NCBI GenBank assembly: GCA_014762625.1
Contig: JABURQ010000030.1
Coordinates: 1-64,000 of the forward strand
Direction: 5' to 3'
DNA: 64,000 nt
DNA from: Planctomycetaceae bacterium
GTDB lineage: Bacteria; Planctomycetota; Planctomycetia; Planctomycetales; Planctomycetaceae
The notes below the pieces were generated by a model. That model saw nothing but the letters and a program-made list of their open reading frames with translations, had not been told where the DNA came from and did no database searches. The position numbers were made by a program, and so were the translations under genes. The stretch's first letter is position 1, and each line of letters begins with the position of its first letter. Positions 1 to 64,000 of this stretch are shown one piece after another.

Positions 1-209
1 CCAAACAGTGTGCAATAACAAATCCTGCGCAAGATGTGAAAAATCGGGTCAAAATCGATCGTTTTCCACTCGCGTTTTGAACTTTGCAACTTGAGGTCTT
101 GCAAAAAGCCAAAGTTCTAAAACCTCGGGAGTTTTCAACAAAACAGGAAAATCTTTTCCGAACAGTGAAAACAGAATTGGACGGTGTGACTCGTCAAAGA
201 AAGAGTGCC

Positions 210-251
210 GTGAGAGAAGACGGCCCTCAAAAAAGGAGGGTTCTCTCTCAC
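210..251. other. Nested inverted repeat overlapping a stop codon
   Basis: Perfect 8-base arms at 210-217 and 244-251 enclose a second hairpin (224-228 with 236-240) whose loop is a run of six A on the plus strand, read as U on the minus strand. The outer arm covers the stop codon of the minus-strand gene at 248-469. It could act as a 3' end or stability structure for that mRNA. It is not a classic terminator, because the U-run lies in the loop and not after the stem. Confidence 0.45.
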
Positions 252-469
252 TTCTTTTTCTTCTTCGCCGCTTTCTTTTTTGCTTTCTTCTTTTTCGCGG
301 GCGACTTTTTCTTCACCGAGGTCGATTTTTTCTTCGCCTTTTTCTTTTTGGCGGCCTTCTTCTTCGTTTTCTTGCCGGTGGACTTGTCGCCGTCGTCGTC
401 GCCGAAGATTTTGCCGTAGTTTTCCCAGAATTTAGGGGTGGTACCGGTACGAACAATGGGGCCGCTCAT
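248..469 (-). CDS. Small protein with a lysine/alanine-rich, histone H1-like tail
   Basis: A 73-residue protein. Residues 1-28 form an ordinary head (MSGPIVRTGTTPKFWENY, then an acidic GDDDGD stretch). The remaining residues are almost only Lys, Ala, Ser and Thr, in runs such as KKAAKKKKAKKK. Such tails resemble eukaryotic H1 and bacterial histone-like proteins and usually bind nucleic acid. The start is well supported: AGGAG lies 5 bases before the ATG. I recall a similar head in other planctomycete small proteins but cannot name a family. Its product is probably cytoplasmic; a DNA- or RNA-binding role is inferred from composition alone. The opposite strand is also open here because lysine codons read as phenylalanine codons in reverse. 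That antisense frame is not a gene. Confidence 0.75.
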   Translation of the reverse strand: MSGPIVRTGTTPKFWENYGKIFGDDDGDKSTGKKTKKKAAKKKKAKKKSTSVKKKSPAKKKKAKKKAAKKKKK

Positions 470-701
470 GGTGGACTCCTGATGGACTCTTATTTGATGT
501 CTGAATGTGGAAATGATGAAAGGCTTATTTTCTCATCCTGTGCGCTGGTGTCAATGCACCGCACGCTGTGTGCGGAGATGAGGACTTTCTTGGATTTGAT
601 CGCTGCCGGGAGTGTTCAGTTGCTCCGTGCTTTCCGGGACTCGTATAATCAGTCATTCGCTCATGCGGATTCTCCATCTCTCTTCCGAAAACGCATCTGG
701 T

Positions 702-7598
<6,897 letters not shown>

Positions 7599-7636
7599 TC
7601 GGGAGAAGTGGAGCCGACCATCGACGTCATACCGCT

Positions 7637-7885
7637 TTATTCGGTGGTTTGATTGCGATCCGGTACTTTCTTAGCCGTCGCACTCACCCAGTGTTTCAGA
7701 AGTAGGAAAGTGAGTAGAGACACGACGGCCAGGGTCAGGTCGAAGTAGTATGAGATTGGGACATTCGATTCACCGTCAGCCCCTTTGCTCGCGTAGAGGT
7801 CGATGTATTTCCACGTCTCGAATACGAGAATGGAGTGCGCGATGATACCGACCATCCAGATGGTATGGTAAAATTTCTGCATCAT
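7637..7885 (-). CDS. Small two-helix membrane protein, function unknown
   Basis: About 82 residues from ATG 7885, with AGAGGA ten bases upstream. A TTG start at 7909 (90 residues) is also possible. Two hydrophobic segments are visible: around HTIWMVGIIAHSILVF near the N-terminus and around LTLAVVSLLTFLLLKHW in the second half. A polar stretch (DLYASKGADGESN) separates them, so both termini should lie on the same side of the membrane. The C-terminal tail is short and charged. The gene follows uvrA on the opposite strand, so the two converge, and I see no strong terminator in the 38-base gap. I do not recognise a family. It could be a small membrane anchor or an accessory subunit. Confidence 0.6.
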   Translation of the reverse strand: MMQKFYHTIWMVGIIAHSILVFETWKYIDLYASKGADGESNVPISYYFDLTLAVVSLLTFLLLKHWVSATAKKVPDRNQTTE

Positions 7886-8063
7886 GGCCGCATCGTCCTC
7901 TGGCGACAAACTCGTGGATCCTCGTCCTTCTATCGTAACGGCAGAGCTCGCCCGACTCTATGAAATTGCCGGTCGCTGACGATTCAGCGCCGGCAGAAGC
8001 TGATAACGAGGCTTCGATTTTGAGTTCACCTCAGTTTGTCTCGACTGTTCGCCGATTTATTTC

Positions 8064-8876
8064 TCAGCCGGCTTCGCGCATTTCTTCCGCTTTCTCAATT
8101 TGCGGGATTTCCCGAAGCAGAGGAAATTTCAACGTAAAAGTCGTCCCTTTACCTTGAGCGCTTTCGACGCGAATGCGACCTTCGTGAGAATCGATGATTT
8201 CCTTACAGAGCGCCAAGCCGAGGCCGGTTCCGCCTTGTCCCTGCTCATCGGCTTCTTTGGTCGTAAAGAACGGTTGGAAGATATTTCTGAGTTTATCGGC
8301 GGGAATTCCGGAGCCGGTATCGCGGACGGAAATCTCGGCCCAATTGTCTTCAGTGTTCGATCGGACGGTAATAAAAAGTTGCCCTCCTTCGTCCATCGCC
8401 TGTCGAGCGTTGACGATCAGGTTGATGAGGACCTGTTGAATCTGGCCGGTGTTGAGATTGGCTTCGGGATGGCCGAGAAAGTCGGTTTGCCAGCGAACGC
8501 GATTCATCTGCAGGTCTTTTTCGACCAACACCATCACGCTTTTCACGAGTTGCACAACGTCGGTCGGTTCCTGGCGGTTACCCTGTTGCCTGGCATAAGA
8601 GAGCATGCCGCAAGTGATTTTGGAAGCGCGCTGTCCGGCGGCAAGAATCTTTTCAAAAGCTTTTTCGCGGGTTTTTCCATCTTGATGACGTAAACCCATT
8701 TTTGCGTAGTTGATGACCGTCGTGAGAATATTATTAAACTCGTGAGTCGTGGAGGAAGCGAGAGCTCCCACGGAACTGAGTTTCTGAGCTTGCATCAGAT
8801 TCGACTGGAGTTCCTGAATCTGTTCGTTCAATTCCTTAATTTCGCGAAGTCGATCTTCTTCGTTCGGGAACGTCAT
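8064..8876 (-). CDS. Soluble sensor histidine kinase (HisKA plus HATPase)
   Basis: About 270 residues. An N-terminal coiled coil (REIKELNEQIQELQSNL) leads into a dimerisation and phosphoacceptor helix, with the acceptor His in STTHEFNNIL near residue 46. The ATP-binding domain follows: N-box-like LINLIVNARQAMDEGG, G1 RDTGSGIP, F-box PFFTTK and G2 GTGLGLALC. This is the layout of NtrB/PAS-less kinases that share the HEFNN sequence. There is no transmembrane segment and no sensor domain, so input probably comes through a partner or through the coiled coil. I preferred ATG 8876 over 8888 because AAGGA lies 11 bases upstream of the former but touches the latter. No response regulator is nearby, so it is an orphan kinase in this window. 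Confidence 0.88.
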   Translation of the reverse strand: MTFPNEEDRLREIKELNEQIQELQSNLMQAQKLSSVGALASSTTHEFNNILTTVINYAKMGLRHQDGKTREKAFEKILAAGQRASKITCGMLSYARQQGNRQEPTDVVQLVKSVMVLVEKDLQMNRVRWQTDFLGHPEANLNTGQIQQVLINLIVNARQAMDEGGQLFITVRSNTEDNWAEISVRDTGSGIPADKLRNIFQPFFTTKEADEQGQGGTGLGLALCKEIIDSHEGRIRVESAQGKGTTFTLKFPLLREIPQIEKAEEMREAG

Positions 8877-9127
8877 TATGAATACCATCCTTGGAGCGTA
8901 AAACGTGGACTGCGAGCGAAAAATCCATTTCTCGCGATTCAGTCTTTATTTTAAGTATCGGAATAGGATTCACAGCGCTACAACCGGAGCCCTCAATCGC
9001 TTTGGGATCTTGCCAGATCACCCCGGTTGCTGTGAGCGGGTAAGTCACCGGAGATCGAGGAGTCAGGTAGTCTGGTTAAAATATGACGCCGCGAGGTGAG
9101 CTGAAAACCATTCGTATAGCGATCGCT

Positions 9128-10603
9128 TTACTTCTCTTCAAACATCGAAAATGCTTCTTGAGGGACGTCGAAGATCGATAATGCCGGGATATTGACTTTT
9201 CTTCCCGGGCCTTTGCCGTCGGCGGGGCCAACGGACAAGAAACGTTTCGCTCCGACGGGAGCGGTCATTTTGAAGTTAAACAGAAACTGATACGGGGTCA
9301 TCTCGGTCGTATCTTCGACGTATTCGTAAATAATTTGGTCGGGACGAATTCCGGCCGCCCAGGCGGGAGACGCTTTACCAACGAGAGGTTTGAGAGCCAG
9401 TTTTCCGGATAAACCCAATTTGCTTTTCGTTCCTTCGTTGACTTCTTGAGGAATGAATCCGGGATGACTGGAAATGACCGATTCATAGATCGATTTTCTC
9501 CAACTCAAATCGTACCGACGCCAGTTTCCCGTTTGGAGGGATAATGAGGTGTCGAGATAATCCCCTCCCCGTACCGCGTAAATCGTTCGACCGCTTCGAC
9601 CTTCGTAGGTATGTAACTGGACGCGCAAATCGGTTCCCGAGAAGACACGTTTATTCGTGATCACTCCGATTCGGTCTTGAGCCTGTAATGACGTTTTACT
9701 GGCGAAGGAGTCGGGCATGACTTCCTGGAGAGCAATCCGGTGATCGTCCTGAAGTATGAATCCGACGTTTTCTTCCGGCGGCCAGATCACATAGTGGATG
9801 TGAGGCAGGAATTGAGTCGTTAATTTGATCTCCGACCAGAAGGTGTCCTGGACCTGATGGCAACACATGCACTGTTGCTCTTTTCGCAGAGTGCCCATGT
9901 GTTCGGCCCCCGCTTTCCACATTTCGTAGGCGGGATTCTCGGTTATGGAGAGGGGCGGAGTCGTCGGATCTACGGGTTCTCCGTCCGCCTTCCAGTCGAG
10001 CCGACGGGGATCCCAATGATGGTTGAGAACCTCAGTCATCCACGCCACCAGATCGTCGGTAGAGAGACTGACTGTGCCACGATTTTTTTCACCGAGAACA
10101 CTATAAACCTGTCCCTGGGGCGAAAGAATCCACAACCACCAGGTCTGATCGGGATCCTGGTGACTGTTCATCGGCAAGCGATTCAAATCGACCCGCTGTC
10201 CGTCGGTGATGACAACTGTGACAAATTGACGCAGAATTTCTGCCAGCCCTGGAGGAGGTGACAGGAGCTCCTGATCGAGGCTCCCTGAAGCATTGGAGAC
10301 TGGGCAGCGGACGAGCACCAACATCGGTCGGCCTTCGCTCTCCACCTCTCGCCACCCTTCGTCCAGATTCTCAAACCAGGTGAGAACAGGCAACGGCTCC
10401 GGCCATTCCCCTTCCGGAGCGGAGAGTAGCATTTCTCGAATCAAGTCCCGAGGCGGAGGGGTAACTCGTCCTCCTTGATGGTCGATGACTTGTGGATTGA
10501 TGACACCTCCCTGTTTTTCTTCGCTCTCCTCCAGTGCATCGCACCCGGATAGCAGCAGGCAAACAGAAAACAGAGAGAGAAGCATCAGGAAACATCTCAT
10601 CAC
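9128..10603 (-). CDS. Lipoprotein with thioredoxin-like and PDZ-like domains and a CMCCH motif
   Basis: A 491-residue protein with a signal peptide and lipobox (LSGC, Cys21), so it should be membrane-anchored and periplasmic. Residues about 65-200 look thioredoxin-like, with CPVS at the position where a CxxC would be expected. At about residue 245 sits CMCCH, which fits the CxxCH pattern for covalent heme c or a di-cysteine metal site. Residues about 275-345 look like a PDZ domain (ALQEVMPDSFASKTSLQAQDRIG), and a second PDZ-like stretch may follow at about 400-470. I recall a planctomycete family annotated as Trx7/PDZ (seleno)protein with this order, but could not check it. No in-frame TGA is present, so this copy would not be a selenoprotein. 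GGAG precedes the ATG. The function is unknown; a redox or heme-related role is inferred. Confidence 0.72.
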   Translation of the reverse strand: MMRCFLMLLSLFSVCLLLSGCDALEESEEKQGGVINPQVIDHQGGRVTPPPRDLIREMLLSAPEGEWPEPLPVLTWFENLDEGWREVESEGRPMLVLVRCPVSNASGSLDQELLSPPPGLAEILRQFVTVVITDGQRVDLNRLPMNSHQDPDQTWWLWILSPQGQVYSVLGEKNRGTVSLSTDDLVAWMTEVLNHHWDPRRLDWKADGEPVDPTTPPLSITENPAYEMWKAGAEHMGTLRKEQQCMCCHQVQDTFWSEIKLTTQFLPHIHYVIWPPEENVGFILQDDHRIALQEVMPDSFASKTSLQAQDRIGVITNKRVFSGTDLRVQLHTYEGRSGRTIYAVRGGDYLDTSLSLQTGNWRRYDLSWRKSIYESVISSHPGFIPQEVNEGTKSKLGLSGKLALKPLVGKASPAWAAGIRPDQIIYEYVEDTTEMTPYQFLFNFKMTAPVGAKRFLSVGPADGKGPGRKVNIPALSIFDVPQEAFSMFEEK

Positions 10604-10737
10604 ACAAACTCCGAAGAACCTTAAAAAATCTTCCCGAATAGAGTTCCCATTACAGGCGTCAGCATAGCCGGGGAAAGCCCCGATTGTAACAGCTTTGACT
10701 GCCGAAAAGTGACAGAGTGATGAAGAGTTGATGAAGC

Positions 10738-11472
10738 TTAATCAATTGCTCTGGAATGGATCTCTTCCCGGAGCAATTTCCCATCCGCCAGATGCAGCAA
10801 GCGGTCCGCGTTTTCGAGATACCGTTCGTCGTGCGTGACGACGATCACTGTCGTTTGTTGCTCGTCGTGCAATTTCCGTAGATAACGAAATACCTCAGCG
10901 CCGCTTTCGCTGTCGAGTTCTCCCGTCGGTTCGTCCGCCAGAACCAGCTCGGGTTTTTTCAGTAAAGCTCGGGCGATGGCGACGCGTTGCTGTTCGCCTC
11001 CCGAGAGATGATGGGGATGGTGGTCGAGTCGGTGACCCAAACCAACCTGCGTCAATAAATCGATCGCCCTGTCTCTCAGCTCTGCATTGATCCCCTGCGG
11101 TAAAAAAGGGACCAGAACATTGTCGACCGCGTTCAGGGTTTTCAAGAGATTGAAGCTTTGAAAGATGAACCCCACCTGTTCGCGACGATAATGATCCCGT
11201 TGATCTTCCGTGAATGAAGAGAGAGATTGGCCGGCAAATTGAATTTCGCCGTCGGTAGGGTCATCCAACGCCCCCAGCAGATACAAAAGCGAACTCTTTC
11301 CGCTCCCTGAAGGGCCGAGGATAAAGTTGAAGGATCCTTTCTCAAATTGGCACGACACGCCGCGCAACGCGGGAACTTCCGTTTCACCGCGCAGATGGAC
11401 CTTTTTAAGATCGGAGACCGACAGGAATCGATGTTCGTTCTTTATCGGCTTGTCGTGTGTGATGTCTTGCAT
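10738..11472 (-). CDS. ABC exporter ATPase, LolD/MacB type
   Basis: A 244-residue ATPase. Walker A is GPSGSGKSS near residue 55, followed by a Q-loop ([10 protein letters not shown]), the signature [15 protein letters not shown], and Walker [13 protein letters not shown] with the GELD ending typical of the LolD/MacB/FtsE group. The switch His lies in VVTHDERY. It is encoded 24 bases downstream of the permease gene at 11497-12879 and must be its partner. These systems do not import nutrients; they drive lipoprotein release, antibiotic or peptide export, or envelope mechanotransmission. No adaptor (MacA-like) gene lies beside the pair, which leaves the substrate open. Confidence 0.92.
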
Positions 11473-11496
11473 GATCCCGGTTCGTTTGGTGACGGA

Positions 11497-12879
11497 TTAT
11501 CCCCGACGGATGGCGTCCATCGGCATCATTCGCATGGCCCAGATGGCCGGATACAACCCCGCCAGTAACCCCAGAATGGTGGAAAAGAAAATACTGAACA
11601 GCAGCAATTGTGGGCTGGCATACAATTCGACCCGGTCCGGAAAGTTTGCATTGACGACTAGTGTCGCTATCCAGCCAAGCACTGCCCCCAGACATCCACC
11701 GCCGAACCCGAGAATACCGCTTTCATAGGAAATCAGACTGAGCACATTCCGTTTCGACCAGCCGTTGGCTTTCAAGATGCCGATTTCAATAATCCGCTCG
11801 CTCACGCTCATCAGCATCGTATTGACGATCCCCAACGCGGCGATGGTCATGCCGATACTGGTGAGAATGAACATGATGAAATCCAGATCGGACATGAAAT
11901 CGCCGAATCGCTCTCCCCAGGCATCAGCGGTTTGTACATCGATCGGAATCGACTCGTCGACCTGCAATCTTTTTTCGATTTCCGGTTTGTCGCCAGAGGA
12001 GCTCGGTTCACGTTCGGATGGTTCGTTGCGTATGTCGGTGGTCGAATCCGCGTTCTCATCCGGAGAGGGGGTAAGTTGTTTGGAGGCCGACTTGAGCCAG
12101 CGATCGAAGCCGTCAATCATGGTTTCCAGAGGATTCGTTTCCGGGGACACGACAACGGAAGAGGGAACCCAGCGATCGCCTTCCCGACCGCGAAACGCTT
12201 CTCGAATCCTTTCGATCACTTCATTGTTCAGCTCGTCATCAACCGCTTCCACGTAATAGGCGGAGACGGCGGTTGGATCGAAACGAGCCTGTTTCCGCAG
12301 GCTGCCGATATCCATGATGATGGTGACGTCGATCATAATCGAACCCGTTTCGTAGACACCAACGAGAGTCGCATCCTCCCCATTGATGGAGAAGACTTCG
12401 CCGAGTTCGAGTTTCATCTCGTCCTGAATCGATTTGGAAACGACGACATTTCGCGTTCCGATATCGTCGGCATTCAGAAATCGTCCTTCGACCAGATCGT
12501 CTCGATAGAGAGCATGACGGAGGGCATTCCAGCGTTCGATATCGACACCGAAGAGAAACCGCGGCGGGCTGAGAATCATTTTTCCTTCAATGACGTTCAC
12601 GCGAACCCAGAGTTCGGGGCAGACAATTTTGACGTCCTCAACTTCCCTGAGATCTTCTCCCCATTCCGCCGGTAGTCGGGAAAACAAAGGAATCGGAGCC
12701 CCCGTTTGCATTACCAGAATCCCGGGAATACGGCTAAAAGTGTCTTCCGTAACCCGGTCGAGGCCTTCCACAATAGAAAAAAGCCCGACCATTCCCGCGA
12801 TGGCGACCGTTAGCCCTAACAGCGCCAGGATCGAGCGAGCTTTGCGATTGAGTAGATTGGAAAGGGCAAACCGAAGCAT
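11497..12879 (-). CDS. ABC transporter permease, MacB/FtsX family
   Basis: A 460-residue permease with the four-helix FtsX layout. The first transmembrane helix follows MLRFALSNLLNRKARS. A large periplasmic domain covers roughly residues 45-340, and three helices make up the C-terminal part, including SIGMTIAALGIVNTML. The final residues AMRMMPMDAIRRG are typical of MacB-type permeases. A polar, low-complexity stretch rich in Asp, Ser, Glu and Pro (about residues 262-300) is inserted in the periplasmic domain and is probably flexible. It is cotranscribed with the ATPase at 10738-11472. The specific substrate cannot be read from sequence. Confidence 0.9.
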   Translation of the reverse strand: MLRFALSNLLNRKARSILALLGLTVAIAGMVGLFSIVEGLDRVTEDTFSRIPGILVMQTGAPIPLFSRLPAEWGEDLREVEDVKIVCPELWVRVNVIEGKMILSPPRFLFGVDIERWNALRHALYRDDLVEGRFLNADDIGTRNVVVSKSIQDEMKLELGEVFSINGEDATLVGVYETGSIMIDVTIIMDIGSLRKQARFDPTAVSAYYVEAVDDELNNEVIERIREAFRGREGDRWVPSSVVVSPETNPLETMIDGFDRWLKSASKQLTPSPDENADSTTDIRNEPSEREPSSSGDKPEIEKRLQVDESIPIDVQTADAWGERFGDFMSDLDFIMFILTSIGMTIAALGIVNTMLMSVSERIIEIGILKANGWSKRNVLSLISYESGILGFGGGCLGAVLGWIATLVVNANFPDRVELYASPQLLLFSIFFSTILGLLAGLYPAIWAMRMMPMDAIRRG

Positions 12880-13035
12880 GTTTTCAGGGTTTCCGCACGT
12901 ATGCTTGATCGTGCTGTGGGACGAGACGTAGAATGATGACGCAATGTGACCGAAGTTCGCAACCTCACCTCATCCGGTAATTGAACCTTTTTTAGAAGTC
13001 ACCGTTGATTCGCGTGATCAGAAACCGATATTCCG

Positions 13036-13971
13036 ATGCCCGCAGATGATTATTACCAGACTTTGGGAGTCTCCAAGACCGCCTCTCAAGAGGAAATCCG
13101 AAAAGCGTATAAAAAACTCGCGCGGAAGTACCATCCCGATGTCAAACCGGACGACAAAGAAGCCGCGTCGAAATTCAAAGAAATCCAGGAAGCTTACGAA
13201 GTTCTCGGAGACGCGGAGAAACGGCAAAAATACGACCAGTTCGGCTCAAACTGGAAACATGCGGGAGCGCATCCGGGAGGCGGCCAATATCACTGGGCGG
13301 GCGGTGCCGGTGGAGGTGGTCCGGTTGACCTGGATGATATTTTCGGAGGCGGTTTCGATTTTCAGGATCTGTTCGGCGGTGGTCGGTCGTCGCGCGGTCG
13401 TGCCCAGCCGCGTCCCCGCAAAGGCGCCGATCTCAAAACGGAGATTCACGTCTCGTTCGAAACTGCCGCGCTGGGCGGAAAACACGATCTGAGCTATCGA
13501 GTTGACGGCAGACCGGAACAAATTACCGTCACCATTCCTGCGGGTATTTCTTCCGGAAAACAGATCCGTCTGGCGGGGCAGGGCTCTCCGGGATCGGGAG
13601 GGGGACCGGCGGGAGATCTATTGATAACGGTTCAGGTAGGAGCGCACCCCTGGTTTCGACGCGACGGAAATAATTTGTTACTCGATCTCCCTCTGACACC
13701 CGCTGAAGCGGCTTTGGGAACTCAAATTGAGGTTCCCACTCTCGATGAAGGTCCGGTGACGCTCACCGTTCCTCCGGGAACGGCGAGTGGTATGAAATTA
13801 CGTTTGAAGGGGAAAGGTGTCGTCGATCCGAAGACAAAACAACAAGGAGATCAATACGTCGTTGTCAAAATCGTCCCTCCGAAAGAACTCAACGACGAAC
13901 AACGAAAGCTCTACGAACAATTGCAAGAAGCGGGCCAGGAGAATCCACGCAAGAATCTTTGGAATCAGTGA
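13036..13971 (+). CDS. J-domain co-chaperone, CbpA/DnaJ class II type
   Basis: A 311-residue protein. The J domain covers residues 5-72, with the HPD motif at 33-35 that stimulates DnaK ATPase activity. A Gly/Phe-rich linker rich in GGG follows (about 80-125). The two C-terminal beta-sandwich substrate-binding domains are recognisable by [17 protein letters not shown] and [17 protein letters not shown]. The cysteine-rich zinc domain of DnaJ proper is absent, so this belongs with CbpA-like class II J-proteins. It acts in the cytoplasm with DnaK on unfolded substrates. No dnaK or grpE lies nearby. The next gene starts 14 bases downstream, so transcription probably continues into the rnpA cluster. 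Confidence 0.93.
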
Positions 13972-13985
13972 AAAGGATCTCTGAT

Positions 13986-14381
13986 ATGCGTCGCTTGAGT
14001 CTGTTTGTTCTGGGGCTTGTCCCCGTTTTATACACTCCGTCCTCCTATGCGGAGGATACCGCGACCGAGCAACTGGTCGAGGCTGTAGAGCCTGACGCAG
14101 CCGAAGAGATCGTTCCCGTAGAAAACTCCGATGATCCCCGGTCACAGGACGAAGAATCGTTCCTTCTCAAGCGGAAACTCGAAATCGGATTGATCCTGAC
14201 GGCGTGCATTTTTCTGTTGGGGATGTTTCTGGTGATCACCACGCTGGCCTACGGTCGGCGGACGCGACGACAATTGGCCGCCGGGCGAGGGGATTCACAA
14301 CCCCGCGACGAACTATGGTACTTTAAGAACGAGCGTCAGGACGATTCCAAACAAGACGAATCTCGAGAGGAGACGAAATGA
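13986..14381 (+). CDS. Small exported membrane protein ahead of rnpA
   Basis: About 131 residues. AAGGA lies eight bases before ATG 13986, which is why I start here and not at an in-frame upstream ATG (13959) inside the preceding gene. A signal peptide (MRRLSLFVLGLVPVLYTPSSYA) is followed by an acidic stretch (about residues 25-60). One transmembrane helix follows (IGLILTACIFLLGMFLVITTLAYG), and then a basic, polar tail that would be cytoplasmic. The final four bases overlap the rnpA start (ATGA), so the two genes are translationally coupled. I do not recognise a family. Its place before rnpA and yidD may hint at a membrane-biogenesis role, but that is context only. Confidence 0.75.
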   Translation: MRRLSLFVLGLVPVLYTPSSYAEDTATEQLVEAVEPDAAEEIVPVENSDDPRSQDEESFLLKRKLEIGLILTACIFLLGMFLVITTLAYGRRTRRQLAAGRGDSQPRDELWYFKNERQDDSKQDESREETK

Positions 14382-14755
14382 GCGACCGGCGATTTCGCAA
14401 ACACCAACACTTGCGATTGCCGTCCGAATTTCAGCGCGTCTACGATCTACGTTGCCGAGCTTCCGATCAGTATCTACTGGTCTATGCCGCCGGAAATGAT
14501 ATCCTCCATTCGAATAAGCCGGTAACCCGAATCGGCCTTTCGGTTTCCCGGAAACACGGACCAGCCGTGGTTCGAAATCGCCTCAAGCGTTTATTGCGGG
14601 AGGCGTTTCGACTGTCGCAGCACGATCTCCCCGTCGGCTTTGATTTCATCCTGATTCCACGTGTCGGGACGGAAGCGACTCTGCATGATTACCAAAAGTC
14701 GCTCAAGCGTCTCTTTGGAAAACTGGCTCGCAGGGAGGAGGAGTCGGGATCATGA
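14378..14755 (+). CDS. rnpA: Ribonuclease P protein component
   Basis: A 125-residue basic protein that binds the catalytic RNase P RNA and helps it cut 5' leaders from precursor tRNAs. The family pattern is clear: an N-terminal basic segment with the F-Q-R-V-Y core, the RNR-type motif RNRLKRLLREAFR, and a C-terminal FILIPRVG strand. Length is normal for the family. It overlaps the upstream gene by four bases and the downstream yidD by four bases (ATGA at 14752-14755), giving a coupled trio. The usual bacterial neighbours rpmH, yidC and dnaA are not in the window upstream; a J-protein gene and a small membrane-protein gene stand there instead. Confidence 0.95.
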   Translation: MSDRRFRKHQHLRLPSEFQRVYDLRCRASDQYLLVYAAGNDILHSNKPVTRIGLSVSRKHGPAVVRNRLKRLLREAFRLSQHDLPVGFDFILIPRVGTEATLHDYQKSLKRLFGKLARREEESGS

Positions 14756-14991
14756 GCAGGCTCGGTTGCTGGATCTGGAATCTGCCCGGGAATTGCGTGA
14801 TCGGCCTGGTGATTGTCTATCAGTGGACGCTGAGTCCGCTGATAGGCCGACAGTGTCGCTTTCAGCCAACATGCAGTCATTACATGATTCAGGCCATTCG
14901 CAAATACGGAGCCGTGAAAGGGGTGCTCAAAGGGGTCTGGAGGATCATGCGCTGTAACCCGTACGGCAAACCGGGCTACGATCCCCCCTGA
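14752..14991 (+). CDS. yidD: Membrane protein insertion efficiency factor YidD
   Basis: A 79-residue protein with the YidD hallmark residues: YQWTLSPLIGRQCRFQPTCSHY, where the two cysteines and the PTCS core are conserved, followed by a helix AIRKYGAVKG and the C-terminal CNPYGKPGYDP. YidD sits at the inner membrane and aids insertion of membrane proteins alongside YidC and Sec. It is coupled to rnpA by a four-base overlap, as in most bacteria. Its last 16 bases overlap the 3' end of the convergent mnmM gene. Confidence 0.95.
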   Translation: MSRLGCWIWNLPGNCVIGLVIVYQWTLSPLIGRQCRFQPTCSHYMIQAIRKYGAVKGVLKGVWRIMRCNPYGKPGYDPP

Positions 14992-15548
14992 CGTCGGAGA
15001 AGAAACAAACGAGGAGCGGAATCGCTGCCAGGGACGGCTTCGATCATTTGATAATTCCAGCCGTTAACTGTTAGATCATTCAGATAGGCGGCGACAGCCT
15101 CAGTCTCTTCCAATCCCGCGTCGTGTCCCGGATAGGCAATGATGGAAATCACCCCCTCCGGATGAAGGAGCCGACATGAGGCTTCGAGGGCCGCCAAAGT
15201 GCTCTCGGTTCGCGTTGTGATCTCCTTTTCTCCCCCGGGCAAATAGCCGAGATTGAACATGATGACCTGGATGCGTCCCCGGTCCTCTTCTGCGATGAAG
15301 GTTTCCATCTGGGCATGAGATTCCCGGAGTAATTCGACCCGCGAGCGGAGAGGGTCTCCCAGTCGCTCAGAGGTCAGATCGATAGCTCTCTCCTGGATAT
15401 CAAAGCCGTACACACGACCGTCCGGCCCGACGGTATTCGCAAGGAACAGGGTATCGTGACCGTTACCGAGCGTCGCATCGATGGCGACATCGCCGGACGA
15501 CAACACAGCCCCACAGATTTCGTGGGCTCGATCAGTCAAACGATTCAT
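14976..15548 (-). CDS. mnmM: tRNA (mnm5s2U34) methyltransferase, MnmM/YtqB family
   Basis: A 190-residue class I SAM methyltransferase. The SAM-binding motif is AIDATLGNGHDTLFLA near residue 25, then VYGFDIQE, then FNLGYLPGGEKEITTR. These three blocks match, from memory, Bacillus subtilis YtqB closely. YtqB was renamed MnmM for methylating 5-aminomethyl-2-thiouridine at the tRNA wobble position to mnm5s2U. The gene starts inside the stop codon of the FAD oxidoreductase gene (ATGA, 15545-15548), so the two are translationally coupled. MnmM needs the aminomethyl intermediate as substrate, which an MnmC(o)-like oxidase could make. Family assignment is firm; tRNA specificity here is inferred. Confidence 0.85.
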   Translation of the reverse strand: MNRLTDRAHEICGAVLSSGDVAIDATLGNGHDTLFLANTVGPDGRVYGFDIQERAIDLTSERLGDPLRSRVELLRESHAQMETFIAEEDRGRIQVIMFNLGYLPGGEKEITTRTESTLAALEASCRLLHPEGVISIIAYPGHDAGLEETEAVAAYLNDLTVNGWNYQMIEAVPGSDSAPRLFLLRRQGGS

Positions 15549-16624
15549 GAGGAGAGGTCTACCTTCTGATGCAGATCGAATTGCTTTTCTACCGGAATTC
15601 CGTCACACAGCAATGTCGCCATCGCATCAGCCACGTGAGGAGAGAGCAGAGCTCCACGGGAACCGAGCCCATTGAAGTAGCCGAGACGCTCGTTGCGGGG
15701 ATGTAGCCCGATTCGCGGTTGCCGACCGTGAATGATGGGACGAATCGCTGCCTGATGGCTGGTGATGGGCCACTTCTTCGACGGCGGAAAAACGTCCTCC
15801 AGCTTGCGGAGAAGCTCCTGTCGTCCAGAGTCTGTCGGAAGTTGATTGAGATTGTCGCGGTCGTAACTAGCCCCGACTCGCACACTGTTATCTGCCTCCG
15901 GCGCAATCCACAGCCCCGCATGGACGATTCGATCCTCCGTCCAGTCACTGGCGTGAAGTGTCAGAATTTCTCCTCTTGCCGCATCAAATGGAACCTCCCG
16001 AAACCAGGGGTTTCCGGTCGCTTCGAATCCCTGACAAAAAACGACTCGCTGGCCAGTGAGGTTCAATCGGGGAACCGTGATGCCGTTCGGTTGAATGACC
16101 AGATCGTCGGGAAACGTCAGTTCCGCATTGTGATAGGAGTCCCGTGATTCAAAGTAATGCCTGGTGGCGGTCAGGTACGCGTCGGTAATCAATCGAGCGG
16201 CCTGTTTCATTTCAAAACCGCCCCACGGAGCGTTCACGGATTCAGGGAAATCGTCGGATTCGCACAACGCCACATCTTCCGCATCTGCGTGTTTCTCAAG
16301 AAACAAGGAGCGCTCGTCCTCGGAGGCGAAGAAACGCACCATCGGTCCTTCGTAGAAAAACTTCGTCGCGGTGAGTCGTTCGATCTCACGGTAAAAGGCC
16401 ACCGCTTCCGGAAACAGATGCTCCCAGGCGGGATAGTGGGCCAGACGTTGTCCGGTGATAGGAGTTAATAATCCGGCGGCGATTCGCGACGACGAGGAAG
16501 GGTCGTGGCGATCGACGAGTCTGACGTTTTGTCCTCGCAGGTGGAGTCGCCAGGCGAGCGCGGAGCCAGCCAGACCTTGTCCAATGATGAGCGTGTCACA
16601 CGGAAATGCGGTGGTATCGGACAT
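15545..16624 (-). CDS. FAD-dependent oxidoreductase, DAO family; candidate MnmC(o)-like enzyme
   Basis: A 359-residue enzyme of the D-amino-acid-oxidase fold. The FAD dinucleotide-binding motif IIGQGLAGSALAWRL begins near residue 13, with the acidic VDRH end of strand 2. A Ser-rich FAD loop (SSSSRIAAGLLTP) follows. Near the C-terminus IRPIIHGRQPRIG and NGLGSRGALLSPHVAD form the second FAD contact. Substrates of this family are secondary or tertiary amines. The gene starts on the last base of the upstream stop codon (TAATG) and overlaps mnmM by four bases. Because MnmM acts on the product of cmnm5U dealkylation, a plausible role is MnmC(o)/YurR-like conversion of cmnm5U to nm5U in tRNA. Glycine oxidase (ThiO) is the main alternative, but no thiamine genes are near. 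Confidence 0.72.
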   Translation of the reverse strand: MSDTTAFPCDTLIIGQGLAGSALAWRLHLRGQNVRLVDRHDPSSSSRIAAGLLTPITGQRLAHYPAWEHLFPEAVAFYREIERLTATKFFYEGPMVRFFASEDERSLFLEKHADAEDVALCESDDFPESVNAPWGGFEMKQAARLITDAYLTATRHYFESRDSYHNAELTFPDDLVIQPNGITVPRLNLTGQRVVFCQGFEATGNPWFREVPFDAARGEILTLHASDWTEDRIVHAGLWIAPEADNSVRVGASYDRDNLNQLPTDSGRQELLRKLEDVFPPSKKWPITSHQAAIRPIIHGRQPRIGLHPRNERLGYFNGLGSRGALLSPHVADAMATLLCDGIPVEKQFDLHQKVDLSS

Positions 16625-19600
16625 TACTGTTGGGGAATCCGATGCAGCGTGTAATGTCCGGTTTGCGGGAACAGTGGTTCCTTGTCGTCTCTTTCCAGAT
16701 TCTGAGCGGTCACTTCATAGACGAAACCTTCCCGGAGTCCCTCCACAAACAGTCGGACAGAGAGGCCGTCTGCCGATAATCCGACCGATTTCACCTCTGC
16801 CCGATGCCGGTCCTTATCGGGAGTAGCGTAACTTCCGCTCCATTCGCGGGTGTATCCCGAAATTTGGTAGTTATCGGGGTTGAGTGCTTCTTTTGGATCG
16901 ATGATCTGGAAGAATTTGAGTTCAAATCCGTCTTTGGTGGCTTGCAACTCGCGAATGCCATTCGGCATCATCCTTTTCGGCGTCAGTTTGGCAATGGCTC
17001 CAATGTTCTGCCCGCCCAACCAGCCGCTATCCAGAATACTGCCGACGTAGATTTCTCCTTGTTTCGAGACAGCGACCGAAATCGGACCGATAAAGTTGTC
17101 GGGCGTCGCCTGTTCGATCGGTTTTGTGAAGTAATACGTGGCTCCCTGAACGACGCCGTCCACTTCTTGAATCGTAAATCGTATCAACAGACGCGAATTG
17201 TACTCAGCTCCGAGGCCATGTCCCGAGATAGCGTGCAAAGCGGGGATATCTTCGGGAACGAACGTGAGTCCGTTGACGCTGCGGGTCCACGGATGGGGAA
17301 TCTGAATGGCGGGTTCTGTGATGGGCGCATCGCGGTTTTCTTCATGGCGGGAGGGCACGCCGTAATAATGTCCTTCCTGAATGTAATTCAGTTCGTTAAA
17401 GGTGTTCTGCACACCCTGGTTATCGGTGGCGAAAAGTCGTCCGTTTGGATCGATGGCAACGCCGGTGGGATAGCGGAAGGAGTGAGCGATTGGTTCCACC
17501 TCACCGTCGTATTTGATTCGCAGCACACTCCCACGCCAGCGGGAACGATCTTTAAGTCGGTTCTTATCGGAGTAATCGCTTCCCAGTCCAATATACAGAT
17601 TTCCGGATTCATCTTTGGCGAAGCCGCACGTCCAGTTGTGGTAGTTCTCAGAGTGTCCCCAGCCATCGGCGAAAATATTCCGACGATCGTAGGTACCGTC
17701 GTGATTGGTGTCAGACAATTCCAGAATTTCCGGCTTATGAGCCACCAGCAAAGAATGCTCTCCTTGAGGGATCACGCCGTATGGTGCCGACAAACCTTCG
17801 GCCAGCAGCTCCAGATGATCTTCGACGCCATCCTCATTAGAATCCGTTGCCCGATACAAATCGCCTTTCAGGGAAGTGAAGAGCATCCGTCCCTGCTGAT
17901 CCCAGTTGATGCCCGTCGGCATGATGTCGCCTCGGAGTGGCAGGCGTACTCCTTCAAAACCTGGAGCACTCGTAATGGGTGTCGCTTCATTGATGACGAT
18001 CGGTTTCGGCTTGGGAGCGAGAAACGGCTCGGATTCCGGTTTTCGGTAAGTGATGGTGAGTCCGTTCCCGATAACAACCGCTTGATTTTCGTATTTCTCC
18101 TTTGTGAAGAGGCTGATAAGTCCTGAATGACTGTAATCAAGACCCGGACGCTTGAGAATCAAGTTCTGTCTGAGCGGATGGTTTCCTTCAATAGAAATCG
18201 ACCGGCTCCAACCTGGAGTCGATTTCTGAATCGGTTTCCAGATTTCACGAACCGGTATTTCAATGAGTTTCTGATCGAGCAGGAATGTCAGCAAATAGGA
18301 GAGTTCGATCCCGTCTTCAACATTTCGATAGGATTGTAACCGACCGATTCGGGATTGATCCTTCGATGGTGGAATTAACTCATCACCTTGCTGAAGCCGA
18401 AAGCGACTACTGGAACTCGAATCCCAGGTTTCAATAGTTATACCCGCCATGTTCCAGTACCAACTCTTGCCCTCGGTTCGCTGTCGGGCGAAGTCACCGT
18501 ACGTCCAAACGCGAGGTTCGAACAGATCCAGATCGAACAGGACACTGTGCTGATTGTTAAAGCCGACGGCGAACGCACGCGGAATATAGCCTGTTCCCGT
18601 ATCGCCTTTCAGTTCAAAGACATCGCGAACAATGCGAGCCGGTTCTCCCGGCGCCACGACCCAGAATTGTTCGACAGACGCCGGATCGGTCGGGACTGTG
18701 AAATCGGGGCTATTCAAGCCTTTCCAGATGACGGCGAGTTGTTTGTCGCTGTCGCCGTCGAGGAGATCTTTGACCGGTTTCTGCCCGATGGACGGCATCT
18801 CCATACCGGGAACAATGCGGATCGGAGACCGCGTCCAGCGAATGAAATACGACGACCGCATCCGGTCGCCGATGTTGAGCAGATTCGAGCCGCGCGTGCC
18901 GAGAGCCACGTTACGGGGCGTGTAATCACCGAGAGAGTGACAAGCCACGCAACTGAAGCCTCGGGGGCCGACGAGTGTATTCGCCTGTAGGAGTTCTTCG
19001 GAAGTTGGTTGGGCATCATCGGGAACTGAGAAAATGTGCGGGTCGGGAGCGTTATCGGGGATGCGATCGCTGTCAATCAAATAAGTCGCCAGGGACTGTT
19101 TTTCGTCATCCGTGTGTGAGAACTTCGGCATACGGGCTTCGAGCCAGTCCATGCGGCGTGGTTGGGCACCAGTGACGCCTTTCAGGAGATATGCGTCCTT
19201 CAACTTGTCGCCGACAGCGTCCAGAGAGGGAGGAATCAAACGTTCGCTCTCGCCCTGTAAAGACTCAATGGTCTGTGCCACCTTCCCAGCCACAGGGACA
19301 ATGCCTTGAGAACGTCCGCGGGGATGACATTGAATACAGTTTTTCGCTTCGAGAAGTTGTTGTCCTCGATCCCAGACGGAAATCGCCGCAGACGGATTGG
19401 CGAATGACTGGATGTAATGGCGAACTGCCGTTCGATCGAGTTCCTGAGTTCGATAGCTGGGTTTGGTCTTCGACAATTCGCGAGCGAGACAGCCATCCTT
19501 TTGGGGCAAATTCGTCCAAGTTGGGATTCCGGCAAGATCGGAGTTCAGTCCGGGAATCTCATGACAGTTGGCACAGCGAGCTTGAGCCATTAATTCCTTG

Positions 19601-20697
19601 CCACGCAGGGTATCGCCGGAAGCCTTATCATCGATCTTCCGAGTCCCTAGGGAACCCAGATAGATGGCCAATTGACGACGCTCGGCGTTGGAAAGTTCGA
19701 TCACCGGCATACGGTGTTCGGCATTCAACGATTGGGGATCGCTCAACCACCCGTAAATCCATGCCGTACTTCGTTTGGTTCCGATTTTGTCGAGCGCGGT
19801 GCCGGCGAAAGCATCACGATTGCCAAGTTCGCCCATCTGGTGACAAGCCAGACACCCGCGGGAATGAAACAGCGTCTCTCCCGCAGAAAGTTCTTCCTGT
19901 TCTGAAAGCTTCGTTTTCGGCAGGGATGGCAGTTTGGTCTCGGGAGCGATCGAATTCAGGTAAGCGGCAATGTCTCTCGCATCTTGCTGTGACAGGTCAA
20001 AATGAGGCATTTTTCCCGTTGCAGAAATTTCCGAATCGGTGAGCTTCTGCACAATCCAGTCGGGTGTCAGAAATGTTCCTGCAAACTTCAACGATGGTGC
20101 GGACAACCGGGGGAGATCCAGTTCACTTTCGTGACAGTTCTGGCAGCGTCGGGAGATCCAGATTTTGCGTCCTGTTTCTTCCTGTCGCCATGAGGTCAGC
20201 GGTTCTTCCCGAAAGAACAATTCTCGCGGAATCGGTTCGAGCGGAAAGGCATCCGACGACCAGTGAAGTTTGATCTCGGCAGCTTTTCCCAGTTTCTCGA
20301 ATTTCAGATCGAATTCGTGTTCGCCGAAGCGGAGTTCCATCGGATCGCTCTCAAACCAGGCCGGTTGATCCGAGGAGGCTTTGAGAACCGTTTCTCCATC
20401 GATGGAGAGTTCAGCCTTTCCCTGGAGGAAGATCGCATATTGATAGTTGGCGTTCTTGCGGATGAGCTGAATCGCCGACCATCTGGCAGAGAACGGGCCT
20501 AGGGGTAAACGGGGATCTGGAGAAGCGGTTCCCCAGGAGAAGGCAATCCGGTCATCAACACGCTCGATGGTTTTTTGAGCGGTGGAATAGTGTCCCAGAA
20601 GACCGGGAGGAAATTCGTCTTCGAGTGACTGTGCCTGGGTTAAGGAGGTGCAGTAGAAGAGTCCCGGTAAGATCCACAAAATCAGCAATCGTCTCAT
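16624..20697 (-). CDS. Penta-heme c-type protein with PA14-like and beta-propeller domains
   Basis: About 1357 residues from ATG 20697, chosen because a clean signal peptide follows (MRRLLILWILPGLFYC); the open frame extends 17 codons upstream. Residues about 25-160 resemble a PA14/GLEYA-type sugar-binding sandwich. Five CxxCH sites lie near residues 185 (CQNCH), 282 (CLACH), 375 (CANCH), 454 (CIQCH) and 583 (CVACH). A middle region (about 600-900) is of the kind annotated DUF6797 in planctomycetes. Residues about 920-1250 form a beta-propeller of the sorbosone-dehydrogenase type (TDSNEDGVED, WGHSENYHNW, YPTGVAIDPNGRLFATDNQG). A C-terminal beta-domain ends the protein. It should be periplasmic and could oxidise a sugar-like substrate with electron transfer through its hemes; the substrate is unknown. 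The next gene overlaps its stop codon by one base. Confidence 0.82.
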   Translation of the reverse strand: MRRLLILWILPGLFYCTSLTQAQSLEDEFPPGLLGHYSTAQKTIERVDDRIAFSWGTASPDPRLPLGPFSARWSAIQLIRKNANYQYAIFLQGKAELSIDGETVLKASSDQPAWFESDPMELRFGEHEFDLKFEKLGKAAEIKLHWSSDAFPLEPIPRELFFREEPLTSWRQEETGRKIWISRRCQNCHESELDLPRLSAPSLKFAGTFLTPDWIVQKLTDSEISATGKMPHFDLSQQDARDIAAYLNSIAPETKLPSLPKTKLSEQEELSAGETLFHSRGCLACHQMGELGNRDAFAGTALDKIGTKRSTAWIYGWLSDPQSLNAEHRMPVIELSNAERRQLAIYLGSLGTRKIDDKASGDTLRGKELMAQARCANCHEIPGLNSDLAGIPTWTNLPQKDGCLARELSKTKPSYRTQELDRTAVRHYIQSFANPSAAISVWDRGQQLLEAKNCIQCHPRGRSQGIVPVAGKVAQTIESLQGESERLIPPSLDAVGDKLKDAYLLKGVTGAQPRRMDWLEARMPKFSHTDDEKQSLATYLIDSDRIPDNAPDPHIFSVPDDAQPTSEELLQANTLVGPRGFSCVACHSLGDYTPRNVALGTRGSNLLNIGDRMRSSYFIRWTRSPIRIVPGMEMPSIGQKPVKDLLDGDSDKQLAVIWKGLNSPDFTVPTDPASVEQFWVVAPGEPARIVRDVFELKGDTGTGYIPRAFAVGFNNQHSVLFDLDLFEPRVWTYGDFARQRTEGKSWYWNMAGITIETWDSSSSSRFRLQQGDELIPPSKDQSRIGRLQSYRNVEDGIELSYLLTFLLDQKLIEIPVREIWKPIQKSTPGWSRSISIEGNHPLRQNLILKRPGLDYSHSGLISLFTKEKYENQAVVIGNGLTITYRKPESEPFLAPKPKPIVINEATPITSAPGFEGVRLPLRGDIMPTGINWDQQGRMLFTSLKGDLYRATDSNEDGVEDHLELLAEGLSAPYGVIPQGEHSLLVAHKPEILELSDTNHDGTYDRRNIFADGWGHSENYHNWTCGFAKDESGNLYIGLGSDYSDKNRLKDRSRWRGSVLRIKYDGEVEPIAHSFRYPTGVAIDPNGRLFATDNQGVQNTFNELNYIQEGHYYGVPSRHEENRDAPITEPAIQIPHPWTRSVNGLTFVPEDIPALHAISGHGLGAEYNSRLLIRFTIQEVDGVVQGATYYFTKPIEQATPDNFIGPISVAVSKQGEIYVGSILDSGWLGGQNIGAIAKLTPKRMMPNGIRELQATKDGFELKFFQIIDPKEALNPDNYQISGYTREWSGSYATPDKDRHRAEVKSVGLSADGLSVRLFVEGLREGFVYEVTAQNLERDDKEPLFPQTGHYTLHRIPQQ

Positions 20698-20766
20698 AGC
20701 GAAAACGTTTCCACAGGCAGGATGGTCGGTTGTTTGCAGGCCTTCCATCCTAATTGATTCCGCCGG

Positions 20767-21786
20767 TTATTTCCCGGAATTCTCATCCGGGGTTTTCGAA
20801 TTCGCGGAATCCGGCGATTTGCTCTGCTGACTTTGGTTGTGGGCCTGAATGATGCCTTGAATGATAGACTGCGTGATATCCTGACTGACCGCACCTTCGG
20901 GAGGATAGAAGAGGAAATCGTCCGCACTGACGGCGACATTTTGGCGGATATTCACAAAGTCGAGCGTCAACATCGGCTGAAAACCTTCTCCCACCTGCTT
21001 GAGATAAAGCACGCGACGAGGGAAATAGTTTTCCTCATCGAAATAGACATGCACGCGATCGGGAATATAGGCGGGCAGCGGCGTGTCCTCCGGGCTTCCC
21101 GGAGGTTTCATTTGAGCGATCAGTTGAGGTGTCCATCCTCCTGCAATTTTCAGAAACTGTTTTTCGTTAATCGTCTCGACCTGGTAGTCATCAAAAGCCA
21201 GAGAAGTCTCTAATGACGAGAGCAGTGCGGGAAGTCCTCCCAGGCCGAGCCGGGCTTTGACCAGATCGATTCCCAGATAGGGATACTTTTCAATCGTATC
21301 CATGATTTGAACGACATCGCGTCGACTGACCTGCAAATCGTCACCAACCTGATAGCTGGAGTGCATCACTTCGCCGTTACTGACCTGCAACAACGATCCT
21401 TGCAGCGGCTTTCCATCGGCACCTTTGATACTGACCTGAAAGGAGAGCCGCACCTTGTTGCCGCGTACCTGGACGTATTCCCCTTTGGCTTGGTACCGCC
21501 GGGAACCGAGCAGGACGGTTTCCACAATGTCTGCCCGTATAGAGTCATACCCCTCGAGTCGTTTCCGGGCTTCCTCGAGGGTTTGACGGGCCTTTCGCCG
21601 CACTTCCGCATTTTTTTGGGCTTGTTCCTCGGCGGCCGCCTGTTTGGTCGGCTTTGGAGTCGTCTGGTCGTCGTTTTCCTGGGCGAACCCTGTTTCAAAG
21701 ACGGAAAATAGCCACGCCAGCAGGAGAATCACAGGGAGCGACTTTCGAAGCCGCAGGGATGTCCGGTTAGGTAATTTGTTCGTCAT
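20767..21786 (-). CDS. Exported LolA-like protein of the DUF1571 family
   Basis: A 339-residue protein. A signal peptide (LRKSLPVILLLAWLFSVFETGFA) precedes a charged coiled segment rich in Ala, Glu, Lys and Arg (about 40-75). A beta-rich domain follows, with YDSIRADIVETVLLGSRRYQAKGEYVQVRGNKVRL at its start, resembling the half-barrel of LolA/LolB-like lipid carriers. The motif VHVYFDEENYFPRRVLYL near residue 240 is typical of DUF1571 proteins of planctomycetes. The C-terminal tail is Gln/Ser-rich and probably disordered. It lies about 70 bases upstream of the penta-heme gene on the same strand and may be cotranscribed. A carrier role in the periplasm is inferred from fold resemblance only. 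Confidence 0.75.
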   Translation of the reverse strand: MTNKLPNRTSLRLRKSLPVILLLAWLFSVFETGFAQENDDQTTPKPTKQAAAEEQAQKNAEVRRKARQTLEEARKRLEGYDSIRADIVETVLLGSRRYQAKGEYVQVRGNKVRLSFQVSIKGADGKPLQGSLLQVSNGEVMHSSYQVGDDLQVSRRDVVQIMDTIEKYPYLGIDLVKARLGLGGLPALLSSLETSLAFDDYQVETINEKQFLKIAGGWTPQLIAQMKPPGSPEDTPLPAYIPDRVHVYFDEENYFPRRVLYLKQVGEGFQPMLTLDFVNIRQNVAVSADDFLFYPPEGAVSQDITQSIIQGIIQAHNQSQQSKSPDSANSKTPDENSGK

Positions 21787-22052
21787 GGTCGGAATACACG
21801 AGATTTATCAAAGAATCGGTTCGGATTGTTCCGATGTTAACAGCGAAGCATTCGGTTTGTCCGGATGTTCGGACGACGGTCGATCCCGTCAGGGACCGTC
21901 CACCTTCCGAAACGTTACCACAATTCGAATTCCGTGTGCACCTCAAGATGGGTTCAATGTTGGTCCCATCAGACATTCACCGCCGTTGGCCGGTCCCAAT
22001 CCGGTCGTCCTGAGGCGGCTCGTATCGTCCCGGGAGACTATAAGGGGGCAAG

Positions 22053-23216
22053 ATGAAGTACTACTTTTTTGGACTTGGAACCATGATGGCCGTTTGTGTG
22101 GGATGTTATATCCCCTCGGGCGGTTCTTCCATCGAAGAGAACAAGTATGTGGCCCCACCGGCGGCAATGATGCAGCGTCCGGGGCCGATGGTGGATGGGC
22201 CGGGCCCCGGTGTGATGCCGATGCTCAGCTCTCCTCCCGCGCGGTCTTTCGCCACCAAAACGACGCAGTTGCGTTTTGTGGAACCGAAAGCCATGCAAAT
22301 TGGTTGGCGTATTCGTGACGGCTATGCGGAAAGTCAAATCACCGCACCCGGTCGTTACAACTTCACTCAAGGGGCAACTTATCGTCTGAAGGTTACAGAC
22401 ATCCCCGGACGTGAAGGCCTGACTCTCTATCCGACTTTGCAGGTCTATCCGGCTCATCCGACGACGGATGCCTACCTGTCGCACAACTCGATTCCGATCG
22501 CGTTGACGACTGAAGACCTCAATCAGATCGAGAGCAACAACTTCGTGACCAAAGTGATCTACCTTCCCGATCCTAAAAATCAGGAACTGGCGATCGCCGG
22601 TGTCGAAACCATCGTCTCGACCCGACTCGATCCGGGTGTCGATCCGGTGGCGGAAGCCGATCGTCGCGGAACTGTGATGGTTGTCCTGCGGGCCGGTAAC
22701 ATGAACCTCGAAATGCCGGGGGCCGACCTCGACATGACGGGACTCGATGCCAACGGCAATATCAAACAGGTCGTGCACCTGGATGGTATGCAGGGACAAA
22801 CCGCTCCTCCCATGCCGATCGCCGAAACGGGCGTCGGACTCCACGGAGTTCCTTCTCCGATGGTGATGGGTGGCAGCTCGCTTCCCGGACAACCGGCTAT
22901 GAACCCGGTTGCGGGAATGGGACCGACTCCTTCCTGGGGAATGCCGATAACCGCAACTCCCATCGGATTGCCTGGTCCTCCGCACCTGCCGCTCGGCGGT
23001 CCTGCCGGATTGCAATCGCACACCGTGCGAAATCTGACTTCTGTGGACATCGGACAACCCGTCGATCACATGCTGATCGATGTCGAACACGACCCGGGTT
23101 ACCGCTTGCCTCATCCTGTGAAACACGTTCAGTACAAGGAAACGCATCCCAACTTCGCTTCGGGTGCCACAACCTTCCCGAACTGGGCCGTGCCGCAGGG
23201 TGCTCCGCAGCAATAA
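22053..23216 (+). CDS. Exported lipoprotein, first of a paralogous planctomycete set
   Basis: A 387-residue protein whose N-terminus [18 protein letters not shown] is a lipoprotein signal (lipobox VCVGC, Cys18). Residues about 70-240 form a domain that is repeated in the next gene: [21 protein letters not shown], then [13 protein letters not shown], then [15 protein letters not shown]. The C-terminal third is rich in Pro, Gly and Met and looks disordered. GGGGG lies five bases before the ATG. The opposite strand is open through nearly the whole gene, but the signal peptide, ribosome site and paralogy all support the plus strand. The function is unknown; an envelope-structural role is inferred from export and cluster. 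Confidence 0.82.
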
Positions 23217-23371
23217 GCATGATTGATTTACTCGGCTGCCGAATGGTAGTCGTGATATGGGGGTGAATGACGGGTGGCGGTTGTGTTCGCTGCAACCGCC
23301 GCCCTTTCCCCATCCTGATGTCTCTTCCTCCCGCTTATTCCGTCAGCAATTTTTCAGCAAGGAGCCAAACC

Positions 23372-24082
23372 GTGCGAACGATACAGAGTTCGGCAAATTG
23401 TTTGACTCGCCTCGCGGCAGGACTGACGGTGTTGGGAGCCTGCTTGCTATCGGCCAGTCTGGCAACCGCTCAGCAACGCTATTATCCGCTCGACCAGACG
23501 ACGCCTCCCGGTGTTTATGGAAATTGGTCGGGATACCAAATTCCGGTGCAGCCGAAACGACTCCAACCCGTCAAAATCATTCTACCCGGCCAGGGGAAAG
23601 TGACCTTCTTTTCGCACGCGGGAGCCAAGCCGCTCATCGGCCAATCTCCCGCACAAGCCGCGATTGCATTGGGGCAGACCTATCGGCTTCAATTGAGCGA
23701 GATGGAAGAGTATCCCGGCGTCAACCTGTATCCCACTATCGAACTGGTCGATATCCTGCATCCGCCTGCCGGAAAAGAAGACGAGTTTCCTATCCCTGTA
23801 ACAATTACCGAGGAAGAACTCGAACTGGCCGTTTCGGGACGACTCGTCACCAAAGTGATCTATCTCGAACCGGCGGCTGAGGCAAACCCGTTGCTTCTCG
23901 ATCGTCAGAACCCAACCATGTCCATTCCGCCTCAGCAAAATGTCATCGAGGAAGCCGACCTTCGCGGTCGCCCCATGCTGATCCTGAGGCTCGGCAGCCG
24001 AACTCCGGTTGTCAACGAGGACCCGGCCTTCTTCGGCAACGGCGCTCCTCTTTCACCGACAGCTTTGCCGAGGATGCGATAA
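23372..24082 (+). CDS. Exported protein paralogous to the upstream lipoprotein (GTG start)
   Basis: About 236 residues starting at GTG 23372, where AAGGAG lies seven bases upstream. Open frame continues up to ATG 23267, but that extension has no ribosome site and would bury the signal peptide (LTRLAAGLTVLGACLLSASLATA). The mature part aligns with the previous protein: YRLQLSEMEEYPGVNLYPTIE, then GRLVTKVIYLEPA, then EADLRGRPMLILRLG. This shared block of about 110 residues shows that the two genes arose by duplication. Signal cleavage after ATA would release a soluble periplasmic or surface protein. It is transcribed with its neighbours, three bases before the next ATG. The function is unknown. 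Confidence 0.8.
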   Translation: MRTIQSSANCLTRLAAGLTVLGACLLSASLATAQQRYYPLDQTTPPGVYGNWSGYQIPVQPKRLQPVKIILPGQGKVTFFSHAGAKPLIGQSPAQAAIALGQTYRLQLSEMEEYPGVNLYPTIELVDILHPPAGKEDEFPIPVTITEEELELAVSGRLVTKVIYLEPAAEANPLLLDRQNPTMSIPPQQNVIEEADLRGRPMLILRLGSRTPVVNEDPAFFGNGAPLSPTALPRMR

Positions 24083-24084
24083 TT

Positions 24085-25473
24085 ATGAGCATCAACCACA
24101 ATTCATTGACATCTCGATTCACGGCTGTGGTGGCTGTGATCGCGATTTGCAGCCTCTCAGCCTGCTCATCGCTCTCCCGACAATCCGCCACCAGTTCGGT
24201 AGTCCCTCCCGATTCACGAATCGAATCGACGACGTCACGTAAGGCGGCTGGAACAGCCACGGTCTCTTCCGGACCCGTCGTTCCTCCTTCAGTCACCCCC
24301 TCGTTCATTCAACAAACGTCTGCGTGGCAGGATCAATCGGGGCGTCCCTACGATGAACCGATCTCTCGCACCAGTCATTCCGCGATCAGTTTCTCGCCGG
24401 CGGAACGTCGAGCCGATGTTCCCGTTCATTTGCAGGGGCATCCCAGCTCCATGTCCCCCCATTTCGAAGCGGTACCCGGCTCCCCCTGCCAGATGTGTCA
24501 GATCAACGGCACGATGTGCGACGCGTGTCGCGGGAAGTCATTTCCGGATGAGTATATTTCCGACGGTGGCGATCGCGGACTGCCCTTTCATTATGAACAC
24601 AATGAGCGGGCAGGATTTGAAAGCGAAGACACAGTCGCCGAGTTTGAAGATCACACCGGCGAATCCTCGATCAAAGTCACGAATCGCGTCAGTATCTATT
24701 CGCCCCGGTTTGCTGCTGTGAGAACGGTGAGCCTCCCCTCCGAAGGGACTGTGGCTCAGTACGCTTCCGGGACCGACAAAACTCTCAAGTTGCACGACAT
24801 CAACAGCCAGCTTGGAACGACTTATCATAACGAATACGAATCGATGGGTGGCGTGAGAATGCGAGCCCGAGCCAGCGGACTCGAAAGCGAAGCCGATCCG
24901 GACACGCTGGGACAAACCACCGTCGCAGGTCGCAACGATAAGCTTCAAAACGTCTTTCAGAATCTGTTGTTCCTCAGCACGGGACGCTTCGAACAATCTG
25001 AAGCCGCCGTTCTGGCCGGACACGTGGATGCCGCCGCTCACTGGACGCGTCATCTGAGCCCGACCATCACGGCACATACCTCGGCGGGGAATCAGGTTGA
25101 GTCGACCTTCAAACCGATGGAAATCGTCGGTTTGGAAGACAGCCGTAAAACGAAAGGTGATTTACAGATCGTCAAACTGGCCGACAGGAAAATCGCCGCA
25201 CCGGGTGACGTGATTACCTTCACCCTGCGTTACGATAACCTGGGCGATTTTGAGCTCAAGAATCTCCGCATCGTCGATAACCTGACGCCGCGTCTGGAAT
25301 ACATCGAAGGTTCGGCGAACTTTGGGGATCGGGCCGGCGAGGTTCAAACCTACGACAACAACGAAGGCAGCTTGATCCTGCAATTCAAACTCAGTGAAGA
25401 CCTGCCGGGACACACCGGCGGCACGATCACTTTCCAAACACGCGTTCGCCCGTTTGCGAGCGTGGACGAGTAA
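24085..25473 (+). CDS. Exported lipoprotein with a C-terminal DUF11-type repeat domain
   Basis: A 462-residue protein with a lipobox (SACS, Cys about residue 27). The region near residue 133 holds a cysteine cluster (CQMCQINGTMCDACRG) that could bind metal or form disulfides. The last 95 residues (from DLQIVKLADRKIAAPGDVITFTL through NLTPRLEYIEGSANF) match the DUF11/conserved-repeat domain, an Ig-like beta-sandwich common in bacterial surface proteins. GAGGA lies ten bases before the ATG. It is the last gene of the three-gene exported set, and a strong terminator follows 22 bases after the stop. It probably displays its Ig-like domain at the cell surface; partners are unknown. Confidence 0.83.
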   Translation: MSINHNSLTSRFTAVVAVIAICSLSACSSLSRQSATSSVVPPDSRIESTTSRKAAGTATVSSGPVVPPSVTPSFIQQTSAWQDQSGRPYDEPISRTSHSAISFSPAERRADVPVHLQGHPSSMSPHFEAVPGSPCQMCQINGTMCDACRGKSFPDEYISDGGDRGLPFHYEHNERAGFESEDTVAEFEDHTGESSIKVTNRVSIYSPRFAAVRTVSLPSEGTVAQYASGTDKTLKLHDINSQLGTTYHNEYESMGGVRMRARASGLESEADPDTLGQTTVAGRNDKLQNVFQNLLFLSTGRFEQSEAAVLAGHVDAAAHWTRHLSPTITAHTSAGNQVESTFKPMEIVGLEDSRKTKGDLQIVKLADRKIAAPGDVITFTLRYDNLGDFELKNLRIVDNLTPRLEYIEGSANFGDRAGEVQTYDNNEGSLILQFKLSEDLPGHTGGTITFQTRVRPFASVDE

Positions 25474-25494
25474 CGGATTCCCCGCAAATCCGGA

Positions 25495-25532
25495 CCCGTC
25501 GCGAGACCCGATCTTTCGCGACGGGTTTTTTT
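25495..25532 (+). terminator. Rho-independent terminator after the exported triplet
   Basis: Perfect ten-base stem: CCCGTCGCGA (25495-25504) pairs with TCGCGACGGG (25516-25525), followed directly by seven T. It lies just after the stop at 25473 on the same strand. Confidence 0.92.
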
Positions 25533-25754
25533 ACGCGCAGTGCATACTGAGGATTTTTTGCAGAACTTGTGAGAGGACTGTACACTTGAGATATCCACTC
25601 ACTCGGAGATTCTGCCCTACGACCAATCGGTGCAATGGTCGACGAAGAACTGGTCTGATGCCTGCGGCTCTCAGTGATCTTCCCGTGCCGCAATGATTTG
25701 TTTTCCGTGTATGGAAAACCCGCCGCTGTTTTCGTCGTAAGTCCTTAAGGTTTG

Positions 25755-25801
25755 GAAGATGAGCTATTTGCAAAACCTCAACTTCTCAAGTTCTCATCTT
25801 C
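25755..25801. other. Nested inverted repeat, possible structured RNA or regulatory hairpin
   Basis: Perfect nine-base arms GAAGATGAG (25755-25763) and CTCATCTTC (25793-25801) enclose an inner AACTT-CTC-AAGTT hairpin. Further small stems follow, including AAACC/GGTTT (about 25808-25821) and TGCGAA/TTCGCA (about 25843-25862). This could be a small RNA. I see no match to rnpB, tmRNA, 6S or SRP RNA. Confidence 0.35.
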
Positions 25802-25932
25802 GAACGAAACCCGTCGGTTTTGCTCGGTTTTCACTCCCCTAGGTGCGAATTGTGTTTTTCGCATCTGTTTGGGAAGCGACTGAGTCCGTCGAGCGATCAG
25901 CGAGGAAACAGGACGAAGGTGGTAGCGCATCC

Positions 25933-25999
25933 GTCAGTAGTCAGTTGTCAGTTGTCAGTTGTTGAACTGGGACCACCAATCTCAACTGACCACTGACCA
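25933..25999. repeat. GTCAGTT heptamer tandem repeat with an inverted partner
   Basis: Four direct heptamers (one GTCAGTA, then three GTCAGTT) run from 25933 to 25960. About 20 bases later, CAACTGACCACTGACC (25983-25998) is an imperfect inverted copy, so the whole can fold into a long hairpin. Similar TCAGTTGTCAGT-type repeats occur between genes in many environmental genomes. Confidence 0.6.
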
Positions 26000-26126
26000 A
26001 TAACGAATAACAAAAATTCAAATTGCCAAAGATCGAACTCTCTCTACCTAGACGGGACTTTGTTGTCAGACAATCTCAAACAACGAAACGCAAGGCCGCT
26101 TCCCAAATCCCAAATGAGGTCGGGTG

Positions 26127-26152
26127 GCACTGTGCGGCTTGTCCGCCAGTGC
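26127..26152. repeat. Palindromic element, ten-base-pair hairpin
   Basis: GCACTG-(T)-GCGG pairs with CCGC-CAGTGC around the loop CTTGT: ten pairs and one bulged base. I recall related GGTGGCACTG/CGGACAAGCC elements dispersed in planctomycete genomes, but copy number here cannot be checked from one window. Confidence 0.6.
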
Positions 26153-26199
26153 TTGAATGGGCCCGGAATGAATTGGAACACAGGTGAGACGGAGAAAAC

Positions 26200-26258
26200 G
26201 GAGACCCACGGAAGAGAAAAGAAGTCTCGCGCAGAGGCGCGGCGGCGCAGAGAAAAGG
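26200..26258. repeat. CGCAGAGGCGC-type interspersed intergenic repeat
   Basis: The purine-rich stretch around TCTCGCGCAGAGGCGCGGCGG is the familiar dispersed element that yields spurious RAEARRRREK or RLCASA peptides when translated in either direction. It is non-coding here. Confidence 0.6.
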
Positions 26259-26366
26259 ATCAACATTCGGCGCCCACTGTGGGCCGACGTGAAGGAAACG
26301 CTTCTTCTCGCGCCCTGGGCCTGACTCCGAGCTAATCGCTCGGCGGATTCAGTTGATCTCACGCGA

Positions 26367-26391
26367 CCCAGCCATTCAGGAAATGGCCGGG
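26367..26391. repeat. Palindromic element with AATGGCCGGG arm
   Basis: CCCAGCCATT (26367-26376) pairs with AATGGCCGGG (26382-26391) around a five-base loop, nine of ten positions matching. It sits 44 bases before the start of the disrupted gene at 26435. Confidence 0.6.
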
Positions 26392-26434
26392 CTACCCCGC
26401 TTTTTAAATAGACATTCAGAAGGACGAACATTCC

Positions 26435-26660
26435 ATGAGGTTAAGACTAGCATTTCCCTCTGATGATTGCTGTGTTCGTATTTGTCTTATATCCAATAAG
26501 TTTGGGAATTTTAGCCTACTTAGTTGGTCACAATCATATCACGACTGATACCTTCGTGACATTCGCAAAGCCATATGCGCTATCTAACAGCATCATTGAT
26601 CAAAGCCCTCCTCTACACGATGCGTACATAAAATATTTGTCATTTTGTACAGACTTCTGA
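26435..26660 (+). pseudogene. Frameshifted small membrane-protein gene
   Basis: ATG 26435 has GAAGGA ten bases upstream and encodes MRLRLAFPS before the frame closes soon after. The next frame opens at ATG 26463 and encodes a hydrophobic segment (MIAVFVFVLYPISLGILAYL) plus a short tail ending PLHDAYIKYLSFCTDF. If one base in the 26455-26462 stretch (for example one C of CCC) were removed, the two parts would join into a 74-residue protein: basic N-terminus, one membrane helix and a polar tail. That is a normal layout, and I recall similar small proteins in planctomycetes. The stretch is more AT-rich than its neighbours. It may be a true pseudogene, a sequencing error, or simply an intact 65-residue protein starting at 26463 without a good ribosome site. 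Confidence 0.5.
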
Positions 26661-26779
26661 TGATCCAATGCAGCGGAAGAAGTACTCCGAATAAAATCTC
26701 CATGCGATCAAGCTGTAATTGACAAACAAATGGGCTTTCACCGCCTGGCAGAAAAACTTGGCTTGTTGTGCGATTCAAT

Positions 26780-28300
26780 TCACACGCTGGCCGTCTGGCC
26801 CATGGCCAGTTCCAGAATCTGTTCCTGAGACGCGGACGGAACATCATCGATCTCACCCACGATCTCGCCGTTGTGCATTACCAGAATTCGATCCGACATG
26901 CCGAGCACTTCAGGCAGTTCCGACGATATCATCAGGATTCCTTTTCCCTCAGCCGCCAGTTCATTCATCAGTTGGTAGATCTCGTGCTTGGCTCCGACAT
27001 CGATGCCGCGCGTCGGCTCATCGAAGATCAGCACATCGCAATTTCTCGCCAGCCATTTGGCCAACACGACTTTCTGTTGATTCCCTCCTGAGAGGTGAGC
27101 GGCCGGTTGTTCTGAATGCGGGATTTTGATTCGCAACCGGTCCACGTAGAGACCAAACTCGGCAGACTCTTCGGACCGTTTGACAAAACCTCCTGACGAA
27201 TACCGATCGAGGTTCGGCAAACCGAAGTTCTCCCGGACCGAATGTTTGAGAATCAGGCCCTGAGTTTTTCGATCTTCCGTCAAGAGCCCAATCCGGGCGG
27301 CGATCGCATCCCGGGGATGTTCAATCTTTAGTTCTCTTCCCTTCAGTTTGATGGTCCCGGAATCGCGAGCATCGGCTCCAAAGATCAGGCGGGCGGTTTC
27401 CGTTCGTCCCGCCCCCATCAGTCCGGTCAGTCCCAGGATTTCCCCACGATGCAAGGTGAATGAGACATTCCGGACAAGATCTCCTCGTGAAAGATGTTCG
27501 ACTTCGAGTAACGGCTCTCCTCGTTCGACGTCGCGCGGCGGGAACTCTTCCGTCAGTTCTCGACCGACCATCATCGCGATCAACTTATCACGATTGAGTT
27601 CATCGATATTCGCTGAGCCGACGTGGGCTCCGTCTCGCAACACGGAAACGCGATCGGCAATCTCAAAAACTTCTTCGAGCCGATGGCTGATGTAAATCAG
27701 TCCCAGTCCGCGGTTCTTGAGATCCCGGATGATTTCGAACAGCCGCTCGACTTCAGCGTTGGTGAGCGCGGCGGACGGTTCGTCGAGAACGAGAATCCGC
27801 GCCTCCTGAGACAACGCCTTCGCGATTTCGACAACCTGTTGCTGGGAGACGGAGAGATCCCGACACAATGCTTCAGGATTGATGTCGACACCCATGCGTT
27901 CGAATAGGGCTCGCGCTTGTGCGGATTCGTCTCGCCGTCTGACAAAACTTCCTACGGTCGATTCCCGACCCAGGAACAGATTCTCCCGCACCGTCATCGC
28001 AGGAATCAGATTGAATTCCTGATAAATGATCGAAATGCCGGCTTTCTGCGAAGCGTGGGGAGTCGGAAAAGAGGTCTCGACGCCGTCGATCGAGATCGTT
28101 CCGCAGTTTGGTTGATGCGCGCCTCCCAACACTTTCATCAGCGTGCTTTTGCCGGCCCCGTTTTCCCCCAATAAAGCCAGAACTTCTCCGCCGTGGACTT
28201 TGAGATCGACTCCCGCGAGCGCTTTGACGCCGGGAAACGTCTTCTCGATTCCTCGCATTTCGAGCAAGGGAGACAGGGGTTCTTGCTCGTGAGGATTCAT
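26780..28300 (-). CDS. Sugar-type ABC ATPase with two nucleotide-binding domains (RbsA/MglA family)
   Basis: A 506-residue ATPase. Domain 1 has Walker A GENGAGKST (near residue 45), signature LSVSQQQVVEIAKAL and Walker B LVLDEPSAALT. Domain 2 has a degenerate Walker A (GLMGAGRTE), signature LSGGNQQKVVLAKWL and Walker B LIFDEPTRGIDVGAKHE. This asymmetry is the hallmark of RbsA/MglA/XylG ATPases for ribose, galactose or related import. No permease or binding-protein gene lies next to it in the window. Instead it begins 15 bases after the RND pump gene on the same strand, so it is probably transcribed with the efflux genes. I see no clear ribosome site at this ATG. Confidence 0.9.
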   Translation of the reverse strand: MNPHEQEPLSPLLEMRGIEKTFPGVKALAGVDLKVHGGEVLALLGENGAGKSTLMKVLGGAHQPNCGTISIDGVETSFPTPHASQKAGISIIYQEFNLIPAMTVRENLFLGRESTVGSFVRRRDESAQARALFERMGVDINPEALCRDLSVSQQQVVEIAKALSQEARILVLDEPSAALTNAEVERLFEIIRDLKNRGLGLIYISHRLEEVFEIADRVSVLRDGAHVGSANIDELNRDKLIAMMVGRELTEEFPPRDVERGEPLLEVEHLSRGDLVRNVSFTLHRGEILGLTGLMGAGRTETARLIFGADARDSGTIKLKGRELKIEHPRDAIAARIGLLTEDRKTQGLILKHSVRENFGLPNLDRYSSGGFVKRSEESAEFGLYVDRLRIKIPHSEQPAAHLSGGNQQKVVLAKWLARNCDVLIFDEPTRGIDVGAKHEIYQLMNELAAEGKGILMISSELPEVLGMSDRILVMHNGEIVGEIDDVPSASQEQILELAMGQTASV

Positions 28301-28315
28301 GGGGCGATCAAATTC

Positions 28316-31300
28316 TTAAGTCACGGGAACAGGTTCCGAACCGCCTTGCGGACGATCGGGGACGGCATCGGACTCTGTCGCGGTTTCGCCGGAACTGCTC
28401 ATCACCTTCTCGCGCAGACGTCCGAGAGCCATTTGTGTCTGCATGACCAGATTAAACAGAGTCGGAACGAGGAACAAAGTAAAAATGGTGGAAACCAGCA
28501 AGCCTCCCAACACAACACTTCCCAGACCGCGATACAATTCGCTTCCGCTGCCGGGGAAGATGACCAACGGCAATAATCCCAGAACAGTCGTGGTAGTGGT
28601 CATGAAGATCGGTCGAATACGCGTGCGGACCGATTCCACAATCGCCAGATGCGGTTCCATCTCCTCATCACGGATCAGATTCAGCGATTGATGGACGATC
28701 AAAATCGGGTTGTTCACGACCGTTCCGATCAAAATCACAAATCCGAGCATGGTGAGAATATCGAGCGGCTGCAGCACGAACATGTTCAGTACGCGCAAGC
28801 CGAGAATTCCTCCCACCGCACCGAGAGGAACCGAGAGAATAATCACCATGGGATAGACCCACGATTCGAACAAGGCCGCCATTAACAGGTACGTAATCAA
28901 CAGTGCGAGAAAAATATTGAATCGTAACGCCCGCCAGGTGTCCGACAATTTCTCGGCAGTCCCCGTCAATCGCATTCGATAGCCGTTTGCCAATTGACCG
29001 CTGTCACGAATCTTATCGACCACCTGAGTTTCCACGATCTCCATTGCCGACTCCAGAGGAACATCGGGAGGAGGGGTGACTTCGATGGTGATGGCTCGCT
29101 CTCTTTCGCGATGATTGATCTGTTCCGGACCGCTACCCAATTTGACGGTCGCCACAGCCTCCAGCGAAACAAGCTCTCCCGTGGGAGTGGCCACCGGTAG
29201 GGCGGCGATATCCTGTGTCTGATCGGCCAGATCTTTCTCCCCGATGATAGTCAGGTCGATTTTGTCTCCCTGATAAAAATAATCCCCCGCGTACGCTCCA
29301 TCGACGAGCGCATTGACGGTGTAACCGATTTCAGTCGCCGAGAGACCCATCTCCGCTGCCTGTTCCCGTTTCGGTATCACGTGTAATTCAGGGCTGGAGA
29401 GGTCGAGACTGGGAACGGGTCGGGCTCCGGCTCCAGGAATCGCAGATCGAGAACCGCCGAAGACCTGACCACCAATGCCGACCAGTTTTGTTAATTCGGG
29501 ACCGGTAATTTCAACCTCGATTTTCCGACCCCCTTCCAGTCCCTGCTCAAACAGACTGGACTGATTGGCAATCGCGAAGGTTCCCGGTAACTGGCTGGCA
29601 ACTTTCGTTACCAGTCCGGTCAGTTCTCCCGCGCGCAAGGGATCGTAAGCTCGAACCCCCATGAACACACTCCGACCCCGCGCCACAAAGAACAAGTCGC
29701 CAATGGGGGGATAGTCCAATTTTTGGGCTTCGGGGCTTTCGGGATCGATATCCCAATAAGGTCTGAGACCGTCTTCGACCGTCTCTCCCATCTCCTTGAG
29801 CTGATCCAGATTGTAACCGGGGGGAGGTAACAGAATTCCAAACACGAGATTCCGATTACCGTTCGGCAGGTATTCTACCTTCGGCCAGAAGTACCAACTC
29901 AAGCCGATGGAGCAGACCACCAGAAACAGGACCGTCGCCATGCTCAGTAAGACGTTTCGTTGTACGTAGGCGTTGATCGCGGTGACCGCCTTCACAAAGA
30001 ATCGTCCCAGGTTTTCGATCGGTGCGACCAAAATATCGTGTAGGAAGAGTTGCCAGCCGGGTAACTTTTCTCGTTCCTGTTCGGAAAGTCCGGTATGTTC
30101 GTCTCCATCAGTGCGAATCGCGCTGGTTCTACGGGAAAAGAGACGCGAAGCGGCGGTCGGAATGACCGTCATGGACACGACCAGCGATAACGCAACTGCA
30201 CCGCTAATCGCCAGTGCGATATCGCGGAATAACTGGCCTGCTTCTTCCTGGATGAAGACAATCGGCAGAAAGACGGCAACCGTGGTGAGTGTGGAAGCGA
30301 CGATCGCTCCCCAGACTTCCTGAGTTCCTTTTGTGGCGGCGGTAATCGCGTCTTCGCCGCGTGCATAACGGCTGTAAATATTCTCCAGTACGACGACTGC
30401 GTTATCGACCAACATCCCGACCGCGAACGCCATTCCCGCCAGACTGATGACATTCAGCGATCGATCCAGAGATTGTAGAATCAGGAACGTTCCAATAATA
30501 CTTGTGGGAATCGCGAGACCCACCACGAGCGCACCGCGCGCAAACCAGAAACCCGCACCGATAATCACCGCCAGGGTGACCATGAATATCCAGGGAGAGA
30601 TCAACATCGACGCCACGGCTGTCGCCGCAATGATGGGGACGAAAATAATTGTGCGAATTCCCAGGTGAAGAAACGACATCAACACAATCATCGTCAGCGC
30701 CCCGCCGATGAACAGGTTCTGCTGAACCAGATCGACGGAAGAATAAATGTAGTCAGTTTCGTCATATACCTGGGTGAGCGACAGGCCGCGGGCCGCAAGA
30801 ACCGTTTCATTCAGCTCTTTATTGACCTGGCGTAGCCCTTCCATCACATCGAGTACGTTGGCTCCCGTCTGACGTTGGCAATTGATGGCGATACTCGAAC
30901 CGCCGAATCGTCTTACCATCCCATCCGGTTTTTTGAATCCTCGTTTAACTTCCGCCACATCACGCACATAAATTGGTGCCCCGTCGCGAACCACTACCAA
31001 TTGATCTTCAACGTCTTCAGGTGATTCGAACTGTGAGAGCGTTCTCACCACCCAGCGGCGTTTTGATTCCCAGAAATCACCTGCGGACGTATCTTCATTT
31101 TGTCCTCGGAGCACATTTCGAAGATCGGTAATCGTGACTTCGCGGGCCGCCAGTTTCTCCGGATCGACAATCACCTGCATTTCATCTTCCTGGCCGCCGA
31201 TCACATTCGATTGGGCGACGCCGGAGACCCGCTCGAAGCGAGCTTCGATTTCGTCTTCGCAAAATCGTTTCAGGTGCATCACATTCAGGTCGGCGGGAGG

Positions 31301-31888
31301 CAGCAACACCTTTAAGACGGGATACTCTTCGCTGAGATCGCGAAGACGCATCATCGCCAATCCGGGATTGTGAGCTGACCTGACGCGCGCCAAGCCGTCT
31401 CTTACCTCAGGATGCTCGCGTTGAAATTCGGCCAGTTCTTCATCGCTCGGAGGTTTAGCGGAAAGAATGAACCAGGCAATTGGGCGATCCGCAGAGTTCG
31501 CCGTCGAGATGACCGGTTTGTCCGCGTCTTCCGGGTAACTGGGAACCTGTTCGAGCCGACCGATCACATCGACGACTGCTTCTTCCATCTTCGTCCCGAC
31601 CAGGAACTCCAGCGTGACTGTTCCTTTGGAATCGGTTGATTCAGAAGACATCTTCGTGATGCCTTCCACGTTTTTCAGTTGTTCTTCCTGCTCGACGATA
31701 ATTTCCTGTTCGATTTCCTGCGGACTGGCTCCCGGCCAACGGGTTTCTACAGTAATCGTGGGAGTCTGCACCTCGGGCGTTAACTGCATCGGCATCCGCA
31801 TCAGCGCAACGGTTCCGAAGAGCGAAACGAGCAACACGCCCACAGAGACTTTAATCGGGCTGCGGACAAAAAAGGAAATCAAATTCAT
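28316..31888 (-). CDS. RND-family efflux pump, inner-membrane transporter
   Basis: A 1190-residue AcrB-like protein, longer than typical AcrB (about 1050). The N-terminal helix follows MNLISFFVRSPIKVSVG. The first periplasmic porter region begins TRWPGASPQEIEQEI, a family signature. The fourth-helix motif GMAFAVGMLVDNAVVVLEN carries the proton-relay Asp. A second half repeats the layout, with LGFVILIGTVVNNPILIVHQ as the matching helix. Energy comes from the proton gradient, and substrates leave through an outer-membrane channel. The adaptor is encoded just upstream (31952-33454) and a MarR regulator beyond that. No TolC-like gene is in the window, so an outer-membrane partner must come from elsewhere. 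Confidence 0.93.
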   Translation of the reverse strand: MNLISFFVRSPIKVSVGVLLVSLFGTVALMRMPMQLTPEVQTPTITVETRWPGASPQEIEQEIIVEQEEQLKNVEGITKMSSESTDSKGTVTLEFLVGTKMEEAVVDVIGRLEQVPSYPEDADKPVISTANSADRPIAWFILSAKPPSDEELAEFQREHPEVRDGLARVRSAHNPGLAMMRLRDLSEEYPVLKVLLPPADLNVMHLKRFCEDEIEARFERVSGVAQSNVIGGQEDEMQVIVDPEKLAAREVTITDLRNVLRGQNEDTSAGDFWESKRRWVVRTLSQFESPEDVEDQLVVVRDGAPIYVRDVAEVKRGFKKPDGMVRRFGGSSIAINCQRQTGANVLDVMEGLRQVNKELNETVLAARGLSLTQVYDETDYIYSSVDLVQQNLFIGGALTMIVLMSFLHLGIRTIIFVPIIAATAVASMLISPWIFMVTLAVIIGAGFWFARGALVVGLAIPTSIIGTFLILQSLDRSLNVISLAGMAFAVGMLVDNAVVVLENIYSRYARGEDAITAATKGTQEVWGAIVASTLTTVAVFLPIVFIQEEAGQLFRDIALAISGAVALSLVVSMTVIPTAASRLFSRRTSAIRTDGDEHTGLSEQEREKLPGWQLFLHDILVAPIENLGRFFVKAVTAINAYVQRNVLLSMATVLFLVVCSIGLSWYFWPKVEYLPNGNRNLVFGILLPPPGYNLDQLKEMGETVEDGLRPYWDIDPESPEAQKLDYPPIGDLFFVARGRSVFMGVRAYDPLRAGELTGLVTKVASQLPGTFAIANQSSLFEQGLEGGRKIEVEITGPELTKLVGIGGQVFGGSRSAIPGAGARPVPSLDLSSPELHVIPKREQAAEMGLSATEIGYTVNALVDGAYAGDYFYQGDKIDLTIIGEKDLADQTQDIAALPVATPTGELVSLEAVATVKLGSGPEQINHRERERAITIEVTPPPDVPLESAMEIVETQVVDKIRDSGQLANGYRMRLTGTAEKLSDTWRALRFNIFLALLITYLLMAALFESWVYPMVIILSVPLGAVGGILGLRVLNMFVLQPLDILTMLGFVILIGTVVNNPILIVHQSLNLIRDEEMEPHLAIVESVRTRIRPIFMTTTTTVLGLLPLVIFPGSGSELYRGLGSVVLGGLLVSTIFTLFLVPTLFNLVMQTQMALGRLREKVMSSSGETATESDAVPDRPQGGSEPVPVT

Positions 31889-31951
31889 ATCGGCACTTGA
31901 GTCCCGGCAGGAGAATCACTGAGGTTCCAAAAGTCAGACAGTCAGAAGTTT

Positions 31952-33454
31952 CTAGTTCCTGGTATCAGTTCTGGTGACTTGGGAAGCATTCTCTTTGGTT
32001 TGCTCTTTAAATCCTGATTCAGGCTTCTCGGTATTCAGTCCAGTGACTTTCACAGCGGCCACCCCTTGCATGCGTTCGTTGCCTTGCGTGACGACGAGGG
32101 TCTTCTTTTTCAGTTTGTCCTTGGGATCGATGGGAGAGACGACCATGAAATTATCGACGGCGATCCCCGTCTCCACAGCAATAGGTCGCGGTTTACCGGT
32201 CTGATTCTTGTCAGTCGCTCCCTCAATGACGTAAATGACCGGGGTCGATCCACCGAGAGTAATCGCATCTTTGGGGACGATGTAGGCGAGTAAACCTGGA
32301 CTCGTTGGAAGCTTTACTTTGGCGAGCATTCCAGCTTTCAATACCGGTACGCCTTTGTGAATCTCGTTCGCCAATCGGATTTTGACGGGGAACGTACGGG
32401 TTTTGTAATCCGCACGAGGAACAATCAGTTCCACAATGCCGTCCCGGGGTGATTCCTCCGCCAGCGAGGGAATATCCACTTTCACCTTCTCACCACGCTC
32501 GATGAAATTGATTGCAGATTCAAGCACATTCACTAGGACATCGACCTCATCAAGGGCCGCTACCTCGGCGACCGGGTCACCCCGATTCACCCAAGCCCCG
32601 GCTTCGGTAAATTCTTTCACAATATAGCCATCAAATTTGGAGCGGATGGTGTACTTCTTCAATTGATCCTGAAGCTTCTCGACGACCTTCGCCTGCATAT
32701 CTCGTCGGGCTTTGGCGATGGCTATGTCTTCCACTCGGGGGCCCTCCTCAGCAAGAGCGGATGCTTCCTTTCTCTCATTGTAGACCTGCTTAGCCTGCTC
32801 CCATTTATACTTGGCTTCCTGCAATTCTCGCTCGGTCACCGCACCACGGTCGCTCAATTTCTTTATACGGTTGTATTCCTTCTCGAGAAAATCCCTGACC
32901 TCCCTTGCCGCTTCCTTTAATGCTTCTGCCTGTCTGATCTCCTCAGGCAAATTGCCTTTATCGAGTTTCATATACTCTTCGTGCAATGCGACGCATTCCT
33001 TTTGCGCGGCTTCAATTTCTAACTCGATTGTCGCCGTCAGCACCTGGGCAATAATCGACCCCGAATCGAATTCGTCAGACTCCTCAGTTCCATCCTGCTG
33101 TTCTGAAGTGCCTTGGCAACATTCCGGGACCTCTGAGTCTTTCTGATCTGAATCCTTTTTCTTGGGAAAGACCTGGGCTGAGACACGGTCCCCTTCATCC
33201 ACCCGTAATTCGATAACTCTGCCATCCACAGCACTTCCGACGATCGCCGTTTTAGTCGGGACAACCGTTCCCACAAATGTCTGAGTGCTTTGCACCTTGC
33301 CGTACAGAATCGGAGCCGCAGTCACCGGCGAAGGAGGAGGATCCGAGCTCTGTTGAGCCGATGAAACCTTGGTCGAAAGGACGAGCAGGATGACCGAGAA
33401 TCCAAAGAGGACAGTATGACGTGTCAATCTCAGTGGCTGAGAGAGGATACTCAT
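31952..33454 (-). CDS. RND periplasmic adaptor (membrane fusion protein)
   Basis: About 500 residues from ATG 33454; a TTG eight codons earlier lacks a ribosome site. After a signal or anchor helix (TVLFGFSVILLVLSTKVSSA) come the half-lipoyl strands (VQSTQTFVGTVVP, VDGRVIELRVDEGDRV). A long hairpin coiled coil follows (roughly residues 130-260), then the second lipoyl half (YTIRSKFDGYIVKEFTEAGAWV), then beta-barrel strands (KVKVDIPSLA). A charged insertion with a CC pair (EVPECCQGTSEQQDG) sits between the first lipoyl half and the coiled coil, which I do not recall in typical adaptors. It bridges the pump and outer-membrane channel. It lies 63 bases upstream of the pump gene. Confidence 0.88.
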   Translation of the reverse strand: MSILSQPLRLTRHTVLFGFSVILLVLSTKVSSAQQSSDPPPSPVTAAPILYGKVQSTQTFVGTVVPTKTAIVGSAVDGRVIELRVDEGDRVSAQVFPKKKDSDQKDSEVPECCQGTSEQQDGTEESDEFDSGSIIAQVLTATIELEIEAAQKECVALHEEYMKLDKGNLPEEIRQAEALKEAAREVRDFLEKEYNRIKKLSDRGAVTERELQEAKYKWEQAKQVYNERKEASALAEEGPRVEDIAIAKARRDMQAKVVEKLQDQLKKYTIRSKFDGYIVKEFTEAGAWVNRGDPVAEVAALDEVDVLVNVLESAINFIERGEKVKVDIPSLAEESPRDGIVELIVPRADYKTRTFPVKIRLANEIHKGVPVLKAGMLAKVKLPTSPGLLAYIVPKDAITLGGSTPVIYVIEGATDKNQTGKPRPIAVETGIAVDNFMVVSPIDPKDKLKKKTLVVTQGNERMQGVAAVKVTGLNTEKPESGFKEQTKENASQVTRTDTRN

Positions 33455-33528
33455 GGATGGACTTTCATTCGAAAGCAATTAGGAAATGTGAAGTTAGGGG
33501 GCTTTTGCGGAGTCTATTAGCATACGAA

Positions 33529-33547
33529 ATGTTAGCTGGCTAACCAT
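33529..33547. promoter_or_regulatory. Inverted repeat, candidate MarR operator for the efflux genes
   Basis: GTTAGC-TG-GCTAAC is a near-perfect palindrome (arms GTTAGC and GCTAAC, two-base centre), with ATG/CAT-like flanks at 33529-33547. It lies between marR and the adaptor gene, where a MarR repressor would act. MarR-family sites commonly have this short, AT-flanked palindromic form. Promoter hexamers are not clear here. Confidence 0.55.
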
Positions 33548-33590
33548 AGGTATCTCTGTGAGAATTCCCTTTCGATAGCGATTTTTATCG

Positions 33591-34067
33591 TCATGATCCG
33601 GATAAAGAGGTGGTACCGAAGGGATTGGCACACGTTTCCCCCAGGTTTTCCCGTATCTTTTCGCACACATTTTGAAACATGGCGAGTTCCTGTTGAGAAA
33701 TTCCCCGAGTCGCTAATTCGCGTACTTCGTGACAGCAGTCAACCATGCGTCCCCAAACCGCTTGAGCTTTTGCGGTCGGGCGGATCAGTTTACGGCGTCG
33801 ATCCTGGGTGCAACTTTCCCGAGTCAACCAGTCGTCTCGCTCCATTCGACTCAAGACCCCCACCAGCGTGGGAGCTTCAATTCCCAGCATATCGGCGAGC
33901 TCTACCTGCGGGACGTCTTCACCTTTCAATGCGAGGCAAGCCAGCACTTCCCACTGTCGTAAGGTGATATCCTCATCCGCCAATCGAGCGGCCACAGCTC
34001 GCCGCAGAGCCTGATTCGTTAATGCAATCCAACAGCCGACACTTTCATCGAAGTCGTATTGCAGCAT
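33591..34067 (-). CDS. MarR-family transcriptional regulator
   Basis: About 158 residues from ATG 34067, with AGGAG upstream; an in-frame TTG at 34088 extends it by seven codons. The winged-helix core is clear: the ITLRQWEVLACLALKG helix, PQVELADMLGIEAPTLVGVL recognition helix, then RMERDDWLTRESCTQDRRRKLI wing with the family DxR pattern. MarR proteins are dimeric repressors released by phenolic ligands or by cysteine oxidation. Several cysteines are present (for example in ESCTQDRR and DCCHE), so redox sensing is possible but unproven. It precedes the efflux adaptor, pump and ATPase on the same strand and most likely controls them. The O-methyltransferase gene diverges from it. Confidence 0.9.
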   Translation of the reverse strand: MLQYDFDESVGCWIALTNQALRRAVAARLADEDITLRQWEVLACLALKGEDVPQVELADMLGIEAPTLVGVLSRMERDDWLTRESCTQDRRRKLIRPTAKAQAVWGRMVDCCHEVRELATRGISQQELAMFQNVCEKIRENLGETCANPFGTTSLSGS

Positions 34068-34272
34068 TGCCTCGCATCTCCTGTGCAATGATTTTAAGGG
34101 GCTCGATCGATTTTATGGCGTGTCGCTGAATGAGGCAAGCTTGTCTTTCACAATGCAAAAAACTGAGTGGTATTTGCACTCCGGGAATTTTCGTATCATT
34201 AGTCTCCATCAATGCTTATGCTGTTGAAAATGACGGCGAGTGAAAAAATCAACCTGCTGAAAGGGTTCTCTG

Positions 34273-35271
34273 ATGGAAGATGCAGTTCAAATGTCGAAAA
34301 TGATTACCGGAGCCTGGGTTTCGCAGTTGGTGTATGTCATCGCCAAGCTCAAAATCGCCGATCTGATCGCGGAAGAACCAAAAACCGCCGAAGAAGTTGC
34401 CGGACTCACCGACACCCAACCGGACATGATGTCCCGTTTTCTCAGGGCCGCAGCCAGTGTGGGGCTCTTTGCCGAAAATGACGAACATCAATTCGAATCA
34501 ACACCTCTGGCGGAGACTTTGCGATCCGACCTGCCACACAGTCAGTGGGCGCTGGCGATCATGATGGGGGAAGAGCATTATCGCTGTTGGGGGGAACTGC
34601 TGTATTCGCTGGAGACCGGCAAAAAATCATTCGACAAACTCTACGGCCAGCCGGTTTTCGAATATCTCGGCGAACATCCCGAAGCGGCCAAAATATTCGA
34701 CGCTGCGATGACCAGCGTTCACGGACGCGAATCTCTCCCGATGGCGAAAGCGTACGACTTCTCTCAATTCGGATCGCTGGTTGATATTGGAGGCGGAAAC
34801 GGATCTCTGCTGGCGACGATCCTGGGAGAACACGGTTCCGTTAACGGGGCCATCTACGATTTACCCAATGTCATCAAACGAACGCGCGAATCATTGGCTT
34901 CTTCGCCGGTGGCCGATCGGATCGAACTGATCTCCGGAAGCTTCTTTGAATCGGCTCCCGAAGGTTACGACTGCTATCTCATGCGGCACATCATCCATGA
35001 CTGGACCGATGAGGAGTGCGGCATCATTTTGCAGAACTGTCACGCCGCCATGCCCGATGGAGCAAAACTGCTGGTCGCGGAAAGTGTGATTCCGCCGGGA
35101 AACGAACCGTTCTTCGGCAAGCTGCTCGATTTGACAATGATGCTCATCCCCGGCGGTAAAGAACGGACCGAGGAAGAGTATCGCAAGTTATTCGCCGAGA
35201 ATGGTTTTACCTTAACGCAAGTCGTCCCGACCGAAACGGAAGTCAGTTTCGTGGAAGCGGTGAAGGCGTAG
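34273..35271 (+). CDS. O-methyltransferase, COMT/acetylserotonin-methyltransferase type
   Basis: A 332-residue SAM methyltransferase with a helical N-terminal dimerisation domain (AKLKIADLIAEEPKTAEEVAGL), followed by the catalytic fold. The SAM motif is LVDIGGGNGSLLATIL near residue 175. The catalytic-His region reads YLMRHIIHDWTDEECGIIL, matching the plant COMT-like LKWILHDW pattern, where the His deprotonates the acceptor hydroxyl. AAAGGG lies upstream of the ATG. It diverges from marR, so the MarR protein may also control it. A phenolic substrate that both induces the regulator and is methylated would be consistent, but is an inference. Confidence 0.88.
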   Translation: MEDAVQMSKMITGAWVSQLVYVIAKLKIADLIAEEPKTAEEVAGLTDTQPDMMSRFLRAAASVGLFAENDEHQFESTPLAETLRSDLPHSQWALAIMMGEEHYRCWGELLYSLETGKKSFDKLYGQPVFEYLGEHPEAAKIFDAAMTSVHGRESLPMAKAYDFSQFGSLVDIGGGNGSLLATILGEHGSVNGAIYDLPNVIKRTRESLASSPVADRIELISGSFFESAPEGYDCYLMRHIIHDWTDEECGIILQNCHAAMPDGAKLLVAESVIPPGNEPFFGKLLDLTMMLIPGGKERTEEEYRKLFAENGFTLTQVVPTETEVSFVEAVKA

Positions 35272-35305
35272 AAGAGAATTCAGACCGAGTCGCGAGTTCG
35301 CCACG

Positions 35306-35333
35306 AAAAAAGCCCAGAGCGAAACTCTGGGCT
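35306..35333 (-). terminator. Rho-independent terminator for the DUF1080-ThuA gene
   Basis: AGCCCAGAG (35311-35319) pairs with CTCTGGGCT (35325-35333) around the loop CGAAA. On the minus strand it is followed by a T-run (A-run at 35306-35311), downstream of the stop at 35386. It may also slow the convergent plus-strand gene ending at 35271. Confidence 0.82.
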
Positions 35334-35385
35334 TGCGAATAGATATCTTTCGGCGTCTCCGCAAACGGAGCGGTGCCGAGATCGC

Positions 35386-36984
35386 TTAACGATTCCATTC
35401 TTTGATCATCGAGGCGATGCGTTCTTTATTAAAGTTCTTGGGAACCTCGTAATCTTGATTCGCCATCAGATCGTCCACAGTCGGCGAGGGAGATGAAATG
35501 CCGCTTTCCGGGACATCGACATGAGCGGTCCAGGCGATGGCGTTCAAGACCAGCTTGCGGAACTGGTCGTTCCCCCAGTTCCAATGGAAATGGCCGCCGG
35601 TAAAACCGAATCCACGACCACCATCGGGACGTTCCCGCGCCCAGGCCATGTGCTGAGGAACGCCGTTGGCGACCGCTTCGCGAACGAAAGGATTACCGCT
35701 GTGCGGACCATCGGGACGAGTCAATGTCGAATCGGGAGGGAGGTCGGTCAGAATCGGAGTCACCCCTTCCATATCCTCGCGAAATCGCATGTGGTAGTAC
35801 CATTCGTCATTGATGGTGAACGGCTTCACCCCGTTGGTGATGGGGTGATTGGGGAGCTGATCGTAAGTCGCGTCCCAATGGGGATTCACGGACCAGTCGG
35901 CTTCGAAGTATCCCCCGGTCCAGTCGAGAAACGCGTTGCCTGATTTTCCTTCCGGCACTTCGACACCGTAGTGGAGACAAACGATGCCAACCCCTTCTGC
36001 GGTCAATTCGTTGAGTTCGTCGATGTGCTCGTTGAACGGATGACGTCCGCCACCGTCGGCGTAGATCACAATCGAATCCGCTCCGTCAAAAACAGACGTA
36101 TCGCTGGGCCAGCCGTTGGTGACCACTTCGGTTTCTATCGGGAGACCGCTGTTTTCCAAAGCCTCGGCGAGCAGCATGCAGCCCGCTTTGTGTTCGTGAG
36201 AACCATAGCCGTGACTCGGACGACCGGCAATCAGAACCACTTTATGTTTGTCAGTCTGCGAAGTTTCTTTCGTGGCGGGGAGATGACGGATTTTGATGTC
36301 TTTGAATTGAACGGTCATCGCCGGTCCTCGGTGTAATTGCAAGGCGATCACGCCATCCGCGCGACGCTGCTCTTTGTCCGAATCGATGCACTCGGCAGTT
36401 TTCACACCATTGATGTAATGGGTGAAGTGGTACCCATCGGCCACGATGCGATAAGTGTTCCAGTCTTCCTTTTTGATCTTCGACTGAATCTCCTTAGTGT
36501 CCCCAAAAGTCTCCAGAACTTTCGGTTTGTGATTGTCGCCGATCTCCGTCTTTTGTCCTCGGAGAGCGAGAATGCCTCTGAATTTTTCTCCATAGAGAAT
36601 CCCCGAATAGGTATCACCCGCTTCGAGATCCCCCTGATAGCCACCGACAATGTGTTTTTCTTCATCAACCACGAAGCTGCGGTATTGAATTCCGCTGTTG
36701 CCGTTGACGATCTTGTACTGACAGGTGAGTTCAAAATTCCCCGGCTTTCCACCTTCCCAGATGATGAAGATGTTGTGTTTGAGATCTTCGGGGGCATTGG
36801 TACGACCGGTAATACATCCGTCTTCCACCGACCAGAATTTGGGATCGCCGTCCCAGTTTTTCAGGCTCTTGCCGTCAAAGATGCTGACCCAACCATCTTC
36901 GTCGGCAGCGTAAGCGGTCGTGGAGAGGCAAACTCCGGCAACCGCCAGAATTATGCCCAGAAATGCAATGTGTGAAAACTTCAT
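35386..36984 (-). CDS. Exported fusion of DUF1080 (concanavalin-like) and ThuA domains
   Basis: A 532-residue protein with a signal peptide (HIAFLGIILAVAGVCLSTTAYA). Residues about 30-235 form a DUF1080 domain (3-keto-disaccharide hydrolase family, concanavalin-like fold), starting WVSIFDGKSLKNWDGDP and including KKEDWNTYRIVADGYHFTHYING. Residues about 245-510 are ThuA-like (KVVLIAGRPSHGYGSHEHKAGC, LHYGVEVPEGKSG, GGHFHWNWGN). ThuA proteins act in 3-keto-sugar metabolism, so both halves could serve the same substrate class in the periplasm. The two domains are usually separate genes. A divergent promoter region separates it from the sulfatase at 37111. Confidence 0.85.
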   Translation of the reverse strand: MKFSHIAFLGIILAVAGVCLSTTAYAADEDGWVSIFDGKSLKNWDGDPKFWSVEDGCITGRTNAPEDLKHNIFIIWEGGKPGNFELTCQYKIVNGNSGIQYRSFVVDEEKHIVGGYQGDLEAGDTYSGILYGEKFRGILALRGQKTEIGDNHKPKVLETFGDTKEIQSKIKKEDWNTYRIVADGYHFTHYINGVKTAECIDSDKEQRRADGVIALQLHRGPAMTVQFKDIKIRHLPATKETSQTDKHKVVLIAGRPSHGYGSHEHKAGCMLLAEALENSGLPIETEVVTNGWPSDTSVFDGADSIVIYADGGGRHPFNEHIDELNELTAEGVGIVCLHYGVEVPEGKSGNAFLDWTGGYFEADWSVNPHWDATYDQLPNHPITNGVKPFTINDEWYYHMRFREDMEGVTPILTDLPPDSTLTRPDGPHSGNPFVREAVANGVPQHMAWARERPDGGRGFGFTGGHFHWNWGNDQFRKLVLNAIAWTAHVDVPESGISSPSPTVDDLMANQDYEVPKNFNKERIASMIKEWNR

Positions 36985-37110
36985 GGATGACCTCGGTCTC
37001 GGGTGAATGTGTGGAGATTTATTGGAAGGTGGGAATCATTGTTTCTATTCTGGATGGAAAGAACCTCTTATTTCAACAGACCGTCTGTAAAATTTCCGAA
37101 GGACATGCTG

Positions 37111-38547
37111 ATGATCGCTCGCCATTTTTCAGAACTCGGGTGCCTGTTTCTGGGAATTCTGACGCTCCTGGCCCCTCAATTGGGCGCCGCTGAGAACCGT
37201 CCCCCGAATCTCGTCTTTATTATGGTGGACGATCTCGGCAAAGACTGGATCGGCTGTTACGGGGCCGACGGCATCGAGACTCCGCACATTGACTCCCTCG
37301 CCGATCAGGGCCTGAAGTTTCACAATGCCTATTCGATGCCTCAGTGTACACCGACGCGAACGACATTATTGACGGGGCAATATCCGTATCGAACCGGCTG
37401 GACCAATCACTGGGATGTCCCTCGTTGGGGCGTCGGTTACTTCGACTGGGAGAAGTACACGACCTTTGCCGAACTGTTGAAAAATGCCGGCTACAAAACT
37501 GCTATCGCGGGGAAATGGCAAATTAACGACTTCCGCGTCGAACCGAACGCGTTGGAGAAGCACGGCTTCGACGACTGGTGCGTCTGGACCGGTTACGAAG
37601 CCGGTAATCCGAAATCCGCCGAACGATACTGGGATCCTTACATACACACGCGGGCAGGCTCCAAAACGTACCAAGGGGAATTCGGTCCCGACATTTATTG
37701 CGATTTTCTGGTGGAGTTCATTCAGAAAAATCGGGACCAACCGCACATGGTCTACTTTCCGATGGCACTGACTCACGGTCCTCTCGTCCACACACCCGAT
37801 GAACCCAAAGCTTCCACCAAATTCGAAAAACAGAAAGCGATGGTTCGCTATACCGACAAATTAGTCGGGCGGATCGTGAAGACCTACGACCAGCTGAAAC
37901 TCCGTGAAAATACAGTCATCATCTTCACGACCGATAACGGCTCGGGAGGGGGCGTGCGTGGAACGGTGAACGGTGTTCGTCCTAGCGGAGGGAAAGCTTC
38001 CAATTACGAAGGAGGTATCTGCGAACCGTTTATTGTCTCGCAGCCGGGAACCATCGAATCGGGAGCCGAGACCGACGCCCTGGTCGATTTCTCCGATCTG
38101 TTGCCGACGTTTTGCGAATTGGGTGGGGCGAACGTTCCCGCCGATCTCACGATTGACGGTCAGTCATTCGCACCGCTGCTGCGGAGCGATGCAAAGGACT
38201 CTCCCCGGAATTGGATTCTTGCGATGGGGCATGGTGCCGGTACTCAGGATGAACAGGGTGTCCGCGGCCGTACCGATTACTTCCATCGCGTGCTCCGCGA
38301 TAAACGATACAAGGTCTGGACCGACGACCATGGAAAGATCGTCCAATTGTTCGATCTGAAGAAAGATCCCGGTGAACAACGAAACCTGATCGAGGAGCCA
38401 CCTCCCGCGGCGAAGGAGCCCTTGCAGAAATTCCGCTCGGTACTGGCGGCCATGCCCGAGAAAGATGCACGACCACTCTATCGTCCGCGCGGTTCTCTAC
38501 CGTGGGACAAACCTGAGAAACGATCGAAACGTCAAAAGGCAAATTGA
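37111..38547 (+). CDS. Exported sulfatase, Cys type (CTPTR)
   Basis: About 478 residues from ATG 37111, chosen because GAAGGA lies seven bases upstream; ATGs at 37003 and 37105 are in frame but poorly placed. A signal peptide (LGCLFLGILTLLAPQLGAA) precedes the alkaline-phosphatase-like fold. NLVFIMVDDLGKDWIGCYG supplies the metal-binding Asp pair. The sulfatase signature CTPTR (Cys79) followed by TTLLTGQYPYRTG marks the cysteine to be oxidised to formylglycine. HKYKVWTDDHGKIVQLF-like C-terminal strands complete the fold. It hydrolyses sulfate esters, probably on marine polysaccharides, outside the cytoplasm. No formylglycine-generating enzyme is in the window. Confidence 0.92.
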   Translation: MIARHFSELGCLFLGILTLLAPQLGAAENRPPNLVFIMVDDLGKDWIGCYGADGIETPHIDSLADQGLKFHNAYSMPQCTPTRTTLLTGQYPYRTGWTNHWDVPRWGVGYFDWEKYTTFAELLKNAGYKTAIAGKWQINDFRVEPNALEKHGFDDWCVWTGYEAGNPKSAERYWDPYIHTRAGSKTYQGEFGPDIYCDFLVEFIQKNRDQPHMVYFPMALTHGPLVHTPDEPKASTKFEKQKAMVRYTDKLVGRIVKTYDQLKLRENTVIIFTTDNGSGGGVRGTVNGVRPSGGKASNYEGGICEPFIVSQPGTIESGAETDALVDFSDLLPTFCELGGANVPADLTIDGQSFAPLLRSDAKDSPRNWILAMGHGAGTQDEQGVRGRTDYFHRVLRDKRYKVWTDDHGKIVQLFDLKKDPGEQRNLIEEPPPAAKEPLQKFRSVLAAMPEKDARPLYRPRGSLPWDKPEKRSKRQKAN

Positions 38548-38580
38548 CATCACGGAAAATGTTTATTTTCGAGCATGAAA

Positions 38581-38611
38581 AACGGCTCTCCGATCAAATC
38601 GGAGAGCCGTT
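38581..38611. terminator. Bidirectional hairpin terminator between sulfatase and ridA-like gene
   Basis: A perfect 14-base stem, AACGGCTCTCCGAT (38581-38594) with its complement (38598-38611), has a three-base loop. It sits between convergent genes ending at 38547 (plus) and 38637 (minus). A-rich flank on the left gives a T-run for minus-strand transcripts. Confidence 0.85.
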
Positions 38612-38636
38612 TGGATTTCAATTTCTCAACATGCTG

Positions 38637-39095
38637 TTAAGCCAGTTCGGCAATCAGTTCGATTTCGACGGAGATGTTGCCTGGAAGCGATCCCATGCCG
38701 ACTGCCGATCGAGCGGCGCGGCCATCTTCGCCCCATAGTTCGACGAACAGTTCGCTGCAACCGTTAATGACGCTGGGATGTTCAGTGAAATCAGGTGCTG
38801 CGTTGACCATCCCGAGCACTTTGACGATCTTTTTCACTTTGTCGAGACTACCGAGTTGGTCTTTCATGGTCGCGAGCAGCGCGAGCCCCGTTTGCCTGGC
38901 AGCGGCTTTTCCTTCTTCCTGGGAAACATCGCTGCCGACTTTTCCGGTAAACATCGTGCCGTCTGGTTTCAGCGGTCCGTGACCGGAGAGGTAAATAAGA
39001 TTACCGGTCTGGATCATCGGGCTATAGACTCCGGCCGGTTTGGGGGCGGGAGGAAGTTCGAGACCGAGTTCGGCAAGTTTGGCGTCTGCACTCAT
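38637..39095 (-). CDS. RidA/YjgF-family enamine or imine deaminase
   Basis: A 152-residue cytoplasmic protein. Family blocks are PPAPKPAGVYSPMIQTGNLIYLSGHGP, then ALLATMKDQLGSLDKVKKIVKVLGMVN, and the C-terminal GRAARSAVGMGSLPGNISVEIE. The Arg of ARSAVG corresponds to the substrate-carboxylate Arg of active RidA proteins. It is slightly longer than typical RidA (about 128). RidA members hydrolyse reactive 2-aminoacrylate and similar enamines formed by PLP enzymes; some paralogues act in other catabolism. It is monocistronic here, so context adds little. Confidence 0.88.
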   Translation of the reverse strand: MSADAKLAELGLELPPAPKPAGVYSPMIQTGNLIYLSGHGPLKPDGTMFTGKVGSDVSQEEGKAAARQTGLALLATMKDQLGSLDKVKKIVKVLGMVNAAPDFTEHPSVINGCSELFVELWGEDGRAARSAVGMGSLPGNISVEIELIAELA

Positions 39096-39276
39096 AATGA
39101 AAACTCCTGAGGGTGAGGTAATTCGAGGGTCTAGTTGGCGAGTGTCAGAAGTTTAATCAAAAATGGACCTGAAATCCCGTCTCACGGCGAGTTTTTCGAG
39201 TCGGGAACGTGGGGCTTTCCGGCTCAGACGGTTACACTTAGCCACAACATACGATCACAGACGACTGGATAACGCG

Positions 39277-40056
39277 ATGGAAACCGTTCAGGGACATCTT
39301 TACGACTACCCGAAGTATTACGATTTGATTTTCGGATCGGATTGGAAAGCCGAGTTTGATTTTCTCGAAGACGTGTTCGAAAAACATACCCAGCGAGTTA
39401 TCGAACGATTGTTCGAACCGGCGTGCGGGACCGGACGCTTGTTGATCAAATTTGCCCAGGCGGGATACCAGGTTGCCGGCAACGATCTGAATCCCAAAGC
39501 GATCGAGTATTGCAACGCCCGGCTCGAACGTCACGGTTTCGCTCCCTCGGCGGTCGTCGGGGATATGACCGAATTCACGGTCAGGAAAAAATTCGATGCA
39601 GCGTTCAATACCATCAATTCATTTCGTCACATCGGAACGGAACAAGGGGCGGTCGGACATTTGAAATGTATTGCCGACGCTCTTTACAAGGGAGGGCTCT
39701 ACGTTCTGGGGCTACATCTCACGCCCACAGTAGGTCCTCCAATTCAATCTGAATCGTGGTCGGCACAGAAAGGAGCTCTGTGTGTTAATTCGCATATGTG
39801 GTCCATCGAACTCGACCTCAAAAAGCGGAACGAGCATCTCGGCATGACGTTCGATATCTATACGCCGAAAAAACAGTTTCGGCTGGAAGATCGCATGGAT
39901 TACAGAACCTACACTGCGAAGCAGTTTGCGGCGCTGTTGAAGAAGGTGCCCGAACTGGAAACCGTCGAAGTGTATGACTTTTCCTATAACATCGATGAGC
40001 CGATCGAAATTGGCCCGACCAGCGAGGATGTCGTCTTCATTTTACGCAAGCGATAA
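39277..40056 (+). CDS. SAM-dependent methyltransferase, class I
   Basis: About 259 residues from ATG 39277, where homology-like sequence begins (METVQGHLYDYPKYYDLIFGSDW); an upstream in-frame ATG at 39163 adds a basic, poorly conserved 38 residues. The SAM motif is LFEPACGTGRLLIKFAQAGYQVAGNDLNPKAIEYC, followed by DMTEF and AFNTINSFRHI. The C-terminal half has YTPKKQFRLEDRMDYRTYTAKQFAALL, resembling small-molecule methyltransferases of the 25/11 type. The substrate is unknown. It is followed 77 bases later by def-fmt on the same strand, but the spacing suggests a separate promoter. Confidence 0.8.
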   Translation: METVQGHLYDYPKYYDLIFGSDWKAEFDFLEDVFEKHTQRVIERLFEPACGTGRLLIKFAQAGYQVAGNDLNPKAIEYCNARLERHGFAPSAVVGDMTEFTVRKKFDAAFNTINSFRHIGTEQGAVGHLKCIADALYKGGLYVLGLHLTPTVGPPIQSESWSAQKGALCVNSHMWSIELDLKKRNEHLGMTFDIYTPKKQFRLEDRMDYRTYTAKQFAALLKKVPELETVEVYDFSYNIDEPIEIGPTSEDVVFILRKR

Positions 40057-40133
40057 GCGGGTGACTCGCGACTTATCGACACAGAATCTATACTGTCGTT
40101 ACAGACTTGAACACCAAGCACGCCGGAAGAGTT

Positions 40134-40715
40134 ATGTCAGCACTGGAAATCGTTCATTATCCGCATCCTGCCCTTCGCTGGAAATCAAAACCGATTCAGC
40201 GGATCGATTCCGAACTGCGGAAAACGGTCGCCGCGATGTTCGAATTGATGTACGAATTCAAGGGGATCGGTCTGGCCGCCAATCAGGTAGCGTTGCCGTA
40301 TCGTCTGTTTATTGTGAATCCGACCGGCGATCCGGATGAGAAAGATCAGGAGATCGTTTTCATCAACCCCGAGATCTCCCAACGAAAAGGAAGCATCGAG
40401 GGTGAGGAAGGATGTTTGAGTTTGCCCGATGTTTACGGCCAGGTCCGCCGGGCGAGTGATATCGTCGTCGATGCCTTCGACCTCTCCGGGCAAGGGTTTC
40501 AATGCACGCTGGACGATCTTCCCGGTCGTGTGGTGCAGCACGAATTCGATCATCTCGAAGGGGTGATGTTTTTCGACCGTATGCAGCCGGATGGTGTGTC
40601 GGAGATTCAGGCCAAGATCGACGATTTCGAGCATGTTTTCCGACAGTCACAAAAGGCGGGAGACACTCCCTCTGACGAAGAGTTAAAAAAACGCCTGAAG
40701 GCTTTGGAACATTGA
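40134..40715 (+). CDS. def: Peptide deformylase
   Basis: About 193 residues from ATG 40134; an upstream TTG at 40107 is less likely. The three metal-site motifs are intact: GIGLAANQV, EGCLSLP (Cys ligand) and QHEFDHLEG (two His ligands and the catalytic Glu). The enzyme removes the formyl group from nascent protein N-termini. It is followed 25 bases later by fmt, the enzyme that adds the formyl group to initiator tRNA, the usual bacterial pairing. Length and motif spacing are normal. Confidence 0.96.
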   Translation: MSALEIVHYPHPALRWKSKPIQRIDSELRKTVAAMFELMYEFKGIGLAANQVALPYRLFIVNPTGDPDEKDQEIVFINPEISQRKGSIEGEEGCLSLPDVYGQVRRASDIVVDAFDLSGQGFQCTLDDLPGRVVQHEFDHLEGVMFFDRMQPDGVSEIQAKIDDFEHVFRQSQKAGDTPSDEELKKRLKALEH

Positions 40716-40740
40716 AAACGAGTCCTGGAAGGATCATGTT

Positions 40741-41712
40741 TTGAGCTTAAACGTTGTCATGATGGGTACGGGAGAGTTTGCGCTGCCCGCGTTTCTTGCC
40801 CTATGCGATTCCGGACATCAGGTCGTCGGGCTCTTTACGCAACCGGATCGGACGGGACGCGGCCATCATTCCCATCAACCGCATCCGATGAAGGAGGCCG
40901 CACTCGAACGGAACATACCCGTCTTCCAGCCGGACAACGTCAATACCCAACAGTCACTCGACGAATTGCGAGACTTGAAGGCGGATGTTTTTATCGTGGC
41001 GGCTTACGGCCAGATTCTGAAGCCGGAATTACTCGATATCCCGCCTTTGGGGGCGTTCAATATTCACGGGTCGCTGCTACCCAAATATCGCGGAGCCTCT
41101 CCGATCCAATACGCAATACTTCACGGAGAGACAGAAAGCGGAATCACCATCTTCAAGATCGAACCGAAACTCGACGCCGGTCCCATGATTCGCAAAGACG
41201 CGATTCCCGTCGGTCCCGATGAGACAGCGGGAGAGCTCCACGATCGATTGGCGCAACTGGGGGGAGAGGTCATCGTGGCGACTGTCGACGAGATTGAATC
41301 CGGAAGTCTGGAACCGCTGCCTCAAACGGAATCGGAGACGGTTTACGCTCCTCGACTGAAAAAAACCGACGGCATCATCGACTGGACGCGATCCGCGAAA
41401 CAGATTCACGATCACATACGCGCCTTTCAACCCTGGCCGAAGACGTTCACCTGGTTTCAGCACGCCGATCAAGAGCCGCAACGACTACTCATCCATAAAA
41501 CCGAAGTCTTCGATCAGCCCACCCCCGATTCACCGGGAGCGATTTTCTCCGCCGATGAAACTCAGGTGCTCGTCGCAACAGGTAACGGCATTCTGAATAT
41601 CATCGAGTTACAGCCGGAAGGCAAACGCCGCATGGCGGCGAGCGACTTCATGCACGGACACGCATTGCAACCGGGTGACCGCTTTGAGACTCCTCCCTCA
41701 CAGCAGGCCTAA
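40741..41712 (+). CDS. fmt: Methionyl-tRNA formyltransferase (TTG start)
   Basis: A 323-residue enzyme that formylates initiator Met-tRNA using 10-formyltetrahydrofolate. The formyl-transfer signature is intact: FNIHGSLLPKYRGASPIQYAIL, with catalytic Asn/His and the later Asp in KLDAGPMI. The C-terminal OB-fold domain follows the residues LKKTDGIIDWTRSAKQIHDHIRAFQPWP. The start is TTG 40741, with GAAGGA seven bases upstream. An ATG four bases earlier (40737) is closed by TGA after two codons, and the next in-frame ATG (40759) would cut into the first strand. It is cotranscribed with def. Confidence 0.95.
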   Translation: MSLNVVMMGTGEFALPAFLALCDSGHQVVGLFTQPDRTGRGHHSHQPHPMKEAALERNIPVFQPDNVNTQQSLDELRDLKADVFIVAAYGQILKPELLDIPPLGAFNIHGSLLPKYRGASPIQYAILHGETESGITIFKIEPKLDAGPMIRKDAIPVGPDETAGELHDRLAQLGGEVIVATVDEIESGSLEPLPQTESETVYAPRLKKTDGIIDWTRSAKQIHDHIRAFQPWPKTFTWFQHADQEPQRLLIHKTEVFDQPTPDSPGAIFSADETQVLVATGNGILNIIELQPEGKRRMAASDFMHGHALQPGDRFETPPSQQA

Positions 41713-41728
41713 CAGCCCGTTGCTAAGA

Positions 41729-45196
<3,468 letters not shown>

Positions 45197-45256
45197 CGTG
45201 AGTGTCCTTATTGAGAACTTGAAACAATCGAAGAAGGAAAAGGAGGACGAGGCCGA

Positions 45257-46435
45257 TCAGTTCGCCGGTTGCAGGAGAACTTTATAGGTTGCCGGTTGAC
45301 TCAACTCGCGAATCAACTGTTCCTGCTCATCCACCAGGGGATCGAACTGAGGGATTTCTTTCGCGTTTTGACCTTGTTCGTGTTTTCGGAACAGGAACAG
45401 GTACGTCACGTTTTGAGGCCGCCAGCGGTGAAAATAGAGCTCGTTCTTTTTAACGATGGCCGCTCGCAGTCGATCAAAATGCTGATAGTCGATCGGATAG
45501 AGCGGGATACCGCCAGCCCATTGTTCGTCCGAGAGCGAGAGGACCTCGTCTCCGTTTGCCATCAATTTGTAGCGTCCCTGGGCCAGTCCTTTCACAGTCA
45601 TGGTGACTGACGGCACAAAGGCGCCCGGCAGGAGCGTCCGGGGAAGTTTCAGTTCCTGAGCCTCACCGGCAGCGTTCAACGTGATATTTTTCGTCTTTTC
45701 GGGGCCCACCAGTTGGTGACGAATGACTTGTGCAATCACTTTGTAGCCAAATGCGTTCAAATGAACCCCGGTGTCCGTCAGGTATTCACCCGGCGTGGCA
45801 ATGGGGGCCTCCGGACTTCCCAAGGGAGCTTTACTTCCCAGCGGTCCGGTCAAATCGACAAATCCGGCGTTTCGCTTCGCAGCCAGATCTTCGATGGCAT
45901 CTCGATATAGTTGCGCTTTGTCGTTGTATTCTGCTGGATCGGGATGTCGTTCGCTGAACACTAAATGATCGAGTGGAGAGATCAAGACGTATCGGGCTCC
46001 CGTCGGTTGCAGGTCGTCCAACAGTTTTTCGTATTGTTTGAGGAACGCTTCCAGGCCGGCTTCTCCTGCGTAGGCTTCATTCGCACCGTAGTAGAAGAGA
46101 ATGACGGTCGGTTCGAGTCCTTTGACCTGATCGATCATCCGTTTGTAGCCTTCAGCAGGCGGATCGAAAATGCCGCGTGATTCAGCCCAGACGGTGTCTC
46201 CGCTCCAGCCTAGATTGCGGAACGTGACCTGCTTCCCCTGTCCGGCGAGTGCCGCTGTCAACTCGGCTTCCAGATACCCGTACCGCTGTGCGCGTTCGAT
46301 GAACGTGCTCCCCAGCAGGACGACTTTGTCGCCGTCCTGAAATTCGAAATCGGCAGCCGAAACAATTGACGGAACGGTGACAATGAACGCAAACATCGAG
46401 AGGACGACCGCGAAGGCCGAACGTGAGACAGTCAT
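45257..46435 (-). CDS. SGNH/GDSL-like exported protein with altered catalytic positions
   Basis: A 392-residue protein with a signal peptide (AFAVVLSMFAFIVTVPSIVSA). The SGNH fold is recognisable: block I VVLLGSTFIERAQ, block II NLGWSGDTV (Gly), block III LFYYGANEAYAG (Asn) and block V TDTGVHLNAFGY (His). In a standard enzyme block I reads GDS with Ser as nucleophile; here GST places Ser and Thr at the Asp-Ser positions, and the usual DxxH of block V is shifted. I recall the same variant in other planctomycete SGNH proteins, so it may be a conserved subfamily and not a degraded gene. Catalysis is uncertain. It precedes the dehydrogenase-like gene by 60 bases on the same strand and is probably cotranscribed with it. 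Confidence 0.8.
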   Translation of the reverse strand: MTVSRSAFAVVLSMFAFIVTVPSIVSAADFEFQDGDKVVLLGSTFIERAQRYGYLEAELTAALAGQGKQVTFRNLGWSGDTVWAESRGIFDPPAEGYKRMIDQVKGLEPTVILFYYGANEAYAGEAGLEAFLKQYEKLLDDLQPTGARYVLISPLDHLVFSERHPDPAEYNDKAQLYRDAIEDLAAKRNAGFVDLTGPLGSKAPLGSPEAPIATPGEYLTDTGVHLNAFGYKVIAQVIRHQLVGPEKTKNITLNAAGEAQELKLPRTLLPGAFVPSVTMTVKGLAQGRYKLMANGDEVLSLSDEQWAGGIPLYPIDYQHFDRLRAAIVKKNELYFHRWRPQNVTYLFLFRKHEQGQNAKEIPQFDPLVDEQEQLIRELSQPATYKVLLQPAN

Positions 46436-46561
46436 CAGGAAATCCTTGTGTGTGAAGCCGCTTACTATAGTCCTCCAGTAGACGCGGAGCGGCTATCGGA
46501 AGTCAACCGGCAGTCAGGAATTTGCCGTGCGGTCGGACAACAGGATCAAACAGGATCGGGG

Positions 46562-47686
46562 TCACGAAATCCCAGCCAAAATGGGTTCGCCGATCTGCCA
46601 GCGAGCACCGTCACGAATGACCTGTCGGTAAAGCGTATCGCGTTCCACCGGTTCGCGTCCCGCTTCGCGGATCAGTCGATGAAGATGCTCGACGGTCTGG
46701 CCCTGAGGCGTTTTCGCCCCGGCATCGTGGTAGATAATTTCGTGCACAACAGTGCCGTCGATATCATCGGCCCCGTAACTGAGAGCCATCTGGGCGATTT
46801 GCTCACCCAACATGATCCAATATGCTTTGATGTGATCGAAGTTGTCCAGCATCAGGCGAGAAAGGGCAATCATCCGCAGATCCATCACACCAGTCGGCTT
46901 AGGAATGTGCGACAGGTTGGTATTTTCCGGATGAAAGGCCAGGGGGATGAATGTCTGGAATCCGCCTGTTTTGTCCTGTTGTTCTCTCAGGCGTATCAGA
47001 TGGTCGATGCGATGTCGGGCTTCCTCCAAGTGACCGTACAACATCGTGGCGTTGGTTTTCAGGCCGAGTCTGTGGGCGGCGTCATGCACGTCGAACCAGA
47101 CTTTGGTATCGGCTTTGTGTTCGCAGATTTTCTCGCGAACTTCAGGATCGAATATTTCCGCTCCCCCTCCCGGCATACTGCCGAGCCCCGCGTCGATCAT
47201 CTCCTGGAGGACCCATTCGATCGACTGTTTGGTGAGATGAGCAAACCAGCCAATTTCGACCGGTGTCCAGGCTTTGATGTGAATCTCGGGCCAGGTTTCG
47301 TGGATGACTCGAATCACATCCAGATACCAGTCGAACTTTTTCAGATGGTGTAGCCCGCCGACGACATGGATCTCAGTGGCTCCCTGTTGGCGAGCTTCTT
47401 CCACACGTTCGCGGATCATCGCTTCGTCAAAGGTGTAGGCCTTCTCCGCTTTCAAGTCAGCTCGAAATGCGCAAAAATCGCACCGGTAGACGCAGACATT
47501 CGTGGGGTTGAGATGAATGTTGGTGTTGTAGTAGGCGAAATTGCCGTTCTTCTGCTCGCGGACAATGTTGGCGAGTCGTCCGAGATCGTGTAGATCGGCT
47601 TGTTCATCGAGGAAGAGACCTTCCTCGAAGGAGAGACGCTCGCCAGCCTGAACTTTTTGTTCGATGATGGGGAGTAAGTCGGTCAT
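46562..47686 (-). CDS. mqnE: Aminofutalosine synthase, radical SAM enzyme
   Basis: A 374-residue radical SAM enzyme. The iron-sulfur cluster motif is CVYRCDFCAF near residue 65 (CxxxCxxC). Family blocks include GATEIHVVGGLHHLKKFDWY, IHIKAWTPVEIGWFA, GLGSMPGGGAEIFDPEVREKIC and TNATMLYGHLEEARHRIDHL, which fit MqnE and not MqnC. MqnE joins a dehydrated chorismate enol ether to SAM to give aminofutalosine in the alternative menaquinone route. No other mqn gene is adjacent, but a UbiD-family decarboxylase that could serve the same route lies at 55769-57610. This supports menaquinone-based respiration made by the futalosine pathway. Confidence 0.92.
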   Translation of the reverse strand: MTDLLPIIEQKVQAGERLSFEEGLFLDEQADLHDLGRLANIVREQKNGNFAYYNTNIHLNPTNVCVYRCDFCAFRADLKAEKAYTFDEAMIRERVEEARQQGATEIHVVGGLHHLKKFDWYLDVIRVIHETWPEIHIKAWTPVEIGWFAHLTKQSIEWVLQEMIDAGLGSMPGGGAEIFDPEVREKICEHKADTKVWFDVHDAAHRLGLKTNATMLYGHLEEARHRIDHLIRLREQQDKTGGFQTFIPLAFHPENTNLSHIPKPTGVMDLRMIALSRLMLDNFDHIKAYWIMLGEQIAQMALSYGADDIDGTVVHEIIYHDAGAKTPQGQTVEHLHRLIREAGREPVERDTLYRQVIRDGARWQIGEPILAGIS

Positions 47687-47879
47687 GTTCGCGATTTCTA
47701 TGAAGTGGAGCGTTTTATTGCCGTCAATTTTAGACGGAACGCGTTCGGATCACCACTGTCTCATTATTGTAAGAACCGCTTTTTCTCCGTGGAATTCACC
47801 TCCGAAACAGGAAATCTTCCCCCGTTCAACGGATCGGCGAAAGATGATCCCAAGCGTTCCTGATGTCTCCCAATAAAAT

Positions 47880-47910
47880 AACCCTGGCCGGTAAAATACC
47901 GACCAGGGTT
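47880..47910 (-). terminator. Terminator after the YTV-repeat gene
   Basis: A 14-position stem (47880-47893 with 47897-47910, one mismatch, three-base A loop) built on ACCCTGG/CCAGGGT. It lies 59 bases downstream of the stop at 47969 on the minus strand, where the stem is followed by a T-rich stretch (ATTTTATT). It may act in both directions. Confidence 0.8.
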
Positions 47911-47968
47911 TTCTCACAGCGGGAGAGTCTAATCTTCGACCGTGAGGAGAATTGCTTCTCTTGATTCC

Positions 47969-49258
47969 TCAGGCTTCAGCATCGGCTTTGGGAGGATTGT
48001 CCGGTGTCGGAGTCGGCTTGGCCGATTCCTGTTGAATTCCGGATGGACTATTGCAGGGATCGCAATTCGAAGTCGGGCAGACCTGAACCGGGACCATCTT
48101 GCAAACCGTGTAGGGGACCTGTTTCTGCACGCATTTGGCAACCATTCGCGTGCAGGTCACGTCTTCGGTGCAAGGCACCATTTTGCAAACTCGTTCGGTC
48201 ACCGTATAAGGAACTTTGCGAGTCGTGCAGACGGGAACTTTGCAGGTTTTCTGTTCGCAAACCATTTTGCAGGTTCGCACCGGAACCTTACAGGTTTTTT
48301 GTTCGCAGACCATTTTGCAGGTTCGCACCGGAACCTTGCAAGTTTTCTGTTCGCAAACCATACGACAAGTGCGGTATGGAACTTTGCAAACCTGGACTTC
48401 CGGCACCATCTTGCAGACAGTCACATTGACGGTTTCGGTCACTTGTCGCGGGACGACTTTGCACACCTTCACCGGGCAGTTTTGTCGAACCACTTCGGGA
48501 CGCATCACAGTACAGTTGTAGGTTTCCTGAACGACGTTCGGACACCAACTCCGTTTGGTCGTGCAAAAACCAGGCGTCTGGACCATTTGGATTCGCGGAC
48601 CATAGCAGGTTTGCACGCAGCGCGGAACGCACGGTCCCGGATGGTAAACCTTTTGACTAACCCACTGCCCTCGATCGACGCACCGTGTTTTCTGAACGGT
48701 GTGAGGACGCATTACCGTATAACAGCGTTCGACATTCACGGTTTCTTCAACACGATCCATGACGGTTTTGCAAACCTGACGTTGAACCACTTCCGTCGTC
48801 GGTTTCATCACGGTTCGGCGGACCTCCCGCTCGCAGGTTTCCCAGACTGGACGCTGTACCGTGTAGTTCTTTTCGACGTAGCTCGTTTCGTAAACCGGAC
48901 GTTGCACGGTGTACGACTTTTCGACGTAGCTCGTTTCGTAAACCGGGCGTTGCACCGTGTAGTTCTTTTCGACGTAGGCGGTTTCCGTCACGTCTCGATA
49001 GCAGGTCACTTCCTTGTTTTCCCAGGTTGGTTTGTAGGTAGTCCGCTGAACGGTGTATTGTTCCGGTTCGTAAACCGTTTCCTGAACGGTCCTGTAGCAG
49101 GTTTGACGCTCGACCTTGTAGGACGTGTAACAGCAGGTCGGTTGGCAAGGCTGTGGACAACATCGATAGCTGGTGGCTCCGCAGTACCAACCTGCTTCGG
49201 CTGATCCTCCGCTCAAACAAGCCAGAGCCATCACCGTGGTGGCGATGAAACTTCTCAT
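47969..49258 (-). CDS. Cysteine-rich surface protein with YTV-type tandem repeats
   Basis: About 429 residues from ATG 49258, where GGGAG lies six bases upstream. The open frame continues 75 codons further up without a signal; this start gives one (MRSFIATTVMALACLSGGSAEA). The mature chain is almost entirely short repeats. In the N-terminal half three 16-residue units read YVEKNYTVQRPVYETS with small changes. In the C-terminal half three 16-residue units read CKVPVRTCKMVCEQKT. Between them lie related copies such as YTVMRP, CKMVP and RQVTETVNVTVCKMVPE. This matches the planctomycete YTV motif family. Regularly spaced cysteines suggest a disulfide-linked cell-wall protein, as expected for organisms with protein-rich walls; that is inference. 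Confidence 0.88.
   Translation of the reverse strand: MRSFIATTVMALACLSGGSAEAGWYCGATSYRCCPQPCQPTCCYTSYKVERQTCYRTVQETVYEPEQYTVQRTTYKPTWENKEVTCYRDVTETAYVEKNYTVQRPVYETSYVEKSYTVQRPVYETSYVEKNYTVQRPVWETCEREVRRTVMKPTTEVVQRQVCKTVMDRVEETVNVERCYTVMRPHTVQKTRCVDRGQWVSQKVYHPGPCVPRCVQTCYGPRIQMVQTPGFCTTKRSWCPNVVQETYNCTVMRPEVVRQNCPVKVCKVVPRQVTETVNVTVCKMVPEVQVCKVPYRTCRMVCEQKTCKVPVRTCKMVCEQKTCKVPVRTCKMVCEQKTCKVPVCTTRKVPYTVTERVCKMVPCTEDVTCTRMVAKCVQKQVPYTVCKMVPVQVCPTSNCDPCNSPSGIQQESAKPTPTPDNPPKADAEA
48241..48384 (-). repeat. 48-bp tandem repeat, cysteine unit of the YTV protein
   Basis: The word GTTCGCA recurs at 48253, 48301 and 48349, exactly 48 bases apart, and the intervening sequence is nearly identical. 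Each unit encodes the 16-residue CKVPVRTCKMVCEQKT segment. Confidence 0.88.
48861..48990 (-). repeat. 48-bp tandem repeat, tyrosine unit of the YTV protein
   Basis: GTGTA words recur at 48861, 48909 and 48957, exactly 48 bases apart. Units encode YVEK[NS]YTVQRPV[YW]ET and differ at few bases. The unit length equals that of the cysteine repeat elsewhere in the gene, suggesting a shared 16-residue structural module. Confidence 0.88.
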
Positions 49259-49645
49259 AACATTCTCCCGTTTCAAATGTGTCTCTCGGTAATCGTGGTT
49301 TCGACTCTGTCCTGCCGTGATCCCCATTATGAACAAGATCCTCACAGCAAGTAAAATTGCGACTGCCGTTACAGTCGAAATAACCTGCATCCGAGGCCGG
49401 TTCTTGGGGTTACTCCTGTAGCATAGGCTTGCTAAAGAGGAGGCGTGAGGAGGATTGGGTAAGAAAGATGCTTCGCGCGCCAAGTAATTATGGTCAGGCG
49501 AATTAACCCGAACGACCGTTAGAGTTTCGCCAGATTGACAACCTGCGGAGGCGTCAATAAATCCCAGCCAGGCGATGACTTACAGGCAGAGAAACTCAGC
49601 GGGAAAGAATCCGCGAAATCGTCCTCACGCTGACGCCGGAGAATC
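49259..49645. other. Intergenic region upstream of the YTV gene
   Basis: 387 bases without a credible gene. It must hold the promoter for the YTV protein and the 3' end of the HEAT-repeat gene (stop at 49646). A small inverted repeat, CGACTG/CAGTCG, lies at 49360-49377. I see no clear terminator or promoter hexamers. Confidence 0.5.
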
Positions 49646-50707
49646 TCAAAGCGATTTCAGGACCTCTTTCGCGGAAAGCTTGATGCTTGGCTCGCGAAAA
49701 TTGTCAGCCAGATTTTTGATGAGAGGTTTGAGTCGTTCTTTTTCGGACGACGAGAGTTGTGGGGCGAGCTCTTCCACAGCGATCACTGCATATTTGGTTT
49801 TGAGAATCAGTTCGATCTCGGCGACGTTGGCCGCTTTACTCGCATCCAGATCGGCGGCGTTCACGTTTTCCACAGCCTCTGATTTGGAGGCGGTCTTCAG
49901 AATGTCTTCCAGAACATCGAGGCCGGCGGTTGATTTCTGACGCGCCAGTGCCAGCGAGGCGTTCACGCGGACGAATTCGTCCTCATCTTCCAGTAACACC
50001 CGCAAACGCTGGTCGACCTGTTCGTTATCGAGCAAGCCGAGAGCGAACGCTGACGCCCGACGGATCTCGGGAGCTTCGTCGAACGTACCTTTCACCAGTG
50101 CGGCCGTAATCTCCTCATTCTGTAAGGGAGAACCCGCTTCAAAGTCGCGTCCTGCAATGAACGAGACGGCCGTGATGGCGTTCTGACGGGTTTCAAGATC
50201 GAACTCCGGGCTCATTGCTTCGATCAGAACCGGCAGTGTGACCTCATCGACATCCAGCCAACCCAGCGCCCGAATCAAATACGATCGCAACGTCTCATCC
50301 TCTTCGGATTGCGAAGGGACCATCAAATTATCGTCCAGAACATCCACCAACTGCGTTGCCAGTTGCTTGTTATCCTTCAAATTGGCTGATTGGTCGTCTG
50401 CGTGCAGGTCGGCCTGCAACATCTGCGTCAAACTGTAAGCAGCGCGAAAGCGTCGGTTGTTGTTATCAACCCGTAACTCGTTGACTTGGCGTTCCCAGTC
50501 CTGATCGTTCGTCGCCAGTCTTCCAAACAGCAGCCAGACACCGATCACCGCCCCGACAATCAGCGCGGGAACCACAAATAATTGGATGATGAATCCCGCC
50601 GAGGGAGGTTCCACCGGGGGAAGGTTCTCGGGAGAGTCAATCGTTCCACCGGACTGGGGAACGGAATCCTGAGATGTGGAATTGTTTTCTGTGGCAGCCA
50701 TGGACAT
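49646..50707 (-). CDS. Membrane-anchored HEAT-repeat protein
   Basis: About 353 residues from ATG 50707 (CAGG upstream); the longer open frame above it has no coding character I recognise. Residues 1-35 are polar. One transmembrane helix follows (GFIIQLFVVPALIVGAVIGVWLLFG). The remaining region is an alpha-solenoid: NRRFRAAYSLTQML, LIRALGWLDVDEVTLPVLIEAM, TRQNAITAVSFIAG, EIRRASAFALGLL and FVRVNASLALARQ are typical HEAT-type helices. Such solenoids are protein-binding scaffolds. The soluble part could face either side; no signal peptide is present, so the N-terminus is probably cytoplasmic with the repeats outside. Function is unknown. Confidence 0.8.
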   Translation of the reverse strand: MSMAATENNSTSQDSVPQSGGTIDSPENLPPVEPPSAGFIIQLFVVPALIVGAVIGVWLLFGRLATNDQDWERQVNELRVDNNNRRFRAAYSLTQMLQADLHADDQSANLKDNKQLATQLVDVLDDNLMVPSQSEEDETLRSYLIRALGWLDVDEVTLPVLIEAMSPEFDLETRQNAITAVSFIAGRDFEAGSPLQNEEITAALVKGTFDEAPEIRRASAFALGLLDNEQVDQRLRVLLEDEDEFVRVNASLALARQKSTAGLDVLEDILKTASKSEAVENVNAADLDASKAANVAEIELILKTKYAVIAVEELAPQLSSSEKERLKPLIKNLADNFREPSIKLSAKEVLKSL

Positions 50708-50783
50708 TGAGCCTGATAAGATCGAACACTGTTTACAGTCTAGAATGATCGGGGCAGGATTCAAGCAGACCGCTCCTCTCACC

Positions 50784-51422
50784 TTAGTCTGGCGACCCTC
50801 GGCGCGACCACCATTGCCGGGCTCGATCGAGATCCTCAGGTGTATCGAGATCGAATAACAACTCTTCCGCGTCCGAAATCCGCTCCTCCACCCGTTCGGG
50901 ATCGGCGCGAACCACCGCATTCAAGCCCTGATCCGCTGGGAGGTTACTGACTTCGTCGGCGAGCGACCAACGAAAAAACGTCGGATGTCCGCCCTGTTGA
51001 TGGATACTCGGTTTCAGGATCTCGGCGGAAGACTCTTTCCAGCTCCGGCATAGCGCCTGGAAAGTTTCCGCCGCAATCAATGGGTGGTCGGCGGGAATCA
51101 ACGCCCAGGAATCATCCGGCCTGGGATCTTCACGGAGATCGAGAGCCGCTAGCGCCAGTTCAACGGAATCCCTCATTTCCGGTGGATCAAACTCGGGCGT
51201 TAGAACGGTCACGCGATCATCGGAGTATTCTTCGAGAATCTCCAACAGTCCCTCATCGGAGCGGCGGACGACCACAACAATGCGGTGAACGTCGGATGAA
51301 GAGAGCAACGCGTCCAACAACCGAACGATCACCGGTTTCCCACCCAGATCGATCAGGAGCTTAGGTTCCCCCATACGTCGGGAATGACCGGCGGCGGGAA
51401 TAACGACGAAAAGTCGGGACAT
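50784..51422 (-). CDS. Nucleotidyltransferase of the MobA/MocA type
   Basis: About 212 residues from ATG 51422 (GGGG six bases upstream); ATG 51428 is two codons earlier and equally possible. The N-terminal nucleotide-binding motif VVIPAAGHSRRMGEPKLLIDLGGKPVI carries the GxxxRMGxxK pattern, and the metal-binding Asp is in ALIPADHPLI. Later QGGHPTFFRWSL matches the GHP motif of MocA/MobA-like cytidylyl- or guanylyltransferases of molybdenum cofactor synthesis. There are no other moco genes in view. It lies 13 bases downstream of panD and is probably cotranscribed. The exact nucleotide and acceptor cannot be read from sequence. Confidence 0.82.
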   Translation of the reverse strand: MSRLFVVIPAAGHSRRMGEPKLLIDLGGKPVIVRLLDALLSSSDVHRIVVVVRRSDEGLLEILEEYSDDRVTVLTPEFDPPEMRDSVELALAALDLREDPRPDDSWALIPADHPLIAAETFQALCRSWKESSAEILKPSIHQQGGHPTFFRWSLADEVSNLPADQGLNAVVRADPERVEERISDAEELLFDLDTPEDLDRARQWWSRRGSPD

Positions 51423-51435
51423 CGGCATCCCCGGA

Positions 51436-51822
51436 TTAGCACTCGTGTCGGTCGGCCTCGGAAACCAACGTGGGAGTCGCGGCGACATTATTCTCATCAA
51501 CATGGACCACGAGCGGTCGATGCGTCTCGATTTCGGCTTCGTCGTACTCTGCGTAGGTGGCCAAAATCACCAGATCCCCCTGAGTCGCGAGATGGGCGGC
51601 CGCCCCGTTGATGCAGATGACCCCCGAACCAGCCTCTCCGTGAATGGCGTACGTCGTCAGGCGATTGCCGTTCGTGATGTTATAGATTTGCACTTGTTCG
51701 TGCTCGACGATATCGGCGGCTTTCATCAAATCGCGATCGATCGTCACGCTCCCGACATAATCGAGGTCTGCCTGAGTCACAGTGGCGCGATGAATTTTGG
51801 ATTTAAGGAGTGTACGACGCAT
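51436..51822 (-). CDS. panD: Aspartate 1-decarboxylase (pyruvoyl enzyme)
   Basis: A 128-residue proenzyme that makes beta-alanine for pantothenate and coenzyme A. Starting at ATG 51822, the self-cleavage site falls exactly at Gly24-Ser25 (YVGSVTID). Lys9, Arg54, Tyr58 and Asn72 are all present, as in Escherichia coli PanD. The open frame continues 37 codons upstream but this start gives the standard N-terminus [13 protein letters not shown]. Ser25 becomes the catalytic pyruvoyl group after cleavage. A tandem-GNAT gene precedes it on the same strand; in enterobacteria a GNAT protein (PanZ/PanM) promotes this cleavage, though relation here is unproven. Confidence 0.95.
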
Positions 51823-51944
51823 AAAAACCAAACCGGCAAGGATACTGTTGAGATGCCTATAGTATCGGTGTTTGGGAGATGATGTCCAGATTGCCCGGTG
51901 ACTGGGGTGCGAGAGTTCCTCGGAAAATCGCAATTATTGGCCGC

Positions 51945-52874
51945 TCACGCCGTCTCGGGCATAAAAGTCGGGAAGAAGACACCTGAGAAATCGGCTTTTC
52001 CGCCGCGAATTTGCCCAAAATGCAGTTCGCAGTTTCGAGCCCCCCATGAATACAGAGTCTGCGATAAAGAACGACATTGAGTGGGAATCAGCCAGACCGG
52101 CGTCGCTCCCGCGTGGTGATTCAGCTCTACCAGCAACAAAGCCGCCGCCGCTTCTTCGTCTTTCGCGAGTCCCGGTCCGATCATACGGCTGGCGGGATGG
52201 GCGACCGAAGCGAGGACACCGATCAGTTCATGCGCGGGAGATTCCATGACGGAGACATGCCAGATGCCCTCTCGGTTTTCGAGGAAGTATCGCCAGTCTT
52301 TTTCACGTTCAATCCCTGCCAGCTCGGTTTCCAGATTCACGATGGCAGCGAGATCGTCGAGGCTCGCATCACGAACGTGATTGACGCCGGGAACTGTTAC
52401 CGCCAGCCCTTCCGCGGGAACTTCCAGAAACATATCCTGGAAAGACGCGTAAGGGGCAAAGCCGGATCGACTATAGAGAGAAAACGAATCGAGATTCATG
52501 GCGCTGGAAAACAACCGCAGCGGGAGTTCTTCTTCGTCCGCAATCCGACAGACTTCCTGGAGCAGCCGACGGGCGACACCCATCCCGAAGTAGCTCGGAT
52601 GGGCGTTCATGATGCCCAGCGAAATGTGCGTTCTACGGGGGTGATAAAAACAGCTGCCGATGATTCTGTGCGTCTCGGGATGTTCGGCTACCAGACAGCA
52701 CCCAGGATCGAGATCCTCATACACTCGACAGAACAGCTCCACTTCATCCGGGCGACACGGAAATATTCGTAGATTCCGATTGGATTCGTACCAGTAGTTG
52801 GTGGAGACGTGAATCAATTCGGCGACTTCCGGCCAGTCGTCGCGAGTCATTTTCCGAATATGCGGCGCAGTCAT
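51945..52874 (-). CDS. Double GNAT-fold N-acetyltransferase
   Basis: A 309-residue protein with two GNAT-like halves. The first (about residues 1-150) begins IRKMTRDDWPEVAELIHVS and carries an acetyl-CoA motif PSYFGMGVARRLLQEVC (GxGxA type), followed by LYSRSGFAPYASFQ. The second half (about 165-309) begins VRDASLDDLAAIVNLE but has a weak or absent acetyl-CoA loop, as in many tandem GNAT proteins where one half is catalytically silent. The substrate is unknown. It lies 122 bases upstream of panD and 24 bases after the VanZ gene on the same strand. Confidence 0.8.
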   Translation of the reverse strand: MTAPHIRKMTRDDWPEVAELIHVSTNYWYESNRNLRIFPCRPDEVELFCRVYEDLDPGCCLVAEHPETHRIIGSCFYHPRRTHISLGIMNAHPSYFGMGVARRLLQEVCRIADEEELPLRLFSSAMNLDSFSLYSRSGFAPYASFQDMFLEVPAEGLAVTVPGVNHVRDASLDDLAAIVNLETELAGIEREKDWRYFLENREGIWHVSVMESPAHELIGVLASVAHPASRMIGPGLAKDEEAAAALLLVELNHHAGATPVWLIPTQCRSLSQTLYSWGARNCELHFGQIRGGKADFSGVFFPTFMPETA

Positions 52875-52898
52875 GACGTGGTCCTCTTGGGGATTGTC

Positions 52899-53354
52899 TC
52901 ACACTTCTGCGGAAGACGCGTCTCCCCCGAATTGTCCGACGAGAGTTTTGGCGAGCAGAAAGCAGGCGAAACCAGCCAGGACACCTCCCCAGTCCGCACA
53001 GCAATCCATGATATCTGCCATCCGACGCACCGGAATTTGTAACAGTTCATCCAGGACGGCATACAATCCTGGTACGATCAGCGAAAGAGAAATCACGCGA
53101 CGATCACTGGCCCCGCGCGTCCATTGCCAACAAGCGAACAGAAATGACAGCCCGGCATACGCTGCGAAGTGGAAGAACTTATCGCCACCATCTGCCATTA
53201 ATTCGTCCGCAGAAGAAATCCCTCGCAACAACATCTCAGGAGGAAGGTGTGTCATGACAAACATCACGAACCAATAAAGTCCCAGCGCAACCCCCACTAG
53301 AAAAGCTGTATTCGAGGTCCGGTTTTGATGATTGAATGACACAATAACATTCAT
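52899..53354 (-). CDS. VanZ-family membrane protein
   Basis: A 151-residue protein with about four hydrophobic helices. The VanZ signatures are present: DKFFHFAAYAGLSFLFACWQW and GLYAVLDELLQIPVRRMADIMDCCADWGGVLAG, where the DE-Q-R-D pattern is typical. The founding VanZ gives low-level teicoplanin resistance by an unknown mechanism; most relatives are simply conserved membrane proteins of unknown role. It is 36 bases from the aminotransferase stop and 24 bases before the GNAT gene, forming a likely minus-strand operon. Confidence 0.85.
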   Translation of the reverse strand: MNVIVSFNHQNRTSNTAFLVGVALGLYWFVMFVMTHLPPEMLLRGISSADELMADGGDKFFHFAAYAGLSFLFACWQWTRGASDRRVISLSLIVPGLYAVLDELLQIPVRRMADIMDCCADWGGVLAGFACFLLAKTLVGQFGGDASSAEV

Positions 53355-53390
53355 GTCGGCAGTGATTATTGGGCTTTCTGACTCATTTCA

Positions 53391-54659
53391 TCATGCCGGT
53401 TCAGGATAGGAATCCGCAAGACGATATTGGGGACGTTCTTCGAGAAAAGCGGCAATCCGGTCGGTTCGGCTGATGGCTTCGGGAATGAACTCAACCGCCT
53501 GTTGCAGACGTTCGTTGGGCTCGGCGCAGCTGAAACGGAGGAAACCGTGTCCGGCGTCTCCGAAACATTCTCCCCCCAGACAGGCAACGCCGAACTCATC
53601 ATCGGCTCCTTCCAGTAGATATAGCGCGAGGCCGTGACTGGTGATACCGAGTCGATTGCAGATCGGGGCGACATTAGGGAAGACGTAAAACGTCGCGAGT
53701 GGTGGTAACGAGTTGACGCCGTCAATTTTGTTGAGTCCCGTGGTTAGAAGTTCGACCTTCTCGCGGAACTTCTGCATGACTTCGTCCCGTTCGGTACTGT
53801 CTTTCTCGAGGGCAGCCTTGCCCGCCAGTTGGACGATTGGCGGCGTGCAGGAGAGAGTGGTATTGATCATTTTACTGATCGCGGTGGTGATTTCTGCGGA
53901 AGCGACTGAGAACCCGAGACGCCAGCCACTCATGCTGTATGATTTACTGAATGTGAACGCAGCGACCGATTGATCGAGCATGTCGGGCTGAGCACAGATC
54001 GAATGATGTTTCCCCTGCCAGACCATGTGGCAGTACGGTTCGTCGCTGAAGACGGCGATGTTTTTACCTCGCACGAGATCGGCGAGGCCACGCAGATCCT
54101 CTTCCGTGGCGATGCCGCCGGTGGGATTGTGCGGCGTGTTGAGAAAAATGGCTTTCGGCTGAGGATCGTCGTTCAGGAATTTTTCGATATCATCGAGACT
54201 CGGACGAAACGCGTTCTCGACTTTCAAATCGGAAAGTACGATCCGCGCTCCTCGTCGCTGGATGTTTGGCACATACGTCGGGAAATACGGACTGAAAACC
54301 AGCACGCCGTCGTTTGGATTCAAAAATGCTTCGCAGAAGAACTGTTCGAAGACTTTGGCCCCCGGTCCGACGGCGATGTTGTCAGCGGTCGCGGGAATGT
54401 TGAACTCGCGTTTGACGAAATCCGCAGCCGCCGCCCGAAACTCGGGCAATCCGGGGGAAGGGCAATAATGCGACTGGTTATTGTTGATGGCGTCGAGGCC
54501 CGACGATTTCGCCGACCCGGTACTATCGAACGGGCTGTCCCCCACTTCCAGTTCCACGACATCCTTGCCGGTGGCTTTTAATTGCTTGGCGATGGCCAGC
54601 ACCGTGAAAGCGGTTTCGACAGTTAACGATTGTGCGAAGTCACTCAATTGAACAGACAC
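53391..54659 (-). CDS. PLP-dependent aminotransferase, class I/II (GTG start)
   Basis: About 422 residues. I start at GTG 54659 because GGAGGAG lies about eight bases upstream; a TTG seven codons earlier would overlap that ribosome site. Fold type I motifs are visible: VELEVGDSPFDS, YCPSPGLPEFRAAAADF, TPHNPTGGIA (Asn contact with PLP), VFSDEPYCHMVW (Asp and Tyr), and the Schiff-base Lys239 in FTFSKSYSMSGWRLGF. This arrangement fits aspartate/aromatic-type aminotransferases; the exact amino donor is not clear. It is cytoplasmic. It heads the minus-strand run leading to VanZ, GNAT and panD. Confidence 0.9.
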   Translation of the reverse strand: MSVQLSDFAQSLTVETAFTVLAIAKQLKATGKDVVELEVGDSPFDSTGSAKSSGLDAINNNQSHYCPSPGLPEFRAAAADFVKREFNIPATADNIAVGPGAKVFEQFFCEAFLNPNDGVLVFSPYFPTYVPNIQRRGARIVLSDLKVENAFRPSLDDIEKFLNDDPQPKAIFLNTPHNPTGGIATEEDLRGLADLVRGKNIAVFSDEPYCHMVWQGKHHSICAQPDMLDQSVAAFTFSKSYSMSGWRLGFSVASAEITTAISKMINTTLSCTPPIVQLAGKAALEKDSTERDEVMQKFREKVELLTTGLNKIDGVNSLPPLATFYVFPNVAPICNRLGITSHGLALYLLEGADDEFGVACLGGECFGDAGHGFLRFSCAEPNERLQQAVEFIPEAISRTDRIAAFLEERPQYRLADSYPEPA

Positions 54660-54812
54660 GTGAAACGCTCCTCCCGGCAAAATTCGTAATCAGTGAAGCA
54701 GCGATTATGGAAAGGCAGGCCTTCCGACGCAAGCAGCGAATCAACTTCCGGAAATCGCTAGCGCACACTGAGAGACGGCCTTATCTTCCAATCTCAACTG
54801 CGAGAGCGGCTT

Positions 54813-55685
54813 TTATTTCGGCTTTTTCTTCGCCTTGAAATTCGGATCCGCTTTCGGTTTGGGATCGGGAAGAACAATTTCCGTAACTCCCGTTCCCTCA
54901 TACCCGGTAGCCGGTGTTCCGTCGTCGTTCAGTTTTCCCACGGTCCACAACAAGCCCCGCGAAACCAGCCCCAGCCAGACGTCATTATTCATGGTTTCAT
55001 TGTGGTGCCCCAGAGATGTTCCGAACACTTTTGCTTTTCCAAACGTGTTCGCCCAGACAACGACGTGATCTTTGTCGGTGTCTTTGCCGTACGCCTTTGC
55101 GAGTGGAATACAATTCGGCCACTGCTTCTCAATTTTGTAGAGCTCGCCGTTGGGAGTCTGCCATTCAGACGGGAATCCCTGCATGATGGGATGATCGGCA
55201 TTCATGGTTTTCACCAGCACGGACCGTTTCCCTTCGTGGCTCCGCGACGTCACTCCGATCAATTCCCGCCAACCGTCCGCTCCGGCTCCCGCGTTTCGAT
55301 AGCTGTGGAGCGAGCAATGCACGAAAATCGCCGGTACTCCCGCATGATGAGCGTTGACGATTCCCTGAATAAAATCGGCGTCGGTCACACCTCCGAAACA
55401 TTCGTTGTGAACGATCACATCGTACTGCTTGGCCCAATTGGGATCTTTATAGACGGAAATCTTGTGATCGCGTCCGCCATCCCCTTCGACGATGATGTCC
55501 CAGGAAATGCTGACCCTCTGGCTGAGTCCCTCGGAGATAATGACGGATTGGTTGGGATAATCATGGCAGCAGCCACCCGCGATGATCAGGCCTTTGAGTT
55601 TGGCTGGTTTGTCGGCTGCCTGCGAGATCAGGCACTGCCCCAACACGAGTGTCAGTATTAAACAAATACTCAATCGAACGCGCAT
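54813..55685 (-). CDS. Exported ThuA-domain protein
   Basis: A 290-residue protein with a signal peptide (LSICLILTLVLGQCLISQAADKP). The ThuA-like glutamine-amidotransferase fold is seen in LKGLIIAGGCCHDYPNQS, YDVIVHNECFGGVTDADFIQGI, AIFVHCSLHSYRNAG and GTSLGHHNETM. The tail is lysine-rich (NFKAKKKPK). ThuA family members are linked to 3-keto-sugar use; this one is secreted like most planctomycete copies. Another ThuA domain is fused to DUF1080 at 35386-36984. It is monocistronic by spacing. Confidence 0.88.
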   Translation of the reverse strand: MRVRLSICLILTLVLGQCLISQAADKPAKLKGLIIAGGCCHDYPNQSVIISEGLSQRVSISWDIIVEGDGGRDHKISVYKDPNWAKQYDVIVHNECFGGVTDADFIQGIVNAHHAGVPAIFVHCSLHSYRNAGAGADGWRELIGVTSRSHEGKRSVLVKTMNADHPIMQGFPSEWQTPNGELYKIEKQWPNCIPLAKAYGKDTDKDHVVVWANTFGKAKVFGTSLGHHNETMNNDVWLGLVSRGLLWTVGKLNDDGTPATGYEGTGVTEIVLPDPKPKADPNFKAKKKPK

Positions 55686-55768
55686 GAGATTTCCTCAGTC
55701 TGGTAGATGAAAGATTCACATTTTTCTCAGTGTAACGACCGCATTCCACCGGGATCCACTGGAATCCT

Positions 55769-57610
55769 TCAGAACAGTCCATGCAGCGGTTTGCCCGGTG
55801 CCGCCAGGTCATCGACACGTCGCGAAATGTCGGGATCTTCAATGAGTGGCGGTGCATGATGGGGTTTGAGCCGGGCGTCGATCACCAGCGATCCGCGACA
55901 ACCGAAATGCTTTTGATGGGTGAACGCGCCGATGCCCGAGATATCGGCGGCGGGATTGGAACGTGTGAACGTTACCCAGAGAAAGTTATTCAAGGTGGCC
56001 GATGTAAATTCGGCGTCATCGACCAGGACAATGATTGGAAACTGATTGACGGAATGATCGATAGAAAATGATTCGCAGAACCGAGCTAGAGAGGCCTCCT
56101 GTTGATCGCCGTAATGAGTGAATTTCGGACCGCGAACGGCGAGAATTCCCGGCAGGCAGACGCGGGCGTCGTCAAAGCCGTCGGGAAAGGACAACCCGGA
56201 CGGAATCTCTTTCGGGAGCTCGCGTCGCTTCGGTCCAACTGCGGCGATGACGAGTTTCGAGCCGGCGTTGAATCCGTCTCCGCTGTAGTCGAGAGTGTCG
56301 ATCGTCGTCCGGGTCTGAAAATGGAGATCGTGTTGCCAGTCAACACGTTCGAGCAGTCGCATCAGAAATCGATCGATCTCCTCGATGTTGAGCCCCGGAT
56401 GATCGGCATCGTTCAGAATCAAGAGATACTTCGCCAGTGAGAGTTGTCCCTGTCCCAGTATTGCATTCGCTTGCGTCAATAATTCCTGCGGGCGAGTCGG
56501 TTTATCGTAGGGGACGTATCGCTCGGAGCCAATTGCCAGAAGTAATGGATGGACGCCGGCCGCATCGACCGCGTTCACCGCTTTAACACCATTGATCACG
56601 GTCGGAATCGCCGGACCTGTAATCTCATGGATAATGTGACCGAACGAAGTGTCTTCCTGGGGAGGGCGACCGACAGCCGTCATCGGCCAGATGGCGTTCC
56701 GGCGATGGTAGACCTGATCAACTTTCAGATAGGGAAAAGGGTGCTGAAGGCTGTAATATCCGAGGTGATCGCCAAACGGTCCTTCCGGTTTCAAACCATC
56801 AGGAGCAATGGTTCCACTAATGCAGAAGTCAGCTTCAGCATAAATCGCCGGACCGCCTGGACGAGAAATCATCCGAATCGCTCGTTTTTGCAATGCTCCG
56901 GCAAACGTCAGTTCGCTCATTCCCTCCGGCAAGGGCATCACCGCGGAGAGAATCATTGAGGGCGCACCACCGATGAAGATATTGACCTTGAGCGGTTTGC
57001 CCCGCTCGATGGCTGCCTTGTGGTGGACGCCGATACTGCGATGAATCTGGTAGTGCAGGCCAACTTCCTGGTCCGGTTCGTAATCGTTACCCGCCAGTTG
57101 GACGCGATACATGCCGAGATTCGAGGACATCAATCCTGGCTTGCGCGGATCCTCAGTGTAGACGGCGGGAAGTGTCACAAACGGACCGCCGTCGTCGGGC
57201 CAACTGACTTGCTGAGGAAGTTCGGAGAGTTTCGTGGAGCAATCGATTGCAGGCCCCGAACGAACTTTGCGGGGGAGCATCGAAAGCGCAGGGCAGACTG
57301 CCGAGAGGTATTTCCACGGTCGCTTCGCATATTGCATCGGGTCGATTTTCAGAGCCACCAGTTTCTGGACCGCACTCAATGCATCCCGAAACAGGAATTC
57401 TGTCCGTTCGAACGTCCCGAAGAGATTGGTCACCATCGGAAACCGAGTCCCCTTTACATTCTCAAAGAGAATAGCCGGTCCCTGAGCCTGATAAAGACGT
57501 CGCTGGATTTCCGCTGCTTCCAGGTTGGGATCGATCTCTTCCACGATGCGGATCAAATGCCCATGCCGTTCGAGATCGGCGACACACTGTTGCAGATTGC
57601 GATACCCCAT
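55769..57610 (-). CDS. UbiD-family decarboxylase, candidate menaquinone-route enzyme
   Basis: About 613 residues from ATG 57610, where family homology begins (MGYRNLQQCVADLERHGHLIRI); ATG 57646 would add 12 residues. UbiD family features include FGTFERTEFLF near residue 75, and LKPEGPFGDHLGYYS near the catalytic Glu. These enzymes use prenylated FMN made by a UbiX partner, which is not in this window. The length (over 600) fits the long SCO4490-like branch linked to the futalosine menaquinone pathway better than the 490-residue UbiD of ubiquinone synthesis. Presence of mqnE 8 kb away supports this. Other UbiD substrates cannot be excluded. Confidence 0.83.
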   Translation of the reverse strand: MGYRNLQQCVADLERHGHLIRIVEEIDPNLEAAEIQRRLYQAQGPAILFENVKGTRFPMVTNLFGTFERTEFLFRDALSAVQKLVALKIDPMQYAKRPWKYLSAVCPALSMLPRKVRSGPAIDCSTKLSELPQQVSWPDDGGPFVTLPAVYTEDPRKPGLMSSNLGMYRVQLAGNDYEPDQEVGLHYQIHRSIGVHHKAAIERGKPLKVNIFIGGAPSMILSAVMPLPEGMSELTFAGALQKRAIRMISRPGGPAIYAEADFCISGTIAPDGLKPEGPFGDHLGYYSLQHPFPYLKVDQVYHRRNAIWPMTAVGRPPQEDTSFGHIIHEITGPAIPTVINGVKAVNAVDAAGVHPLLLAIGSERYVPYDKPTRPQELLTQANAILGQGQLSLAKYLLILNDADHPGLNIEEIDRFLMRLLERVDWQHDLHFQTRTTIDTLDYSGDGFNAGSKLVIAAVGPKRRELPKEIPSGLSFPDGFDDARVCLPGILAVRGPKFTHYGDQQEASLARFCESFSIDHSVNQFPIIVLVDDAEFTSATLNNFLWVTFTRSNPAADISGIGAFTHQKHFGCRGSLVIDARLKPHHAPPLIEDPDISRRVDDLAAPGKPLHGLF

Positions 57611-57979
57611 GATGAGTCCGATTCCTGTCCGAAGAGTCTCCGACAAAGTATAGAAAGAGCGACCACGGACTCCAATTGCACCGGAATACTCCAGTCAGGG
57701 GGAATCGTCGGCTCTCCAGTAACCTTGCCGCGAAAGATGAAATCACAATCAGAGCATCGGCGAGAAAGTATCAGTTATCCAGTCTGAGACCTGTCAAACA
57801 ATCGAGAGTCAGACTGTCCGTAATCGCCGTTGATTCTCAGATAAGGTTTGAGAATCAGAACATGATTTTCCGCGCATGAAAAAAGCCGGCGATTCCTCAC
57901 CGGCTTCGTGTTTCACTCTGCATAAGGCTTTGAGGTCTCAGCGACCAACCCCATCAGACTTCAACATAGGGTTGACAGC
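57611..57979. other. Intergenic region between UbiD-family gene and cold-shock gene
   Basis: 369 bases holding the cold-shock terminator (57883-57906) and presumably the promoter of the UbiD-family gene. No coding sequence with a ribosome site is visible. Confidence 0.5.
57883..57906 (-). terminator. Terminator of the cold-shock gene
   Basis: AAGCCGG (57883-57889) pairs with CCGGCTT (57900-57906). On the minus strand the stem runs into a T-run (A-run ending at 57884), about 75 bases after the stop at 57980. Confidence 0.75.
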
Positions 57980-58177
57980 TCAGATCACGCGAACGTTTTC
58001 TGCACGCGGGCCTTTGGGGCCCTGTCCTTCGGTGTACTCAACACGCTGACCTTCTTGCAAATCGTCGAACTGGACACCTTCGAGATTGGACATGTGGAAA
58101 AACATGTCTTTGCCGGATCCATTGTCAATGAATCCAAAACCTTTGTCAGTCAGCTTCTTAATCGAACCTTCAGTCAT
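57980..58177 (-). CDS. Cold-shock domain protein (CspA family)
   Basis: A 65-residue single cold-shock domain. The RNA-binding motifs are KGFGFID (RNP1) and DMFFHMS (RNP2). I start at ATG 58177 (MTEGSIKKLTDKGFGFID); an upstream in-frame start at 58231 lies within the 5' leader. Such proteins bind single-stranded RNA and keep mRNAs unfolded, at low temperature or constitutively. A good sigma-70 type promoter at 58271-58299 would give a 5' leader of about 87 bases, and long leaders are typical of csp genes. A terminator follows the gene. Confidence 0.93.
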   Translation of the reverse strand: MTEGSIKKLTDKGFGFIDNGSGKDMFFHMSNLEGVQFDDLQEGQRVEYTEGQGPKGPRAENVRVI

Positions 58178-58270
58178 TACTTCTTTCACTTCACTCAAAA
58201 CTTTTACCGTTACCGATAACGCCCGAAACACATCTTCAAAGCCTTAAAAAATCATCGGCCCGGTAAAAAG

Positions 58271-58299
58271 AGTGTACATCTACAGCATTCCGACGTCAA
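58271..58299 (-). promoter_or_regulatory. Sigma-70-type promoter of the cold-shock gene
   Basis: On the minus strand TTGACG (58294-58299) and TACACT (58271-58276) are exactly 17 bases apart. The -35 matches consensus at five of six positions and the -10 at four of six. Transcription would begin near 58264, upstream of the cold-shock start at 58177. Confidence 0.65.
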
Positions 58300-58477
58300 T
58301 TGAGACTTGAAAATCCGAAAAAATCTGGTGATTCCCCCGAGAGGGCATCCAACCTGCCGCTTGACGGCTTTTTCCACCCAACCTATACTCACGTCTTATC
58401 TTACGTCCAAGGAGTCTCGATGGTTCACGGATAACTCCCGGAGCCTCGCATCGGTATTATGCCACGGAAATGGATTG

Positions 58478-59365
58478 ATGAATCAACACCAGCGCGATCT
58501 CAAAACCAATGAACTCGAAAAACTGGCCTCTCAAGTCGCCCCTTTTTTCGAGAAGTATAAAGAGGTCATGATCTATGCCGTGTGTGCGCTGATGCTGGCG
58601 TTTTCCGCTTGGTACTACGTCACACAGACCTCCCAGACCGCGAATTCGGCGGGATGGTCGAAACTGATTACAGCGAACGATGTCGATGATTACGGGACGG
58701 TCGCCTCTCAACACAAGGGAGAAGCTCCGGGACAGTGGGCGCTGCTCAATGAAGCCGATCTTTTGTTGAATCAGGGAGTTCGCGGTTCATTTACCGATCG
58801 TGAAGGGGCTGTCTCCGATTTGAACGCAGCCGAAGAAAAATATCGAGAACTGCTCAACCAAAGCGGCATGCCCGCTCCACTCGAAGAGCGAGCTTTGTTT
58901 GGATTGGCACGTTGCCTGGAAACGTTGAGTGGTAAAGATACCGACGATGCCGTCAAAGCCTATCAGACCTTTCTCGAGCGATTTCCTGATAGCATCTACG
59001 CTTCGTTTGTCGAGACTCAAATCAAGTCGCTCCAGGAAGAAGAGACTCAGGAATTCTATGCATGGTTTAAAAATCAGAATCCCAAACCCTCGGATTTGCC
59101 CCAACCCACGGATGGATTGCCGGCCGGGCATCCTTCCGTGAATCCGGAAAGTTTGATTCAACTTCCCGATACACCCTCTATGCTCAAGCTTCCGGGTGAC
59201 GCCGCACCGGCATTTCCGGAAGGACTCGACGAATCACCTGAGGGAGACGGGTTGCCCGAGGCGCCGCCTCTGCCCGAGCAAAATAGTTCCAGCGGCACCG
59301 CTCCTGCGTTCCCCGAACTTCCCAATCCCGGAACGTCCGAGACCGAAAAATCGGGGGACGAGTGA
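58478..59365 (+). CDS. Membrane-anchored TPR-like protein
   Basis: About 295 residues from ATG 58478 (CGGAAA upstream). The longer open frame above has no coding features. Residues about 1-28 are charged; one transmembrane helix follows (EVMIYAVCALMLAFSAWYYV). Then come helical hairpins of TPR character: QWALLNEADLLLNQG, LNAAEEKYRELLNQ, ERALFGLARCLETL and AVKAYQTFLERFPDSIYASFVE. The last 80 residues are Pro/Gly/Glu-rich and disordered. The layout resembles YfgM-like inner-membrane proteins that assist the Sec translocon or periplasmic chaperones, but identity is only general. Next downstream is rluD. Confidence 0.8.
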   Translation: MNQHQRDLKTNELEKLASQVAPFFEKYKEVMIYAVCALMLAFSAWYYVTQTSQTANSAGWSKLITANDVDDYGTVASQHKGEAPGQWALLNEADLLLNQGVRGSFTDREGAVSDLNAAEEKYRELLNQSGMPAPLEERALFGLARCLETLSGKDTDDAVKAYQTFLERFPDSIYASFVETQIKSLQEEETQEFYAWFKNQNPKPSDLPQPTDGLPAGHPSVNPESLIQLPDTPSMLKLPGDAAPAFPEGLDESPEGDGLPEAPPLPEQNSSSGTAPAFPELPNPGTSETEKSGDE

Positions 59366-59447
59366 TCCGCCGCTGGCGGCACTCTGTATGAGTCTGAGGG
59401 TGTCGGTTATGCTGGTGGGACTCATTAGTCCCACTCCGGTCGCTGTT

Positions 59448-60488
59448 ATGTCTGAAGAATTGTCCCACGAGCCGATAGAAATCACGGTGGAGTCTCGCGC
59501 TCACGGCTGGCGCGTGGATCATTATCTCTCACGATTGTATGCCAATTACTCCCGGGCGATGTTTCAGAAATCGATCGAGCAGGGAGGGGTTTTGCTCAAC
59601 GGCTTACCGATCAAAGCCTCCCGGCGTTTGCGAGTTAACGATCGATTGTCGGTCAAGCTTCCGGAACTCCCCGACGAAACCATTCCTCCAGAAGATATTC
59701 CACTCGATGTCCTCTACGAAGACGATCATCTGGTGGTCATCAACAAAGCGGCCAACATGATCGTCCATCCGGGAAAAGGGAACTATCGGGGAACGATGGC
59801 CGGGGCGTTGCAGTTCCATTTCGATGAACTGAGCGACACCGCCGGATCATTGAGACCGGGGATCGTTCATCGACTCGATCGCGATACGACCGGTGTGCTG
59901 GTTGTGGCAAAAAATAATCAGGTTCACAATCGGCTCAGCAGCCAGTTCGCGGATCGAGATGTCGCCAAGGTCTATCATGCGATTGCCTGGGGAGAGTTGG
60001 AGTTTGACGCCGGTCGGATCGAAACGTATGTCAGAACTCATCCCAAACACCGGGAAAAAATGATCGTCTGCGACGAGGGGGGCAACGCTCGCTACGCCGA
60101 TACTTTTTACAAAGTCCTCGAGCGATTCGATGGTTTTACCTATGTCGAAATGCACCCGAAGACGGGACGAACACATCAGTTAAGGCTCCATCTTCAACAC
60201 CTCGGCCATCCGATCGTCGCCGATCGTCAATACGGCGGGCAGATCGGTCTCTTGAAATCAGAACTGACCGGCGAAACGGAAATCGGCTCGCAAACCGCCC
60301 GTAAGCGACGCACGCTCGAGCATGTCGATCGGGCGGATGTCCTGATCGAACGGCAGGCTTTACACGCCCACATTCTGGAGTTCGATCATCCGGAGACTGG
60401 AAAACGGATGTCGTTTACCGCACCATTACCAGACGACATGAAACAAACTCTGACCGCTTTGCGTGAATATCGAAAGAACACCCCATGA
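59448..60488 (+). CDS. rluD: 23S rRNA pseudouridine synthase, RluD family
   Basis: About 346 residues from ATG 59448. Other in-frame ATGs at 59410 and 59388 are possible; none has a clear ribosome site except a weak GAGG before 59410. An N-terminal S4 domain (HGWRVDHYLSRLYANYSRAMFQKSIEQGGVLLNG) precedes the catalytic domain. The catalytic Asp lies in HRLDRDTTGVLVVAK, and HPKTGRTHQLRLHLQHLGHPI is the second family block. RluD converts uridines of helix 69 in 23S rRNA to pseudouridine; RluC or RluA specificity cannot be excluded. The gene overlaps the next by four bases (ATGA), so they are coupled. Confidence 0.9.
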   Translation: MSEELSHEPIEITVESRAHGWRVDHYLSRLYANYSRAMFQKSIEQGGVLLNGLPIKASRRLRVNDRLSVKLPELPDETIPPEDIPLDVLYEDDHLVVINKAANMIVHPGKGNYRGTMAGALQFHFDELSDTAGSLRPGIVHRLDRDTTGVLVVAKNNQVHNRLSSQFADRDVAKVYHAIAWGELEFDAGRIETYVRTHPKHREKMIVCDEGGNARYADTFYKVLERFDGFTYVEMHPKTGRTHQLRLHLQHLGHPIVADRQYGGQIGLLKSELTGETEIGSQTARKRRTLEHVDRADVLIERQALHAHILEFDHPETGKRMSFTAPLPDDMKQTLTALREYRKNTP

Positions 60489-61354
60489 AGCTTGCCAAAG
60501 TTCGCTTGTCCGACGGAACTCAGCACGTCGCCAAGCTCGATCAGGATCAATTTCATTTACTCGATCTGACACAAGTCGAGAGTGTGAATTCGCTTTCCGA
60601 TGTTCTGCATTCGCCGGACCCAAAGGGTTTGGTCAATTTTCTGACCCAACCCGACCGGGAACCTCTCAACGGCGAGGATGTCAAGCTGCTGGCTCCCATC
60701 GATCGACAGGAAGTCTGGGCGGCGGGAGTCACGTACAAACGATCTCAGGTGGCTCGGATGGAGGAGTCGGAAGCGGGCGCCTCGCACTACGATAAGGTTT
60801 ATACCGCACCCCGCCCGGAACTCTTCTTCAAATCAACTGCGTCACGTGTGAGTGGTCCGGGTGAACCGGTTCGCGTCCGCTACGACAGCCATTGGTCCGT
60901 TCCCGAACCGGAGTTGACGCTCGTCGTTTCTCCCGAGAAAAAACTGGTCGGTTTTACTGTCGGTAACGATATGTCGGCACGCGATATCGAAGGCGAAAAT
61001 CCGCTCTACCTGCCGCAGGCCAAGTTTTACAATCAGGCCGCCGGTCTCGGACCCTGCATCCTCGTTCCCGAGGAGCCGTTCGATAAAGCCGGAACCAGAA
61101 TCATTTTGACCATCAAACGAGGCGGCGAAACCGTCTTTCAGGACGAAACCGGGACCGATCAAATTGTCCGCGAATTCGACGAACTGATTGGCTGGCTCGG
61201 TCGCGAAAACGATTATCCCGACGGCGTGATGCTGATGACGGGAACCGGGATCGTTCCCGACGATGATTTCTCGCTCGAAGATGGAGACGAAGTTCACATC
61301 GAAATCACCGGCATCGGCACGTTGGTCAATCCGGTGGCGAAGGCGACGAGCTAA
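60485..61354 (+). CDS. Fumarylacetoacetate hydrolase (FAH) family protein
   Basis: A 289-residue cytoplasmic protein. FAH family features are: VWAAGVTYKRSQVARMEES, RPELFFKSTASRVSGPGEP, SHWSVPEPELTLVV (ExE metal ligands) and GFTVGNDMSARDIEGENPLYLPQAK. This is the branch of keto-acid hydrolases and dehydratases such as those acting on 2,4-diketo-3-deoxy sugar acids, not tyrosine catabolism as such. The start overlaps the rluD stop by four bases, so the proteins are produced together despite unrelated functions. It converges with the minus-strand ATP-grasp-like gene 11 bases downstream. Confidence 0.9.
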   Translation: MKLAKVRLSDGTQHVAKLDQDQFHLLDLTQVESVNSLSDVLHSPDPKGLVNFLTQPDREPLNGEDVKLLAPIDRQEVWAAGVTYKRSQVARMEESEAGASHYDKVYTAPRPELFFKSTASRVSGPGEPVRVRYDSHWSVPEPELTLVVSPEKKLVGFTVGNDMSARDIEGENPLYLPQAKFYNQAAGLGPCILVPEEPFDKAGTRIILTIKRGGETVFQDETGTDQIVREFDELIGWLGRENDYPDGVMLMTGTGIVPDDDFSLEDGDEVHIEITGIGTLVNPVAKATS

Positions 61355-61365
61355 TCGGCTTCGAC

Positions 61366-62358
61366 TCAGGCAATCACCTCCCCCAGCCGCCACATTTTGC
61401 CGTCACCTGATTTCAACCGCGTGCCCCATTCATACGCCAGGCGTCCCATTGTCCAACGGGCGTTGATCTCCATCACCGGACGCAGGTGGATGTCATCCCG
61501 ATCGCGGAAGCGGACGGCGTCGATGCTGAACGGTCCCCAATAGCCTGTCTCTCCCGCTTCCCGGGCGAGTGACTCGCCGAGGGTGATCGCGGGACTCCAT
61601 TGTGATCGCTCCTCAGGTGAGAGCGACAGCCGACTCCCCATATACTCGCCGGTCGGCGCATTGAGGAGAGGGAGCGCCGCCAGAAACCGCACCTCTCCCG
61701 TTTTCGAAATGTCGTATTGCAGACCGACCTCATCAACGATGTCGAGCCACGGCTCCCAGATCAGCGTCTGTTGCTGAGCGAATCGTTTTTTCAACCAGCC
61801 GAGTTGAGTCGCAGCGAGATCCGTTCCCTCGCCGACCAGACGTTCCCGACCGGACATCCCGAACCGGGCTTTCACCACCCAGCGTCGTCCGTCCGCTCGA
61901 TCCCGAAGCAGGCAAGCCAGTTGATCTATCGAGTGGATCGGATGGGGAATTGCTTCACCGGAGAGACTGCTAGGTTCCCGTTCGACCGAAGTCAATCGAT
62001 CGTTCCAGGTCTTCACTTTCTCCGGATCGGGTTGATTCCAGCCCCAGTCACGGGACTTCGCCAATCTCTTCAAGGAAGCCGCCACGCCCCAGGGAATCAG
62101 TTCCCAATCGGCACCTCGAAAGTCGGCCGAGTCCCGAACCATCTCTTCCGACACAAAATTTACGTTTATCTCTCTGATGACTCGTTCCGATGGCGGTAGT
62201 TTGCCGGGAAGCACGACTCGGTCCTCTCGATCGCACAACGCTCCCAGAACAGGGGCGAAACGGCTATTAAGCCGTCGCAACTTTTCGGTCGGACGCCAGG
62301 ATTCTCCCGACGCCAGTTCGTGCTCGAAGTCAAAGTTGGGCCAGAACAGGCGAGGCAT
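61366..62358 (-). CDS. Orphan ATP-grasp-like protein
   Basis: A 330-residue protein I cannot place in a named family. The N-terminal third has WPNFDFEHELASGESWRPTEKLRRLNSRF. The middle and C-terminal parts look like an ATP-grasp fold: RRWVVKARFGMSGRERLVGEG (Lys plus Gly-rich loop that would hold ATP phosphates), LIWEPWLDIVDEVGLQYDI, then GYWGPFSIDAVRFRDRDDIHLRPVMEINARWTMG, where the E-I-N-A-R pattern resembles the magnesium-binding Glu/Asn pair. ATP-grasp enzymes join a carboxylate to an amine, thiol or hydroxyl. No signal peptide is present. It stands alone on the minus strand between an FAH gene and a sulfatase gene, so context gives no substrate. Confidence 0.65.
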   Translation of the reverse strand: MPRLFWPNFDFEHELASGESWRPTEKLRRLNSRFAPVLGALCDREDRVVLPGKLPPSERVIREINVNFVSEEMVRDSADFRGADWELIPWGVAASLKRLAKSRDWGWNQPDPEKVKTWNDRLTSVEREPSSLSGEAIPHPIHSIDQLACLLRDRADGRRWVVKARFGMSGRERLVGEGTDLAATQLGWLKKRFAQQQTLIWEPWLDIVDEVGLQYDISKTGEVRFLAALPLLNAPTGEYMGSRLSLSPEERSQWSPAITLGESLAREAGETGYWGPFSIDAVRFRDRDDIHLRPVMEINARWTMGRLAYEWGTRLKSGDGKMWRLGEVIA

Positions 62359-62501
62359 GATTGAGAACTTTTGTCGGAAGGTTGTGATCTATCGTCAATC
62401 GATTGATTTTGAGTTACCTGCGTTCCAATTTTCGGTACGATGAAAGTGCCTTCATATCATTTCACTCACTTCAAATCGCGAGACTTCCTCGGGAGATAAT
62501 C

Positions 62502-63917
62502 ATGCGACACGTGCTCTTCGCCTTGACTCTGTTCCTGATCGGCGACTCTCTGTTCGCCCAGGAGAAACCGAATGTGTTAATCATCATGGCCGATGATTGT
62601 ACCTATAACGATCTGCCATTGTACGGCGGACAGAATGCGAAGACACCCAATATTGACGGTTTGGCGACTCAGGGTCTGACCTTCAATCAGGCCTACCTGT
62701 CGTCCGCCATGTGCCAACCCTGCCGGGCGGAACTTTTCTCGGGTCAGTATCCATTACATAACGGCTGCGCCTATAACCATTCCTCCTCGCGTCCTACCAC
62801 GCTCAGTCTGCCGCAGTATCTGAAACCACTCGGGTATCGCGTGGGAATCAGCGGGAAAGTCCACGTTCTTCCCAGGCAGGCGTTTCCCTTCGAAAACGTT
62901 GACGGCTTCGATGGAAATTGTGTCCGCAATCCGACCCGGCCGCATTCGCTCGAAGGGATCGAAGACTTTATGTCGCGCGACGACCGGGAACCTTTTTGTC
63001 TCGTGGTGGCTCTCGTCGAGCCTCACCTCCCCTGGGTGATGGGGGACCCGTCTCAATATCCTCCTCAACAACTCAAACTCCCTCCCAACATCGCCGACAC
63101 GAAAGTCACGCGGGAGTACTTCAGCCGCTATCTGGCCGAAATCACCTACATGGACTCTCAAGTTGGAGACATCCTGAAAACGCTGGCCAAAACCGGCCAA
63201 CGGGATGAAACCCTGGTCCTGTTTACCTCGGAACAGGGATCGCAGTTTCCCGGTTGCAAGTGGACCAACTGGAACACCGGCGTTCATACGGCGTTGATTG
63301 CCTCCTGGCCGGGGCACATTCCCGTCGGCGGACGCACGGACGCCCTCGTGCAATACGCCGATGTCGCATCCACATTGATTGAAATTGCGGGAGGCGATCC
63401 TCACGCACATTCGCAACTGGATGGCACCAGTTTCAAATCGGTGCTCACCGACGGAGCGAACGTGCATCGCGAGTATGTCTATCAAATGCACAACAACATC
63501 CCGGAAGGCCCCCGCTATCCAATTCGCAGTGTCTCCAACGGCAAGTATCGCTACATCCGCAATTTGACTCCTAACGAAATTTACGTCGAAAAACATCTCA
63601 TGGGAGACGGCAGGAACAACAACCCCTACTTTGCCACCTGGCTCGGTGCGGGTCCTCAACGTCGCGATGTCTACCAGCTCCTGAAACGCTACATGAGTCG
63701 CCCCGCCGAGCAGCTTTACCTGACCAGTGAAGACCCTTACGAATTGAACGATCTGGCCGGCGATCCCGCACACGAGTCAATCCGCCTCCAGTTGAGCGCG
63801 GAACTCGACCGCTGGATGACCGAGCAGCGCGATCCCGGCGGGCCCGTTGATCTGGTGAAATCGCATCAAGCCGCCAAGCGGGGAAATCACCTCTTCGGCG
63901 TCCCCCACGAGGAATGA
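62502..63917 (+). CDS. Exported sulfatase, Cys type (CQPCR)
   Basis: About 471 residues from ATG 62502, where GGGAGA lies six bases upstream. The open frame extends 33 codons further but this start gives a signal peptide (MRHVLFALTLFLIGDSLFA). KPNVLIIMADDCTYNDLPLYGG carries the metal Asp pair. The signature is CQPCR (Cys71) followed by AELFSGQYPLHNG, matching the CxPxR rule for formylglycine formation but with Cys at the fourth position. YMDSQVGDILKTL and LVLFTSEQGSQFPG continue the fold. It resembles the iduronate/choline-type sulfatase branch of planctomycetes. It is periplasmic or secreted. No maturation enzyme is near. Confidence 0.92.
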   Translation: MRHVLFALTLFLIGDSLFAQEKPNVLIIMADDCTYNDLPLYGGQNAKTPNIDGLATQGLTFNQAYLSSAMCQPCRAELFSGQYPLHNGCAYNHSSSRPTTLSLPQYLKPLGYRVGISGKVHVLPRQAFPFENVDGFDGNCVRNPTRPHSLEGIEDFMSRDDREPFCLVVALVEPHLPWVMGDPSQYPPQQLKLPPNIADTKVTREYFSRYLAEITYMDSQVGDILKTLAKTGQRDETLVLFTSEQGSQFPGCKWTNWNTGVHTALIASWPGHIPVGGRTDALVQYADVASTLIEIAGGDPHAHSQLDGTSFKSVLTDGANVHREYVYQMHNNIPEGPRYPIRSVSNGKYRYIRNLTPNEIYVEKHLMGDGRNNNPYFATWLGAGPQRRDVYQLLKRYMSRPAEQLYLTSEDPYELNDLAGDPAHESIRLQLSAELDRWMTEQRDPGGPVDLVKSHQAAKRGNHLFGVPHEE

Positions 63918-64000
63918 TGTGGGGTGGGGTTATACTTGGTACTTGGCATTCTGGGCTACAAGGTCGAAGGACAATCTTCAAAGCAGGAAACTCAAATTGT

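Follow-up and report, generated by a model that had tools for sequence, protein, structure and literature searches.

LolA receives lipoproteins from LolCDE and delivers them to the outer membrane, chlamydial OmcB carries a DUF11-type domain, and the Planctomycetia are a class known for a protein-rich cell wall. The available passages of PMC8567305 describe YTV proteins as components of the planctomycete wall; according to those of PMC10632474, the YTV domain is restricted to the class Planctomycetia, and one YTV protein belongs to the essential set of Planctopirus limnophila. From computed conservation, gene order, one old duplication, gene fusions, a DUF11 domain, a modelled LolA-like fold and a phyletic pattern, we describe here a real, old, class-wide envelope locus of these bacteria with a LolA-fold partner, for which we infer a mechanism. 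Its four genes, which lack any family that would give them a function, are kept together across the class, and a species with published transposon genetics has them; they may bear on how planctomycetes hold their protein-rich wall and outer membrane together. The locus is absent from the titles and abstracts found, supplements and most subscription papers being outside reach, and goes unmentioned in the available passages of PMC10632474, PMC8567305, PMC3035269, PMC2811131, PMC5287468, PMC3444138 and PMC3422733.

The window, a stretch of 64,000 nucleotides from a member of the Planctomycetaceae, holds three plus-strand ORFs (g1, g2 and g3) that fill 22053-25473 in its ORF list, with F1 as divergent neighbour (Table 1). 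The longest ORF of g2 spans 23267-24082 (271 aa); the GTG listed in the table is the likely start because a signal peptide directly follows it, which would otherwise be internal. Inspected by eye, g1 and g3 have lipoprotein signals (VCVGC and LSAC), g2 has a cleavable signal peptide ending in ATAQQ, and F1 has one ending in GFAQEN. As read from these signals, all the proteins of the locus would be exported and g1 and g3 lipidated, in agreement with the sequence-only reading, which had taken the three products to be secreted. The single terminator that it had assigned to the set was also found: a 15-pair hairpin after g3, three of the pairs being formed with the first T's of a seven-T run, has a folding energy of -24.4 kcal/mol (z -5.1). 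A consensus terminator scan missed this hairpin; on the plus strand it detected no terminator-like site between g1, g2 and g3, and one inside g3. A recurrent neighbour family, F4, was discarded as a shadow ORF that overlaps g1 on the opposite strand. Adjoining F1 on the minus strand, positions 16624-20748 encode a 1374-aa multi-cytochrome c/PA14/DUF7133 protein, whose family is common, among the loci read, only to L001 and L002, the two loci from the window's genus.

Table 1. Features of the locus, in coordinates of the window
Feature	Position	Strand	Description
F1	20767-21786	-	LolA/LprG/RseB-fold exported protein (predicted), divergent from g1
g1	22053-23216	+	387 aa; lipoprotein (by signal), shared block and conserved Pro/Gly-rich C-terminal motif
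Shared block in g1	22263-22730	+	BLASTP and hhalign against g2
C-terminal motif of g1, 26 residues	22956-23033	+	30-row alignment
g2	23372-24082	+	236 aa from GTG 23372; secreted (by signal) paralogue of g1's block
Shared block in g2	23540-24049	+	AF2 model, mostly strands
g3	24085-25473	+	462 aa; lipoprotein (by signal), DGGDR...YSPRF region, C-terminal DUF11
Conserved DGGDR...APRF region of g3	24547-24717	+	Cys pair in many relatives, absent in the window's g3
DUF11 Ig-like domain, C-terminal end of g3	25159-25440	+	Pfam 1.8e-7
Intrinsic terminator after g3	25492-25532	+	folded hairpin and T run

The window belongs to the class Planctomycetia, and in the sample its order is represented by one family, f1. 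A g2 query matches 147 of the 150 genomes of the order, nearly all of them at two or more places. At all 42 loci read in the order (L001, L002 and 40 picked for breadth of genera, long contigs and genomes with a match), profiles place g1, g2 and g3 consecutively on one strand with a divergent F1 beside g1. Another twenty loci, taken from genomes that g1 or g3 had detected, represent other families of the class. The three genes adjoin in 18 of these; contigs L114 and L115 end after g2, and the best g3 match of both genomes lies on another contig. F1 stands beside the module in 15 of the 20, or 16 with a broader profile, and was not detected there in L110, L119, L121 and L122, the last three belonging to family f6. 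Across the class, 245 of 248 genomes have a match to the g3 profile; this profile includes DUF11, and in the f6 loci read, three in number, DUF11 is the only part matched. Of 198 class genomes, 149 are found by the F1 profile, and f6 accounts for 16 of the 20 misses listed out of 49. A narrow-pattern search retrieved two relatives from genome contigs; a pattern search of viral contigs gave three matches, none of them a relative. In the loci read the three genes are not scattered, an arrangement that would have spoken against the sequence-only reading, and the exported envelope module it proposed is well supported, since the genes stay together and their shared block survives profile comparison (below). 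Its wording 'self-contained' is not supported: the conserved set is larger by a fourth, divergent gene.

In a sample of the phylum, the g1 profile matches 52 of 294 genomes, all from the window's own class or closer, and the 20 misses listed out of 242 are all of the same phylum only; a broader block profile adds G171 to these 52, so that the block occurs in 53 of 294 genomes, 52 of them of the own class. The locus is near-universal in the sampled class genomes and almost confined to the class.

The block shared by g1 and g2 is real. BLASTP aligns the two window copies with an E value of 2e-12 (30% identity over 123 columns), and hhalign, given the two families at 30 rows each, aligns them with a probability of 99.5% over 202 columns; the block measures about 120-160 residues, somewhat more than the roughly 110 noted earlier. 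At E ≤ 1, g1 and g2 of the window have no match in Pfam or NCBIfam, the best family matches of shared-block members have E values of 0.0029 and 0.15, and PDB sequences give no match at E ≤ 5. The AF2 model of the g2 block has a mean pLDDT of 63; compared with solved structures, it reaches at best an E value of 0.029 in Foldseek and a Z of 5.0 in VIA, where the rows mix Ig-, CnaB- and transthyretin-like proteins. Assignment to a known family or fold was rejected, as the sequence and structure matches lack confidence; the block is an unannotated domain for which we claim no fold. In g1 the Gly-Cys of the lipobox is invariant (30/30 rows), and so are 12 of the 26 positions of the C-terminal motif, with 6 more conserved at 90% or above. 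A crude lipobox pattern counted 49 of 62 g1 and 30 of 49 unfused g3 proteins; this count was set aside because the pattern misses true lipoboxes and its match in the g3 of L072 is false.

The block also occurs in other protein contexts. In the window's own genome, a 1709-aa M56 BlaR1-type/secretin-domain protein (C178, L129:5560-10686, minus strand) carries it together with a TGTPIGLPGSPH motif; a 1634-aa Ser/Thr kinase has two partial copies (L131:4563-9464, minus strand); and a thioredoxin/secretin-N protein (L132) has the block, as do further proteins. Planctomycetes have thus recombined this unannotated block into a kinase and a BlaR1-type protein. In another genome, a 2761-aa protein (L130:7027-15309, minus strand) matches the region of the g1 C-terminal motif and lacks the block; the motif may bind a common partner.

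In the small, rare class of G171, two of four genomes (G171, L148; G572, L151) have one block lipoprotein and, downstream of it, a protein of about 540 aa that begins like a lipoprotein. A block tree rooted on these two separates 25 g1 and 17 g2 proteins into two clades (support 98/86 and 98/94) with one change. The duplication is therefore older than the divergence of the sampled class members, which bears out the earlier description of g1 and g2 as duplicated members. The C-terminal part of the G572 downstream protein weakly matches the g3 DUF11 (when the ORFs of two loci were searched without a filter, E was 6e-4 and the domain value 1.1e-3); the G171 counterpart gave no match to g3 in hhalign. 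A single-copy block lipoprotein with a second lipoprotein-like gene is possibly the ancestral two-gene form; since G171 lacks the match and that of G572 is weak, we offer this only as a suggestion.

The Ig-like domain ascribed to the third product, for which a surface position is putative, is a DUF11 domain, which scores above the curated cut-offs of both DUF11 (31.9 against 24.6 bits) and TIGR01451 (31.7 against 24). It occurs in 30 of 30 g3 members, as a single copy at the extreme C terminus. By eye, the stop position is identical in 58 of 60 loci, 49 of them with a terminal Arg; g3 has a short tail in the window, L001 and L002. This constancy suggests that the last DUF11 strand must stay free or docked. 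Proteins with DUF11/TIGR01451 repeats share with g3 a domain above the curated cut-off and differ from it in that g3 has one copy, placed exactly at its C terminus behind a conserved region that lacks annotation. The resemblance to chlamydial OmcB would lie in the DUF11-type domain and the envelope of a PVC bacterium; unlike OmcB, g3 has few cysteines and, judged by its signal, is a lipoprotein. The presence of DUF11 in all 30 g3 proteins could be counted for a surface adhesin set that displays this domain outside, after OmcB. We consider such a set very unlikely: the domain is single and terminal, the conserved cysteines are two at most and often absent, and a housekeeping part would account better than an adhesin for the broad retention of the locus and for how slowly g1 changes.

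The cysteine cluster noted in the third product, CxxC-x6-CxxC, is present in the window and is specific to one genus, since of the 30 g3 proteins in the alignment 3 have it (window, L001 and L002), so the weight placed on it is not sustained; a few other g3 proteins have scattered cysteines in this stretch. A different pair, with one Cys ahead of DGGD and the other ahead of the IYAPR motif, is either wholly present (23) or wholly absent (19) at the 42 loci of the order, and its state changed at least six times over these loci. On supported branches within the order, all four independent pairs agree (p 0.125); over 55 rows, after 5 of the 60 loci with an unreadable motif were left out, seven pairs give 4.8 concordant, 0 opposite and 2.2 without difference. 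The two cysteines, to judge by this co-variation, likely form a disulfide. We do not claim a proven bond, as four loci outside the order are mismatched, with only the second Cys present.

Recurrent fusion of neighbouring genes is a classical sign that their products work together. At 11 of 60 loci g2 and g3 form one reading frame, and the fused or split state changed at least six times on the g1 tree, five of them inside the order. Where the two genes are fused, g3 lacks a separate lipid anchor.

The fourth gene resembles that of a lipoprotein carrier. F1 is, as modelled by AF2 (302 residues, built from 3 sequences, mean pLDDT 54), a protein of LolA/LprG/RseB-type fold. LprG, LolA and RseB chains head its Foldseek list with E values of 1.7e-6 to 1e-4 (LprG 1.7e-6, LolA 1.2e-5); in VIA, LprG reaches a Z of 10.6 over 163 residues, LolA 8.4 (8cgm) and 10.3 (4mxt) and RseB 8.7, with LprF and LppX chains also among the leaders. 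Against PDB sequences, a profile of 28 F1 members has as best match LolA (E 0.006 over 49 positions), other LolA chains following at 0.3 or above. Neither the window's F1 nor these 28 members match Pfam LolA; there are weak matches such as MucB_RseB at 0.18 in one member. F1 thus resembles the LolA/LprG/RseB superfamily in its predicted fold, its exported form (by eye) and its lipoprotein neighbours, and differs in lacking a Pfam LolA match and in its private genomic partnership; its carrier role is putative. In the genome of the window, PF03548 finds no match at E ≤ 1. In 40 genomes searched, PF03548 exceeds its cut-off in 7, and PF17131 has weak matches in 35, one of them over the cut-off; the weak match of G414 is F1 itself. 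The idea that F1 is the 'missing LolA' of its genome was dropped in view of these weak LolA_like candidates elsewhere, and because they occur in 35 of 40 genomes we do not claim F1 as sole carrier. Beyond F1, L036 encodes a vWA protein, signal peptidase II, a TPR protein, ExbB and two ExbD proteins (Pfam); in L039 and L061 the series is similar but lacks the peptidase.

Proteins of one fold need not carry the same cargo, and by the model LprG-like lipid transfer or RseB-like sensing would fit F1 equally well. LprG, LprF and LppX rank as high as LolA or higher among the fold matches, as would be expected if F1 were an LprG/LppX-like lipid carrier, g1-g2-g3 its outer-membrane acceptor, and a class-specific lipid rather than lipoproteins were moved. 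We hold this to be rather unlikely: LolA and LprG have one fold, so that close Z values are ties, no lipid transporter was recognised among the recurrent neighbours, whose families are partly annotated, and the two lipoproteins beside F1 fit a client role equally well. The RseB/MucB chains in the same lists, along with the copies of the block that lie outside the locus in an M56 BlaR1-type protein and a Ser/Thr kinase, would suit envelope-stress sensing by an RseB-like F1, with g1-g3 as structural targets or co-regulators. RseB aligns to the F1 model only over its first part (residues 26-204), and among the same partly annotated neighbours no sigma or anti-sigma gene was recognised; we give this role little credence.

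The phyletic pattern of the locus recalls that of the YTV proteins. YTV occurs in 54 of 294 genomes of the phylum: the 52 class genomes with a block profile match are the same 52 that have YTV, and outside the class G160 and G194 have YTV without the block and G171 the block without YTV. The window itself encodes a cysteine-rich YTV wall protein at 47969-49258 on the minus strand (PF07639, 8.4e-26), about 22 kb from the module. Alike in this nearly equal pattern and in their presence in the window, the two groups differ in that g1-g3 are not cysteine-rich and have no PF07639 match at E ≤ 1. The coincidence agrees with a joint role, and may simply reflect a single shared ancestor.

The reading that we prefer, and hold tentatively, is that the locus specifies a lipoprotein complex of the outer membrane, served by a LolA-fold carrier of its own and probably part of a class-specific envelope. 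F1, as a soluble periplasmic protein, would shield the acyl chains of g1 and g3, or a lipid that they need, and escort this lipid-bearing cargo towards the outer membrane. Anchored there by its lipid, g1 would pair with its secreted paralogue g2 through their related domains, and g2 would adjoin the DUF11 domain of g3, because g2-g3 fusions recur. Together, g1, g2 and g3 would form an anchored scaffold in the envelope that the class combines with a YTV protein wall. An extended version of this proposal, which we regard as unlikely, makes the locus a planctomycetal counterpart of the Lpp/Pal layer: the private carrier F1 would deliver two lipoproteins and a secreted partner, and these would fasten the YTV wall to the outer membrane. 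The set would have grown out of a two-gene one (a block lipoprotein beside a lipoprotein that ends in a DUF11-like part, as hinted at in the class of G171), the block gene having been duplicated at the time the protein wall originated.

In P. limnophila (G019), the ten genes that come after g3 lie on the opposite strand and fit Plim_0401-0410, called secretion-related in the available passages of PMC10632474. This tail-to-tail arrangement raises the prospect that g1-g3 serve the prepilin/GspE/GspF operon as part of a pilus or type II secretion system. Such an operon was not recognised at the nine loci listed gene by gene (reach about 7 kb; L043 of the same genus lay outside this check), and the isolated traces comprise one GspF-like ORF in L052 and prepilin-like F17 ORFs in 3 of 42 loci; a service to this operon is accordingly highly improbable. 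A conserved tie, seen in P. limnophila and unrecognised at the other listed loci, was rejected. Because the ten genes after g3 fit Plim_0401-0410, g1-g3 would correspond to Plim_0398-0400 and F1 to Plim_0397.
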